Source: Akebia trifoliata | Lineage: Eukaryota; Streptophyta; Magnoliopsida; Ranunculales; Lardizabalaceae | Assembly: GCA_017979445.1 (NCBI GenBank) | Contig: CM030715.1 | Coordinates: forward strand, 30,663,090-30,727,089 | Direction: 5' to 3' | DNA length: 64,000 nucleotides | Part shown: piece after piece, positions 1 through 64,000 of the stretch | Layout of the letters: every line of letters begins with the position of its first letter | How positions within the stretch are numbered: the stretch's first letter is position 1 | Notes under the pieces: generated by a model | Seen by the model: the letters and a program-made list of their open reading frames with translations, nothing else | What the model was told of the DNA's origin: nothing | Databases searched by the model: none | Program-made: the position numbers and the translations under genes

Positions 1-89
1 CAAAAAATTGGAAATAAGATGTCAAAACAGTTTAGAGTAGTGGTAAATTTGCTTACAGACATCAAGTTTTACTAAAAAGATAGGACACA

Positions 90-401
90 CTAAACATTTT
101 CTAATTTTATGCCTGAATTGAATGGTACAGTGCCTGTTGAAGTGATTGGGGATGAAGACCCAATGGGTAAATTAACAATAGGTATTGATGAGGGTTCTGT
201 TTGAGTAAAAAGTGTGGAATCAGAAATGATGTGATTAGTAGTTTCACCATTCAAAATCCAAGGTTTAATGAATACAAAATTGATTGAGGCATTGGAAAAA
301 GTAAACATACCTGCAACATTTGCATAAGCACTATTATTATCGAAAATATGATTTGGTTTCATCATAGATATGGCATGAGCAAGTTGTTGAAGTTGTTCCA
401 T
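90..401 (-). pseudogene. copia-type retrotransposon protease region, decayed
   Basis: A 103-codon open stretch reads like the aspartic-protease and early pre-integrase part of a Ty1/copia polyprotein: a hydrophobic lead, PWILNGETTNHI, then IPIVNLPIGSSSPITSTGTV and a closing LENV. In active plant copia elements the matching segment is WI(I/L)DSGATDH, followed by V-LPNG---PI---G-V. Here the catalytic D-S-G-A is replaced by N-G-E-T, so this copy could not act as a protease. It lies in the expected order after the gag relic on the same strand and would continue past the left edge. Assignment rests on pattern recognition without a database search. Confidence 0.7.
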
Positions 402-611
402 GGAAAGACCATGTAATAAATTGGAGTTGTAATTGGTCTACAGTATGTTGTGTGAAGAGTTCGTTGAATTGGAGAAATGGGTAGGAGTGTTGGTATCTCG
501 CGAATATCCCTTATGTACAAATTGTGAAGAGTCTATTGCGTTAGCAACTACGAAGAAGTTGTGTGCATTTCCTCGAGATCCACATTGTTGTTGTTGTTGT
601 GGCTGATTCTG

Positions 612-1579
612 TCAATTGTTTTGAGTTCTTGTGTTGTTAAGAACCCATGTCCCATTTTTATATCTACAAATATCCTCAGTATGACATTTTTTGTCACAAT
701 ACTTACAATGAAATTTTAGAGTTTGACAATTTTCAATTGTATGACCTCCTCTATTATAGTAATCACAATATTTATCTTTGGAATTGTTTGAGGATTTGTT
801 TGTTCGACTTTGAACTATAGTAGCAATGGAAAAGCTCTCGATTGATTTTGATGTCATTTTGATGGAAAAGCTCTCGATTCATCTTGAATGACGAGGGAGT
901 AGGCTTGGTGTACATTGGGCAGTGGCAACATCATAAGGATATTGGTACGAACAACGTTGTAAGTGTCATTGAGGCCCATGAGAAATTGCATTAATCGATC
1001 TTCTTCTCTCTTATCATAATGTGCTTTCATGTGATTGTAGGTGGGAAGTATTCAATATGTCCCCAACTCGTCCCAAATGCCTTTGATCTTTGTGAAATAT
1101 GATGAGACTGCTATGGTACCTTGTAAGAAAGATGCTAAAGATTTTTTTTAATTTGATAGATTATTGGTGCATTTTTCTATAAAAACTAATCTTTGAAATC
1201 CTTCCAGACTTGTTGAGAGATTTTTGCATAAACCACCACTTTGGCTCGATCAAATTCTATTGTGAGTCAGCCACAACAAGACCATGTTGTTGCATTGATT
1301 CCATAGATCATATTGTATCGATTGTTTGGTTTATAAAGACGGCTAAATTGATCCATTGATGAATCTAATTTTGTTCTTAGCCGTGAGAACATGAATCATA
1401 GCTTTACTTCATGATGGATAGTTAGGGCCGTTCAATTTTGTTGGAACAAGCATATGGCTAGGGTGATATGAATGATGAACAAAGTATGGGTTTGATGGAT
1501 CCATACCAGGGTTAATGTTATTGGTGTTTGAGTATTGGGAAAGGGAATTTTTTGTTGGTGTTTGATTTTTGTTTGCCAT
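612..1579 (-). pseudogene. copia-type gag relic with two zinc knuckles
   Basis: Reading begins at an ATG at 1579 (MANKNQTPTKN...), about 50 bases inside the primer-binding site. It gives the copia gag N-terminus NPYFVHHSYHPSHMLVPTKLNG, then a TGA where a conserved Trp is expected, then SKAMIHVLTAKNKIRFINGSI. Later segments in shifted frames include QQVWKDFKD and FLMGLNDTYNVVRTNILM. The C-terminal part (612-857) holds two CCHC knuckles: the first, CDYYNRGGHTIENC, has Tyr in place of the second Cys; the second, CKYCDKKCHTEDIC, is intact. A repeat of GGAAAAGCTCTCGATT spaced 35 bases apart (828 and 863) is one cause of frameshift. Several stops and shifts make this non-functional. Confidence 0.85.
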
Positions 1580-1630
1580 GGTGTTTGCAGGTGTGTTGTG
1601 AAGGAAAAAAAAATCAAGTACTAAAAAAGC

Positions 1631-1642
1631 GCTCTGATACCA
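1631..1642 (-). other. retrotransposon primer-binding site
   Basis: The plus strand reads GCTCTGATACCA. On the minus strand this is TGGTATCAGAGC, the standard plant copia primer-binding site complementary to the 3' part of initiator tRNA-Met. It sits between the LTR edge at 1643 and the gag start at 1579, which fixes the element as minus-strand oriented. Confidence 0.9.
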
Positions 1643-1888
1643 TGTAAAAAATAGAGTGTATATAGAATGAGTTAAGGAATTTGGTTGAATTGTATTATGT
1701 GTGTATTACTAATAAATAAAGTACAGAATATATAACCATGTACAAGAATCAATCAGTGTTATTTCTAAGGCTAAGAAAACGTGATCCACCTATAGTGGGA
1801 TTTGCCCTATACTAACTTAGGAAAGTCAACTAAAGAAATCAATTACATATATTACAATAATATTTTTTAATATCTCCATATGTCCACA
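1643..1888 (-). mobile_element. 5' LTR of the decayed copia element
   Basis: The inner edge is certain: TGTAAAAAATAG begins directly after the primer-binding site, so on the minus strand the LTR ends in ...TTTTTTACA. The outer edge is my estimate: TGTGGACATATGG on the minus strand gives a TG...CA element of about 246 bp. A TATA-like GGTTATATATTC lies inside. The partner LTR is outside the window, so the outer edge and target duplication cannot be checked. Confidence 0.65.
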
Positions 1889-2530
1889 TATGGCAGTCCT
1901 TCCTTAATTCTTTCCCTTTCATTAGGAGTTTTGAGATGAGATCACTTATGTCACAACCTCATGTTCTATGTTTGAGGACATGTGTTTAAGTGTTGTTGAT
2001 GTGGCAACCAGCATGTGTGGAGGAGTTACTATAGTTGCCATCTTACAATACTCTACATCATCACCATCTTCCCCAACCCTAGAAGGAATTTTGTGTTCTT
2101 TGATCTGAACCTTTGAATGACTAATATCAGCATGAAAGTTATACCCTTCTCGTTCCATACCTTCTCTGGTTTATCAATTGGAGTGTTAAGATATATTTAG
2201 AATTAAATAGCATTGGTAGTAATTATTAGAATAAATAAGTAATGTACTGTCTAATAGGATCGAATTGTATATGATAGAGGATATGAAAGATTTGATTGAT
2301 TTACTCGTCTTTAGGAAGTAAGTTATAATAAGAGTTTAGGGCTTTAAGTTGGAGGAAGAAGAGAGGTATTTAGGAAAAATCCTCTAGGAGGCTTTGCCCC
2401 CTCAAACAGACATGATACAAGATTTTTCCTTTTATATTTTAATTTTAGGTTCGTAACGTGGAACTTTCACGGGAAATCTTGCCGCACAAAAAATTAAATT
2501 CGAGATTTAACAAAATCCCAAATTGACTAA
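1889..2530. other. non-coding, possible second LTR remnant
   Basis: No recognisable gene. A 70-codon open frame at 1946-2158 (minus) has no family resemblance. Around 2375-2405 the motif CTAGGAGGCTTTGCCCCCTC resembles GC-rich motifs common in plant LTRs, but no LTR ends could be fixed. Confidence 0.35.
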
Positions 2531-2800
2531 TCACAGGATGCTTTGTGTATTGAGGGCTTCCCTAACATGGATATTTTTGTAAATTGGAGCTGCCCTTAAT
2601 ACACGTGACGTCCTATGATTGGTCAATCTAGATTTTGTGAAATACCAGATTTTCTTTTTTGAGAGCAAAAAATTTCTTGAACCTTTTGTTGATTTAGATT
2701 CCTTCATGAATTTGTAGTATTCTAGTTTATGATCTAATTTGGCACACCTTGTACAATATTTTGGCAAACAAGCATAGTCGAAGGGTTTCCAAAAATCCAA
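2531..2800 (-). pseudogene. degenerate CCHC zinc-knuckle fragment, LINE- or transposase-associated type
   Basis: The frame contains FDYACLPKYCTRCAKLDHKLEYY. This fits the plant pattern (Y-x-x-L-P-x-C-x2-C-x4-H-x4-C) found after DUF4283-type domains in LINE ORF1-like and related plant repeat proteins. The last Cys is Tyr, so zinc binding would be impaired. Upstream the frame is closed and no full domain can be traced, so this is a fragment. The alternative is a chance open frame; the coincidence of C, C and H at correct spacing plus the L-P lead favours a relic. Confidence 0.45.
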
Positions 2801-5100
2801 TGAGTCACATCCTACCTAGATTTGTTTTAGGTTACTATTACAAACGCCTCCCAACAATGGAAACCAAATATTGATTACCAATCATGAACGTATGTGGAAA
2901 TAAGATAAGATTGGATTTGTCTTGCTCAATGTCAAGGATTGGACCATGTGGTTGGTCCATGTGCCTTGCCCAAATTTCAAAAAGATTAAAACTCATTAGT
3001 GATATGTGAGTAGGGTGAGTGGAATTTTGGAGATCACATGAGATCACCTATTCCCATTGTGTATCCCAAAATTACAAAAATACCTACCGTATACCACATT
3101 GGGATGCATTTTCAAAACACTTAGACCAATGAGAATGCGTTGTCTCACGAGATTTCCAAAATTCCACTTGATTAGGGTTGAGTGTTACACATGGAACCAC
3201 CATACGTCTAGGCCTTGTGACGACGTGCTAGACCACCTACGAGGTGATTACCATGCATGCACAGGTCCTGTACCCATGGCTTGTGCCAGGGCATGCACAA
3301 CCTGCACCTAGGGTAACTAGGTTGGTTTCTTGAATTTTGAGAATAAATTTTTCATACAATTATTCCTATTATATGTATTTTGGGGATGTTTGGAATATTT
3401 TAGGACTAAAATGAGGGGTATGCCCCATTAGAGATCTTTTTTTTTTCTTTTGTAAAAACTTAGATAATGTTTTTTTTTTTTTTCAAATATTTATTTGAAA
3501 AATACTTGTCTCACCCACCAAGTTGGTGGTTACCAAAGTTGGCCAAAAGTGAAGTGAAAACTACTTTTTTTTTTTTTTTTTGAGGTTAGAGGAGATGGTA
3601 AAGGGGTTAAGAATTAAACAAAGTATAACTCAACCTCTAAATTCGCAAAAGGGATTAACTCTTAACACAAGCTAGCCATTAATTGAATCAAGTTATTGCT
3701 AAGTTTTAAGTGCCTAAAAGTGTGTATTTTCCCTAGATTGGGATATTAGCCCTAGGGGATTAACTCTCAACTCAATTTTTCCAATACAAAGATAATGAAA
3801 TTTACACTACATTGCAAGAATTTAAATGTGCTTAAAAATTAAAGAAAGAGGTTGATAGGAAGGGGATTGGTTTACAATAAGCAAAGAAAAACTAAAATTA
3901 AAAATTCCCTCCCTACCTTAGTCTTCTTTTATCTTTTTGTCTTCTTATTCCTCTTGAACTTGGTTTTTAGGAAGTATAAGAGAACAATTGAACAAAATTT
4001 TGACTCTTTGGTAAGTTTTTTGGAAGGAATTTTGACAAAATTTTAGGACTCTAACTTGTCTCTTTCCTTGTGCCTTAGATGGATGTCTATTTATAAATTT
4101 TAGGAAGAACTTTTGGGATATAAGTGTCCAATCTCCTTAACTTCAAAATATTTTCAAAAACCTCAATGAATGATTTTCAATACTCTCAAACAACTTGTTA
4201 TTGATGGTCTTTACATTTTTTTGAATCTTATCAATCATGATCATCAAAGAGTAGAGGTATAATAACTTATAAGATTCTAGAAAATTATATAGGAAGGGTA
4301 GAAGTGTCTAAGTCCTTTGAATGTTGTCAAACTCTTAAAAAACCTAATAGCAATGGCATGTAATTTGCAATAGAAATTTTAAATTTTTTATGACATTTGC
4401 ACTAGTGAGGCTCCATACAACTTAAGGATAAAAGTATAAAAGGTCTTAAAGTGCAAAGGAGTCAAAGTCTTTTGACTATAGTCAATTTGCATGAAATTTA
4501 GTAAATGAGATCTTTAATTAGGGATGAGAACAATGAGCTTAAAAGTCAATCTCTTTAATTGAGTCTCAACAAATTGTAGATAAATGGGTAATTAACTCTT
4601 TGTGGGGACCAAGGGTGACCGAGAGTCAAGATTAGAAGACTTAGACAATTCCTATAAAATTAAGGTTGCAAGATTAATGAAGGCTTAATGCATAGACACG
4701 ATGAAAAAATAGTGGGATTTTTTTTTTAAAGAATAAGTCATTAAGAGAGGGATTAAGGTTAATTTTCCTAAGAAAATCTAGAGCACTCAAGTGTACTAAT
4801 CTCTAACAAAACTTTCTAACCAAATAGGACTTGGGTGGATGAAGTTTTGTGCAAAATTGTATGTGCTGATGATTTACCTAAGGATTTGAACAAAAGTAGC
4901 TAGGGCCATAGGTGACTCACAGCCCAAATGAAAATCAACCTAGGCCATGGATAACCCATGGCCTAGCTTGGTTTTAAGCTTTTAAAACGACATTTGAAAA
5001 GTTTGGCTCCATTATGGTTGGCCTCACTTGATTAAATTGAAAACTTTGAATCAAACTTCACTTTGTTGGATTTCGAGAGCTCTCAGACTCGGTTTAGAAA
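2801..5100. other. non-coding AT-rich stretch
   Basis: No gene recognised. Poly-T runs occur near 3440, 3470 and 3565. A plus-strand open frame at 3057-3311 has Cys-rich low-complexity content and no family match. Composition from about 3580 to 5100 (phrases like ATTAACTCTCAACTC, and CTATTTATAAATTTT near 4090) may be old retrotransposon non-coding sequence, but no LTR ends, primer site or coding relic could be found. Confidence 0.4.
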
Positions 5101-6185
5101 AGTCGGGGTGTTTATAATAGGTATCCCCACCTTTCGGGTGATACTAATCACACAATTACATACACCACTCCCTCAGAAAGTCCTGCGTGCAATTAGTTGA
5201 GTCGAGGGTCAACTGGACCTGGAGGGTGGCCCCAATGAATTCATTGCTTGGTGGGGTTTCAAACACTTCACCTACCATGCTTGAGGAGCTTACAAGGCTC
5301 AGCTTGCCACTAGGCCAACCCCTTGGGATTCCCTCCTCCAATGTTGATATTGAATTCTCTATCTTTACACTTAGAAATTGCCTCACCCATATTTTTTCTT
5401 GTCATTTATATGAGAATGTACTACCTCTCCTTTATCAAATACACATATTTTGCTAGCTTAGCATTAAAAAATAGAAAATACAAAAGCAAACATGTTAACA
5501 ATAATGTGGACCTACCTTACCTCTATAAAGCCATACTCCTCAATTAAAACGTAAATGCAACTTTCATTGTCTCTATTTAATACCCCACACAAGAATTAAA
5601 TGCAAAGGAAATTATTAGCATTTTGTTTGTAATAAAATGGTTCAAAATGGTCGTCGCGTTCCCTTTGTCTTGATTGCCCATATCTTTAATAAAGGCCAAT
5701 CAACTGTACAATTCGAAAATTCTTAAGACAAGCAAGACATTTAGCAAGTGAATCCACTCAGTTTGTGCAAGGCGAGGGCTACAACATATACAATGAAAGA
5801 CAATCTTACTACATGGGAAAGTTTTACATCAAAGAAAACTTGTGATTTAAAATGAAATTTGACAGCATTGGAGTTCGAAAAATACTTGTGTTTCATGATT
5901 TGGGTTCAAGTTCAAACAGCTTTCAGGAAAACTATAAAAAGTTGAGTGTTGTTCTTCAGGAAAAGTACCAAAGATAAGCCCAGAATTCAGGGTACCATGT
6001 AGTCATTCTAATAATTTTATAAGGTCCATTCATGTTTACGGCTTTTGTAACATGAATTCAAATTGTTTTTTCCCGCTTTACCTATAAACATTTTTGGGGA
6101 CCACATCATGACATTTTTTTTTATCATTTAAAGGACTGCCATTGATCATATGGATTTGATCATATATCTAGTGTATTTTTTTTCT
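5101..6185. other. non-coding intergenic
   Basis: Short open frames on both strands at 5156-5547 overlap one another and match nothing. No repeats with clear ends seen. Confidence 0.4.
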
Positions 6186-6187
6186 AG

Positions 6188-6308
6188 AGTGATTCTATTG
6201 GCACACCAACTTTTACTTTCAACACACCAATCCTTCTGAAATTTAATAGTAGTTTGCATAGAGATTGGTGTGTTATAAGTAAAATTTGGAGTGTAATAGA
6301 AGTTCTGT
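6188..6308. mobile_element. small MITE, CACACCAACTTTTACTT family
   Basis: A foldback of about 120 bp: left arm TTCTATTGGCACACCAAC then TTTTACTTTCAACACACCAATCC; right arm GATTGGTGTGTTATAAGTAAAATTTGGAGTGTAATAGAA. Relatives lie at 27203-27317 and 30893-31093, with a fragment near 57625. There is no coding capacity, so an enzyme from elsewhere must have moved it. Confidence 0.7.
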
Positions 6309-6367
6309 TTCTTTTGGAGACTTTTTTTTTTTTTGTTTCCATCATGTAATCCTATTTTTTAAGTGTC

Positions 6368-6512
6368 GTGATGAATGCACGTGGTTGGGTAAGCACCCGA
6401 CATGGCAAGGGCACAGAATCATAGATCTTTTTCATCGGGATACACATGAAAAAGAAGTGTGGTTCTGTGCCCTTGCCACATCAGAAACATACCAAAACCA
6501 TCATTATTCATT
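6368..6512. mobile_element. palindromic MITE
   Basis: Near-perfect inverted arms: CATGGCAAGGGCACAGAATC on the left and GGTTCTGTGCCCTTGCCACATC on the right, with outer matches GATGAATGCACGTGG... / ...AAACCATCATTATTC being weaker. The centre holds TTTTTCATCGGGATACACATGAAAAA. About 145 bp. Confidence 0.6.
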
Positions 6513-6973
6513 TTTTTAGGAGACAAATAGCTCGGGTGAGGTTGGATTTTAGACCCAAAACTGATGTGATCAAAGCGTGAAGAAAATGAAAGAGAAGATC
6601 CGCTATCTTTTCTTATGATTAAACCTTGTATTCACAAGACAAAATAAGAGAAGAATTTTCTCTAAAATATTTAGATTTTAATTGATACTATCGATATTCA
6701 TGATCTTCCAAAAAGTAATTCTTGAAATCTTTACACCATAAAGATTGAAATACCAAGGGGTGCTGCAAAAAAAAAATACATGGACCTATTTGGACCCACA
6801 TAATATTGGGACTATTGTATGGGCCAAAACACGAGTGAGAGTGGATAGGGATATTTTTAGCCAAGATAAGATTGTACCACTTTGGTCTAATTAAAAAAAA
6901 TAGAAGATAAAAAAGGGATCAATCAATTGGTAGTTGGTATATATAAAAAATGAGAGAGTGATAGACTTTATTT

Positions 6974-7129
6974 TGTGTGTGTGTGTGTGTGCGCGCGCGC
7001 GTGTGTGGTGGTGGGGGGGGGGGGAGGAATTATTTATTAAGTTTAATTTGAACAAAATTGTGCCTCTTTGGGGGGGGGGGGGGGGGGAATTATTTATTAA
7101 GTTTAATTTGAACAAAATTGTGCCTCTTG
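6974..7129. repeat. (GT)n(GC)n tract and poly-G punctuated tandem duplication
   Basis: A GT/GC dinucleotide run (about 6974-7003) leads into two copies of a roughly 50-bp unit (GAATTATTTATTAAG...GTGCCTCTT). Each copy is preceded by a G run (about 14 G at 7011-7024 and about 17 G at 7071-7087). The open frames on both strands here are products of this simple sequence. Confidence 0.85.
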
Positions 7130-7140
7130 TAAATGGGAGG

Positions 7141-8800
7141 ATAAAGCTAAGTACATGTGAAATTCAACATTAGTTGAGGAGAGGGAGAAGAGATGAAGGC
7201 TACATTAGGTGACTTCTATGAAGCTAATCAGAATCGAGAATAGTGAAATTAAATATTGACGGTAACGACTCTAAATATATCGATTTGAAGAACCAGATTC
7301 GATAAGAATCAGAATCAAGAAAATTTAACAGTTATGATTTTGATTCATTTAAGAATTAAATCAGAACCGATCCATTGACACCCCTAGTGTGGATATTAAA
7401 GGACAACGATAGTCACAGCTTGTTATGACTAATTATTTGGTACCAACGCTCTTTCTTAATCCAAGTTTAGGATTGATAATGCAACTTATAGAAAATTAAG
7501 CAGAAGTACATTTTTATTTTCTTGGATTAATTTACAAGTTGCAGAAGGCCCATAAGTCTCATGGTCCCTTTATTTTTGTTAAACTTTAAAGAAGATAGGA
7601 GAAAGAAACAACTACAGACAAGATATTTGCTAACATCAATAAATTAGTACATACTTCATGACCAGCGCATTCTGAAAAAAAAGAAAGAAAAAAAGTAGGA
7701 ATTCGACCATGCCCTCATCGTGGGCTTGACGAAGGAGCCATATACACGTGTGTTTTGAAGCCCAAGCCCAATACAAAAAGTACTTCAAGTAACCAATCAG
7801 TCTGACTTTTGGATCTTAGGATATTGGTGGTCATCTAAACAAAATAGCAGTCAGTGGGCCCAAAAGAGTGAGTAATAATGGCATGTGTTAAGGAGACCTG
7901 TAGTTGAAAAGTTACACAACTCCTAGAGTACTAGATTTGCACTCTAGAAAGAAGAAATCTAAGTAAACATCAACATTATTGTGCATGGATTCTTTTCTCA
8001 CTAGTATCTCGTGATATATCGTGCCAAAAACGATTAATTGAAGGAAACGAGATATTAATTTTAGGGTTTGTCGTCTATCTTGTCTTTCCAATCCCTTAAG
8101 TGTCGTTCGTGGTCGTAGCATGCATGCATGTACGGTGTGGGGAAGCTGTCTCTGCAAAAGCCTGTGATGAGGTATTGTTGCTGTTAGTGTGGATCTTCGG
8201 GATCTCTCTCTTTCTATATATATGTCTCTGTGGGGGGTCTGTGTGTTATCTCGGTGTGGGTGTGAAGTGTGGGGTAGAAATCGATAAAGGTGATATTTAA
8301 TGGTCTGTGTGTCTGATAGTTTGGCCTCTTGCCTCCTCTGTGGTACACACGTACGTGGTTTTAGGGAAAGCTAGATACCTACCCACATGTTGTAGCCTTT
8401 AGGCATGTATTTTCATGGACATAAGAGATGTTTGCAACTTCAAACTTCAAACTTCAAACAACCATGGACATGTGTAGACCCCACAACCACAGAAGCAGAG
8501 TGAAAGGATCATCACAAGACACAATTGCTCCACCCAACATTTAACAATCAATCTGATTCCCACATTGCCTCTAGTCCCAAGTCAACTCAGGTAAATTTGG
8601 AGACTTTTTACTTGGTAGATAACTCAAACCCAAATACTAGTTACAATCCCCTAAAGTCAAGTCTAGACAACTCCCTCCAGGATATGATTTTTCAACTTAG
8701 GTCCTAATGATTTACTATTATTTGATAATCATTGAAAAATCTTTTGAGAATCTTTTTTTGTGATTAGTTGATCTTTATAATAAAATTTTGTGTAATAATT
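7141..8800. other. non-coding intergenic
   Basis: No gene recognised. At 7375-7386 the phrase GACACCCCTAGTG resembles the end of a hAT-type MITE, but no partner end was found. Short open frames at 7912-8300 on both strands are low-confidence. CAAACTTCAAACTTCAAAC near 8438 is a minor tandem repeat. Confidence 0.4.
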
Positions 8801-8804
8801 TTCT

Positions 8805-8990
8805 AACTCAATTTTGACAAAATAATCAAATAACTCACTGATGTGGCATGGTAGATTTTTTTCCCATAGGATACACAATTGTATATCCTCATAAACATGT
8901 GCATTTATGTATAGCGAGTGAAAAAAATCTCCGATTCTTGCATATGCTATGTTAGTGAGTTTTTGAGTTATTCTGTTCGATTGAATTTGA
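8805..8990. mobile_element. foldback MITE related to that at 57.8 kb
   Basis: Left arm AACTCAATTTTGACAAAATAATC... ...AACTCACTGATGTGGCATGG; right arm GCTATGTTAGTGAGTTTTTGAGTTATTCTGTTCGATTGAATT. The middle carries a GGATACACAATTGTATATCC palindrome. The 108-codon minus frame across 8729-9055 is a by-product. The 57804-58026 element shares the ACTCAA... / AACTCAC... / ACGTGGCATGG layout. Confidence 0.6.
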
Positions 8991-9237
8991 AAATTAGCAC
9001 TCCAAAAATTTTCATTGAGATTTTGAAAATGATTTGTAATACTTTTTTTTGCCACAAATCAATTATTTAAATTTCTTAAGAATTTAGGTGGTGTGTGCAA
9101 TTTTTTTTACAATGCAAATCATTTGCATTATGTAACCAAGCACCAATAAAATTGATTTCAAAAAATTATTTGCATTTGCAACATACCAAGCAGGGCCTTA
9201 GTCATAGATTCTTCTTTCACGAAACTATGTACTTTTG

Positions 9238-9405
9238 AAAAATCCTAAAGTGACTTCCTACAACATTATCCCCAGCACTAGCTGATGAGTGGTGTGCATA
9301 GAACCATAAATGTTTTTCCCTAAGATACGGGAGTTGTACACTGGAAGTAAATCAAAATTGATGATTCTCTGCACAAACTATGTTGTAGGATGTTAGTGTA
9401 GCATA
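9238..9405. mobile_element. foldback MITE (AAGTGACTTCCTAC family)
   Basis: Left arm AATCCTAAAGTGACTTCCTACAACA; right arm TATGTTGTAGGATGTTAGTGTAGCAT. Internal GTGTGCATAGAACCATAAATG matches members at 29564 and 40580. No coding capacity. Confidence 0.6.
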
Positions 9406-10079
9406 ACTCTTTAATTTTTAATTATATGGTTACTTCTCATTTGAAATAATTATAACAAATTCTGAAAATTATAATGTCCATATGTTATCTAACACAAGAT
9501 ATCTAATAAATTAAAATATTACTTATTTTTACAAGATAAAGTATAGTACTCATTTGTATTGGGATGTGATACAATTTCTTTGTGCATAAAATATAAAGGA
9601 TAGATACTGTTTTCAATGGTATTTTATATATATATTTTTTAAAGGTATATCAATATCAAGATTGTCAATTTAGTGTATTAAAAATCTAAAATCATGGCAC
9701 CGTCTCATACTTTTTTTTTTCACAATCGGTTTCTCAAATGATAAATAAAAATACAATTTTATGACATTTTTAATAATCCATTTTTAAAATAGTATATTTT
9801 AAATGCCAAGAAAGTAAAATTTAGTAGGATATAATTTTGTCGATATCTTGTACTTTATTTTCTAGCCTGACAACGAAAAATGAATTGTGATATTTTAATG
9901 GTGTTTCCAACATCATTGAACACTAATTCTTCTTTTATCATTTGTATTTAATTATTGCAAATAGGAGGAATCTTGTTATTAAAATATAACCGGTATGTGA
10001 AGGGAAAATTTGTAACAAATTTGAAAAGTTAGAGGTTGGAGAAGGTTATTACAACTTTGAAGGGAAAATATTTAAATAG
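9406..10079. other. non-coding AT-rich stretch
   Basis: No gene, repeat ends or RNA motif recognised. Confidence 0.4.
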
Positions 10080-10190
10080 TAGCATTGGAGTGAGATCGTT
10101 TTACATATTGGTGTGTACAGATTCGGTACACATCCACATCATCAATGAGTGAAACGATGTTAATTTCAATGTCACTTCAGCACTTTCCAT
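10080..10190. mobile_element. short MITE remnant
   Basis: GGAGTGAGATCGTTTTACATATTGG ... GAGTGAAACGATGTTAATTTC ... TGTCACTTCAGC. The core matches the element at 29564-29712 (TGACATCATTTTACACATTGG ... TAACGATGTCAATTTCAATG). Confidence 0.5.
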
Positions 10191-10206
10191 ATATAAATAA
10201 TGAGTC

Positions 10207-10368
10207 GTGCTAGAGTGACCTCATCGGGGACACGTTGACATGGTGGTGCGCACATGTCTATAGATGGATTTTACTTGCATCTCGGAGAAAATGCATCTAT
10301 GGGCATGCATGTGCCACCACATCAAGATGTCTCCCGTGTGTCCTACATTGAGGTCACTCCAGTATTGA
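10207..10368. mobile_element. foldback MITE (GAGTGACCTCA family)
   Basis: Arms TGCTAGAGTGACCTCATCGGGGACACG and CGTGTGTCCTACATTGAGGTCACTCCAGTA, with inner matches GTGGTGCGCACATG / GCATGTGCCACCAC. Relative of the element at 44950-45123. Confidence 0.65.
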
Positions 10369-10526
10369 TCATAAATACTAAATAGTACTTTGATTTAAGG
10401 TAAAATGATTATAATATTTGTACAATTTCTTAAAACTTAGGTGACTCGAATGTTGTATTTGACTCGTAAATAACATGTTTAATTTGTTCAAGCTTTCTTG
10501 TTTCACTAAATATGGTAGTACAGTGT

Positions 10527-10800
10527 CTATATATATATATATATATATGGTGGTGTTCCACTCACAACCTTATTCTCACAAAAGTTTTACAACACGTTTT
10601 GTCCTATGTGACTTAAAAATTTCGGATTAGGTGATTTTTTGTGAGGATGATCTCTATGATGAGAAAATCATCTTCATCAAAAATCAATCAAATATGAAAG
10701 TTCTAAAACCATTCACAGTGACTTGCAAATTTTCCGATAAACAATTGACGGTTCACAATTCTAAAATCACTTTTGATGGGTTATTGGATAGGTTAATCTG
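10527..10800 (+). mobile_element. partial TA-linked palindromic element
   Basis: A (TA)n tract at 10527-10548 is followed directly by GGTGGTGTTCCACTC, close to the family end signature. The body then follows the family plan: ACACGTTTTGTCCTATGTG, a palindrome around GATC (GGTGATTTTTTGTGAGGATGATC...), and GACGGTTCACAATTC. The second palindrome and the right end are missing, so the copy is truncated. The 60-codon frame here is not a gene. Confidence 0.8.
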
Positions 10801-12151
10801 GATTATTGGATAGGTTGTCAATGGATTAGCACATTGGCAATCCTGCATCACATCCCCTAAATTTCATAGAAAAACTCAGATAAAAAAATATTAATAATAA
10901 AAAATTGAACTTGATCCAAGATTTAAAAAATGGACGGCTACCAAACCTCTACGGAGCTCTCAATGGTGAAAATTATTTGTTTTTTTTTTTTAAAGTTCAT
11001 AGAGGTTTGTCCCTCTACAACCCTGTGGCATCAGATCATATTTTTGGATGACACAAAGTGAGCTCAACGACCCTTAGTAAGAGTTGAAATCTTACTAAGT
11101 TAGTAAGACTAGTCTGATTCTTTCCCTCGAATGAAAAGAGGTTTCTACCGCTGGAAGTACAGTTGTACGTGGATCTAAATTCTAAAGTAACCCAATGGTA
11201 GAGCTGGGGAAAGTAGAGTTGTCAAATCTTAATGGGTCAGCTTAGGGATGTCAGAAAAAGCATGGGCTAAAGACCTAGCCCAAATATAGTTCTGGAGGGA
11301 GTTTCTTTGGGTTGGGGGTGGGCTTGGACCTCTTCCCTCAAGAACCAATCTGTTAAAGTCCGTACAAAAAGGTCTTTTGAATTTTTTTCAATGGGCCTAA
11401 CTGACTGTCGTGCCCTAGGCCCACTTTGTATCTTAGCTGCGGGTCGTGTTCAGATATTGTTAAGGCACGTAACCAGGCTCAATTTATACCCCTAGGCCGG
11501 GTTTTGGTTCTGTCCATTTCGGCCTGGACTTGGGTTAGGTTAGACCTGCTTTGTTAGTAGACCGGGGCTAGACCCAATTCATCTTTAGGGCTGGGTTCAG
11601 GCTTGGGAGGTAAGCCCATTGAGCAATCTGGCAGAATAACACATACTTATAATTTTATTTATAATTCGTGAAACAAATCGAAAACAACAGTGAAATTCAA
11701 TTCTTTCAAAAAATAGAGAATTTTTTGACTTTTTAACAATTATTCATTTCTAGAAAGAAAAAAATAAGTTATAAAAATTGGTTAAAAACAAGAGCCCTAA
11801 TTTATTTAAAATGTTTTCTTCTTATAATCTAAACCAATATCCAATATGCTCCCTCACCCACTTCTCAGCCCACAAGGCTTCACCTAGGCAAACACTTAGC
11901 CATCTCATACTAAGCATATTTATGAAGTTTCGTATTAATATACAATTAGCTCTTAATTTAAAACTTATTTCATGGTATTTTAAAATGCAAGAATTAAAAT
12001 GTTAAAAATTAGGAATTAAACTTTTAATCTTAAGCATTAGATTTATAACTAATAGTTGAAAAGATCATGCAATGAAAATGTTTCAGAATTTATCGTAAAT
12101 ATATGAGGATTTTCTTTACTTGATTTATAAATTCGACATTTTTAATTTTTT
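10801..12151. other. non-coding intergenic
   Basis: No gene recognised. Between 11210 and 11640 lie repeated GGGC/GGCC-containing phrases (AGCCCAAATATAG, GGCCTGGACTTGGG, GGGCTGGGTTCAGG) of the kind seen in dispersed plant repeats; similar wording recurs near 52960-53100 and 55140-55300. No ends could be fixed. Confidence 0.35.
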
Positions 12152-12656
12152 TGTTAGGGTTGATGATATAAAATCATCATTCTTTTGTTTCTTAAGGTTA
12201 ACGGGTTTTGTCTTTTGGGTAATGTCATTTCTTTAGTTTATGAGAAATAAAAGGAGTTCCTAAATGGTAGTTGTTGTCCATAAAAGGGATTTCTCTAAAA
12301 TGGGATTTTCTCATTTGTTAGAGAGTATGAGAAAATATTGAGTCTCTATGTATGTATGTATTTCTTCTTCTCATCTAAAATATAAATGCTCAAAGTTCTT
12401 GAGGGTGATCCTTCACATTATAGTCACAAGCTTGTGACAACGGGAGTGAGATCGATTTCTTATTTAGATTCTTACTAGAGTTGGATTTAAAGATTTTGTG
12501 GGTTCCACCGGAGATAATTGGAAGTAAGTATGCATCTTCATTCTTGTAATTTATTCCTTGAGTAATGGATTTCTACTTGTCGGCTTTCCCGTAAACGTAA
12601 CCCCATTGTAGGTGAACCACATATATCTTGTGTTATAAGTGTGTTAATTTCCTACA
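12152..12656 (+). mobile_element. solo LTR, Ty1/copia type
   Basis: Starts TGTTAGGGTTGATGATATAAAATC and ends near TTAATTTCCTACA, giving TG...CA ends. Typical copia LTR content is visible: a GGGTTCCACCGGAGATAATTGG stretch, then TCCCGTAAACGTAACC...GTGAACCACATATATCTTGTGTT, the conserved U5 motif of plant copia LTRs. No primer-binding site follows, so this is a solo LTR or a 3' LTR whose interior is gone. A target duplication was not clear. Confidence 0.55.
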
Positions 12657-13649
12657 TTATTTATTATTAGTTGCATTTGTTTTACAACACATTCTTGAGG
12701 TTTGATTGTTGAAATTGATTGCTTTGATGTTAAAAGGGATTAATTTTAATAACCGAATTTCTGTGTGTGGCTTGGGATCTAGTCACAACATATCTCATGC
12801 TTTATTTATATTCTTGAGATATTTGTCTTTCCCTAGACCTTACCTGACTACATGAATGTTCACGTTAAAAAAAATAATTTTATACATATATTCAACTTAA
12901 ACTCTTCTCATACTGTATATTTTACCATTCTTTGTAGTTTTTCTTAATTTTTAATGAATTATCAATTTTTTTTTTTTTGATTGATAAATTATCGAATATT
13001 TATTTCAACTCATACCCAAATTGATTCCATAAAGAATAATTGTCATTTGCTCAGTAGCTAACTATGAATTAAGCATCATTTTAGTTGTCGAATCATCCTT
13101 TGGTCTACCTATTTAATCATCCCTCTTTTCAGTCGCTATAAATAAAAATATTTGACTTATTCAATATTCATAAGAAATTACTACTTTCAGGGCCCATTTT
13201 ACTACCTCTAGAATATAAATGAAGTAATTTCTAACTGTAAGAAGATTTGAGCATGGACGTCATAAACAGCTATGTGTGTAGATTAAGTCCAAAAATAGAA
13301 AAGATAGCCAAGTAATCACGGAATCACCAACAATTTTATTTTTGATGTGCACGTCTAGGAAGGATGGGCCAAAGACTAATGAGTGAGTGGGCCATGTAGC
13401 AAGTAAAAAGGATAGAGTAAAGTAGCTCAAATCCCATGGTAGTTGTATCCAAACTCTACAAGGCAAAGGCCCATTTGGCATATCTTATTTAAACCCAAAT
13501 CAAACAATACCCAAAGGGATGTCTAGAATTCTCATTGGGCTTAGGCTTTAAGAGGCAAAATAGTAGCACAGGGGACTTTTTCCTAAGAAGAGTGGGCTCA
13601 ACCTGCAAAGGTCAAATACAATATAATTGACATTAAAGAAGCCAGCTCC
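12657..13649. other. non-coding intergenic
   Basis: No gene recognised. The minus frame at 13260-13481 has no family resemblance. Confidence 0.4.
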
Positions 13650-14984
13650 AGCTCCAGAAGCTAGCTTATGAAAGAAGTAAAAATCCAGAGCCTAAAAAGC
13701 TACATCCAACAGAAGCTTATTCGTTACAAAAGCACATAAGCCAAAAATTGATGTTTGTTTGATAGTTTTTTATTACTAGATTATTATAAAATGACCAGAA
13801 TACCCTTACTGTTGATAATACACCCATAATGCACAAAAAATTAGCAGAATACCTTAACAAATATATAATTACAATATATATATATATAATAAATTTATAT
13901 TAAAAAATTATAAAAATAATTATTTTAATAAATTTATAAAATTTATAATTCTATTAAAATTTCGATAGCATCTCCTCTTAAAAATAAATATATGATAAAG
14001 AAAATACCTGCATAATATACAATCAACATCCACATAAAGATGAAAGGTGTTTTGGTAATAAAGTAGTGATGATGAATTGCTTTTGATCTTTGTAGTAAAG
14101 ATGAAGGGTATTTTGATAATTCTGTTTTATTTTTTTAGGTTAAGTTTGATTGAAAATTTGATTAAAGATTAAGGGTATTTTGATAAAGATGAAGGGTATT
14201 TTGATAATTTTATTTTATTTTTTAAGGTTAAGTTTGGTAGAAAATTTAATTAAAGATGAAGGGTATTTTGGAAGATGAAAGGTATTTTGGAAGATGAAGG
14301 GTATTTTGATAATTAGTAAAGATGAAGGGTATTTTTGGTAATTTCTTTTTAGTTTTAAGGTTAAGTTTAGTTGGAAATTTAATTAAAAATGATAGGTATT
14401 TTGATAATTGGTAAAGATGAAGGGTATTTTGATAATTTTATTTTATTTTTTAAGATTAAGTTTGGTTGAAAATGTGATTAAAGATGAAGGGTATTTTGGT
14501 AATTCCATTTTATTTTTTAAGGTTAAGTTTGATTGAAAATTTGATTAAAAATAAAGGGTATTTTGGTAAAGTCGAAGGGTATTTTGATAATTCCTTTTTG
14601 TTGTTTTAAGGTAAAGTTTAGTTGAAAATTTGATTAAAGATGAAGGGTATTTTTGGAAGATGAAGGGTATTTTGGTAAATATGAAGGGTATTTTAGTTAT
14701 CTCATTTCATTTTTTAAGGTTAAGTTTAGTTGAAAATTTGATTAAAGATGAAGGGTATTTTGGTAATTACACTTGAAATGTTTTTATATTTTTGGCTTCC
14801 AACAAAAGCCATTTGAAGAAGCCTCTCTTGGGCAATTTCTTTTAAGAGCTAATTTTGGGTTTCAATTGAAATCTACGGGAGTCAAAAAAGCCCAAACGAA
14901 CATCATTTATCTGACTTTTTTGGCTTAAAAGCTAAAAAAGTAAAAAAAAAACTAGCTACTGAAATTAAAAAGAACAAGGCCTAA
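13650..14984. mobile_element. non-autonomous element carrying a minisatellite, copy 1
   Basis: Flanks of the central repeat match copy 2 at 48988-50282 base for base over long stretches: on the left GAAGCTTATTCGTTACAAAAGCAC and AGCAGAATACCTTAA; on the right AAAAGCCATTTGAA, CCCAAACGAACATCATTTAT and AGAACAAGGCCTAA. Both copies begin and end at similar points, so this is a dispersed unit rather than a locus-specific repeat. No coding capacity. An AT-rich segment with (TA)n lies near 13875-13890. Outer ends are approximate. Confidence 0.65.
14040..14768 (+). repeat. minisatellite, GATGAAGGGTATTTTG units
   Basis: Tandem arrangement of a unit near 67 bp: GATGAAGGGTATTTTGRTAAT, then a T-rich spacer ending in TTTTTTAAGGTTAAG, then TTTGGTTGAAAATTTGATTAAA. 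The first 17-19 bases are also repeated alone two or three times in a row (for example near 14270-14330 and 14640-14690), giving a two-level repeat. Confidence 0.85.
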
Positions 14985-15010
14985 ACTTTCAGGAAAGTGA
15001 ACTATGTAGC

Positions 15011-15320
15011 ATATACATATTTACTCATATATCTACAAGGTGTTTTGTCCTATGTGGCTAAAAGTTTCGGATCGAGATCATCCTCACAAAAAATCAGCTC
15101 GATCTGAAATTTTTAACCTTGTCAAAAGTGATTTAAAAAAAATGGACGGTTCACGATTCTTCAACTCATAAATATGGGGTTAGAAGTTTTAGAATTAGCT
15201 GATTTTTTGTGGGGATGATCTCCTCATTATAGAGATCATCCTCACCAAAATCAGCTCAATCCGAAACTTTAGCCCACATAGGACAAAACATGTTGTAGAT
15301 ATATGAGTAGATATGTGTGT
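15011..15320. mobile_element. TA-linked family relative with ATCTACAA arms
   Basis: Outer arms ATATACATATTTACTCATATATC and its complement GATATATGAGTAGATATGTGTGT. Inside are ACAAGGTGTTTTGTCCTATGTGG / CCACATAGGACAAAACATGTTGT, then two GATC palindromes separated by ATGGACGGTTCACGATTCTTC. The plan matches units in the 16.5-21.3 kb array, but the ends are different and not set in a long TA tract. Confidence 0.75.
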
Positions 15321-15617
15321 ACACAAATCTTGATCCATATAATCAGTAAAGGCAACATACGAAGGAGTAGTTCTGTTTCATTGATCGTTCACCATGATCT
15401 CAACATGATCATGTTGACAAACTCCAACATAGGATTATGTCGTCCCAAAATCGATTCTGATCACATGACCTTCACCTTTACCAGTCATTTCATTAGATCA
15501 AATCGATCAAAATCACAAAAAATCGAGAATATAGAAAGAGGTGAGGGAAGAAGAAGGGTAGAGCAACAAAATTGTTCGTTAGAGACAAAGTCTCTCTGTT
15601 TTATTTTGGGTTTTAAG

Positions 15618-16336
15618 TAGGGGTGCAACTTAATTCGGTTCAAACGAGAACCGAACCAATCCGTGAATTTTGGATTGGGTTGGTTTGGTTTTAACTAAAT
15701 AATGGTTCAGTTCGGATTAAAAAAATTAAGAACCTATAGGTTCAGTTCGATTTTCGATTCAGGGTTTGTAAATAACCGAACCAAACCAAGAACCGAATCA
15801 AAATAGAATTTTAAAATATAAATATAAATTTTTTTTAAACCCTTACCCTCTTTACTCTTTCTCTCTCTCCTCTATCTCGTCTCTGCAATCGGTTCTTCCC
15901 TGTGACGGTGCAACTTGCGATCTGTCCCTCCCTGCGACGGTGCGACCTACAATCGATCCCCCTCTCTCTCTCTCTCTCTCTCGTCTCTACAATCGATTCC
16001 TCTGTGTGACGGTACAACCTGCGATCTGTCCCTCCCTGCAACAGTGCGACCTACAATCGATCCCTCTCTCTATCTCTATCTCTCTCTCTCTTAAGCTGCA
16101 AATCAAATTCACGATGGAAGAGATGACGGAAGTTCTCCTCTTCGATAAAAAACGAGGGAATTTCTTTGCAACCCATGGAACCGAACAGAACCAAACCGAA
16201 TTAAGGTCGGTTTGGATTGGTTTGATTCTAGACTAATTCAGTTCGGTTCTGGTTCTCATATAATGGAACCGATCTTGATCGGTTCGATTTTGATTTTACT
16301 CTAAACCGAACCAACCCGAACCAAGTTGCACCCCTA
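15618..16336. mobile_element. hAT-type non-autonomous element
   Basis: Ends are TAGGGGTGCAACTTAATTCGG and, inverted, CCGAACCAAGTTGCACCCCTA. Flanks are GTTTTAAG on the left and ATTTTAAG on the right, matching at 7 of 8 positions, which fits the 8-bp target duplication of hAT elements. Both halves are rich in AACCGAACC. The centre has two copies of a TGCGATCTGTCCCTCCCTG segment separated by CT microsatellite. Overlapping open frames on both strands (15835-16236) are by-products. Confidence 0.75.
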
Positions 16337-16529
16337 ATTTTAAGTGATGGAGGGATGTGAAATTAAATAGACTCTTTTTAAAGGAGGATGGAATAAAAAA
16401 TATATAAATTTATAACTTAAAGGAAAAACATATTTCAATCCTTAGATCGAACGCGATCTAACGACTGAGATCGTTTGTGCGGATATGAGTAGATATATGT
16501 GTACACGGAACGCAACTCTATATATATAT

Positions 16530-16879
16530 GGGTCGGGTTCTGCAACACACATTGCGACACACATATAGACAACGTGTTTGTCTTATATGGGCAAAAATGT
16601 TTGGAATGGGCTGATTTTTTGTGAGGATGATCTCTGTGATGAGGGGATCATCCTGGCAAAAAATCATCCCATTCCAAAACTTGTAACCCCATCAAAATTG
16701 ATTTACAAAAATTGGACGGTCTAGAAGTTTCATAATGAGCTGATTTTTGGCAAGGATGATCTCCTCACCACAGAGATCATCCTTACAAAAAATCAGCCCA
16801 TTCCAAACATTTTTATCCATATAAGACAAAACACGTTGTCTATATGTGTGTTGAAATGGTTGTCGTTTGAACCTGACCC
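16530..16879. mobile_element. TA-linked element, unit A
   Basis: Ends GGGTCGGGTTC and GAACCTGACCC. Outer arms of the ACACACAT-ATAGACAACGTGTTTGTC type. P1 and P2 palindromes are separated by ATTGGACGGTCTAGAAG. 350 bp. Left TA tract 16519-16529, right TA tract 16880-16894. Confidence 0.9.
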
Positions 16880-16894
16880 TATATATATATATAT

Positions 16895-17279
16895 GAGAGC
16901 GGTTCGACAGCCCTAAAGTTTGCCAAGTTTTGTGCCAAACATTTTTTGTAAATCACTTTTGATGGGGTTAGAAATTTTGGAATTGGCTGATTTTTTATGA
17001 GGATAATCTCTACGGTGAAGAGATCATCCTCACAAAAAAATCAGCTCATTTTGAAACTTCTAACCCTAGTTTACAAGTTGAAGAATTGTGAACCGTCCAA
17101 TTTTTGTAAATCACTCTTAATGGGGTTAGAAGTTTTGGAATAGGCTGATTTTTGGTGAGATTATCTCCTCGTCATAGAGATCATCCTCTCAAAAAATCAG
17201 CTCATTCCAAAGTTTATAACCCATATTTTAAAAAATGTTTGACACCAAACTTGGCAAACTTTAGGGCTGCTGAACCGTC

Positions 17280-17281
<2 letters not shown>
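16895..17281. mobile_element. TA-linked element, unit B
   Basis: Ends GAGAGCGGTTCGACAGCCC and GGGCTGCTGAACCGTCCC. Outer arms CTAAAGTTTGCCAAG / CTTGGCAAACTTTAG, a type not seen in the other eleven units. 387 bp. Contains extra GTAAATCACTTTTGATGGGG next to P1. Confidence 0.9.

Positions 17282-17346
<65 letters not shown>
17282..17346. repeat. (TA)n microsatellite, 65 bp
   Basis: The longest TA tract of this array, joining units B and C. It runs as perfect TA repeats to GGGTCAGG at 17347. Confidence 0.97.
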
Positions 17347-17350
<4 letters not shown>

Positions 17351-17726
17351 CAGGTTCAAACGACAATCATTTCAACACACATATAGACAACGTGTTTTGT
17401 CTTATATGGGAAAAAATGTTTGGAATGGGCTGATTTTTTGTGAGGATGATCTCTGTGGTGAGGAGATCATCCTTGCCAAAAATCAGTTCATTATGAAACT
17501 TCTAGACCGTCCAATTTTTGTTGAAAAATTATAGACCGTCCAATTTTTGTAAATCAATTTTGATGGGGTTACAAGTTTTGGAATGGGATGATTTTTTGCC
17601 AGGATGATCCCCTCATCACAGAGATCATCCTCACAAAAAATCAGCCCATTCCAAACATTTTTGCCCATATAAGACAAACACATTGTCTATATGTGTGTCG
17701 CAATGTGTGTTGCAGGAATCCGACCC
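17347..17726. mobile_element. TA-linked element, unit C
   Basis: Ends GGGTCAGGTTCAAACGACA and TGCAGGAATCCGACCC. Outer arms like unit A (ATAGACAACGTGTTTTGTC). The centre has a short local duplication of AGACCGTCCAATTTTTG (about 17504 and 17532). 380 bp. Confidence 0.9.
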
Positions 17727-17765
<39 letters not shown>

Positions 17766-17768
<3 letters not shown>

Positions 17769-18147
17769 CAGCGTTATTACGACCCCCTTTGCGACCCCCT
17801 TTGCGACACACCTTTTTGTCTTATATGGGAAAAAATGTTTGGAATGGGCTGATTTTTTGTGAGGATGATCTCTATGGTGAGGGATCATCCTGGCAAAAAA
17901 TCAGCCCATTCCAAAACTTCTAGACCGTCCGATTTTTGTTGAAAAATTATAGACCGTCCAATTTTTGTGTAAATCAATTTTGATGGGGTTAGAAGTTTTG
18001 GAATGGGATGATTTTTTGCCAGGATGATCCCCTCAGCATAGAGATCATCCTCACAAAAAATCAGCCCATTCCAAACATTTTTTCCCATATAAGACAAAAA
18101 GGTGTGTCGCAAAGGGGGTCGCAAAGGGGGTCGTAATAACGTGACCC
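17766..18147. mobile_element. TA-linked element, unit D
   Basis: Ends GAACAGCGTTATTACGACC and GGTCGTAATAACGTGACCC. Arms carry CCCCTTTGCGACCCCCTTTGCGACACACC and its complement, so the arm tip is itself a short tandem repeat. The centre has the same AGACCGTCC duplication as unit C. 382 bp. Confidence 0.9.
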
Positions 18148-18162
18148 TATATATATATATAT

Positions 18163-18540
18163 GGGTCACGTTCCTGAGACTCATATTGCGACTCACATTG
18201 CGACACACCGTTTTGTCTTATATGGGCAAAAATGTTTGGAATGAGCTGATTTTTTGTGAGGATGATCTCTGTGATGAGGGGATCATTGGCAAAAAATAAT
18301 TCCATTCCAAAACTTCAAGCCCATCAAAATTGATTTACAAAAATTGGACGGTCTATAATTTTTCAACAAAAATTGGACGGTCTAGAAGTTTCATAATGAG
18401 CTGATTTTTGGCAAGGATGATCTCCTCACCATAGAGATCATCCTCACAAAAAATCAGCCCATTCCAAATATTTTTGCCCATATAAGACAAAACGGTGTGT
18501 CGCAATGTGAGTCGCAATATGAGTCTTCGGAACGCTGTTC
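18163..18540. mobile_element. TA-linked element, unit E
   Basis: Ends GGGTCACGTTCCTGAGACTC and GAGTCTTCGGAACGCTGTTC. Arms ATTGCGACTCACATTGCGACACACC. The end GGGTCACGTT is shared with the right end of unit D in opposite sense, across a 15-bp TA tract. 378 bp. Confidence 0.9.
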
Positions 18541-18554
18541 TATATATATAATAT

Positions 18555-18941
18555 GGGGGGTCCCGTTCGGCACCCTTAGTTTTGCCACACACACTTTAAC
18601 AACAACGCGTTTTGTCTTACATGGGTTAGAAGTTTCGGAATGAGCTGATTTTTGGTGAGGATGATCTCTATGGTGAGGAGATCATCCTCACCAAAAATCA
18701 GCTCATTCCAAAACTTCTAACCCCATCAAATTGATTTACAAAAAATGGACGGTCCACGATTTTTTAACGTGTAAACATGGGGCTAAACATTTCGGAATGG
18801 GCTGATTTTTGGTGAGGATGATCTTCTAATCATAGAGATCATCCTCACCAAAAATCAGCCCATTCCAAAACTTCTAACCCATGTAGGACAAAAAACGTTT
18901 GTTAAAGTGTGTGGTAAAACTTAAGGTGCTGAACATTTCCC
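18555..18941. mobile_element. TA-linked element, unit F
   Basis: Ends GGTCCCGTTCGGCACCC and GGTGCTGAACATTTCCC. Arms of the AGTTTTGCCACACACACTTTAACAA type. The two tips differ (GTCCCGTTCGG against GGAAATGTTCAG when both are read inward), which marks orientation. 387 bp. Confidence 0.9.
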
Positions 18942-18963
18942 TATATATATATATATATATATA

Positions 18964-19338
18964 GGGAAATGTTCAGCAACAAACATTTTGACAAACATTT
19001 GGCAAAACATTTTTCAAAACATGGGTTAGAGGTTTTGGAATGGGCTGATTTTTGGTGAGGATGATCTCTACGGTGAGGAGATCATCATCACCAAAAATCA
19101 GCCCATTCCAAAACTTCTAACCCCATCAAAAATGGTTTATAAAAATGGACGGTCCACGATTTTTCAACTTGTAAACTGGGGCTAGAAGTTTTGGAATGGG
19201 CTGATTTTTGGTGAGGATGATCTCCTCACCGTAGAGATCATCCTCACCAAAAATCAGCCCATTCCAAAACCTCTACCCATGTTTTGAAAAATGTTTTGCC
19301 AAAATGTTTGTCAAAATGTTTGTTGCTGAAAGGGACCC
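18964..19338. mobile_element. TA-linked element, unit G
   Basis: Ends GGGAAATGTTCAGCAAC and GTTGCTGAAAGGGACCC, i.e. tip types reversed relative to unit F. Arms AAACATTTTGACAAACATTTGGC. Palindrome P1 spans 19037-19109 and P2 19193-19265; between them lies ATGGACGGTCCACGATTTTTC. 375 bp. Confidence 0.9.
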
Positions 19339-19348
19339 ATATATATAT

Positions 19349-19708
19349 GGGTAGCATTCAATGGCAAACTTTTTAGCAAACTTTTTGGCAAAACATTTTT
19401 CAAAACATGAGTTAGAGGTTTTGAAATGGGCTGATTTTTGGTGAGGATGATCTCTAGGGTGAGGAGATCATCATCACCAAAATCAGCCCATTCCAAAACT
19501 TCTAACCCCATCAAAAACAGTTTACAAAAAATGGACGGTCCACAATTTTTCAACTGTAAACATGGGTTAGAAGTTTTGGAATGGGCTGATTTTTGGTGAG
19601 GATGATCTCCTCACCGTAGAGATCATCCTCACCAAAAATCAGCCCATTCCAAACCTCTAACTCATGTTTTGAAAAATGTTTTGCCAAAAAGTTGGCCATT
19701 GAACGCCC

Positions 19709-19711
<3 letters not shown>
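19349..19711. mobile_element. TA-linked element, unit H
   Basis: Ends GGGTAGCATTCAATGGC and GGCCATTGAACGCCCCCC. Arms AAACTTTTTAGCAAACTTTTTGGC. 363 bp; slightly shortened on the right arm. Confidence 0.9.
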
Positions 19712-19740
<29 letters not shown>

Positions 19741-19742
<2 letters not shown>

Positions 19743-20117
19743 GTGGCGTTCAAGGGCCAACTTTTTAGCAAACTTTTTGGCAAAACATTTTTCAAAACAT
19801 AGGTTAGAGGTTTTGGAATGGGCTGATTTTTGGTGAGGATGATCTCTACGGTGAGTAGATGATCATCACCAAAAATCAGCCCATTCAAAACTTCTAACCC
19901 CATCAAAAACAGTTTATAAAAAATGGACGGTCCACGATTTTTCAACTTGTAAACATGGGTTAGAAGTTTTGGAATGGGCTGATTTTTGGTGAGGATGATC
20001 TCCTCACCGTAGAGATCATCCTCACCAAAAATCAGCCCATTCCAAAACCTCTAACCTATATTTTGAAAAATGTTTTGCCAAAAAGTTTGCTAAAAAGTTG
20101 GCCCTTGAACGCCCCCC
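19741..20117. mobile_element. TA-linked element, unit I
   Basis: Ends GGGTGGCGTTCAAGGGCC and GGCCCTTGAACGCCCCCC; same arm type as unit H (CAACTTTTTAGCAAAC). H and I are adjacent and close in sequence, so one may be a local copy of the other. 377 bp. Confidence 0.9.
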
Positions 20118-20134
20118 TATATATATATATATAT

Positions 20135-20511
20135 GGGTCCCGTTCGGCACCCTAAGTTTTACCACACACTTTAACAAACGCGTTTTGTCTTACATGGGTT
20201 AGAAGTTTCGGAATGAGCTGATTTTTGGTGAGGATGATCTCTATGGTGAGGAGATCATCCTCACCAAAATCAGCTCATTCCAAAACTTCTAACCCCATCA
20301 AAATTGATTTACAAAAATGGACGGTCCACGATTTTTCAACGTGTAAACATGGGGCTAAACATTTCGGAATGGGCTGATTTTTGGGGAGGATGATCTTCTA
20401 AACATAGAGATCATCCTCACCAAAATCAGCTCATTCCAAAACTTCTAACCCATGTAGGACAAACAACGTTTGTTAAAGTGTGTGGTAAAACTTAGGGTGC
20501 TGAACATTTCC
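20135..20511. mobile_element. TA-linked element, unit J
   Basis: Ends GGGTCCCGTTCGGCACCC and GGGTGCTGAACATTTCC. Same arm type and same orientation as unit F, 1.6 kb away, and very similar along its length. 377 bp. Confidence 0.9.
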
Positions 20512-20532
20512 TATATATATATATATATATAT

Positions 20533-20896
20533 GGGTCCCTTTCAGCACAAACATTTTGGCAAAACATTTTTCAAACATGGGTTAGAGGTTTTGGAATGGG
20601 CTGATTTTTGGTGAGGATGATCTCTACAGTGAGGAGATCATCATCACAAAAATCAGCCCATTCCAAAACTTCTAGCCCCATGTTTACAAGTTGAAAAATC
20701 GTGGACCGTCCATTTTTTGTAAACCATTTTTGATGGGTTAGAAGTTTTAGAATGGGCTGATTTTTGGTGATGATGATCTCCTCACCGTAGAGATCTTCCT
20801 CACCAAAAATCAGCCCATTCCAAAGCCTCTAACCCATATTTTGAAAAATGTTTTTGCCAAAATGTTTGTCAAAATGTTTGTTGCTGAACATTTCCC
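20533..20896. mobile_element. TA-linked element, unit K
   Basis: Ends GGGTCCCTTTCAGCAC and GTTGCTGAACATTTCCC. Arm type of unit G (AAACATTTTGGCAAAAC). The core is inverted relative to G: the centre reads AAATCGTGGACCGTCC. 364 bp. Confidence 0.9.
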
Positions 20897-20910
20897 TATA
20901 TATATATATA

Positions 20911-21288
20911 GGGAAATGTTCAGCACCCTAAGTTTTACCACACACTTTAACAAACGTTTTTTGTCCTACATGGGTTAGAAGTTTTGGAATGAGCTGATTT
21001 TTGGTGAGGATGATCTCTATGTTTAGAAGATCATCCTCCCCAAAAATCAGCCATTCCGAAATGTTTAGTCCCATGTTTACACGTTGAAAAATCGTGACCG
21101 TCCATTTTTTGTAAATCAATTTGATGGGGTTAGAAGTTTTGGAATGAGCTGATTTTTGGTGAGGATGATCTCCTCACCATAGAGATCACCCTCACCAAAA
21201 ATCAGCTCATTCCGAAACTTCTAACCCATGTAAGACAAAACACGTTTGTTAAAGTGTGTGGTAAAACTAAGGGTGGCGAACGGGACCC
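20911..21288. mobile_element. TA-linked element, unit L
   Basis: Ends GGGAAATGTTCAGCACCC and GGGTGGCGAACGGGACCC. An inverted relative of units F and J (AAGTTTTACCACACACTTTAAC arms). Followed by a (TA)n tract to 21307, where the array stops at ACCAAGAAGGCC. 378 bp. Confidence 0.9.
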
Positions 21289-21307
21289 ATATATATATAT
21301 ATATATA

Positions 21308-24110
21308 CCAAGAAGGCCACGGATAAGTGGGAATTTATTGCTCGGTTGCTTGAACTTCACTTAAGCGTTTCCAAGCAAAGTCCGTTGAGAGCCCAAAACT
21401 AACTTCGTCAATTGAACTTGACTCATCTCATAATCAATCTACGTAGAACTGATGTTAAGTAGTGTGGATAACATGAAAGAGAAATTCAGATTAGCAAATA
21501 TGCTCCATTCTATTTCTTCTTATTTTAATTGGAAGACTAATGGAGCAAAGGAGGAATTTACTCCTAGACAACTCAAAACTCTAGCCCATGGGCTCAAATC
21601 AGATTTGGATATTAGGTCCAAATAATAATGGGCTTGACCCATAATTTATGTTGAAATGTATAGTTGGGTTACAAGCCTGACTGGGCCTGATTTTGTTGCA
21701 CACGGGATTTATATTCAATCTATAAAAAATTTAAAAATGATCCATGCACATTTTTCTTTCTTTTTCCAAATAAGCAAATCTATTATCAAGAAATATACAC
21801 ATCGTAAATTGGAATAATAAAATGTGGTATAAAATCTATTGAATATGAATTATGCATCTTTGAAATTCTATTTGCAAATACTGTAAATTTGTGACTGATG
21901 ATGCATGATCCCTACACGTTTTGCAAAGTTTCTTATGCGAGGAACTCGTCAAACTTAGACTCCAACACTCTCGAAGACATTGCATTATTTTTTAGGAGAT
22001 CTTCGTGGTTCAGATTTTAATAAAACATCTAAATAATGAAGAAGACATTGTGATATGGTTACGAGGTATCTCATAATATGACTGATCACTTTTAGAATTA
22101 TATTTAAAAAAAATTATTCAATCAGCTAGGTTGATAAAGAATTTCTTTATTTTTTAAATGAACCATTCCTTTTAGTTATAGAATGGTGTAGTTCTCTACT
22201 AGACCGTTTTGTAACCACTCTCATAATGCATTATAAGTTGATAATTCATTATTGGCCCCATAATTCATTATGAGGGATGTTATGGTGTTTGGTAATTACT
22301 TATGTAATCAATATAAAAAAATTAATAATAATAATAAAAAGAGAGAAAAAAAAATAGAGAAATTTGGTAAAAAAGTTTACATAAACAAAAATAATTTTTC
22401 GTTTAAAACTCAAGCCTCCCTCTCTATTTGTAATGTCTCTCCCGAGCACTGAAGATGAGTGGACCCTATATTATTTTCAATTTAAATAATTAGCTTATCT
22501 TCCATTGTTTGGTAAACATTCTTCAAAATAAATAAATAACCTTCTCTCACAATAATAAACTAAATTCCTGAGAAATCAAACACTAATATTGATGCATATT
22601 TGAAGGCTAGATAACTTCATGGTCTCTTCGACCGAACAGCCACACAAAGGTAATGGGTAGCCGTTGAATTAATTCTGGGTTTTTCAGGATTAAGAGTACA
22701 GAAGATCTAAAATGATCAAAGTTGGTGTTAGGCTAATTATGATGAAAATATTCTATGTGAAGTTGAATGATTGCAGTAGAAATAATGGAATACAGGAAGC
22801 TGTTGGTAAATTCAGACTAAGACTCAAAGTAGCTTTAACCAATTGTCCCACAAACATCACTCCTAATAATCAAGTGGATCACTTCCTTTCCTCTCAAACT
22901 TCCTTCTCACCTAAACACCAAAGCCACTTGATCACATTTACTTCCTACTAGAATCAGTTTATATTTATAACTATTAGAATACAAAATAGAATAAAATCAT
23001 ACTTAATCTTCACTTTATTAGTTTAGAATGTACAAATTGGTAAATATTAATATTATAAATATCTTTCTTAATCTCTGGTTCAAAATTTTCACACATCACA
23101 ACTTGCATTTATAATCTATATATATATACACGATATATGATACAGTGAATCTCTTGTACCATATTGTAGTCCCTCATATATACTCTATATATACCCCCAA
23201 GATCCTGATTTTCAAATCTTGAGGTGTATGTGAACCTTTCAGATTGAATCAACACAATGCAATTCTCAAAAATGCCACAATTTTTTTTTCAACATAAAAT
23301 AATTCCTTAAACATTTCATTCATTAAGAAAATCACATCAAAGTGGAAACTAACTTCAAAAATCAGAAATTTATAAAATTTCTGTAGCGATTCCTCCAAAA
23401 TTGAGCTTCTGAAATTTTAAACACATTATAGAAGTTAATGTTCTTATTTGTCAGGCTTAAGTTCTCCTAGAGTACACTAGACAAGTAAAGGATAATGAGT
23501 TTTTGGTCATGTCCCGGGCCAGACTATGGGGAGAGTTATGTTATTGATCGTCAACCATGGACATGGGCGTACATCTAGAAACCAAAATGGTAGTTACACA
23601 TGTCCCAAACTACGTAGTGGTAATAATGCTGATATGTACTAGAAAATGCACCGGACCACCCTGATAGAATCAAAATCTCACAGGGGGATGTCGAATGATT
23701 GCAATTCAATCAATATAAGTGATTCTAACCAGAAAAAATCCGATAGGGTCAAGGTTCCTCCAGTAATATATAAATGATCACTTCATGTTAATCAACCGAC
23801 TACTACAAAAGACTAATCTTTTGGAGAGAGAGAGAGAAGAACTATGAAGATAAGAGGATCACAAGGCCTACTTGGGGTATGAAACAACCGAGTGCCGGAA
23901 AAAATATACACTCAAACACTCTTCCTCACCCATAAGGGTGGAAAGAATCGAACCCTTGACCTATACAAACCTAGCACTCCGATACCATATTAACCAGCCA
24001 ACTACTTCAAAAGACCAATCCATTCAAGAAGGGGAGAACTATGAATATATGAATATACACTCAATACTTTCATAAGCAAAGCTACATAATTTCTTACCTT
24101 AAATCCATAT
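21308..24110. other. non-coding intergenic
   Basis: No gene recognised. Small open frames at 22270-22452 and 22712-22951 have no family match. Around 23880-24030 the text ATCGAACCCTTGACC and CACTCCGATACCATATTAACC resembles sequence commonly found in plant introns and 3' regions. (TA)n short tracts near 23118 and 23184. Confidence 0.4.
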
Positions 24111-24402
24111 TGTCGAAATATTCACTGCTTTAATCATATATTTGAGTGTGATTACTATAGTGTAAATGTCTTGTATTCTTGTTGCGTTACATAGAATGCA
24201 GGGGGCAACGCCCCCGTTGGGGATCCACAAGAATTTTACATGTTTTGGTAATTCTCAATTTTATAAAGGGCTGTAAAACTTATGAAAAAATAATGATTGT
24301 TCTTATTTTGTTCCATGGACGTAGGCACACTGCCGAACCACATAAATCTTTGTGTTTTGTGGGATTGTGTTGTCTTTGATATTTTATTTATTCACAATCA
24401 CA
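24111..24402 (+). mobile_element. solo LTR, Ty1/copia type
   Basis: Starts near TGTCGAAATATTCACTGC and ends near ATTCACAATCACA. It contains the GC-rich stem GGGGGCAACGCCCCCGTTGGGG and the copia U5 signature CCATGGACGTAGGCACACTG followed by CCGAACCACATAAATC and TTTGTGTT. No primer-binding site or gag follows, so a solo LTR is likely. Left end is approximate. Confidence 0.65.
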
Positions 24403-25187
24403 AGGTCCACAAGGTGAAAGATTGAAGAGTAAGGGCAATGTGGGATTGCATATTGATTTCCCAGGATTAGAGAGAGTTTGGGCCTACGCTATATTGGTTA
24501 CTGATTCTGATACCAGAAAGGTGGATCTGGAATTTGAGTTTGGGTTTGGGTTTTAGTTGGGTTCTTGGGTACCCGACTGTTGTATAAATAAATGGACTTC
24601 CATAGAGTGCAATACATACGTACATTGGGTTCAGGATTTCGGATACCAAACTTTCCAACTCCAAACCTATCATATTCAATTCTTATAAAAACCTTTCAAA
24701 GTATAATCATAATTAATTCTCCATCACCACTATATATAGGGTATATAATCGTATTTATCAAGATGAAGAACCATCAATATTAAATCTACAAGACATATTT
24801 AATCAGTTCTTACTCTACTATTACCAGTACCGCTACCACCACCAACATTATACCATTTTTGAAAATGATGATGAAGATGATAAAGTATACACTTATCGTA
24901 TTGCCGACAAAGAATTAGATGCTTTGATACATGTTACCAACATATTAAGTACACTTTTATATTGCAATGTACTGCTCACTCCTATACCATTATTTACAAT
25001 GATGATGATAATCAAGTACACAATCAATGTATTGCCGAAAAAGAATCAAATGTTTCAATATATGCTACCAACGTAGTAAGTACTACACTCTCTATACTTC
25101 AACATACATACAAGACATGATTAAGTATGATCGGATCTTTTGACATATAGTGTGAATCGCATTCAAGAAAAACAGTAGTAGTCATAA
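24403..25187. other. non-coding intergenic
   Basis: No gene recognised. A degraded direct repeat is visible: CTACCACCACC...ATTATACCATTTTTGAAAATGATGATGAAGATGATAAAG near 24835-24890 resembles TATACCATTATTTACAATGATGATGATAATC near 24983-25015, each followed by ATTGCCGAC/AAAAGAAT. Confidence 0.4.
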
Positions 25188-25469
25188 TAATATTATAGGA
25201 TATTTACGAAAAAGTGATCAACTTTTGACGAATTTATGATTTTGGCTCACTGTTCATTTTAATTACGAAAACGTCAACGAGGTTTTTAAAGTGACTAATT
25301 GGAAATAGTCTCTCTAAACTTGCGAAAGACCGCTGAATTTGTTACCATTCTGAATCTTTTTTTAACGAAAACGTAGTCATTCACGTTTTGGTAATTAAAA
25401 TGAACAATTATCCGGAATCGTAAATAACTCATTTTTAGCTCACGAAATAGTAATTCATCCTAATATTAT
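25188..25469. mobile_element. foldback MITE
   Basis: Outer arms TAATATTATAGGATATTTACG and CGAAATAGTAATTCATCCTAATATTA; inner arms CTCACTGTTCATTTTAATTACG with GGTAATTAAAATGAACAATTATCC. 282 bp, no coding capacity. Confidence 0.7.
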
Positions 25470-25471
25470 TA

Positions 25472-25697
25472 GGAACAGAGATTTGTTGTTTTGAAAGTTA
25501 CGTGCTAAGCTGATGACCAATGGAACGACACCATGTGAACTGAAAAATTACTAAAAATAAAACACTTAAACTGCTCTCAAATTTTCGCCAAGAATTTTCT
25601 CTGGGTGACCAATCACTTTGCTCATTTAATACACATGGCGTCATGCCATTGGTTCATCAGCTTAGCAGGTAACTTTCAAAACAGCAAATCTCAGTCC
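25472..25697. mobile_element. foldback MITE adjoining the previous one
   Basis: Arms CAGAGATTTGTTGTTTTGAAAG plus GCTAAGCTGATGACCAATGG, matched by CCATTGGTTCATCAGCTTAGC and CTTTCAAAACAGCAAATCTCAG. It lies directly against the preceding foldback; TATTATTAGGA on the left is mirrored by TCCTATTATTA on the right. Confidence 0.75.
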
Positions 25698-27202
25698 TAT
25701 TATTAACATGTATTAATAAAAATTTTGAATTAACTTAACTATATATATGTAGACAAGAAAACTCTGTTGTTGGTTGATACTTGGTAACATAGGATTGACT
25801 TTCTTCTTACTACACGTGTGACGTGTGTTACCATAATTAATCTCTTCCAGGCTTCTCTATGTTATCAATTGGGATAAGAATAAAGAAAGAGGAGGAGGGA
25901 CCGTGAAGGAAGGTCAAAGGGAAAAGTATAAGATAAAGGAAAGAGAAAGAAAAAAAGAAAGATTACACGGAAAAGCATAGACAGAGAACCTTCCCTCTAA
26001 AGTAAAGCACTGTTTTCCTCTTTTTACAAGTGCTTCAATGAACCTAAAAGAACAAAAGAATGAGAGTGAGTGAAACATCAATCAGTAAACTAAGGAATGA
26101 CTGTCTCCTTTGTGGCTGCCATAAGCATTCCCTTTGCAGGGAATGTACCCCTCTTTGCCCATTGGACCCACTGTATGCAATAACATTTCTCTGTAATTTC
26201 TCATTGCGCGAACAATTTAATACCCAATGACCCAGGTCAAGGGAACTCGCCCTTATTTTAATTATATTATATTCATGGGGAATAATTGGTGTTTGAATTA
26301 TCTTTGAAAGTTATATATAACCAATTCGATCAAACATTAGCATCAATGAAAATGTTCTTATTTGCTCAAACTATGATAAATTTGAAAATTCGTAGGGTGC
26401 TACATCTTTATATTATAATGAGAGAAGGTGGAATAGAAGTGATTCGACACCAAAAATTGGATTTCAAAAATGCCACCACCATAACATTTATATTTAATTT
26501 AATAAAGGTCATTTTGATAAATAAAAAAACTAAGAAAATTGCAATCCCACAATCCTAAAATCAGGTTGATTACTTTAAAAAATTTTAAAAATATCCTTTT
26601 GTAATATGTAATCTTCAAAACTACCCTTTAAGTAATATTTTAAATTACAAACAAGCCCTTCACAGACGTGTGTTTGCACATGACCTCCTCTAGTTAATAA
26701 TAATAATAATAGTAGGGGTGATTTGTTGAGATACTAAGCAATGTTGTCTTCACCAAGCATCCTTTTGAAATTTGGCATGTCCCGACTTGTGTCAGAGAAG
26801 ATTGCATACTTAATTTTAGTTATTACGTCATAGACATTGTAGGTAGATGACTTGTCAGCTTGTACCATTTTGCTCAATGTCCTTTCCACTCATCATATAT
26901 CAATGTTCCACTCACCAAGATCATGGTTTTATTAAGGACCCTAAAATTTGGGTTGGTTGTTGCAGTAGTCCCACGTTTCTTGGGATTTACCAAAGTTCTC
27001 CTCAAGCATATCAATTGCTCAAGTACCCATTCGAATTTCACCAATTCTTGGAGGTTTGGATTATCCAAAGTATGGGATACTCTAGAGAGAATCGTCCTAG
27101 TCGAATATATGATGCTAACAATATGATGCATGAGATATACATAAACATATTAGGTGTGTCTCATCATTACCAATGACAAATAATGATGTGTAGAAGATGA
27201 GA
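25698..27202. other. non-coding intergenic
   Basis: No gene recognised. Overlapping open frames on both strands at 26847-27176 have no family resemblance. Purine-rich AAGGAAAGAGAAAGAAAAAAAG near 25935. Confidence 0.4.
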
Positions 27203-27317
27203 AATTCCATTGTCACACCAATTTTTTACTTACAACACACCAATCCTTTTGCAATTGAGCAACTGTTTTACAAATGGATTGTGAGTTATAAGTAAAAGTT
27301 GGTGTGTTTTACAAATT
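27203..27317. mobile_element. small MITE, CACACCAACTTTTACTT family
   Basis: Left ATTCCATTGTCACACCAATTTTTTACTTACAACACACCAATCC, broken here by one extra T run; right GGATTGTGAGTTATAAGTAAAAGTTGGTGTG. Same family as 6188-6308. Confidence 0.7.
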
Positions 27318-28329
27318 AATGTTAAATATAAATTTATATTTGTTTATCTTTATAATCTATATTATTTCACCAAGAGTTCTTGTAATGACTTCGAGGTAAA
27401 CGATAAAATTTAAATTCTTCACTCAATTAGCCCACGTCTCTTGTTGCTCTGGCACCTTCACCAGGTTACACGTACGCTTTGTTGCACTCGTGAGATCCCA
27501 CTCATTAGGCAAAGTATTTCGTAGGTATTGCAAAGGGATGTTTTCAAAATATATAATCAAGAGGTATGTCCCTTTAGTACAATATACACGTTTTTTTTTT
27601 TTTTTTCTTTTATAAATCTCGTTTGCTTAGTAATAATAAGTTATTGTACATTGTGGATTAAATGGAATTTTGAGTAAGAAAAAGGATAAATGAAGTCTTA
27701 GGAATTCTAAAGGTTGGACTTTGGATAGAAGCATATATATAATTACAATCACATGAGTGTTTCACCTGTGAATCATGTTATCTTCAACCACAAACAAACA
27801 ACAGTAGAAAAACCCTAATTATTCAGTCCACGCCTATGCTCTCGTGACTCCATCCATGCGTTTCCGCATGTTTTGACTTTGACTTTACTGGTTCGGAATC
27901 CTAGAGAACATTTTAATGTGGGGCTGTGGTCGGACCAAATAATCAACCAACTGATCCAACTAGTGGTGGAATCATGCCTTAAAAGCTGCCTGATTGGTCA
28001 TTTAGGCCTTAGGGAAATTATTCTCCACATGTACCCAAAAATGTTGTCAAATAAAAATGGATCAACCTATGTAAATCACCAATCAGCCTGATTTTTGATA
28101 AATGGGTATGGACAAACATTCTTGTGTCAATGGGCTTCAAAGTATGTACCACGTGTCACTTTGTGGATGGGTCTCAAGTCTCGCCATCAAAAAATCTGCT
28201 GTGTGTCTTTCTCTGATTGGCTCAACCAAAGTAAACCCAGTCCCTTTATACCCAAGTGAGTGACTTAATGGTAGTAAAGATAAAATCATGATCATTGTGA
28301 GGCCATTCATCTAAATTTTTGTCAGAAAG

Positions 28330-28368
<39 letters not shown>

Positions 28369-29563
28369 AAGACTGAAGAATGATGCTTTATGAGTTGATG
28401 GAACCACGCCAAATGAGTACTTTGTTGTTTGGGAATCTTCATTGCTTTAAAGGAATTCTATGCTTGACTTCAACAGTAAGTGCGTGCGTCATTCTAATAA
28501 TACAAGCTGTCTCCTCTGCTACTTGTATTAAAACCTAGGTTCCATGGAATCAAATGACTTATACTCATTCTTCTTTGAATGTTCGAATAGCAATGCTAGT
28601 CGAAACACACGAAAACTTCTGCTAAGTTGTTTGGCTCGTATATATCTTCGTCTTCTAGTGTTCCTCCTCTTCTTCAATGGATAGAATTGGATCAGGTGTT
28701 TCTCCCCACTCAAGAGTACTATGTTCTTCAATGAAAGCTATGTAAGTAAGTAGAATAGTCTTAATTATTTAAGGTTCCTTCATAAATTATCAATGAAAGG
28801 AGGGAGACCTTTGATTTGCTTCTATTAGACTCATCTTCATATTAGGTTATGTTTTTGGTTGCCTTAGTAGGTAGTTTTAATAAATAAAGATGAGTTCATT
28901 ATAGCTAATATTACCATGCTTATTACCTAATACTACTCATAAAGGACGTGTTTCATTTGCTTACATTTATTTTCTTATCTCCTTAATATTCATCTAATGC
29001 TTACAGTTTTTTTATTTATTATTATTTAAGATAGCTTCTTGTTCATTTTATATTCATTTATTTATCAATAAAAAAAAAAGTTACTCAAATTTATTTAATC
29101 TAATTAATCCAAAAGAAAAGATAGTTCATTTATTATTAGTATTCCACGCTATTTATCACCCCAAATAATTATGCTTATTCATGTTTGATTGGTGTTGGAG
29201 ACTAGGAAGTCATTGTAATACAGTGCATGAAGTACACCATATCAGTAATAAACATCGGCAGGACTGTAGAGATAATTACAAAATAATTTAAATTTTGCTT
29301 TCCTATTTTAATTTTATTAATAAACCTTTGCTTGACTAACCCGAATAATTAAAGAATTCATGAACATAGAGGCATACTTGTGCTTTGTCACCTTGAAGAT
29401 TGAAAAAATTAAATGGTCTTACAAGTGTCAGGAAATTTTATTAGTGTTTAATCTTGGAGTTCTCTTGCTGGCTTAAGAAAAAAAAAATCTAACAAGTACC
29501 ATACTAATTTAGAAATGAATTTTGAGAAAACTATTTCAAAGTAAAATAAGCATTCGAGTTGCG
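27318..29563. other. non-coding intergenic with CT microsatellite
   Basis: No gene recognised. A (CT)n tract lies at 28332-28364 and a T run at 27591-27606. The 67-codon minus frame at 28528-28731 and the plus frame at 27873-28091 match nothing I know. Confidence 0.4.
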
Positions 29564-29712
29564 CTGGAGTAATATTGAAAATGACATCATTTTACACATT
29601 GGTGTGCATAGAACCTTGGATGCTTCACTCATATCTCAATTAAAATCATTTATGATTCTTTACACATCCACGTCAACAATGTGTGTAACGATGTCAATTT
29701 CAATGTTACTTC
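29564..29712. mobile_element. foldback MITE (TGACATCATTTTACACATTGG family)
   Basis: Left GCTGGAGTAATATTGAAAATGACATC; right GATGTCAATTTCAATGTTACTTCAGC. Inner ATTGGTGTGCATAGAACC. The plus frame 29559-29792 is a by-product. Confidence 0.65.
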
Positions 29713-29795
29713 AGCATTTACATAAGCATTCAGCTCTAACAAATGACTCATTAAGTTCCTCCTGCAGGGGAATGCATTTTCCTGAATATTAAATA

Positions 29796-30250
29796 GGGTA
29801 AATTACACTTTGACCCTGTCGTTTGGCATAATTCCATGTTGACCCCACCATTTTGACAATTGCACTTACCTTCCCTTTAACAATCGTTGTTAAAGTTCAG
29901 ATGTTATATTTTACTATTTAACCCACTCATTTTATCTTTTTTATACAAAAACAAATAAATAAATTTTAATACTATTAAAATGACCCTATCTAACCCTTCA
30001 CTAGTAATCCTATTTTCTTCACCTGGATATTTTTGTTTATAATAACATTTTTAAAAGGGTAAAACTGATCTTGTAAGAGAAAAGAGTAAACAAATCATTT
30101 TTTTTTAACTGTTTGGATGATGGCAAGCAGACAGAAAGGGGGTAACTGAACCTGTTAGATAACTATAGCGCAGGTAAATGCAATTGCCAAAATGTTAGGG
30201 GGTCAACATGGAATTGTGCCAAACTCCAGGGGTCAAAGTGCAATTTAACC
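29796..30250. mobile_element. foldback element with GGGTAAATTACACTTTGACCC ends
   Basis: Left GGGTAAATTACACTTTGACC continuing TTTGGCATAATTCCATGTTGACCCC and TTTTGACAATTGCACTTACC; right GGTAAATGCAATTGCCAAAA, GGGGTCAACATGGAATTGTGCCAAA and GGGGTCAAAGTGCAATTTAACC. The terminal repeats are about 80 bp. Such CACTTTGACCCC ends are common among plant Mutator-like non-autonomous elements, but no clear 9-bp target duplication was seen. 455 bp. Confidence 0.75.
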
Positions 30251-30442
30251 TGTTTGCTATGATGCACTTTAGTACGGGGTATAAATATACACCAGATCAT
30301 GGAAACATCAAATCTAACACTCAGTTTTCCTTTTCTTGGCTTTTATATTTATTATGAGCCTTGTTACAGTGACTCAAAATAACACTCGTAGTATTGTGTG
30401 TAGAGAATCAATTGCCTTAATCCCCACTCAAGATAAGGCCCC

Positions 30443-30445
<3 letters not shown>

Positions 30446-30478
<33 letters not shown>
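30446..30478. repeat. (TA)n microsatellite without an inserted element
   Basis: About 16 TA repeats. Neither flank shows the GGG-N4-GTTC end of the TA-linked family, so this appears to be an empty tract. Confidence 0.95.
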
Positions 30479-30481
<3 letters not shown>

Positions 30482-30892
30482 CTTACTCCACATTAGAGAC
30501 TTTCTAAAAAAATTACTCTTAATAAATACCACAGTAGAACTTTTTCAAAAAATTATCTCTTAATATCTCCCACGTTTGAGTTTTCAAAAGAAAATTAAGA
30601 TTATTTGTTAATAAACCCCTGCATTCTTTATTTGTTAATAACTCAAAAGAGTTTATCTATATTTTAAATATTAATTAAGGATTTTGGTAATTTTGAAAAC
30701 TAACCAACTTGATGGTAGTGTCGTGGCCTGCAAGTTTCTTGATTTTTGGCTAAAATAACCTGGAAACACTTTCCTTATTAACTTAGTAAGAATTCAAATC
30801 TTATTGGTCGTTGAGCTCGAATGGATTACCAAATTTGCCATCCAAAATCAGACCTCTAGATTTCATGGAAAACTCATAACAAAAAAGATAGC

Positions 30893-31093
30893 TGCTATTG
30901 GCACCCCAACTTTTACTTATTACATCCCTATTAAAATAAAGTAAATGTGTATTATAATGTTTCGTAATGTAGAGATTATAATCTGAACCAAACCTTGATC
31001 ATGTTTGAAGAGTCTATTTCAATCTTTAATTGGAGTGTGATAAATAATTTAAGAATTAGAGGTGTAATAACTAAACATTGGAGTGCCAGCTCT
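30893..31093. mobile_element. decayed MITE, CACACCAACTTTTACTT family
   Basis: CTATTGGCACCCCAACTTTTAC at the left and GTGTAATAACTAAACATTGGAGTGCCAGC at the right. The middle is diverged. The plus frame 30995-31186 runs through it and is not supported as a gene. Confidence 0.5.
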
Positions 31094-31439
31094 CAAAAAA
31101 ATAATTTTTGGGGCTTGATCGAAGGTTTTGAGGATGGACAGCTACTGCCTATTGGACGAACTCCAAAATTTAAAATTAAAATTTAATAGTGAAAATAATT
31201 TTTTAAATTTTCGTCAACAAATGGTTTTCTGAACACTCAATTTACCTTCTCATTTTAGCATTTTTCTTATATTATTTAAGCCTCCTCAAAATAGAGTGGT
31301 GCAAGAATGGAAAGATTCAATAACAAGTTTTCTCGAATTATATCTTCTATTCTAAACTTAGAAAGACTTTGTATTGCAATGTAATATTAGAACACAAAAC
31401 AAACCCCACAATTTCTTTACAGTCTTGGATATATATATA

Positions 31440-31678
31440 TAAGGAAAGAAAACCTAAATACAACATCTAGGGTTTCATTAGTTGAGTTGAAACCCTATTT
31501 TTCTTTTCTCCAACAGCCCTTGAAGTTCTTCTCCTTTGTTCTTCTACAAAAAAACGTATATAAGAAAGAAAACCTAAATACAACATATAGGAATTCACTA
31601 GTTGAGTTGAAACCCTATTCTTTTCTCCAACAGCCCTTGAAGTTCTTCTCCTTTGTTCTACCAAAAACGTCATCTCTA
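31440..31678 (+). repeat. tandem duplication of about 120 bp
   Basis: Two copies of a unit containing AAGAAAGAAAACCTAAATACAAC, AGTTGAGTTGAAACCCTATT and CTCCAACAGCCCTTGAAG, the second starting near 31561. A 119-codon plus frame (31487-31846) crosses both copies, so its repeated SFLQQPLKFFSFVL comes from the duplication. I do not recognise the protein. Confidence 0.85.
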
Positions 31679-32360
31679 GAATTTTTCATATTCAATCTTG
31701 CTCAAGTTAAAGATATCCATCTCTTGAAAATTGAAGGTTATGTAGCTTTCCTTCTTTATAGTAATTGTCATCATAAATTTGCTCATGAAACTAGTAATTT
31801 TGACACTTCATATATAGATCAAATTTCACAGTTAGTCACTGATTAATTTGATTGCACTTGGTATTCCCTTGTTCCACCCGAAATTGTCAATCAAACAAAT
31901 ATGTGTTTCACAAGAATAATGTAATTAAGGTCCTCTTCTACCCATTAAGGTATTAAGCAAGCTCTTCACACTAACTATTACAAAGTGATTATAAGAGATG
32001 CCAAGGAACATAATCTAATAATAAAAAAGAAGAATTAAAAAAAAAAAAAAAAAAACTCATTCTAATTTTTCAGGAACGGCATACAAGGACATCTACGAAT
32101 AAAGTGCGAAGTAAATTTATCGACAGCCGAAGTGGCTGTCAGCTTATGGACTGTAATATAATAAAGCCCATTACATGCAGATGATGCTTCAACAAATCAA
32201 ATATTCACCACGCACCGAGTCAGTCACAACAATACTCGGACGTACAATCCACCTGATGATACATTTATCTTATTAATAGTAGGAATTTATCGCCTAACCA
32301 GTTGGGTAATACTAATCAATATTACAAAGCGCCCAATAGCTAAAGTTTTAGGGTTTTAGT
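31679..32360. other. 3' intergenic side of the VND-like gene
   Basis: An A run sits at 32037-32055. No other gene recognised. Confidence 0.4.
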
Positions 32361-32366
32361 TTTATT
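32361..32366 (-). terminator. candidate polyadenylation signal of the VND-like gene
   Basis: The minus strand reads AATAAA about 95 bases past the stop codon at 32459-32461. Plant poly(A) signals are loose, so this is a candidate only. Confidence 0.35.
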
Positions 32367-32458
32367 ATGTACAGGAATCTGAATCATGACTTGTTCCTTT
32401 CTTTTAAGTTGCAATTCCTATAATTAGTATATATTGTCGATTACTTTATAATGGATAT

Positions 32459-33830
32459 TCACTTCCACAGATCAATTTGGCAACTCGAGGTGGATGTCGA
32501 GGCATATTCCGATCCCATTTCATGCTTGTTGGATTGTCGTGCAACGATGTTGATATGGTCCGATATATGAAAGGCATTGGCTGCATTAGAGCAAATTGGT
32601 TCTTTGGAAACATCCTCTTGACTCAGTTGAGAGGCAACAAACTTATCGAGAACTCGCCAATCAGTCACTTGATCCACTGCTTGCTCATTGTTGTTGTTGT
32701 TGCTGCTGTAGAGAGAGTTCATGTTGTGTTGTTGGTTTTGTTGCATCTGTTCTTCTTGAGTGAGTGATGAGGATTGAAGAGTACTTCCCTGATTAACATC
32801 GAGACCATACGCCACAACAGAGTTGCAGCTAACGCTGGTTGCTGAATGTGGAAGTTTCGGGCTCTCTAATTGAGGGAGTTGAAGGAAAGACTCATGAGGC
32901 ATCTGGTATTGCAATTCCAACTCTTGCTTGCAAGAATAAGGGTGGTAGTATACCATGTCAGGTTGAGTAATTCTCTTTGGCGAGTCTAGATCCGGCATGA
33001 ATGAGACTTGTTCGTCATACCAACAAGGCGACTCATGCTCACTTGCTTTCCTCATTGCTGTTATTCTCTTCTTGAATACCCTACACACAACCCAACCCTC
33101 TTCCTGGTGCAATTACATAAACGTTACTTTCATTAGTGATGTAAATAGAAATTTGTATGTATGATGAAAATATAACAAATTGAACACATGAAAATGATTT
33201 GAATGAAAAGCAACTAATAACATTTGGGGCCTCAACATACTTATGGATTAACAAAATAAAATTCAAACTGAAAGCACTTACCTGAGGAGTTCCATTTTCA
33301 TTTGTCTCAAGCCGATATTCATGCATGATCCAATCTGATTTCTGTCCATTTGGGGCTCTTCCTTTGTAAAATACTAAGGTTTTTCTCATGCCAACCAAGT
33401 TATGCTTAGAGTAAATAGCCTTGTCTCGTCCCGTCGCTTTCCAAAACCCTGCCGTTGTGGCTCTATTAGTGCGAGTCCCGGTTGGATACTTCTTATCTTT
33501 GTGGCTGAAAAAATACCATTCATTCTGCTCTTCTGTTCCTATACTACATTTATCTGTTCATATAACAAAATGAACAATATTTATAAATAAATAAAAAAGT
33601 ATGTTATATTGTGTAAATATAAGTATCGACCATCATTCTAATTATTTTTGTTTTTGTTAGTTAGTTCTACCTTGAAGATCCCAGGGCTCAATTTTGTAGA
33701 GATCAACATCTTTAATGACATCTAGGTCAATCCTTCTTGAAGCAACTTTCTTTCTGAGGTAGTAATCGACTAGCTCTTCATCTGTTGGATGGAACCGAAA
33801 ACCTGGTGGAACATGTGAAAAGGTATCCAT
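32459..33830 (-). CDS. NAC-domain transcription factor, VND (vascular-related NAC) type
   Basis: Three coding exons on the minus strand: 33830-33671, 33553-33282 and 33103-32459. Junctions are CTTCAAG|GTAGAA...GAACAG|ATAAATG and CCTCAG|GTAAGTG...CACCAG|GAAGAGG, both GT-AG and in phase. The product is 358 residues. All five NAC subdomains are present: [22 protein letters not shown] (7-28, A), [19 protein letters not shown] (34-52, B), [20 protein letters not shown] with [13 protein letters not shown] (C), [20 protein letters not shown] with [10 protein letters not shown] (D), and [13 protein letters not shown] at the start of exon 3 (E). The C-terminal region holds the family motif [12 protein letters not shown] and ends CQIDLWK. 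Start and exon layout match the Arabidopsis VND4/5/6 branch. Such proteins bind DNA in the nucleus as dimers and switch on secondary-wall and cell-death genes in xylem vessels. The frame opens 33 bases upstream of the chosen ATG but has no earlier ATG. No frame damage seen. Confidence 0.93.
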
Positions 33831-36800
33831 ATTCTCCAAGTGATCAGGAATCAAATCCTGCAATATCAGGTAACATACACCTTTAGTATTATAGAATATA
33901 AGTTAGCTAGATATCAATCCATTATATTTCTTCAAAAATGTTATTACAAATTTTGGAAATAATCCCAAATATCAATCATTGTATATGGTGTATTACTTAG
34001 AATCCTGTATAAATATGTCTCATTTAGTAAGTAGATTTTGAAGGTTCAAAGTTTTAGTTGAATTTAATCTGAATTAAATTTGATATAATAAATTCAAATT
34101 TAAAAGTTCAATAGATTCTTAGAGATAGGATGTATTGTTATCAAATTGTGAAATCGCAAAAATTAGCATTATATTCATGAGATAAGATCAATTTTGATAT
34201 TTGAGAGTAGGATTTGGATAAAGAATCAAATCTCTATAATCCTTTTTCTCAAATATTAAAGATATTTCTAAGGTTCTTTAAAGATCACCACATAGGATAT
34301 TCAGATACACCTCGTATTGACAAGTTTGATCAACAACCTTTTAATTAATAAAAAAGAAGTCAAGCTCAATATGCATTTCGAATAGAAAACACTCGTGTTG
34401 TGATATTATTACAAATAAGAAAAGGAATTTGTAAAGATTTTGTTACTTCACCAAGAACTCCTTTGATTAATGTCACTCTTATCCAGCTTTGAAGAAGCTA
34501 GTATTTATTTCCTAGATCTCATTGTTTAGGTTTGGCCTAGTAAACTCGTACCTGCGTCTACAAACTTAATAATCTAAGACAATTTTAAGAAGAAAGCATC
34601 AACTTTCCACTATCAAGTGTCGAAACAAGTTGAGCTGAAGAAAAAATAAATTGTACTTGTGAACCTAGTTGAGGTTGAAAAAATTGAACTTTATTGAAAT
34701 TCTGGATATAATTAAATTAGTTTTATTGAATTTGCATATACCCAAAGAGTCCAATGGGAAATACAAATGTTTAACCTATGGGATGAGATGTACCATAGCA
34801 ATGATGGTGTGCATCTCATACATATTGTTATATAATGCATATATATATGATCTCTAATATCCCTCCATAATACTCATATATTATCTAACAAAAACCATTC
34901 TTTGATGGGAAGAGTTGGTACAATAGATGGAATTGAACCTGATGAGGAGGCCATGGATGAAACACTTGATATCATAGGATAGTTAGTTCATGGTTTAAAA
35001 GGACACACATTGTAATACTATCATTTCAAAAAATATCAATCAAAGTTTAATTTTCTCAGTGGATATTACTTCTACATGAAGCAAGTGAGATTTCAAGCAT
35101 TCGAGAAAGAAGATAGACAGCATTTTAAGAATATCAATTAAAATTTTGCATTATTTTATTCTCAAGACTCCTTCCCATTGTTGGGATCATTGGGTTTGTT
35201 GCACTTCATCTGAATGTATGAAATAACCCTTCTCATATAGGCACATTTAATCACTAAGTATGTGATCTTACGTTTGATTATCCATGTTATTCTAAAATAG
35301 ACATGTAATTAGAACTTGCATTATCTAAAGGATGTTAGATGCATAGTGTTTTTAATTTTATATTCTTTTAATGTGTATATCAAAGTTTTTTGTTTCTTCA
35401 ATCTCTCACTTGACCCTAGTTAATTCATAAAACTCATTTATTTTTTGAGAGATAAATCTCTTTAAAAAAAGAGAGATAAAAATCAAATTGTATTCCATCT
35501 TCATTGAATGATCATGATCTCCTCAGTTAAAAGAATAGTTCGCTCTAATACAATTTTCACTTGCTTAGCAAAAAAGAATGATCTCCTCAGTTAACTAAGG
35601 TGCAGTTGGGCTTGTATTGGTCATCATCAGTTGATGTTCAGCCTATAGCGCTTTTGAAAATTCTCTATAAATGAAATAGTTGACAAAAAACTTCAACCTA
35701 CAGATATGCTCTCTAAACACCAAATAAATACCCTGACAATGTCATTTAAAATTATTTAAGAAATAAATTTCATAAAATTTTACTTTGTTGAAATTATTTC
35801 AGTTGCATAACTTCTACTTTGTTAAAATTTTATTGCATATTAATTGCTAGTTTAAAATAAAAATTGTCGACAATTTATCTCAAACTGGATGCTAGATTTG
35901 AATCTAATGGTACCTATGTGGATTTTAATGAAGTATTAGAGAGTGTGAATCCCCATATACATAGGATTAGGTTTTGATGATGATGATGATCATGATAAGA
36001 AAGTGTGAATGCAACTCATTGTAAAGGTTTATACTTCTTCCAAATAAGAAATATAAATACATATAGAAACTTGAAATTTTCATATTAACTTTTGATATAC
36101 TTAATCATAAATTTCATTTAATGAGGTAGTAGAAAACTATATTCTTCTTTCCAGAACTATGAAACTGTAATTCTAATAGTCATCTTAATTTTATTAAGGT
36201 GTAATATAAGGAGATAAATAATATTTCATCCAAAATATTTTATTGTGAGTATTTCTATAGTAACCCTAAGAAGTATTTATAAAGAGATTACTAGGATCCA
36301 AATCTGGAAACCCAACTGACCCGAGAGAATTGACACTGAATGTTTTTCTGATTGTTAGAACAATATTCCCTGCATTAAGATCTCCCGTCTTTAGCATCCA
36401 TATATATTGAAAGATTTCCATTCCTTCAGATCTGTAAATATTAAATATATTTCCTTGTTTGATAATTGAAAATTAGAAAGCTTGTCTGATATCTAAATAT
36501 TGACTTTATAAATGTATGGGCTAACTAATCATAGCACCTGTGCTTATTTTTATAATGGAAAAGATATAATGATGCCCCCCCCCCCCCCCCTCTTTTCAAG
36601 AATACACATAAATCAGCTAAATTAGTATCAGACTATCAGTTGACTTTAAACAAATAGTATAAAGCTTGAAATGGGGGTCATATAATGGCACATCAAACAT
36701 GCTGTCTCACTAAATTCAATAGCTTAGAAAAAAATAAATTTAAGCAAATTACATAAATGATATTATTTGTCTCTGATTCACAAGGATCTAGAACACAATT

Positions 36801-38845
36801 ATCAAGATGCATTTATTCTAAAGGAAAATTGTCTCATATAAAAAAGGAATTATTATTTTTAATAACAGTGCAAGCAATCAACATTAGTACATTTAATCCA
36901 CTTTGCTTGCTCGGCCAAAAAAAAAATTAAGGTTAAAATTCATATACAGATCACAGTTGAATATCAAGAATAAAGTGAAGCTTCTAGCTATTTTGCATAC
37001 ATAATTGAATTGAGTGAAATTATTGCAACAATTAACAATTACTTGAAAATGTGGATCTCTAAATGTCCAATTACGAACTGTTAATGCTCAATCTGACATT
37101 CATCCACCATCAATTGAATAAAAAAACTATGATATTAGGAGAGCTAATATGACCTCATAAAATTGTCGAGAATCCTAGTAGAGGATTTGTGCTGTAATTA
37201 TTCTCGATGATGTAATGTTCAGGGAGGGCCTTCTAACCCAGCTTATCAATAAATAAATAAATAAGCTATTTTAATTGGAATTATAAGGGGTGTATTATGT
37301 TACCCTTCATGAATCTGTAATCATATAAGGTATAAATGCCAAAGGAAATAATATTTGAAAAAAAAAAAAGTAAATAAACAGATTTACATCTACAACAAGC
37401 ACAAAGAAACCACTTCACCATTTTGTATTTGATGATGATTATGGATGTAATTACTTATTTGATATATGATTTGCATCTGCCCATTTTCTTCAACAAATTA
37501 GGGTTCTTTGGAATGTGCGTACAACTATATAGGTTAGTCTATATTTAAATATTGCTGCAGTTTTTAGAATCTAAACTGCTTTGCTTCTCTGTCGATCACA
37601 AAACAAGGTAAGATGAAGGAACAGAATTTAACGAAAGTAATAGTTTCTAAAATCATATAAGGTGGTCTTTTCACCTGAATTCATAATTGAAGCTTAGTTG
37701 CTTTTGTAAACTGAAATATTATAAGCTCTCACTTTTGTTAAAGAAATGAAAATTTTAGTCCATCATAAAATACATGTAATTTTATGAAACAATAGATGAC
37801 ATATTAATTATAATGTAATTGCTAGATTACTTATTGCATTTTGTACCAACATATTTTTATCAGTTTTGAAGGATATTTTTACTTGCTTAAATGTAATAAA
37901 TGAAAAGTATCAATTAATTATGAAAATTAAATTAATAAAACAAAAATGGTTCCACCACGTTGCCCTTGAAATTAACCCCAGCATTTCCACTCATTGATGC
38001 GTTGTTACTATTTCATTCCTCCAAGATGATGAAAACTCATAGTGGAATAAATCTAATCAGTTGACATGAATTATATTGGAAATCTCACATTGAGATTCTT
38101 AATAATCCTAGGTTTTTATGGTGTCAGATCTCACTTAGCTCATGCAACAACCCCTGGTTCAATCAGTGAACATGTGATATTAATAAAATGACAGTGCTTA
38201 GGAAAATTTTGATGTGTTTTTTCAATGTGTAGATTGAACTACAGATTAATATGGAATGTTATTGATACACAGGACATACTTAACAAACATCAATACCTAG
38301 ATCTAGCTCAATTGATCAACCTAAGCCAAACGCTAACGTTTCTTAGATTATAGATCTGCAAACTCAAGACTAGAATTTTTTCAAACATTGAAAACAATGG
38401 AGCAAACAAAACCCAGATTAAAATCAAATCTAAAAGAACCAAAAGAAAGAAATAAAGAAAGAAAGAAGAGAGACCTCACAGATCCGATACCAAAGACTTT
38501 GATTCTTTCTAGAGTACCACTTGTTACTTAGCTGTCTGTTCTCCTCACGTAAATTCTTCCTAGGATCTGAGTCAAATCAGTTCCTTCCTCCAATCAAGGA
38601 AAAGATAGACAAACTACGCTTTTCTTTCTTTACTGTGCTTCCAACTTTAGAGGAGAGAGTGCTTGACCAGACAACAACAAAACAACAAAATAACAAAAAA
38701 GATGAATCGAAAACAGTTCGCCTCGGGACTTGAACCACCACAAATAGTAGTTGTACTTCCAAAACTGTCGTGAAGTTATCGAACTAAGGAAGAAATAGAA
38801 GGATCAGATCCCGAGGATTAGTGTAAGAAAGTTTGATGGGTTGAT
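33831..38845 (-). other. 5' side of the VND-like gene, possible leader intron
   Basis: Just upstream of the start codon the minus strand reads GATATTGCAG|GATTTGATTCC (acceptor at about 33860), a good 3' splice site. A matching donor could be ATCTGTGAG|GTCTCTC near 38473, implying a leader intron of about 4.6 kb; this pairing is my inference. In between I found no gene, only AT-rich DNA, a C run at 36574-36592 and short A/T runs. A small plus frame at 34669-34857 is unsupported. Confidence 0.3.
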
Positions 38846-38933
38846 GAAGGAATGGAAGAGCAGAGAGGAGATAGGTTTAAATAAGAAGCGAAGGAATGGA
38901 AGAGCAGAGAGGAGATAGGTTTAAATAAGAAGC
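38846..38933 (-). promoter_or_regulatory. candidate duplicated core promoter
   Basis: A perfect 44-bp tandem duplication (38846-38889 and 38890-38933), each copy ending in a minus-strand CTTATTTAAACCTATC TATA-like box. If the VND-like gene has a leader exon around 38480-38810, these boxes sit just upstream of it. The duplication is seen directly; the promoter role is inferred. Confidence 0.35.
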
Positions 38934-39169
38934 AAAAAGAGCTAGCACACACGCACACACAAAACCCTAATTACCCATAATATCTTTCTGTGTTGTCTCA
39001 CTCATTATCTCTCCTTTTTCTAAGTGGAAGCTAGATTGCTGCAAAAGCTTTTCGCGGGAAAAACGGGTAGAGATAGAGAGAGAAGTGAGAGATGTAAATA
39101 TGGCGGGGACAAAGAGCCACCGCTACCAGCTACTGAAAGAGATTGTTTTTTCCCAGAACTTACAGAGAG

Positions 39170-39305
39170 AGAGAGAGTTGTGAGCGCTTTGACGGAAATC
39201 TTAACAGTGAACGTTAAAAGATTTTACGGAAAGATCAGAGAGAGTTGTGGGCGCTTTGACGGAAATCTTAACAGTGAACGTTAAAAGATTTTACGGAAAG
39301 ATCTT
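39170..39305. repeat. 67-bp tandem duplication
   Basis: GAGAGAGTTGTG(A/G)GCGCTTTGACGG... repeats at a 67-base interval (GCGCTTTG at 39184 and 39251), ending in GATTTTACGGAAAGATC both times. A plus frame at 39024-39284 runs through it and is not recognised. Confidence 0.9.
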
Positions 39306-40316
39306 AAAGCAACTCTGATCTCTCCATCTCTCTCTCAGATAAAAACCATGAAAAATAAATAAAGAAGAATGTTCGACAAGATTTTGGTGGTGACGTAATT
39401 ACACAGTTTCCGCCAAAAGTTGCACCCCCTCTCTTTCTATCTCTTCCCTACTACGGTATCTATCTAAATTCCTTACTGTAGTAAAATATCATACAACTTT
39501 TTTTTTAATACCGATAATACCCCTCAATCAATCCAAATATTACCATGTTTCTTTCCATATCAGTTGTTCAAATGGCCGATACGTTACCAACTTACCATCT
39601 CTGTGCCCAGTGATAAATGACAGAAAATATAATATAATAGAGGAAAGGAAACTAATGATGGGTTGAAAGCTGAGTCGATCGAGTGTGACCCAATTGGAAT
39701 GCTCGTGGTTTTTCATTTTTATTTTATGGTAAATAAAGGGTATTATAGGGAATAAAATATGATTAAGCTTCACCAGAAACAAGGCACGAGAGGACCTTTG
39801 GTTGGTTGGGTTTGCAATTTTTTACTCTCTTATCTTCTGTCTCACAAAATTTCACGAGGTGGGTCCCACAAACCGACTTAAAGTAGTTTTGAAGAAGACA
39901 CTTCTCCAAAATAAAAACTAAACGCACAAGCTGGCTAACCTTGAAAAGCCGTGTAAGCTGAAGCTGATTAGCAGAGAAAGAAGGCTTTGTGAGTGCGGGT
40001 GTCGTGGGACCCACAAAGGGAATGATGTCTACGACTCAGGTAGTAGCGGCTCATGGTCCGGCGTGGGCTAGCCTCGATCATTAGGCTCGCAATTTGGGTG
40101 GTAGTCGGTTCTGCTTGTGGGCCCGCTCTCATGGTCCTTGTTGGGCCCACTCACAGTCTCTTTTGCCACATTGATGGTTAAATTTTCTGGTTATCAGCAT
40201 ATTTTGAACTCGACTCGGGACTGAAGGAGTCAAGTTGATGACTCGCTCGTTCACTCCGACAAGTCATACAAAAATTATTTATTTTTTTACAAAAATATAA
40301 AAGTATTTTTTCTTTT
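39306..40316. other. non-coding intergenic
   Basis: Overlapping minus frames at 39540-40150 have no family resemblance. GTGGGTCCCAC-type short palindromes occur near 39858 and 40005. Confidence 0.4.
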
Positions 40317-40531
40317 GAGTCCTAATAATATGACTTGCCAGGTGGCATACTCAAATGACTCCATGATGTGGACAAGTTCGAGAATCATAGATCTGTATAC
40401 CTAGAAATACATTTTTTTTATGGGGAAGTGCACTCGTGTATCCCGAGGCGTACATATCTACAGTTCCCAAACTTATCCACGCCATGGAGTCATTTGAGTA
40501 TGCCACCTAGCGAGTCATATTATCATGACTC
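40317..40531. mobile_element. palindromic MITE, GAGTC(C/A)TAATAATATGAC family, copy 1
   Basis: Arms GAGTCCTAATAATATGACTTG, GGTGGCATACTCAAATGACTCC; mirrored by GGAGTCATTTGAGTATGCCACC and GAGTCATATTATCATGACTC. A second copy is at 46942-47104 with the same arms. Confidence 0.8.
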
Positions 40532-40579
40532 TTTTTTTTTTTCTCATAATTTTAGACAAATAATAAACAAAAATTTGAG

Positions 40580-40979
40580 CATCCTAAAGTAACTTCCTAC
40601 GACATTGCACCGACGTGATAGTATGTAGATAACCATAGACTAGGGTGGATTTACAGTGGGGGGATATGGGAGCACTTGCCCCATAAGAATTTTCAAAGTC
40701 AATGGATTAGTGAGCTATTGCGATAGATTTTAACGTAGAATAAAAAAATCTATCACCATTACCCCCACAAAAAATTCACTAGTAATTGTGCCAACAACCT
40801 TTTTTTTTTCAATCTTAGTTGTCCTCACAAAAAAAATTCTACTCTTGATTGCCTCCACATGGCAAAATCTTAAATCCTCCCCTGACCATAGATTTGTTTC
40901 CTCGAGATACAAGGAAAAATCTATGGTTATGTGCACAATGCAATGTTAGCACAATATTTTAGGAAGTCACTTTAGAATG
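40580..40979. mobile_element. foldback MITE interrupted by a nested element
   Basis: Arms CATCCTAAAGTAACTTCCTAC and TAGGAAGTCACTTTAGAATG. With the nested 245-bp element removed, the host MITE is about 150 bp and matches the 9238-9405 family. Confidence 0.75.
40640..40884. mobile_element. nested hAT-type element with 8-bp target duplication
   Basis: Flanked on both sides by ACCATAGA (40632-40639 and 40885-40892). Ends CTAGGGTGGATTTAC and, inverted, CAGGGGAGGATTTAAG. An 8-bp duplication and CAGGG-like termini are the hAT pattern. 245 bp, non-coding. The ORF at 40730-40936 spans its right edge and is a by-product. Confidence 0.8.
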
Positions 40980-41109
40980 GTTCATTTTTTTTTTCTCCAT
41001 GAAAATATTTAGCATAGCTGTGTGGATTAAAACATGAATCTTCGAAAGGGTAATGCTAAGTTTTCTTCTTCATTTGTGATTGTCTCTCTTGAAAATATTT
41101 AAACTATCG

Positions 41110-41880
41110 TTAGTATTAAGTTTGACAAAATCTTAGAGTGGTTTGGAGACCAAGTAAGGAAAGATCCGATGTTGCCAAAATGTGCGGTACTTAAGGAATT
41201 CATTAGCTCTACTCAGCATGGAGTAGCTAAACTGAGTGTCTCCCCATCCCAAGTAGGGATGGAAGATCCGAGAGTGGTTTGGCAGCCCTACACTCATCTA
41301 AACCTGAGATGGTTTGCTAGCCAAGTAAGGAAAGATCCACCGTTGCCCAGATGTGCGATACCTAAGGAATTCATAGGCTCTACTCAGCATGGAGTAGTTG
41401 AAGTGAGTTGGGTGTCTTCCCATCCCAAGCAAGGAGGGGTAGACCAGGGTAGAGTGATGGGATGAGTTGTTTTATTATCTTTGAGTTCAAATGGGGAAGG
41501 TATCCCAAGAATCTTAGAGGGATTGATTGTATCAATCACGTTATTTCGTAAAGGAATCACTTCCTATTGTAGAGGAACTTTCCGTTAACAAGCCTAAGGA
41601 TTTAGAAAGAGGATAATTCCATAACAAGATCGAATCCCATTGAATAAGGAAAAGGGGTACATGGTAAAATAGATAATTAAGGAAAGGGGTTAACCTATAA
41701 ATAGGAAAAGATATCTTAAGAGAAAGGACTTTTGGAAGGTGGTTTAAATTATTAGCTATTATTTTTTGCATCTTCAATACTAACTTGAGCGTTAGATGGT
41801 GTATGGTAGGTACCACACCTATGACTCATCATGTTCGTGGAGAAAGAGATCCTATCATCGAAGTAGCTTGAGTTGTTCGA
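41110..41880 (+). mobile_element. Ty3/gypsy-type LTR remnant with internal 175-bp duplication
   Basis: Two diverged copies of a unit (GGAAAGATCC...ATGTGCG...AAGGAATTCAT...CTCTACTCAGCATGGAGTAG) start near 41156 and 41329. Downstream come a TATA box (ACCTATAAATAGGAAAAG near 41690) and then CTTCAATACTAACTTGAGCG followed by TTAG...GTACCACACC. ACTTGAGCGT is a common motif of plant gypsy LTRs near the transcript start and end. Ends and target duplication were not resolved; there is no coding relic. Confidence 0.5.
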
Positions 41881-42136
41881 GGTAAATCAGCAAAAATACT
41901 TCCACAAAAAGGATTACCTCATACTATAACTAAGCCTATGTTGCTAATTCAACTTGGTGTGTTTTCAAGTAACTCAGACTAAGTTGTTAAATTGACTCAA
42001 CATTTTTTTATTTGACTCATATAATTGAATCTTTGGGCTGAGTCACCTCAAAATCTAATTGAATCAAGTCAATCGAGTTTGGAGTCCACTCAAAGAGTTT
42101 GAACCAATGATTTAGATCGTCCCTTCATTCATTTTT

Positions 42137-43291
42137 GGGAAAATTACTTAAAGGACCCTCACTGAGGGGCTTATTTCTAAATAGTCCCTAAGTTTTTGAT
42201 TATAGCTTGGCAAGACATTTAGTAAACTTTTCCTTTCTAAATGGCCCTTGGACCTCATTTCACCTATATAAGGTATTTGAAATGCCCAAACTACTCTTTC
42301 TCATCTTCTTCACATAGTTAGATTTTCCAACAGCGATTGTGATTATTTCCAACGATCTTTGATCATAATTGATGAATGAAAAATGAGATTTTCTTAATTT
42401 TGAACATCTAGGTGTATTTTTTTTATTTCAATGATTTATAATAAAAAAATTGAAGAAAGAAGTTGAGATTCAAATGTTATTTATAATTACATCGTAACTT
42501 TTGATTTGCAACAATGATCGAATCCTTTTTTGGGTATTTTGAAGAGATTAACCAAGTATCCAAATTGAAAAAATGGAAAAAATAAAAATAAAAAAATCAA
42601 ATTTGCATTATATTGTCGAGTCCACCATTTTTTATTTATTACCGTCGAACTTGACAGTAATTAAAGAACTCGAGAGTAATTAAATAAAAAGTGGTGAACT
42701 CGACACTAAGTTAAAAAATGGTGAACTTACCATTTAATGTCAAGTTCACAACTTTTTATGTAATTACAATCGAACTCAATGGTAATTAAATAAAAAATGG
42801 TGAACTCGACGATGTAATGCAAATCCGATTTTTTCATATATTTTTTTTTTGTTTTTCCAATTTTGATACTTGGTTAATCTCCTCAAAATATCCAAAAATG
42901 CATAAATTATAGTTGCAAATCAAAAGGTACGATGTAATCATTGAAAAAAATTGAATTTCAACTTCGTTCTTCAAAATTTTTTTTAATATAAATCATCGAA
43001 ATAAAAAAAAAATACATATAATGTTTAAAATTAATAGAATATCATTCTTCATTCGTCTTTCACAGTCAAAGACCGTAAAAAAATGATCGCAATTGTTGTT
43101 AGAAAATCAAACTATGTGAAGAAGATGTGAAAAATGGTAGTTTGTGTATTTCAAAAACCTTATATAGACGAGATAAGATCCAAGGACTTTTTAGAATAGA
43201 AAATTTTACTAAATGTCTGCTAAGCTACATCAAAAAACTTGGGGACTATTTAGAAAGAGATGCCTCCAAAGGTTTTTTAAGTAATTTTCCC
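42137..43291. mobile_element. Mutator-like foldback element with perfect 9-bp target duplication
   Basis: Flanked by TTCATTTTT on both sides (42128-42136 and 43292-43300), the 9-bp duplication typical of Mutator-like elements. Ends GGGAAAATTACTTAAAGGACC and complement of GGGAAAATTACTTAAAAAACC. The arms pair over several hundred bases (for example TCTAAATAGTCCCTAAGTTTT on the left with its complement near 43237-43257). The middle repeats TGGTGAACTCGAC-type text in both senses. 1155 bp, no transposase. Confidence 0.88.
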
Positions 43292-43300
43292 TTCATTTTT

Positions 43301-44949
43301 GCCTACATATCGGGCCGGTTCGTAGCCTATGGTAACGGAGTGAAAACTTACACAATCATACAAATTGATTTATTTATAGTTCCTCATCAAGTAGTAAAGT
43401 GAAGCAAAAGTTTCACACGTGATCCCCCAGTCATTCTGACCTCTCTTTTTCTCACACGAGTTCAAATTCCCCTATCTTTGCGTAAACTTTACTCACACGT
43501 GCTAAAACCTTTAGTTCTCAACACCGATACGTTCAGTCAGAAATCGGCCGGTACGGCGACGAAGTATCGTATCACGCTCAATACAAAAGAAATAAAAAAG
43601 TAATAGAGATATAAGGTTTGATCAAGTGGTCCCACATTTAATCATAATGATGTAAAAACCATCATTGTTTCCGTTCGCCACGTTTAGAGGGGACCCGATG
43701 AACTCCGTTAGGGCATATGTGGCACCGTTTGGATGGCTGTATTCTACCGCAACAGTACTCATGCTGCTTGTATAATGCACCTTGGGTCCCACCATACACC
43801 TTATTCTACCATCATGTCTTCTACTTCAGACGCGGACAGAATTTTCTACTCTTTAATACTAGAAAAGGGCCCACGTGGTTAGTTCCTATTGGTCACCTAC
43901 CACATTGTAAGAGAGCTTAATGGACACAAATAGGATTAACTACTATGTGTGTCATAAGCGTGACTATTGAAATACCATTAGAGAGTTTTAAAGTATATGA
44001 GAACATAGAACTCAATCCCAGGAGCTTTTCTTAGATATAAATATCCATAAACAACTGTAATTCGAATCATATTCCTTCATTTAATTATGTTTATAGTTAT
44101 AACCTTTGTTTATTGTAAATGCCTATTAGTTCTCAATATTTTTTGAATATTTATCTTACTGTATAAAGATATCCTTTTTTTTATCAAACTCTCATATGAG
44201 AGTTTTAATGGTGATTCCTCTTGTTTTCTCCGAATTATTATTAAAAGTCTTTCGACGTCCAAGTTAGTACATGGATTAAATTATTAAACCCCTCCTTCAT
44301 ATAACATCCAAAAGTCTCTTCTTTAATGATCCTCTTCATTATTTATAGGTTTCCTTCGTTCCATAATCGCTCTTTGACACATAATCTTTCCTCTTTAATT
44401 CATTAGATATGGAAATATCATTTCCCATGATCCACGAAGTCACTTATGGAAGCGCATCCTCAGAAGAAACGTAATCAAATGAAAAAAAAGACTCTTGGAA
44501 TAAGTCAATTTATATAGGAATTACAAGATAATTAGCTCAATGCTCTGAACTAGCTCCTCCCATTCTGGAAAATAGGCATTACTCGAGTTCACATAACTTA
44601 TCATTAGGACTATTGCAAACCTGAAGTACCACGATCAGGATATAATTCACTATGCTCAATTTGTTCATCAAGTCCTCACCAGATGATGAAATGTGTAGGG
44701 TTAGGATATAATTCTCTATTTACCCTATACAACAAGAACCTTCATCTTGATAGCATATTTGTTCTAGTTGGAGCATACCAACTTCTCTAAGTTCATAACG
44801 CTTGCAAAGTGTTGATAACATGACCTAAGTTTAAAATTCGTTGACCTCTACATACTACTAATCCTTGCTTGCTTTTTTGGTTGGGACAATACTAAATGGT
44901 TGATGATGTAATTGATTTTTTATGATGCCAATTTGATTGTCCCTAGAGT
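43301..44949. other. non-coding intergenic
   Basis: No gene recognised. A plus frame at 43717-43920 lacks any family resemblance. Confidence 0.4.
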
Positions 44950-45123
44950 CATGCTGGAGTGGCCTCAAGCTGGAATCTCATATCGCACATCTTGACGTGA
45001 AAGAGATAAGAACCATATATGCTTTTTCACTCATATCTCGATGAAAAACATTTATAGTTCCCATATACTTTCACGTCAAGAAATGCGACATGAGGTTCCA
45101 GCTTGAGGTCACTTCAACATTAT
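44950..45123. mobile_element. palindromic MITE (AGTG(G/A)CCTCAAGCTGGAA family)
   Basis: Arms ATGCTGGAGTGGCCTCAAGC, TGGAATCTCATATCGCACATC and GACGTGAAAG; mirrored by CTTTCACGTC, GCGACATGAGGTTCCAGC and TTGAGGTCACTTCAACAT. Confidence 0.75.
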
Positions 45124-46941
45124 TCGTGTCCCTATTATTGAGGAATTTAAGAAGAGTATAAATACATGCATATATGTATATCATTTTTCATAATGTAGGG
45201 TAAGTAAGCAAATATCGCACAATAGTCAAACCAAAGTTGTGTAGATGTTGGTCATTAGAGAACGAAAAGGCCTGAAATTTACCTTCATCGATGTACTAGA
45301 GCAATTACAATGATATTCATGTCTTAGACCTCTAGGGTAATAGATAGAAACCTGAAGATATTTAGAAGGAGATTGGAAAGAGTAGCCTCAAGAGAATTTT
45401 CAATTTCTCTCTCATATATCATCAATATTTTTTTATAAAGGTCAAATTGGTTGTAGCATACTCCCAATAAAGCAATAACTTCGTATATCTCTAATTCTTA
45501 ATTGTTAGATTGTGTGATAAGAATGAGGCCCACATGAATGCCCCAATCAAACCAACAAGTAATATATTTTGTGTTGGTATAAGTGATACGTAGGACCACT
45601 ATTTGATGGTTTTACCTCAATTGAATAATCATGTCTCTGTTCAAAATCATTAATTAGCTCAACTAGTGTCATGTACATTTTTTTAGGTAAACTTGTTCTT
45701 TGAGTTCAAACATTCAGCAATACGGTGTTGGCAGGATTCGAACACAGATCTCTAATATCATCACCCAAAAATTTTACTGACTAAGCTAATTGACATTTGC
45801 TTATCATATACATTGTTGACATCTTTCCTAATGATATGCAAACCCTTTGACAAAAAGTATGAATTAAATCTCTCCTTCAATAAAAGGACTGATTTTCATT
45901 GTACCGGAGTATCATATGGAAAGTCACCTTAAAACTTGGCCAGGTCGACTCAAAGCAATGGAATTTTGAGGCGACTCAATATTCAAACTCAGAAAAAGTG
46001 GATTTAAAGAGTCAACTAAAAAATTCATTAAATCAGGTTGGAACCAATCTTTCACAAAATATATAGAGAACACATGTTTTAAATATTTTTATATATTAAT
46101 AATTTAATATATTTTATTTACAAACCCAATTCAACTCCCTGCATCATTGTGACTCGGCTCGATGGACATTTGAATTGAGTTTCTATTTGGCATATGCGAA
46201 AGAAAATTGCTTCTATAAATTTAGATGAGAAATATTTGTGTAATTATAGGATTTTTATAGATGAATTACATCAAAAAATATATATATAGAACATATTGCA
46301 CATTTGAATTCAATATTTTAAGTTTATTAAAAAAGAGTGGATGTTAGAACTAAGATCCCTTGGGTTTTTTTTCTTGTATTTTATTTTTTATTTTGATGTG
46401 ATGAGGAAGCTGGACTTGAACCCACAACCTCAAAGTTGCACTGCAAAAAACCAACCAAGTGAGCTATGGGTACAAGCCCTCCAAGATCAACTTCACCAGC
46501 TATCCAATTCCCATTGTTTGAAAGAAGTGTTAATGTAGCTAATAAGAAGAAACCACATGAATAATATATAACACCATAATGTAAAGAATTAGAGAGAATA
46601 ACTTATCACAAAAGCAAGCAAAAGATTATGTAATTCACTTTCCAAGTACTTCTTTTACTCCGCTGTACAAATTGAGCAAAATACAATATAGATTTGTTCT
46701 TTTTTATTTTTGGCCCTCTATCAATCAACTAATAACTTTTATTAATCATGGTTGGCCCTTAGTGGAATTCTTGAACATAGTAAGTTCCCAATCCTCCACC
46801 CCTAGGTCGGTATAAAATCCATATAACCTTAATTAAATGATGTCAACTCTATTGAATTACAATGCACTCATACTGTAAACATTTAGATGCTTTGATCAAC
46901 AATAGTTAACTTAGCGAACATAGGGGTATTAATAAAAATAA
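45124..46941. other. non-coding, with two tRNA-like fragments
   Basis: No gene recognised. Minus strand of about 45715-45805 reads TTAGCTTAGTCAGTAAAA ... GTGTTCGAATCCTGCC, and minus strand of about 46396-46475 reads TAGCTCACTTGGTTGG ... GTGGGTTCAAGTCC. Both have the A-box-like and B-box-like spacing of tRNA-derived repeats (SINE relics). Neither folds as a plausible full tRNA by eye. Confidence 0.35.
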
Positions 46942-47104
46942 GAGTCATGATAATATGACTCGTCGGGTGACATACTCAATCAAGTCCTTGACATGACAAG
47001 TTCTAGAACCTTGGACCCAAGACGTACAAATCTACGATTCCTGAACTTATCCACGTCATAGAGTCAATTGAGTATGCCACTTGATGGGTCATATTATTAG
47101 GACA
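46942..47104. mobile_element. palindromic MITE, copy 2 of the 40317 family
   Basis: GAGTCATGATAATATGACTCG and GACATACTCAATCAAG mirrored by GTCAATTGAGTATGCCAC and GGGTCATATTATTAGGAC. Shorter than copy 1 by about 50 bases in the centre. Confidence 0.75.
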
Positions 47105-48987
47105 CTAAAAATAAATGAGTTCTATTTATAATTTATAACCAAACCTCTTCTTTGAGAAATAGAAATTAGGCACGTGACTATGAAACTTATAATTTCTTTG
47201 TACCATAAATTTAATATGTGGATCGTTTGGGTACATGTCATTTACATAGTTCCTACTTGGACTAAATGACCCCCCTTGCATTTGACCGAAAATATTTCCT
47301 TCCATGTAATCACGACTCCTAAAGCCCAAGAGATCATGTTTGTTCTTTTTCAAGAGAGAACAAAAAGTTTTCTTCATATTCAAGGACATTATGGTAATTT
47401 TGGAGTCCTTGTGTTGATTAACATATTTTATATTATATAGTCTTCTAGAAGAACATTGCAGTTATGCTAGCTAATAAATACTAGCTTGCCTAATTGAAGG
47501 CTACTTTATAAAGGGTCATCCATGCTTTGACTCTCAATATTTTTGTCAACTCTGTGACTCTAAAGCACATGTCATTGCTCTAGTGTTGCGTGGGGCTTAA
47601 TGACCCTAATAATTACATTTGTAGTGTCACCTCAAGGTTCTGTCACACAGTCTATATAAGGAGTGCAATTCTTATAGATGAGGAGGAAATATAAATGAAA
47701 TCTCACCTAAAGATAAAATATATGAAGATGGAGGGATTATAATTGCTTTTTGGTTTATCTGTCCCCTTCGAAATAATAATGCCAATTATTACAATAATAA
47801 TAAGATTAAGAAATGAGAGCAAATAAAGAGTAAGAGAGTGCAACATGGAATGATTCAAGAGCTACCCTAGAAATAGTAGATCTAACCATAGAATATAAAA
47901 ATGAAGTAATGTTTTCTGGTATACATATGAGTAAAAGTAAAATTCTAGCTTGATATGTATACAAGTGTATGAAGTGCTCGTGTGAAAATTAATTGGCTAT
48001 ATGATTTTGGTCTAAAAGAAAATAGGTTTTAAAGATTTTATATGGCAAAGAAGTGGTTGAGAAAATATAATTTTTTACAAAAATGTGTTTGATGCATATG
48101 AGGATAGATTTAGTAAATCAAGTAATACATGTATATAATTAAGTAGTAATCCTAATATTAACACTAATGTCTTGTTTGGTACATCATTACCAACGTTAAT
48201 TCTTAAAATTTGGACTGCAAACCATTTATGGTTCTTTGTTGTAATTTTTTGAACAATAAAGTTTTACACCATTTCTTTGGGGAATTTTCGTGGACACATG
48301 AAAAGAAGTAGTACTTTGGGATCATCAACAAGGGACTAAGTGTGTGATGATGATTTACAAAGATACAACCAAGTACCTAATGCCGGTAAATTTTTGTTTT
48401 TGGATAATTGGTGGTAATGTCAAGCAAGTCTAAATGAAAAGTTTTCACATTAAAGGGTCAATAATGTAGAATTTATGATTTATAAGAATTTTTATTTTTA
48501 TTTTTTTATGATGGGGTGTCTGGACCCGTTAGCCCGACTAACAAGGGCGAGGCAACAGACCTCTTAGAGCTCGACATCTCACCCAAATCACCTTTGTATA
48601 TGTAATACCCCACAAATCACATATACCAGGTACGTCGAGATAAATCCATGTGGGTGGAAAATGAGGGGATTTGAACTTATGTCCTCTAAAAGGACTTGAA
48701 AAATTCAATATTAGCAAATTAGAGCAAGGGAAAATCAAGTAAAAAAGAATGAAAACAAAATAAATAAATAAGTATATAAAATGATTCCTTCTCTGCCAAT
48801 GTTGTATGGTATATAATTAGCAAATGACTCCGAGTTAGTAGTCAATGTCACTGATAATGTTAGTAGCATGCCTATCAACAAATTTGAGACCTACACATCT
48901 TAGAAAAGGAGGATCCATATGTACTTTGACAGAATTCCCCAGTTTCATTTTTGTAAGTAAGTTTAGAAACTAATGGTCTATTTTTTA
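47105..48987. other. non-coding intergenic
   Basis: No gene recognised. A segment at about 48505-48690 (GGTGTCTGGACCCG ... AGGGGATTTGAACTTATGTCC) resembles a dispersed plant repeat, without clear ends. Minus frames at 47126-47389 and 48538-48738 have no family match. Confidence 0.4.
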
Positions 48988-50282
48988 CAGAAGTCGACAT
49001 TTGGAAGAAGTAAAAGTTTAAAGTCTAAAAACCAATATCTAGTAGAAGTTTATTCGTTACAGAAGCACATGAGCCAGAAATTGGTGTTCGTTTGACAATT
49101 TTTTATTACTGGATTCTGATAAAATGATCAGAATACCCTTTATGTTGATAATGCATCTAGAATACACACAAAAATAAGCAGAATACCTTAATAAATATAT
49201 AATTACACTATATATATAATATAATAATAATAATAATAATAATAATAAATTTGTATTAAAAAATTATAAAAATAATTATTTTCAATTTAAATAAGTTTAT
49301 AAATTTTATAATTCTATTGAAATTTCGGCATCTTCTCTTAAAAATGAACATATGATAAAGAAAATACCTGCATAATACACAATCCCACATCTACATAATG
49401 ATAAAGGGTATTCTAATAATAAAGTAGTGATGATGTATGACTTTTGATCTTGGTAGTAAAGATAAAGGGTATTTTGATAATTTTTTTATTTTTTAAGGTT
49501 AAATTTGGTTGAAAATTTGATTAAAGATGAAGGATATTTTGATAATTTTCTTTTATTTTTTAAGGTTAAGTTTGATTGAAATTTTGATTAAAGATAAAGG
49601 TATTTTGGTAATTTCTTTATATTTTTTAATGTTAAGTTTGGTTGAAATTTTGATTAAAGATGAAGGGTATTTTGGTAATTTTTTATTTTTTAAGGTTAAG
49701 TTTGGTTGGAAATTTGATTAAAGATGAAGGGTATTTTGATAATTGAAAAAAATAAAGGGTATTTTGGTTATTCCATTTTATTTTTTAAGGTTAAGTTTGA
49801 TTGAAAATTTGATTAAAGATAAATATTATTTTGATAAAGATGAAAGGTATTTTGATAAAGATGAATGATATTTTGGTAGTTTCTTTTTATTTTTTAAGAT
49901 TAAGTTTAGTTGAAAATTTGATTAAAGATAAAGGGTATTTTGATAAAAATGAATGATATTTTGAAAAATAAAAGGTATTTTGGTAAAGATAAAGGGTATT
50001 TTAGTAATCTCATTTCATTTTTTAAAGTTAAGTTTGGTTGAAAATTTGATTAAAGATGAAGGGTATTTTGGTAACTACACTTGAACTGTTTTATGTTTTT
50101 GGCTTTCCACAAAAGCCATTTGAAAAAACCCCTCTTGGACGACTTCTTTTATGAATTACTTTTGGGCTTCAATTGAAATCCACAAGAGCCCAAAAAGTCC
50201 AAACGAACATCATTTATTTGACTTTTTTAGCTTAAAAACAAAAAAAAAATTGGTTCTTGAAACTTAAAAGAACAGGGCCTAA
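48988..50282. mobile_element. non-autonomous element carrying a minisatellite, copy 2
   Basis: Second copy of the 13650-14984 element, same orientation, with matching left (GAAGTTTATTCGTTACAGAAG, AGCAGAATACCTTAATAAAT) and right flanks (AAAAGCCATTTGAAAA, CCAAACGAACATCATTTATT, AAGAACAGGGCCTAA). It has a (TAA)n tract at about 49217-49248 where copy 1 has (TA)n. Confidence 0.65.
49402..50076 (+). repeat. minisatellite, GATGAAGGGTATTTTG units, copy 2
   Basis: Same 67-bp unit and same 17-19-bp sub-unit as at 14040-14768, but with a different order and number of sub-units, so the arrays have evolved separately since the copies parted. Plus frames such as 49527-49721 are by-products of the repeat. 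Confidence 0.85.
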
Positions 50283-50544
50283 TGCTCTAAAGTGTAAATC
50301 TATTTAACAATTAGTATCCGGATGAATTTACACTAAATAACGGTTTTAGAGCAAAAATCATTATTGCCCCTTACACAGAGAATTTCTCTGTTGTATTCCT
50401 ATTTTATTTTATTTTATTTTTAAAATTTTCATTCATAGGGAGGATTGTTAGTATTTTGACTTAAAAATAAAATGTTTAAAAGTTCAAAGTAGTGGAATAT
50501 TAGTAAGGTTAGAAAGTTATTTTCTAATGTTCATATTTAGAGAT

Positions 50545-50737
50545 AGGAAAATGTTGAAGTGATTGAGGAGCACCGCGTCAGACATTGTGCTGACATATGT
50601 GAAAGTGTGCACAAAATCGTAGATGTATTTCCTCAAGATACAAGTGAAAAGCATTTATGGTTATGTGCACACCTCTACATCAATACAATGTCTATCACGA
50701 TATTTTGCATAGTCACTCTAGCACAACTCTTAGAGAT
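50545..50737. mobile_element. foldback MITE
   Basis: Arms GTTGAAGTGATTGAGGAGCACC ... GACATTGTGCTGAC ... AAAGTGTGCAC and GTGCACACC ... ACAATGTCTATCAC ... GTCACTCTAGCAC. Inner TTTCCTCAAGATACAAGTGAAAAGCATTTATGG is shared with the 40580 element. The 88-codon plus frame over it is a by-product. Confidence 0.65.
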
Positions 50738-53271
50738 ATTCTTGAGGGGAGGCTCGCTTAATTCACTTGTTAAGTACATGTCTCACATGAAGACACCGAC
50801 TACAAATTTTATTTTGTTCGTTTAAAAGTGGATCTTGCTAGTTTACTTTCTAACAAAAAAATGGAGAAAATTTTGTGATAAAAAAAATTCAGATCTCATC
50901 ACTAGTTTGCTTTCTAACAAAAATAAAAAAGAGGAGGGGGGGGATGTGTAGATCATGAGCCTAGCTAGATATAAGAATAATGCTGAAGTGATTGACCTTA
51001 TTTCCATGTCAGAAAAGTGTGAAATGAGGTCAATATTGAGGTACCAGCATGACTCTAAAGATAAATCTTGTCTTCTCTCTTTAACTTCGTATCCAAAATT
51101 TGTTAAGAGTGATTCTTAATCTTCTATTATTAGATTTCCCTATTAAATATTTGTTTGATTCATCTCGTCAAAATCTTTGTCAAAAATTGCAATTAGTCTA
51201 TAGAAAATTATTATCATTCATCTCTATTTTGGATGAAATATTATGTCCAATTTTCCAACAGTTGATTCATTGGCTAATTAGGCAGTTTGATCGAGGATGC
51301 ACGAATAACTTAAACTTTATTTCTTTTGTTCCTATCCATTCTTTGTCGGCATTGTATGGAACATGATGGGATTTTCAAATTTAAGATTTTCCTTTTCTTT
51401 CTAGGGTATGCTGTAGTCCTTCTATATACACTACCAAAAGGTATGTGCAAACTCACATGTATCAAAAGTGCTTATTTGTAATTTAAAATTTGACTAAGGG
51501 ATTTTAAAGATGATATAGTAAGAAGGATATTTTTATAATTTTGAAAACAAATTAACATGATTCAGGACGAGAGATTACAATTTTCACTATTTTTTTACCA
51601 AAATGACTATCATAATATTAGGTTTAAATGTGAAAGTGTGGGCATTTTTTATCATTCATGTTTTGGTGTTGAAGCACTTCTACTCTGCACTTATTTTCTC
51701 ACTATAATAGTGTGAAGATTTTGTATTAACTAGTAATCTACTGATTATTAAAGAATCTACGGTTTCCATACACTTTCACGTTAGGGTGTGTGATGTGAGA
51801 TCCAATCTTGAGATCACTTCAGCATTATTCCTATTGGTACTCTATCCTTCCACTCAACTTTTTTGGGCCTATCCCTCCATCCAAAAAAATTTCTCTGGAT
51901 ATATTTAAATTAAATGAACTGATCTCGCTGAATAATTGTTGAATCCGAACTTGGTTAATATGATCAAAATCACTTCCACCAATCAATTCAAGACTATATG
52001 TGATATCTAAAGAATATTTTTTCTCTTTCCTTGAAAATTTAGTTAGAAGTAATTGTTTCTAAGCTTTCCAACATAATCTAAAGTTTTTTCTTTTAATTTT
52101 CTCAAAAAGCATAATGTAAGTTTTAAGTTTTTCTTTAAAAGAAAAAAAAAAAGCATTATCTGAAACTACTATTTGATGAGAATTTAATTTATCGAAAAAA
52201 TTAAACGAGAAATTGAACTTTGAATCAGGATTGAAGAGGTTAGTGGGGTGGGACAGAACCATATGAAGTCAACTGTGATGGAGTTCCCATCATAACATTG
52301 GGACACTTGTCTTCATAACACATAGAATGTTGAGAGTTACTATGGTAGTACAGCAACTCATCTTCACTTAAAACGTAACTTCATCTCCATCGATCGAGAC
52401 CGTCCAATAAATCAGAGACCACTTTGTTGTGTCACGTACCCATAATTATAACTACCAATGGACCATTGAAGAAGAACCTATCAATTTGATGGGTGGGCAA
52501 AGATGGAACATCTCAACAGCCACACGTGTGCAAGGAAAGAATGTATTTAATACGTAGAGAAGAAGTTAGAGATCTATACTTATTTGTGTCTAGAAGAAAA
52601 GGGGTTGCTGGGGTGGTCCAACTCTAAAGCATGCAAAGAGATAAAAGTGTCTGGAAAGGCCAGGTTGCCATGTTTGTTGCTTTTATCCAAAGATCTTTAG
52701 GTAGTAGGTTTACAAGGCTGGTCCTATATGCCAAATGTGAACTCTACTGGGTAAAGGAGAGATACTAAAAACAGCTGCTCTTTATCAAAATCTATCTCAA
52801 ACACCAATATCTTCATTTGTCCCACAAAGCATTGAACCTCATGAGTCTCTGGAAAGTGCTAGAATTTTCTAATGCACGAGCTCTTAAAAAGATAGAGAGT
52901 TGTAGAGATTAGGAGATTTTTTTCTTCTTTGGAGAGCTCGACTTAGGAGTTGTGATGGGTGGGTTTGGTTGAGCCCAAACTTAGTCTTAAAGATGTAGGT
53001 TAGTACCTTATACAAGTCATAAATCCCTATTGGACCTTACTTGATTATGCTCAGGATTTAGCCAGATTAAGTTCGGACTGATGCTCGGGCACTATTAAAA
53101 TATTAAATCCATGCACTTTTCAAAGTTGTTTGAAACTGTTTGATTTTATTTTTCATTAAAATAAGAGGTCCAATATCCATTCTAATTGAAAACCAATTAC
53201 AGATTAAGGAAAATTTGTTATTTAATAATATATTTTAATTATTTTTATATAAAATCATATATTGGTTCGAC
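50738..53271. other. non-coding intergenic
   Basis: Half-MITE phrases of the AGTGA(C/T)CTCA type occur at 50975-51055 and 51757-51832 as if one element were split by about 700 bases. The plus frame 51100-51366 lies between them and is not recognised. Nothing else identified. Confidence 0.35.
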
Positions 53272-53615
53272 CATATGTAAAAACAATGGTTTTTCAAAAT
53301 ATGGGTTAGAGGTTTTAGATTGAGCTGATTTTTTGCGAGGATGATCACTATGATGAGAAGATCATCCTCACAAAAAATCAGCTCAATCTGAAACTGCTAA
53401 ATCCATCAAAAGTGATTTACAAATTAGTGGCAAAAAATCGACGGTTCACATTCTAAATCACTTTTAATGGGGTTAGATGTTTCATATTTGACCGATTTTT
53501 TTTTTTTGGATGATCTTCCCATCATAGAGATCATCCTCACAAAAAAATCAACTCAACCCCAAACTTCTAACCCATATTTTGAAAATTTATTAATGTTACA
53601 TTGTTTTTACATATG
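53272..53615. mobile_element. single TA-linked family relative with CATATGTAAAAACAATG ends
   Basis: Perfect 17-base ends CATATGTAAAAACAATG / CATTGTTTTTACATATG. Inside are AAAATATGGGTTAGAGG, P1 around GATC, a centre with TCGACGGTTCACATTC, P2 with a T run at about 53498-53508, and AACCCATATTTTG. The plan matches the array units but the tips do not carry GGG-N4-GTTC and no long TA tract adjoins. Confidence 0.8.
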
Positions 53616-55442
53616 TCCCTTGATCCATTCCCTATATGATATACATATATACAATATAATAGTACGCCAAACCAGTGGTTAGCTGCTCTAATATTGACAA
53701 CCTAGGTCTTATAGAATCAAAGGATCACGACATGGTCCAATAACGTGTCATCTATTCTATATCATTGCTCGAGTCTATTTAATGGGGAAAGCCCTCGTTT
53801 GTAACCAAACTCAAAAGAGTGAGAAAACTCTTTTTTTATTTCAGTAAATAATATGTTTTCAAGTCATTTGTATTGGACTTGAGTATTTTCATAAGTGAAG
53901 GAGTGTCTTAATAAGTTGAGGGAACTCCTAGTAAGATCACTTTGAAGGGGTGATTTGGCTATAAGAGTAGCTCAAATGCCACATGAACCTATATATAGAG
54001 AGGTTGGGTCAATGACAAGTAATATCAGAACAAAGATTCAAATCAATTTGATTTAGAGGGAGATTATTTTTAAGCAAAATCGATAGCCCTAATGGCTTGA
54101 TCTTGAGACAAATCATTGGAAGCCGACAACTCGCAAATTCGCTAATCCAACGAAAGATGAAGGAAATTCTAAAGGAAGGCGTGACGTGTCTCGTGAAAGC
54201 AAACATGACAAGTTGGTAGATCTAGGGATATAGGATCGATGGACATTAGAAGCTTGAATAATACTCAATTGTAGCACACATTGGTCAGAAGGAGCTTGCC
54301 CTTATCCATGGACAAGGGAAGATTGTGAAGTTTATGACTAACTAACCAAAGGAATGATGTTAATGCCATCATAGATTTAGAGTAAGACATAAGAGCTACA
54401 ATCAATGTTTTGGTAGTGGGCTTCGGCTGAATGATGGCTTCACCATTAGTAAGGAATCATATATGTAGCCTTTAATTATTATAATTTTAATTAATGCACA
54501 CCTGCTTATATTTCTTATACCCAATTTGCCTTAATCTTTAAATATTATTTACTGAAATAACTAATTTTATGTATTTTTTACATCATTATAGGCATCTAAT
54601 CTCAAATTATTGGGTCAGCAACATATTCAGTGTTATTCCTTCTGTCAATGCATGTGACTTCATATATTTTCTTATTATCTCAGTCCATTTCATTTGAAAA
54701 TATCTTTCTCCTTTTCGAGCCTTCACTTACACCTAATGATTTCTTTTTCTTTTGTTTTTTTTTTTTTTTTTTTTTCCTTTTTTTTTTTCCTTCTCCTATG
54801 CGTCGTTACAAGCAACTATTTATTGATATATTAAGGGTAAATTCCCAAATAATTATCGAAGTTTTCAAAAATATCGAAAGTGTTACATGTGTTGACATAA
54901 CTACTACGTAATGTTGACAAAATATTATTAAATTCTCATCACTACACAATGACTTTGTCAACATTAGCAGCATTTGAAAAATACCAAAAACTTTTGTAAT
55001 TATTTGAGAATTTACCCATTTTTTAACTAGCAACAAATTTTAAGTATTTTTAACAACTGAAAATTTCTTTATAGCTTTCAAGGTTCAATTACAAAACATA
55101 TAACTACTACATCATTTGGATTTTTCCACCAGCATAAAACTATAGAGGTATAATGGACCAGTTAGGCCCAATGGACTTGTAGGACTGATTTGGGCTTGAT
55201 TTATATGACAATACTCAGTAAACTGGGGCTGGCTGGGGCTGGGCATAAATAGGCCCAATAACTAATTGTGCTAGTCTTGAGCCCGTCTTGTCGTAATTAG
55301 CTTTCGGCCAGCAATAATATCTATATTTAGGATTGGTTGATCACCAATTTAAGGTCCATTATAACTCCCCCACTTCTACTATTGTTTTTCCATAATTTCC
55401 CATTACAAAAACCTATTTTTCCATCATGAAACTTGACCTTAA
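53616..55442. other. non-coding, with a possible degraded LTR
   Basis: From about 53750 the text CTATATATAGAGAGG (53991) and then AATATCAGAACAAAG (54021) resembles an LTR end followed by a worn copia or gypsy primer-binding site (compare TGGTATCAGAGC). No gag relic could be confirmed after it. A T-rich tract lies at 54745-54790. Confidence 0.3.
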
Positions 55443-56221
55443 GGGTATGTTTGATTGCATGGAAAGTAACTTTCCATGGAATTTGAAATCCATGGAAAAA
55501 TAGTAGTGGTTAATAGGTATGGAAAATCAAATTCCATTATTTGATTTTACTTGGATAAAATCATGGAAAAAATATGAGAAAAAGAAAAAGAGGAGGAGGG
55601 GGAGAGGAAGAAGAAGATGAGGAGGAAGAGGGATAGGAGAGGATGTGGCGGTAGTGGCAGTAGCGACGATGGGGGTGGCGGCGACGGAGACGGTGGTGGC
55701 GGCGGCTACGGTGGCGACAATGGCGGCGGTGGAGGTAAGTGAGGAAGAAGATGGGAGAACGTGGTGGTGACAGTGGCGATGACAGAGGTAAGTGAGGAAG
55801 AAGATGATGAGGAAGATGGGGGGGAGAACGTGCTGGTAGTGATGGTGGCGAAGGAGATGAGAGAGAGAAAGAAAGAAGGTGGTCAGAGATGATGATGATG
55901 GAGACGGAGACGACGATGGCGACGGTGACAATGATGGTAACGACAGCAACGATGAGGTTAGTGTAATGATGGTGGTGGTAGGGAAGAAGAAGATATGAGT
56001 GGGGAAGAATTGGGGATGGAAATTATGGGTGGATTTCACTTTCCCACCCATATAAGTGGGAAAGTAAAATCCTGGGAAAGTGAAATCCATGTTTTGGTGG
56101 ACTTTTTTATTGGGGTGGAAAATGAATTTCCATTTCCATATGCAATCAAACACTTGAAAAATGTCATTTTCCATGGAAATTGATTTTCCACCCTATTTTC
56201 CATGTGCAATTAAACATATCC
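55443..56221. mobile_element. PIF/Harbinger-like element with GGT/GAGGA-rich interior
   Basis: Ends GGGTATGTTTGATTGC and GCAATTAAACATATCC are flanked by TAA on both sides (55440-55442 and 56222-56224). A 3-bp TAA/TTA duplication with GG-type ends is the PIF/Harbinger pattern. The inverted arms carry TGGAAA/TTTCCA motifs. The interior (about 55575-55990) is GGTGGCGGCGACGG-like low-complexity DNA with a repeated GAGGTAAGTGAGGAAGAAGATG segment (55733 and 55786). The 215-codon minus frame is Ser/Pro/Thr-rich low-complexity text and is not a credible gene. Confidence 0.75.
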
Positions 56222-56224
56222 TAA

Positions 56225-57803
56225 GTATCTTCACTATTACAAGGAGAGAAGGAAAATTTTGTTAATGCAAATCTAAATTTGTTAATTTTTTAGAATTATG
56301 AAAATACCCTCAATTAAATTACGTAAAATGATACAACACATTGTAGAAACGTGAATGTTTATTTGAAAATTTTAAAAAAAAAAATCTCTTAAATTAATTA
56401 TAAATACAATTCGAAACTTACATAAATAACTCACTCGCAAATGTGCATGCCACCCACAAGTAAATATAATAACAAAAGTGTTTAATTAATGGACAGTTTC
56501 AAGTGATAAATAGGAAACTTGAGGTGTTGATCACAAATATTAGCCTGCGTGCTTGTCACACCAAATAATGTTCGGTTGAGCCGTAAACAAAGGTACACTG
56601 GAAAATAAGGTGGAAATGCTATTTACTTTAGGTTGAGTATTTTTTTTAATCGTGGGCTAATAATAATCTCATGTGTTAAAAGCATTGGTTTAAGCATAGT
56701 ACTAAATTTCAACATATTTTCACGAAATATATCAAAATATTTTCATTTCCCTAAGTTTCAACACAAAATTTTATTCAATGTAATTCCTTTATGTAAATAG
56801 ACTTCCCCTATCAACAAACAAGAAAACGGATGTTGCGCAAGGGCTTTCACGTTAGATTCGGCCTAGTTTGATTATACGCACAATTAATGAGCCTAAATTA
56901 CGGGGTTACGCAAACTGACAATTTTGTTGTGTATATATTTTGGGAAAATCACTATTCATTTCGCAAAATATTTCGATGTTCGAGGAATAGTAAACTTTGA
57001 CCAAAATGTTATTTTTTGAAAAAAAAAAAAAATTATAATTGCTTTTGGAAAGAACATTTAAATGACACATTTTATTTACTAATAAAATACTGTATATAAC
57101 ATTCATCCGTTAGTATAAATGAATTATGATTAATTAGTTATCTTATCCATTGTATCTTATTTTAATGTATTCTAAGCGTATTAGTTCGTCTATATAAGCA
57201 TGTACACAATTAGCCATGTTTTAATTTAGTTGGATACATTAGCAATTTATTCATACTTATTCAAAAATAAGAAATATAATAACACGTGAATGCAATTTAA
57301 TAGTTTCTACGTTTCAATGTTTTACATATTAAGTTGTATGTAGTTAATGCAACTTATCATTATTATTTTCATGTAGCAAAATGTTATTGTTCTTCAATTT
57401 CACACTCCATATGGTTTTTTATTATATCTTGATGACTTCATGGGTGTGTTTTAATGTCTATTTTATCATTTTCTATAGGGTCAATGAATATTTCTTCAAT
57501 ATTTTTATCATTTTTATCATTCAAAATTTTGTATTAATTTTCACATTAAGCGAAATATTTTCATTTTCAGACTAATTGAAATAGACATCAAAATCAAAAT
57601 TGAATACCTTGGTTTAAGTAAGATAGTTTCTATTGCCACACCAACTTTTGCTAATGCCACTTCAAGATGTGTGTTAATTTGTTGTTAATGCCACTGCTTC
57701 TACTCGTTTTCATCATGTAATTAGCCTTATCCCGATTATGGTAATACATCCTATCGAAGGATTTACAACCTCCTGGGTTCCAACATTGTTGATTGTTGAG
57801 TGA
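56225..57803. other. non-coding intergenic
   Basis: No gene recognised. A MITE fragment of the CACACCAACTTTT family sits at about 57625-57695 (TTTCTATTGCCACACCAAC) without its right arm. Confidence 0.4.
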
Positions 57804-58026
57804 TGATTCTTTAACTCAACCTGACTGGGGACTAAAAAACTCACATACGTGGCATGGGCAAAAAAACGTAGATCCTGTCCCTCGGGGTACACAACCGATC
57901 TGCCATCTGCAGTTGTGTATCTTGAGGGTACAATTGTGTATCCCGAGCAAAAGAATCTACGGTTCTTTGTGCATAACAAGTCAGTGAGTTTTTTAGTCCG
58001 ACTATCAGGTTGAGTTAAAAAATCAT
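57804..58026. mobile_element. foldback MITE with TGATTCTTTAACTCAACCTGA ends
   Basis: Ends TGATTCTTTAACTCAACC and GGTTGAGTTAAAAAATCA, followed inward by GGGACTAAAAAACTCAC / GTGAGTTTTTTAGTCCG. The centre has GGGGTACACAAC and TGTGTATCTTGAGGG repeats. 223 bp. The overlapping open frames are by-products. Confidence 0.8.
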
Positions 58027-59092
58027 TAATTTTGATTGTTTGCCCACTCCTTAAGTGATAAATAATTAATTATATTTACTATTATAGCGAGAGAAGGCAG
58101 CGTAGAAAGTCCTTCACACAAAAATTCATATTTCAAAATTTCCCCCACCTTAAGATTTAAACTTAATATAATTGAGGTCATTTTAGTATATAAAAAAAAG
58201 GCTAGAAAATTACAATCACACATACATCACGTTTGATAGTATTCGAAATACAAAAATATTCATGTAAATTTCAAAATCACCCTTTAATTAAATTTTAAAT
58301 TACAAATAAACCATTTAGATAAACATGCGTTTGTATAGTTGACACCACAAAGTCGAGGATTAAGATTAAGTCATCAAATCTCTACATTGATGAAAAATAT
58401 AATGATTCGAGATTGGACCTCTGTACATATAACCCAAGCCCAAATCTCATATCACTTTGGGCTTTAGCCCATCAGCCCGTTCAAATCATCCTACTCAAAA
58501 TTATGAGATTGTTACCAATCTCCTGTTTAATTCTTGAAAAATTAACGAATTTTCCATTTTTTTCCAATGAACGTATTATTCTCCGAATTATCGAACCATT
58601 CTGAATAATTCACACATTTTAAATTTCAAAAGAATAAAACACGTATTTTTATGAGTTTTACGAATTTTTATAAAACTCAATGGAAAAAAAAAATGCTACT
58701 TTAACTTTTTGTATGTTGCAAAGTTGTTACGTGTAGCACAAGTCGACTTTGAAGCAGTCATGTTTCAAAATTTTGGATGAAACCATCATTTTTACATGAC
58801 AAATGTCCCTTCTATCTTAAAAAATAATAATAATATGGCTCTTTACATTTATTCGAAATTACACCTTTATTTTAAAATTTGATTATTTGTCTTGACTTTG
58901 GTCTTCTTTTATAAACCCATGAAACAATAATCCCAATGCCCTTATTATCACTACCATCATTATTATCATCACCAATATGCCATCATCATCACCATCACTA
59001 TTAATATCACTGTCATATTACCAAATTTTTTAAATGAACGGATAATACATGTATGAATCATATGCCAATTTTTGCAATCGAAATTGAGTGGG
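58027..59092. other. non-coding intergenic
   Basis: No gene recognised. TCATCA/ATCACC-rich simple sequence at about 58945-59000 makes the minus frame at 58969-59232 open. Confidence 0.4.
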
Positions 59093-59330
59093 TAATTATA
59101 AAAGCACACGTGAATTAATAATAGCAACCCACAACATAACCAAATTTGTTGTCTTATATAGGTTAAATATTTTTGAATGAATTGATTTTTGGTGAGGATG
59201 ATCTTTATTGACGATGAGATCGTCATTGTCAAAAATTAGCTCATTCCAAAACTTTTAACCTATATAAGACAAAATAATTCAGTTATGGTGTGGGTTTCCC
59301 TTATTAATTCGTGGGGTGCTTTTATAATTA
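59093..59330. mobile_element. short one-palindrome relative of the TA-linked family
   Basis: Ends TAATTATAAAAGCAC and GTGCTTTTATAATTA, then GAATTAATAATAGCAACCCAC / GTGGGTTTCCCTTATTAATTC, then TGTTGTCTTATATAGGTTAAA / TTTAACCTATATAAGACAAAA. It contains only one GATC palindrome (TTTTTGGTGAGGATGATC...GTCAAAAATTAGC) and no GGACGGTCC centre. 238 bp. Confidence 0.75.
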
Positions 59331-59404
59331 TTCAGATCGAATAGAACTCAAAATTTTCACGAATCAAAATTTTGTCATATTCTAAATTACTAACAAAGCT
59401 CATA

Positions 59405-59407
<3 letters not shown>

Positions 59408-59490
<83 letters not shown>
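59408..59490. repeat. compound (CT)n(TA)n microsatellite
   Basis: (CT)n to 59434 joined to about 28 TA repeats ending at 59490, where the next family member begins. Confidence 0.97.
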
Positions 59491-59492
<2 letters not shown>

Positions 59493-59845
59493 CTACCATT
59501 TACCCAACATGTTTAGTCCTACATGGGTTAGAAGTTTTGGAACGGGCTGATTTTTTTGTGAGGATGATCTCTACTGTTAGAAGATCTTCCTCACCAAAAA
59601 TCAGCTCATTCTGAAATTTCTAACCCCATGTTTACAAATTGAAAAATCATGGACCATCCATTTTTTGTAAACCATTTTTGATGGGGTTAGAAGTTTTGGA
59701 ATGGGCTGATTTTTGGTGAGAATGATCTCCTCACCATAGAGATCATTCTCACCAAAAATCAGCCTATTCCAAAACTTCTAACCCATGTAGGACAAAACAC
59801 GTTTGTTAAAATGTAGGGTAAAGCTTAGGGTGTTGAACATTTCCC
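59491..59845. mobile_element. TA-linked element, unit M
   Basis: Begins CCCTACCATTTACCCAACATG and ends GGTGTTGAACATTTCCC. Arms of the unit F/J type with GTTTAGTCCTACATGGG on the left and CCATGTAGGACAAAACACG on the right. The left tip lacks the GTTC motif (about 20 bases shorter), so it is slightly truncated there. Two palindromes; centre AAATCATGGACCATCC. Confidence 0.85.
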
Positions 59846-59853
59846 TATATATA

Positions 59854-60128
59854 CTATGATTAGAAGATCATCCTCACCAAAAATCAGCCCATTCCGAAAT
59901 TTTTAGCCCCATGTTTACAAGTTGAAAAATCGTGGACCGTCCATTTTTTGTAAACCATTTTTGATGGGGTTAGAAGTTTTGGAATGAGCTGATTTTTGGT
60001 GAGGATGATTTCCTCACCATAGAGATCATCATAACCAAAAATCAGCCTATTCCAAAACTTCTAACCCACGTAGGACAAAACACGTTTGTTAAAGTGTAGG
60101 GTAAAGCTTAGGGTGGGGAACGGGACCC
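59854..60128. mobile_element. TA-linked element, unit N, left-truncated
   Basis: Starts inside palindrome P1 (CTATGATTAGAAGATCATCC) directly after a TATATATA tract and ends GGGTGGGGAACGGGACCC. The left arm and half of P1 are missing, yet a TA tract still abuts the broken end. Confidence 0.85.
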
Positions 60129-60142
60129 ATATATATATATAT

Positions 60143-60351
60143 GGGTCCCGTTCAGCAACAAACATTTTGACAAACATTTTAGCAAAACATTTTTCAAAAC
60201 ATGGGTTAGAGGTTTTGGAATGGGCTGATTTTTTGTGATGATGATCTCCTCACCGTAGAGATCATCCTCATCAAAAATCAGTTCACTCCAAAACCTCTAA
60301 CCCATGTTTTAAAAAATGTTTTGCCAAAATGTGTATTGCTAAACATTTCCC
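60143..60351. mobile_element. TA-linked element, unit O, internally deleted
   Basis: Ends GGGTCCCGTTCAGCAAC and GTATTGCTAAACATTTCCC, arms as unit G. Only one GATC palindrome remains and the GGACGGTCC centre is gone. 209 bp, so the deletion joined the left half of P1 to the right half of P2. Confidence 0.85.
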
Positions 60352-60364
60352 ATATATGCATATA

Positions 60365-60704
60365 GGGTAGTGTTGAGAGGACCTAAAGGGAGCCAAACAT
60401 TTTTCAATGTATGGGTTAAAAGGTTTGGAACATGCTAATTTTTGTGAGGGTGATCTCTATGATGAGGAGATCTGAAATTTCAAACCCCATCAAAAGTGAT
60501 TTATTAAAAATAAACGGTTCATGGTTGTTTTACTTGTAAATTAGGGTTAGAAGTTTCAGAACGAGCTGATTTCTGGTGACGATGATATCTTCTCCATAGA
60601 GATCATCGTCACAAAAAATCACCCCATTTTGAAACGTGTAACCCCTATTTAAAAAAATGTTTAGCATAATATTTGGCTCTCTTTAGGGCCTCCGAACACT
60701 TCCC
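60365..60704. mobile_element. TA-linked element, unit P, divergent
   Basis: Ends GGGTAGTGTTGAGAGGACC and GGCCTCCGAACACTTCCC. Arms TAAAGGGAGCCAAACATTTTTC. P1 is partly deleted around 60440-60475; P2 is intact; the centre reads AAACGGTTCATGG. More diverged than units A to O. Confidence 0.8.
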
Positions 60705-60718
60705 ATATATATATATGT

Positions 60719-61860
60719 GGGGGCAGTTCGTGGGACGTCTTCGAAACCAGTTGAAAAACTGATGAAAGTCAACCGTTGGATTTTTAGCTTTCAACGGTTA
60801 GATCTCGTTTGAAAGCAGAACATGCGGTCAGCTGGAAACACAGTTTCTTTTTAACTTTTTGAATTATTTTCAAAGACCTCCCTCCATCATTTAGTTTATT
60901 AAAATTAAAAATCAGGGACGTCATATCCATTGTCTTCATTTTCATTCTCAGGGTATGATTCATTTCCCCCATCAACAAGAGATTGTAGTAGCTGCAATCA
61001 CAACCAGGTATCAGTAAAAAAATTTAAATGGATATATGAGAAAATGTAATTGCCAAGCAAACAGACCTTCTCATAAAGTGAAGGAGAATGTGCCTCCCTA
61101 AGTCTTTCACAAACTTGGATTTGTTCCTCCCATATTTCTGTAAATTCTGGATTGATAGTGCTATGAAGTCTTGCAACGGGAAACATTGTAGCTAAAGAGA
61201 CGCGCCTACTAGAACTTATCCTTTGCTTTTGGGGAACATTTACTGTTTAAGACGAAAAAAATATATGTTCAATCCATCAAAAAATTGAAATTTTAAAGGG
61301 GAATTAGTAAGATTGTCTAACCTTTTTTAAATGGTTTTACTTTCAAGTTCCCGGGTTCATGGGGATTCAAAGGCTTCCTTCATTGCTATTGCTATTATCG
61401 GGGCAATGGATGGTAGGTGGTCCCCACGATTTTTACTGAGATGATGAGGTAATGACTCAGACGAGAACGACCCTTCTCCCTCTGCATCCGCCCATGTTCC
61501 TGTTGTCTCCATCCTTTCACAAGAAACAACATTTAATTCTTAATTATATATATGATAAAGAGATGGTTCTCGTGAGAGAGAAGGGTTTGAATCTGTGATT
61601 TTTGTAGAGAAGAGACTTGAGAGAGAAGATAGAGTCCGTATGTTAGTTTTGAGAAAGAAGAGAGATGGTTTTAATTTTAATAAACTAAATGATGGAGGGA
61701 GGTTTTTGAAAATAATTCAAAAAGTTTAAAAGAAACTGTGTTTCCAGCTGGCTGCATGTTCTGCTTTCAAATGAGATCTAACCGTTAAAAGCCAAAAATC
61801 CAACGGTTGACTTTCATCAGTTTTTCAACTGGTTTCGAAGACGTCCCACGAACCGCCCCC
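60719..61860. mobile_element. gene-capturing element with 192-bp terminal inverted repeats
   Basis: Ends GGGGGCAGTTCGTGGGACG and CGTCCCACGAACCGCCCCC. The inverted repeats are 60719-60910 and 61669-61860, nearly identical over about 192 bp (shared GAAACCAGTTGAAAAACTG, CAACGGTTAGATCTC, CCTCCATCATTTAGTTTATT), so insertion is recent. It sits between TA tracts (60705-60716 and 61861-61875). The interior is a captured host gene fragment. Long inverted repeats plus captured exons resemble Pack-MULEs; inside a TA tract the target duplication length cannot be read, so the superfamily is open. Confidence 0.9.
60905..61512 (-). pseudogene. captured host-gene fragment, three exons, unidentified protein
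   Basis: Minus strand. Exon a: about 61512-61322, starting METTGTWADAEGEG. Exon b: 61242-61067. Exon c: 60991-60905, ending GYDVPDF and stop. Junctions AAAAAAG|GTTAGA...TTAAACAG|TAAATG and GAGAAG|GTCTGT...GATTGCAG|CTACTAC are GT-AG and join in phase, giving NLKVKPFKK-VNVPQKQR, then RLHSTINPEFTEIWEEQIQV, then LYEK-LLQSLVDGGNESY. A frameshift in exon a (near 61368, CTTTG) separates the METTG start from the later frame. The stop codon falls at the inner edge of the left inverted repeat. I do not recognise the family; the C-terminus is acidic. Whether it is transcribed is unknown. Confidence 0.7.
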
Positions 61861-61875
61861 TATATATATATATAT

Positions 61876-62334
61876 GGTTTTGGTTCATGGTTTCAAAACT
61901 TGTTCGAGATCGAGACGTATCGCCTGAGTCATCTCAGTATCAGGTATGAACGAGACTGACGAACGAACAAGGTTTTTTGATTTTGTAAAATCTTATAAAA
62001 TAAACGATACGTATTTCATCCGAGATATTCAAGACGAACGAATTTCACCAATTTTCATGATTGAAATCTTATCATTTGCACTCCCAAATTGAGTTTTGTT
62101 TTGTTTCTTTTTCTCAACCAAGTGAACCAAAAAAATCATAAAATTTGGGTGAAAAACTTCATCTTCTTCATCAGGTTTTTTAAATGGTTATAAATCATTG
62201 TCTTAATCTCAAAAAGAGACGACTCAAACGAGACATATCATCTAAGACAACTCAGTAACTGGCATGGACAAGACGCAAAGCCATAGTCGCGAGTCTGTTT
62301 ATAGTCGCGACTGTTGTCATAGTCAACAAGGTTG
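61876..62334. other. non-coding, with CGAGAC/CAGTATC repeats
   Basis: Starts GGTTTTGGTTCATGGTTTC directly after the TA tract, loosely like the family end signature. A diverged repeat recurs: CGAGACGTATCGCCTGAG ... CAGTATCAGGTATG (61911), CGAGACATATCATCTAAG ... CAGTAACTGGCATGG (62228), and a third at 63136-63193 (GTGTCGTCCGAG ... GGTATCTGGCATGG). No gene. Confidence 0.4.
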
Positions 62335-62576
62335 AAACTTCCAGGAAAAAACTTCGAATTGGGAGGGCGATCCTCCCGGTGAACTGACCGTACCCCAAAC
62401 CGACACAGGTGAACAAGTAGAGTATACTAGGGCGCTTGAGAGAACCATGTCGAAGGAACTCGGCAAAATGACCCCGTAACTTCGGGAGAAGGGGTGCTCT
62501 CCTATCTTTTGATTAGGAAAGCGGCACATACCAGGGGGTAGCGACTGTTTATTAAAAACACAGGACTCTGCTAGGT
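62335..62576 (+). pseudogene. rrn26: nuclear copy of plant mitochondrial 26S rRNA fragment
   Basis: A block of about 240 bases has rRNA text, including CCAAACCGACACAGGTGAAC, AGTAGAGTATACTAGGGCGC, GAAGGAACTCGGCAAAATGA, CCCCGTAACTTCGGGAG, AAAGCGGCACATACCAGG and GCGACTGTTTATTAAAAACA followed by CAGGACTCTGCT. Bacterial 23S rRNA has matching text in its central part (GTAACTTCGGGAGAAGG, CTGTTTATTAAAAACACAG). The spacing, with TCTTTTGATTAGGAAAGCGG, is as I recall plant mitochondrial 26S rather than chloroplast 23S. It stops abruptly on both sides, so it is an inserted fragment (NUMT). The minus frame 62323-62529 is a by-product. Confidence 0.85.
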
Positions 62577-62717
62577 GCCCATTTCGTCATTTGGCATATG
62601 TTCTTCATGTAGCATTTAAATCGAATGACTTCAAAATGATGTCAATACTTTCACATATCACAGATAACGTAGGAGACATCTCTATTTTTTTTCGGAAGGT
62701 AGAATTACCATTACTTA

Positions 62718-62947
62718 CACTGCGTTTGGATAGAGCTTCTTGACGACTTCTGCTCTTGCGGGGAGCTAGCAAACATTTGAATAGATTTTTGCTTTGGCGT
62801 GGAGAGGTTTTTGCTCTTGTGGGGAGATGTTTTTTGCTCTTTGTGGAGAAGCTTCAAAGACCTGCTCTTCCGCGGAGAGATTTTTTGCTCTTGCGGGGAG
62901 TGATTGAGCTTTTGCTCTTGCACGGAGAGGTGTATCCACACAGGCCC
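62718..62947. mobile_element. small PIF/Harbinger-like element with GCTCTTG(C/T)GGGGAG repeats
   Basis: Flanked by TTA on both sides (62715-62717, 62948-62950). Ends CACTGCGTTTGGATA and TATCCACACAGGCCC. The interior repeats TTTTGCTCTTGYGGGGAG-like units about six times. Open frames on both strands (62711-62941 minus, 62756-63070 plus) arise from the repeat. Confidence 0.65.
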
Positions 62948-62950
62948 TTA

Positions 62951-63288
62951 GCTTTCAATTCGCTTTTGTCCATCAATTATTGGAGATCCCATTTTCATAC
63001 CAGCTCAAAATCTGCTTATAGGACTTTATGTATTAATGATCAGGAATCTTCGAGGGATTTGTGCAAATAGGTATAATCCATGTAATCACATAAACTGTCA
63101 AAATGATTCACATAAACTGTCAAAATGATGTCCAAGTCGTGTCGTCCGAGTCAATTCGGTATCTGGCATGGTCGTGACGAGACGCAAAACCGAATTTTAA
63201 CTGTGCTACAGAAAACAGGGCATCTCTCCCTCTCTCTCCCTATATCCGTGTGTGTGTCTCTGTATGTGCGCGCGAATGCGGAGTACGG
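62951..63288 (+). promoter_or_regulatory. upstream region of the PPR gene
   Basis: About 340 bases between the PIF-like element and the PPR start. It contains CTCTCCCTCTCTCTCCCTATATCC (63224-63247), a pyrimidine patch with a weak TATA-like CTATATCC about 45 bases before the ATG, followed by GTGTGTGTGTCTC. Promoter function is inferred from position. Confidence 0.3.
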
Positions 63289-64000
63289 ATGACAGCCACG
63301 ATAAGTAAGAAACCATGTTCATGCCTCCTCTTCTCCTTCAACAAAACCCTAAAACCCTCTCCCTCTCTCACTACAGCCACCATTTTCGACCACAAAACCC
63401 TTCGTTTCTTTGCTCAGTCTCTCCCACTCGACTCCTCAAAACCTTCTCTCTCTACCATCACCGCCACCACCATTACCGACCACAAAACCTTCTGCTTCTC
63501 CTTAGCAGAAAACTACATCAAACGAGGCTTAATTTCCTCCGCTCAAGGTGTTCTCCACCGCGTCATCACCAAACTTTCTTCTTCAATCCCCGACATCTTC
63601 TCCACACTCAATTTCGCCACCCAACGTGAACTACGCCTCAATTCCGAAACCTACACCTTTCTCATCCACAAATTCGCGACTTCAGGTCACCCACATTTAG
63701 CTCAACAGCTTTACTCAAACATCATCAGAAGAGGTATCGTTCCTTCACCTTTAATTCTACAATCTATGACAATTTGTTTCTGTAAGTTAGGCAAATTACA
63801 AGTGGCCACAACCCATTTTGAAAATCTCCTTAAAATCGGGTCTCTCCCCAGTAACTCTGCCTATAATTGGTTGCTCCATGGTTTATGTACAGAAGAAAGA
63901 GTCATGGATGCTTTCGGTCTTTTTAATAGAATGATATACGCAGGAGTTTATCCGGATTTTGGTGGTTATAATTTGTTGGTTGATGGGTTGTGCTTTAAAG
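63289..64000 (+). CDS. pentatricopeptide-repeat protein, P-class-like, N-terminal part
   Basis: An open frame from ATG at 63289 runs unbroken to the window edge (237 codons seen). The start reads MTATISKKPCSCLLFSFNKT, Ser/Thr/Lys-rich with few acidic residues early, like an organelle transit peptide. Repeats of about 35 residues begin near residue 118: NSETYTFLIHKFATSGHPHL...IIRRGIVPS, then LQSMTICFCKLGKLQVATTH...GSLPS, then SAYNWLLHGLCTEERVMDAF...AGVYPD, then GGYNLLVDGLCFK. YN-LL--GLC and G--PD are hallmarks of PPR motifs. PPR proteins bind organelle RNA one base per repeat and steer its processing, stability or translation. The target and class cannot be fixed from this part. An out-of-frame open stretch from ATG 63315 overlaps it and is not the gene. 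No introns seen, as usual for PPR genes. Confidence 0.92.
   Translation, partial: MTATISKKPCSCLLFSFNKTLKPSPSLTTATIFDHKTLRFFAQSLPLDSSKPSLSTITATTITDHKTFCFSLAENYIKRGLISSAQGVLHRVITKLSSSIPDIFSTLNFATQRELRLNSETYTFLIHKFATSGHPHLAQQLYSNIIRRGIVPSPLILQSMTICFCKLGKLQVATTHFENLLKIGSLPSNSAYNWLLHGLCTEERVMDAFGLFNRMIYAGVYPDFGGYNLLVDGLCFK

Follow-up and report, generated by a model that had tools for sequence, protein, structure and literature searches.

Structure of the array

The window, a stretch of 64,000 nucleotides from Akebia trifoliata, contains 12 inverted-repeat units of 350 to 387 bp that lie end to end at positions 16530 to 21288. The units are joined by TA tracts of 10 to 65 bp, and the 11 internal joints are pure TA except for small slips, namely an AA step between u3 and u4 and an AA step followed by an extra G between u5 and u6. 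This confirmed the layout proposed in an initial sequence-only reading, 12 elements of this size with TA between them. The lengths of u1 to u12 were 350, 387, 380, 382, 378, 387, 375, 363, 377, 377, 364, and 378 bp. The features of the array are as follows, with phase referring to the TA flanks of each unit.

16519 to 16529, no strand: outer left TA tract
16530 to 16879, plus strand: u1, group A; ends GGGTCGGG / GGGTCAGG; opposite phase
16895 to 17281, plus strand: u2, group D; ends GAGAGCGG / GGGACGG; same phase, the only exception in the array
17347 to 17726, minus strand: u3, group A; end pair as in u1 (GGGTCGGG / GGGTCAGG), reversed; opposite phase
17766 to 18147, no strand: u4, group A; ends GAACAGCG / GGGTCACG; opposite phase
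18163 to 18540, no strand: u5, group A; ends GGGTCACG / GAACAGCG; opposite phase
18555 to 18941, plus strand: u6, group B; ends GGGGGGTCCCG / GGGAAATG; opposite phase, read by eye because a G at the left edge stopped the scripted reading
18964 to 19338, minus strand: u7, group C; ends GGGAAATG / GGGTCCCT; opposite phase
19349 to 19711, no strand: u8, group C; ends GGGTAGCA / GGGGGGCG; opposite phase
19741 to 20117, no strand: u9, group C; ends GGGTGGCG / GGGGGGCG; single long hairpin fold; opposite phase
20135 to 20511, plus strand: u10, group B; ends GGGTCCCG / GGAAATG; opposite phase
20533 to 20896, plus strand: u11, group C; ends GGGTCCCT / GGGAAATG; opposite phase
20911 to 21288, minus strand: u12, group B; ends GGGAAATG / GGGTCCCG; opposite phase
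21289 to 21307, no strand: outer right TA tract

The units have a common core and differ in their arms, which bears out the earlier claim of several outer-arm types. Four groups were recognized in the window: group A (u1, u3, u4, and u5), group B (u6, u10, and u12, with 95 to 97% identity), group C (u7, u8, u9, and u11), and group D, with u2 as its sole unit. The earlier claim that all units share a palindromic core stood with regard to the sharing but not with regard to a single palindrome. In 11 of the 12 units four similar segments alternate in direction, forming two hairpin cores enclosed by an inverted repeat that spans the whole unit; in u5, three of these segments were matched. The predicted fold of u9, the unit for which this was calculated, had an energy of -186.8 kcal/mol, compared with a mean of -41.6 for shuffled sequences (z = -37.8). 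None of the 12 units was broken by another unit and the array is thus non-nested, a feature that was scored in the window only, as the length selection applied to the wider sample leaves out nested units.

Genome-wide copies and TA flanks

An exact 15-base family end was present in 6901 copies in the 652.5-Mb genome, compared with 1 for the reversed control, and therefore the family is not due to chance. Six bases of alternating TA immediately preceded 5693 (82%) of these AAAT-type ends, a figure that represents one end type, one set of subfamilies, and one side only; the TA-flanked ends comprised 2542 with TATATA and 3151 with ATATAT. Copies are thus mostly flanked by TA, as the sequence-only reading requires, and a microsatellite flank in most copies is also a SaTar-type feature. 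In the first sample of loci AAAT ends appeared to prefer the TA phase to the AT phase (28:15, compared with 8:26 for TCCC ends), but this idea was rejected because AAAT ends run the opposite way genome-wide (2542:3151).

Joints were at least 10 bp long in 80 of the 81 sampled and 7 bp in the remaining one, with the qualification that TA tracts of fewer than 6 bases escaped joint detection; one 3-bp joint was noticed at locus L040. The suggestion that a 12-member chain is an extreme case did not hold. A chain of 19 units is found on contig C16 of the same genome, and arrays have been published for other plants (PMC5907723, PMC8449440).

Relatedness and orientation of neighboring units

The first sample of loci was picked by likeness to u1-u2 and the second, from contig C1, by one exact end. 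Units outside 300 to 420 bp or less than 85% covered were removed before counts were made, and L011 was dropped as a copy of L010 from the nearest-relative, joint-length, and first-sample phase sets. In a sample of 116 units, all 12 window units had their nearest relative at another locus, as did 98 of the 116 units overall, and neighbors within the window were not significantly alike (P = 0.11). The nearest relative was the adjacent unit for 6 of the 116 units. Likeness in the sample was slightly greater for adjacent units (0.774) than for units of different loci (0.759). At L021 one adjacent inverted pair was identical to rounding, and therefore local events occur too.

Facing ends were counted genome-wide from exact 9-base ends with 8 to 17 bases between them, for which the reversed-pattern control gave 0, 1, and 0. 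The 871 joints consisted of 288 with AAAT facing AAAT, 429 with AAAT facing TCCC, and 154 with TCCC facing TCCC; random orientation predicts 290, 425, and 156 (chi-square, 0.07; P = 0.79). The fit to random orientation over this many joints provides a clean quantitative test. The neighbors are thus neither closest kin nor arranged head to tail, as they would be in a tandem satellite, and the earlier statement that simple tandem duplication of one unit is insufficient to explain the array was upheld.

Target duplication and TA phase

Exact 9-bp target duplications were found at L029, L035, L037, L044, and L046, five of the six loci retrieved in which no six-base TA run adjoins the AAAT end. Duplications of 9 to 10 bp at some copies outside microsatellites are a SaTar-type feature, and Mutator-like elements duplicate 8 to 11 bp of target, most often 9 (range from PMC5907723). 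Within a TA tract the duplication is unreadable. However, its parity is readable from the relative phase of the two flanks: the TA phases of the two sides differ after an odd duplication and agree after an even one, and slippage by two bases leaves this relationship intact.

The flanks were in opposite phase for 77 of 85 intact units when both samples were pooled (50 of 55 in the first sample and 27 of 30 in the separate sample from contig C1). In the window, which overlaps with the first sample, 11 of 12 units had this arrangement. Units with a non-GGG end or less than 8 bp of TA were tallied separately, and the signal was weaker (38 of 54 opposite) for units with at least one non-GGG end. 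As a control, the outer ends of two-unit blocks were evaluated, and 28 of 61 were in opposite phase (19 of 43 plus 9 of 18). The contrast between single units and two-unit blocks demonstrates that single units were inserted with an odd duplication, in accordance with the 9 bp observed outside TA. Thus, Mutator-like duplication is evident both directly outside TA and as odd parity within it. Three-unit blocks were in opposite phase in 7 of 27 cases (P = 0.02), a result for one of several block sizes tested that is predicted by none of the models considered here. Eight of the 85 intact units had flanks in the same phase, three of them with mismatched end types, and therefore a minority of units have other histories, such as even duplications, indels, or recombination.

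Origin of the array

The units were inserted separately and in random orientation, with an odd duplication in TA tracts and a 9-bp duplication outside them. We estimate a probability of about 0.9 that the array consists of chained non-autonomous Mutator-like MITEs, each inserted singly and in random orientation into a TA tract with a 9-bp duplication. The repeated independent insertion into TA tracts envisioned in the sequence-only reading is strongly supported by the kinship of all 12 units to copies elsewhere, random orientation, the abundance of TA flanks, and odd duplication. A Mutator-like transposase supplied in trans would perform the insertion, and the same transposase may favor TA-rich targets. 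Each unit would enter an alternating TA tract alone, in either orientation, by cut-and-paste. Because the nine duplicated bases would themselves be TA repeats, at least 9 bp of TA would be left on each side after every insertion, offering a target for the next element. The TA tracts might subsequently lengthen or shorten by two bases at a time.

Other origins are much less credible. It is very unlikely that the units arrived by a special microsatellite route, such as homologous recombination that involves circular intermediates and TA filler, which was suggested for SaTars because many flanks there misfit a duplication (PMC5907723). Such a route would account for TA targeting without a sequence-specific transposase, but filler of free length would produce a parity only if its length were odd in every case, whereas the flank phase was odd in 77 of 85 units, as a 9-bp duplication predicts, and 9-bp duplications were present at copies outside TA. 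The array is highly unlikely to have arisen from one or a few units by tandem duplication or unequal crossing-over, and this process is refuted as the main one, because head-to-tail duplication yields mixed joints only, whereas joints genome-wide are random, and because every window unit is most closely related, among the 116 sampled, to a unit elsewhere, with no significant likeness of neighbors. The slightly greater likeness of adjacent units, the six units with an adjacent nearest relative, including the identical inverted pair in L021, and the mismatched unit ends, which suggest some recombination, are nevertheless what this process would leave.

Joint transposition of blocks of two or more units is extremely unlikely. 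A u1-u2 composite was initially thought likely because the pair, with identical facing ends, recurred at seven of the loci retrieved, two of which (L010 and L011) belong to a single duplicated region. However, these loci had been chosen by the u1-u2 query, the distances of the two partners were uncorrelated (r = 0.04) and of different size, a second facing order was about equally common (counts of 10 and 13), and the outer ends of two-unit blocks were at chance phase. There is next to no chance that the units belong to the Tc1/mariner-type (Stowaway-like) MITEs, whose target duplication is a TA dinucleotide. The TA target would be expected of such elements, but a 2-bp duplication predicts flanks in the same phase, whereas most were opposite, and five loci had 9-bp duplications; this identity is refuted. 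Therefore, single insertion of Mutator-like MITEs remains the preferred interpretation. The TA flanks are probably a readable fossil of insertion, with ordinary 9-bp cut-and-paste of single units building the arrays with no special recombination pathway.

Relationship to known elements

The array is of the same kind as SaTars, Ac-mMITEs, and MuTAnT, here in another plant. Akagi et al. 2001 is reportedly the source for rice Micron. In the papers cited here, Micron elements are described as small elements that target (TA)n and are equated with rSaTar2, which is about 380 bp long with 492 of 510 copies flanked by microsatellites (PMC5907723); they were reported mainly in Poaceae and Rosaceae (PMC12550479). 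The Akebia units resemble Micron in size and in (TA)n targeting, by description rather than comparison with rice sequences, and their insertion signature is Mutator-like.

SaTars of guayule, rice, sorghum, and citrus are small inverted-repeat elements, classed as non-autonomous MULEs, that are flanked by microsatellites, often (TA)n, and chained without nesting; some copies in 11 of 15 guayule families bear 10-bp duplications (PMC5907723). The inverted repeats, TA flanks, and un-nested chains are shared with the Akebia units, as judged by description and not by sequence comparison. The differences are the odd-duplication signature of the Akebia insertions in TA tracts, in contrast to the special recombination suggested for SaTars, and chains of 12 and 19 units versus the reported sorghum cluster of 8 (PMC5907723).

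Pineapple Ac-mMITEs are flanked by TA on one or both sides in approximately 74% of cases, 46.1% of full-length copies are in 4024 clusters ascribed to independent insertions, and copies outside microsatellites have 9- or 10-bp duplications (PMC8449440). These elements, compared by description rather than sequence, are like the Akebia units in TA flanks, clustering by independent insertion, and non-microsatellite duplications, but their lengths are 510 to 570 and 210 to 270 bp (PMC8449440). MuTAnT of Medicago truncatula is a four-segment foldback element whose ends bear G runs that vary in length; it targets TA, makes a 9-nt duplication outside TA, and has a mudrA-like autonomous partner (PMC4486113). 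Its foldback, G-run ends, TA targets, and duplication length resemble those in Akebia, a likeness of anatomy and duplication length taken from the text of the paper, but 90% of its 218 copies are 200 to 300 bp, and the word "cluster" is absent from the main text (PMC4486113). A literature search for MITEs in Lardizabalaceae found nothing on this family.

The MuTAnT authors state that precise determination of the duplication was not possible for most copies (PMC4486113). The phase test provides a means to read duplication parity in microsatellites, and could separate single-unit from block transposition. No TA-phase test as such was found in the literature searched or by word search of the available text of PMC5907723 and PMC4486113. 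Therefore, the test may be novel, and its outcome argues against special recombination as suggested for SaTars. If the interpretation is correct, phase reading is applicable to published TA-targeting families whose duplications are hard to determine. The results suggest that chain growth in TA tracts needs no new mechanism, as a 9-bp TA duplication creates its own next target. Given that a single genome has at least 6901 exact ends, chains of this kind are relevant to the growth of such genomes. The published A. trifoliata genome has 16 pseudochromosomes, 682 Mb, and 35% GC (PMC7848005).

Coding potential

Open reading frames 130 or more residues long were listed for the window and 20 loci (L009 to L028). 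A Pfam search with two peptides from a long-TIR element gave no match, and no transposase gene was tied to the ends of the units. A NAC protein encoded in the window had at most 80% identity among the best 120 of 1410 relatives, with Magnolia sinica at the top, followed by Tetracentron.

Structure of the array

The chain of twelve inverted-repeat units with TA tracts between them that the sequence-only reading had described is real; the units (u1 to u12) are 350-387 bp long and occupy positions 16530-21288. Pairwise identity divides them into four sets (u1, u3, u4, and u5; u6, u10, and u12; u7, u8, u9, and u11; and u2 alone), and each of the three multi-unit sets contains both orientations. 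Every unit is an imperfect inverted repeat over its full length, with 0.75-0.90 identity to its own reverse complement. The shared core is not the single palindrome of that reading: 11 of the 12 units have two hairpin cores, composed of four similar segments that alternate in direction. One of the four core segments of u5 was unmatched. A single DNA strand of u9 gave a fold of -186.8 kcal/mol, versus a mean of -41.6 for shuffled sequence. The outer bases differ between the two ends of many units (for example, GGGAAATG versus GGGTCCCG), and thus the units have direction.

The array is very probably (about 90%) a set of Mutator-like nonautonomous MITEs that arose by single insertions into TA tracts with a 9-bp duplication. 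A unit would insert alone into a TA tract, duplicating 9 bp, and the duplicated TA would then serve as the target for the following insertion. A Mutator-like transposase would presumably act on the units.

Abundance, flanks, and joints

The assembly containing the window comprises 652.5 Mb in 878 contigs. Searching it with the DNA of u1-u2 gave 6777 first-look candidates, 40 of which were scored. The exact 15-base AAAT-type end (another kind of unit end is the TCCC type) has 6901 genome copies, versus 1 for the reversed control. The tabulation of flanks that had been proposed showed that these copies are not mostly TA free: the bases directly before the end were TATATA in 2542 and ATATAT in 3151, together 5693 of 6901. 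All 39 exact ends in the window and 20 fetched loci, which were picked as clusters, were preceded by one of these two hexamers.

The longest chain among the window and 19 fetched loci has 19 units (locus L012, C16:3322198-3329869), one of them listed as short, probably because it is cut by a brief internal TA run. The window chain ranks second among them and is therefore not the extreme case it had been thought to be. The available text of published studies gives a cluster of 8 in sorghum (PMC5907723) and 4024 clusters in pineapple (PMC8449440). Joints, the TA tracts separating neighboring units, were at least 10 bp long in 80 of 81 cases, the remaining joint (7 bp) lying beside a damaged unit, and 69 of the 81 were pure TA. 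These lengths fit a 9-bp duplication by which every insertion ends up with TA to its left and right, in a survey in which TA tracts shorter than 6 bases are undetectable.

Duplication of the target

From the first 100 listed genome matches on contig C1, 20 places without a preceding TATATA were fetched. Six of these loci had an AAAT end without a six-base TA run, and an exact 9-bp direct repeat flanks the unit in five of the six. A clear duplication was not found at the sixth (L040), which has two units with a three-base joint.

Exact 9-bp duplications flanking units outside TA tracts
L029: ATATTTTTA
L035: CTCTAATAT
L037: TATCTTATA
L044: ATATTTATA
L046: AGTAAAGAA

An alternating tract hides the duplicated bases, but parity stays readable from phase, the base that adjoins each unit end. 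After an odd duplication T precedes one end and A the other, with the second end read on its own strand in the outward direction; after an even one both ends are preceded by the same base, and slippage by whole TA units leaves this relation unaltered. Where both ends of a unit were GGG and each flank had at least 8 bp of TA, phase was opposite in 50 of 55 units in a first sample (P = 2e-10) and 27 of 30 in a separate C1 sample (77 of 85 pooled; 47 of 50 with flanks of at least 14 bp). Eleven of the 12 window units were opposite, with u2 the exception and u6, which has a G at its edge, read by eye. Units with a non-GGG end gave a weaker signal (38 of 54). Two-unit blocks served as the control: their outer ends were opposite in 19 of 43 cases in the first sample and in 9 of 18 in the C1 sample (Fisher P = 5e-9 for single units versus two-unit blocks). 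Ends facing across one joint were opposite in 16 of 40 cases, four-unit blocks in 13 of 21, and five-unit blocks in 8 of 13. Three-unit blocks were opposite in 7 of 27 (P = 0.02), an unexplained deviation that is taken as chance among several tests. Mismatched end types, expected of recombinants, were present in three of the eight same-phase exceptions.

Three units whose ends were both of the AAAT type or came from different groups (L051:684-1049, L053:633-985, and L055:1464-1844) all had same-phase flanks; these are possibly products of recombination between units.

Alternatives to single insertion

A distinct recombination route into microsatellites was suggested for the SaTar elements because many of their flanks do not match a duplication (available text of PMC5907723). 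Such a route is very unlikely here, as it is contradicted by the predominance of opposite phase. Still less likely is that head-to-tail duplication built the array. Duplication of that kind would yield mixed joints exclusively, but all three joint types were found genome-wide: 288 AAAT-AAAT, 429 AAAT-TCCC, and 154 TCCC-TCCC, versus 290, 425, and 156 expected if orientation is random (chi-square, 0.07; P = 0.79). The patterns specified pairs of exact 9-base ends spaced 8-17 bases apart, without demanding intervening TA; the reversed-pattern controls gave 0, 1, and 0, and most joint matches among the first places listed had alternating TA between the ends. The same types stood at 5:9:2 and 2:9:2 in fetched samples. 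Relatedness was compared among 116 units drawn from the window and from 19 loci (20 sources in all), with L011 left out as a copy of L010; each unit was 300-420 bp long and showed similarity to window units over at least 85% of its length. The nearest relative was at another locus for 98 units and was the adjacent unit for 6, so neighbors are mostly not closest relatives, a check that the sequence-only reading had proposed. For all 12 window units it lay outside their own array, which, with the random joint orientation, upholds the proposal of repeated independent insertion. Likeness of window neighbors did not differ significantly from random order (0.801 versus 0.777; P = 0.11). Across the whole sample, adjacent units were slightly more alike than units at different loci (0.774 versus 0.759), as local duplication would favor.

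Also very unlikely is that u1-u2 moves together as a composite. At seven fetched loci the pair recurs in the same facing arrangement of ends (L010 and L011 represent one duplicated region), but those loci were chosen by the u1-u2 query itself. Partner distances of u1 and u2 were uncorrelated (r = 0.04), divergence differs between partners, and genome-wide the AACCTGACCC end faced GGGAGCGGTT 13 times and the AACCCGACCC end 10 times. Composite transposition was rejected on these grounds and because two-unit blocks were at chance phase, and we conclude that units move singly.

Two adjacent inverted units at L021:5070-5839, with AAAT ends facing and identity of 1.00 to rounding, are a very recent local pair. 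The copies of a recent duplication at L010 and L011 (C11, 17.65 and 18.26 Mb), separated by about 0.6 Mb, carry the same array; comparison of two shared units showed them to be identical in aligned columns.

Published arrays of this kind come from guayule, rice, sorghum, citrus, and pineapple (available text of PMC5907723 and PMC8449440), and A. trifoliata is a further plant for an already published array type. The anatomy of MuTAnT in Medicago truncatula, as described in the available text of PMC4486113, is closely like that of the Akebia units. Flank phase as a parity reading inside a microsatellite was not found in the literature searched, including the available text of PMC5907723 and PMC4486113.

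Other features of the window

10585-10762, 15071-15320, and 53279-53586: probably degenerate, solitary relatives of the units
14093-14761 and 49457-50074: separate tandem-repeat arrays, two in number, with similar repeats of motif AAAGATGAAGGGTATTTTGATAATT
32459-33557, minus strand: NAC-domain gene, NAC domain-containing protein 7-like
60717-61860: 1144-bp element between two TA tracts, forming a chain with the cluster at 59491-60704

The terminal inverted repeats of the 1144-bp element, each about 192 bp long, are about 96% identical, and its ends share the GGG...GTTC style of the units. Long inverted repeats are usual in one class of plant MULEs. A Pfam search with two interior peptides of the element gave no match. 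The best match to the NAC protein, with a 217-residue piece as the query, was from Magnolia sinica (80% identical) among the 120 of 1410 relatives listed.
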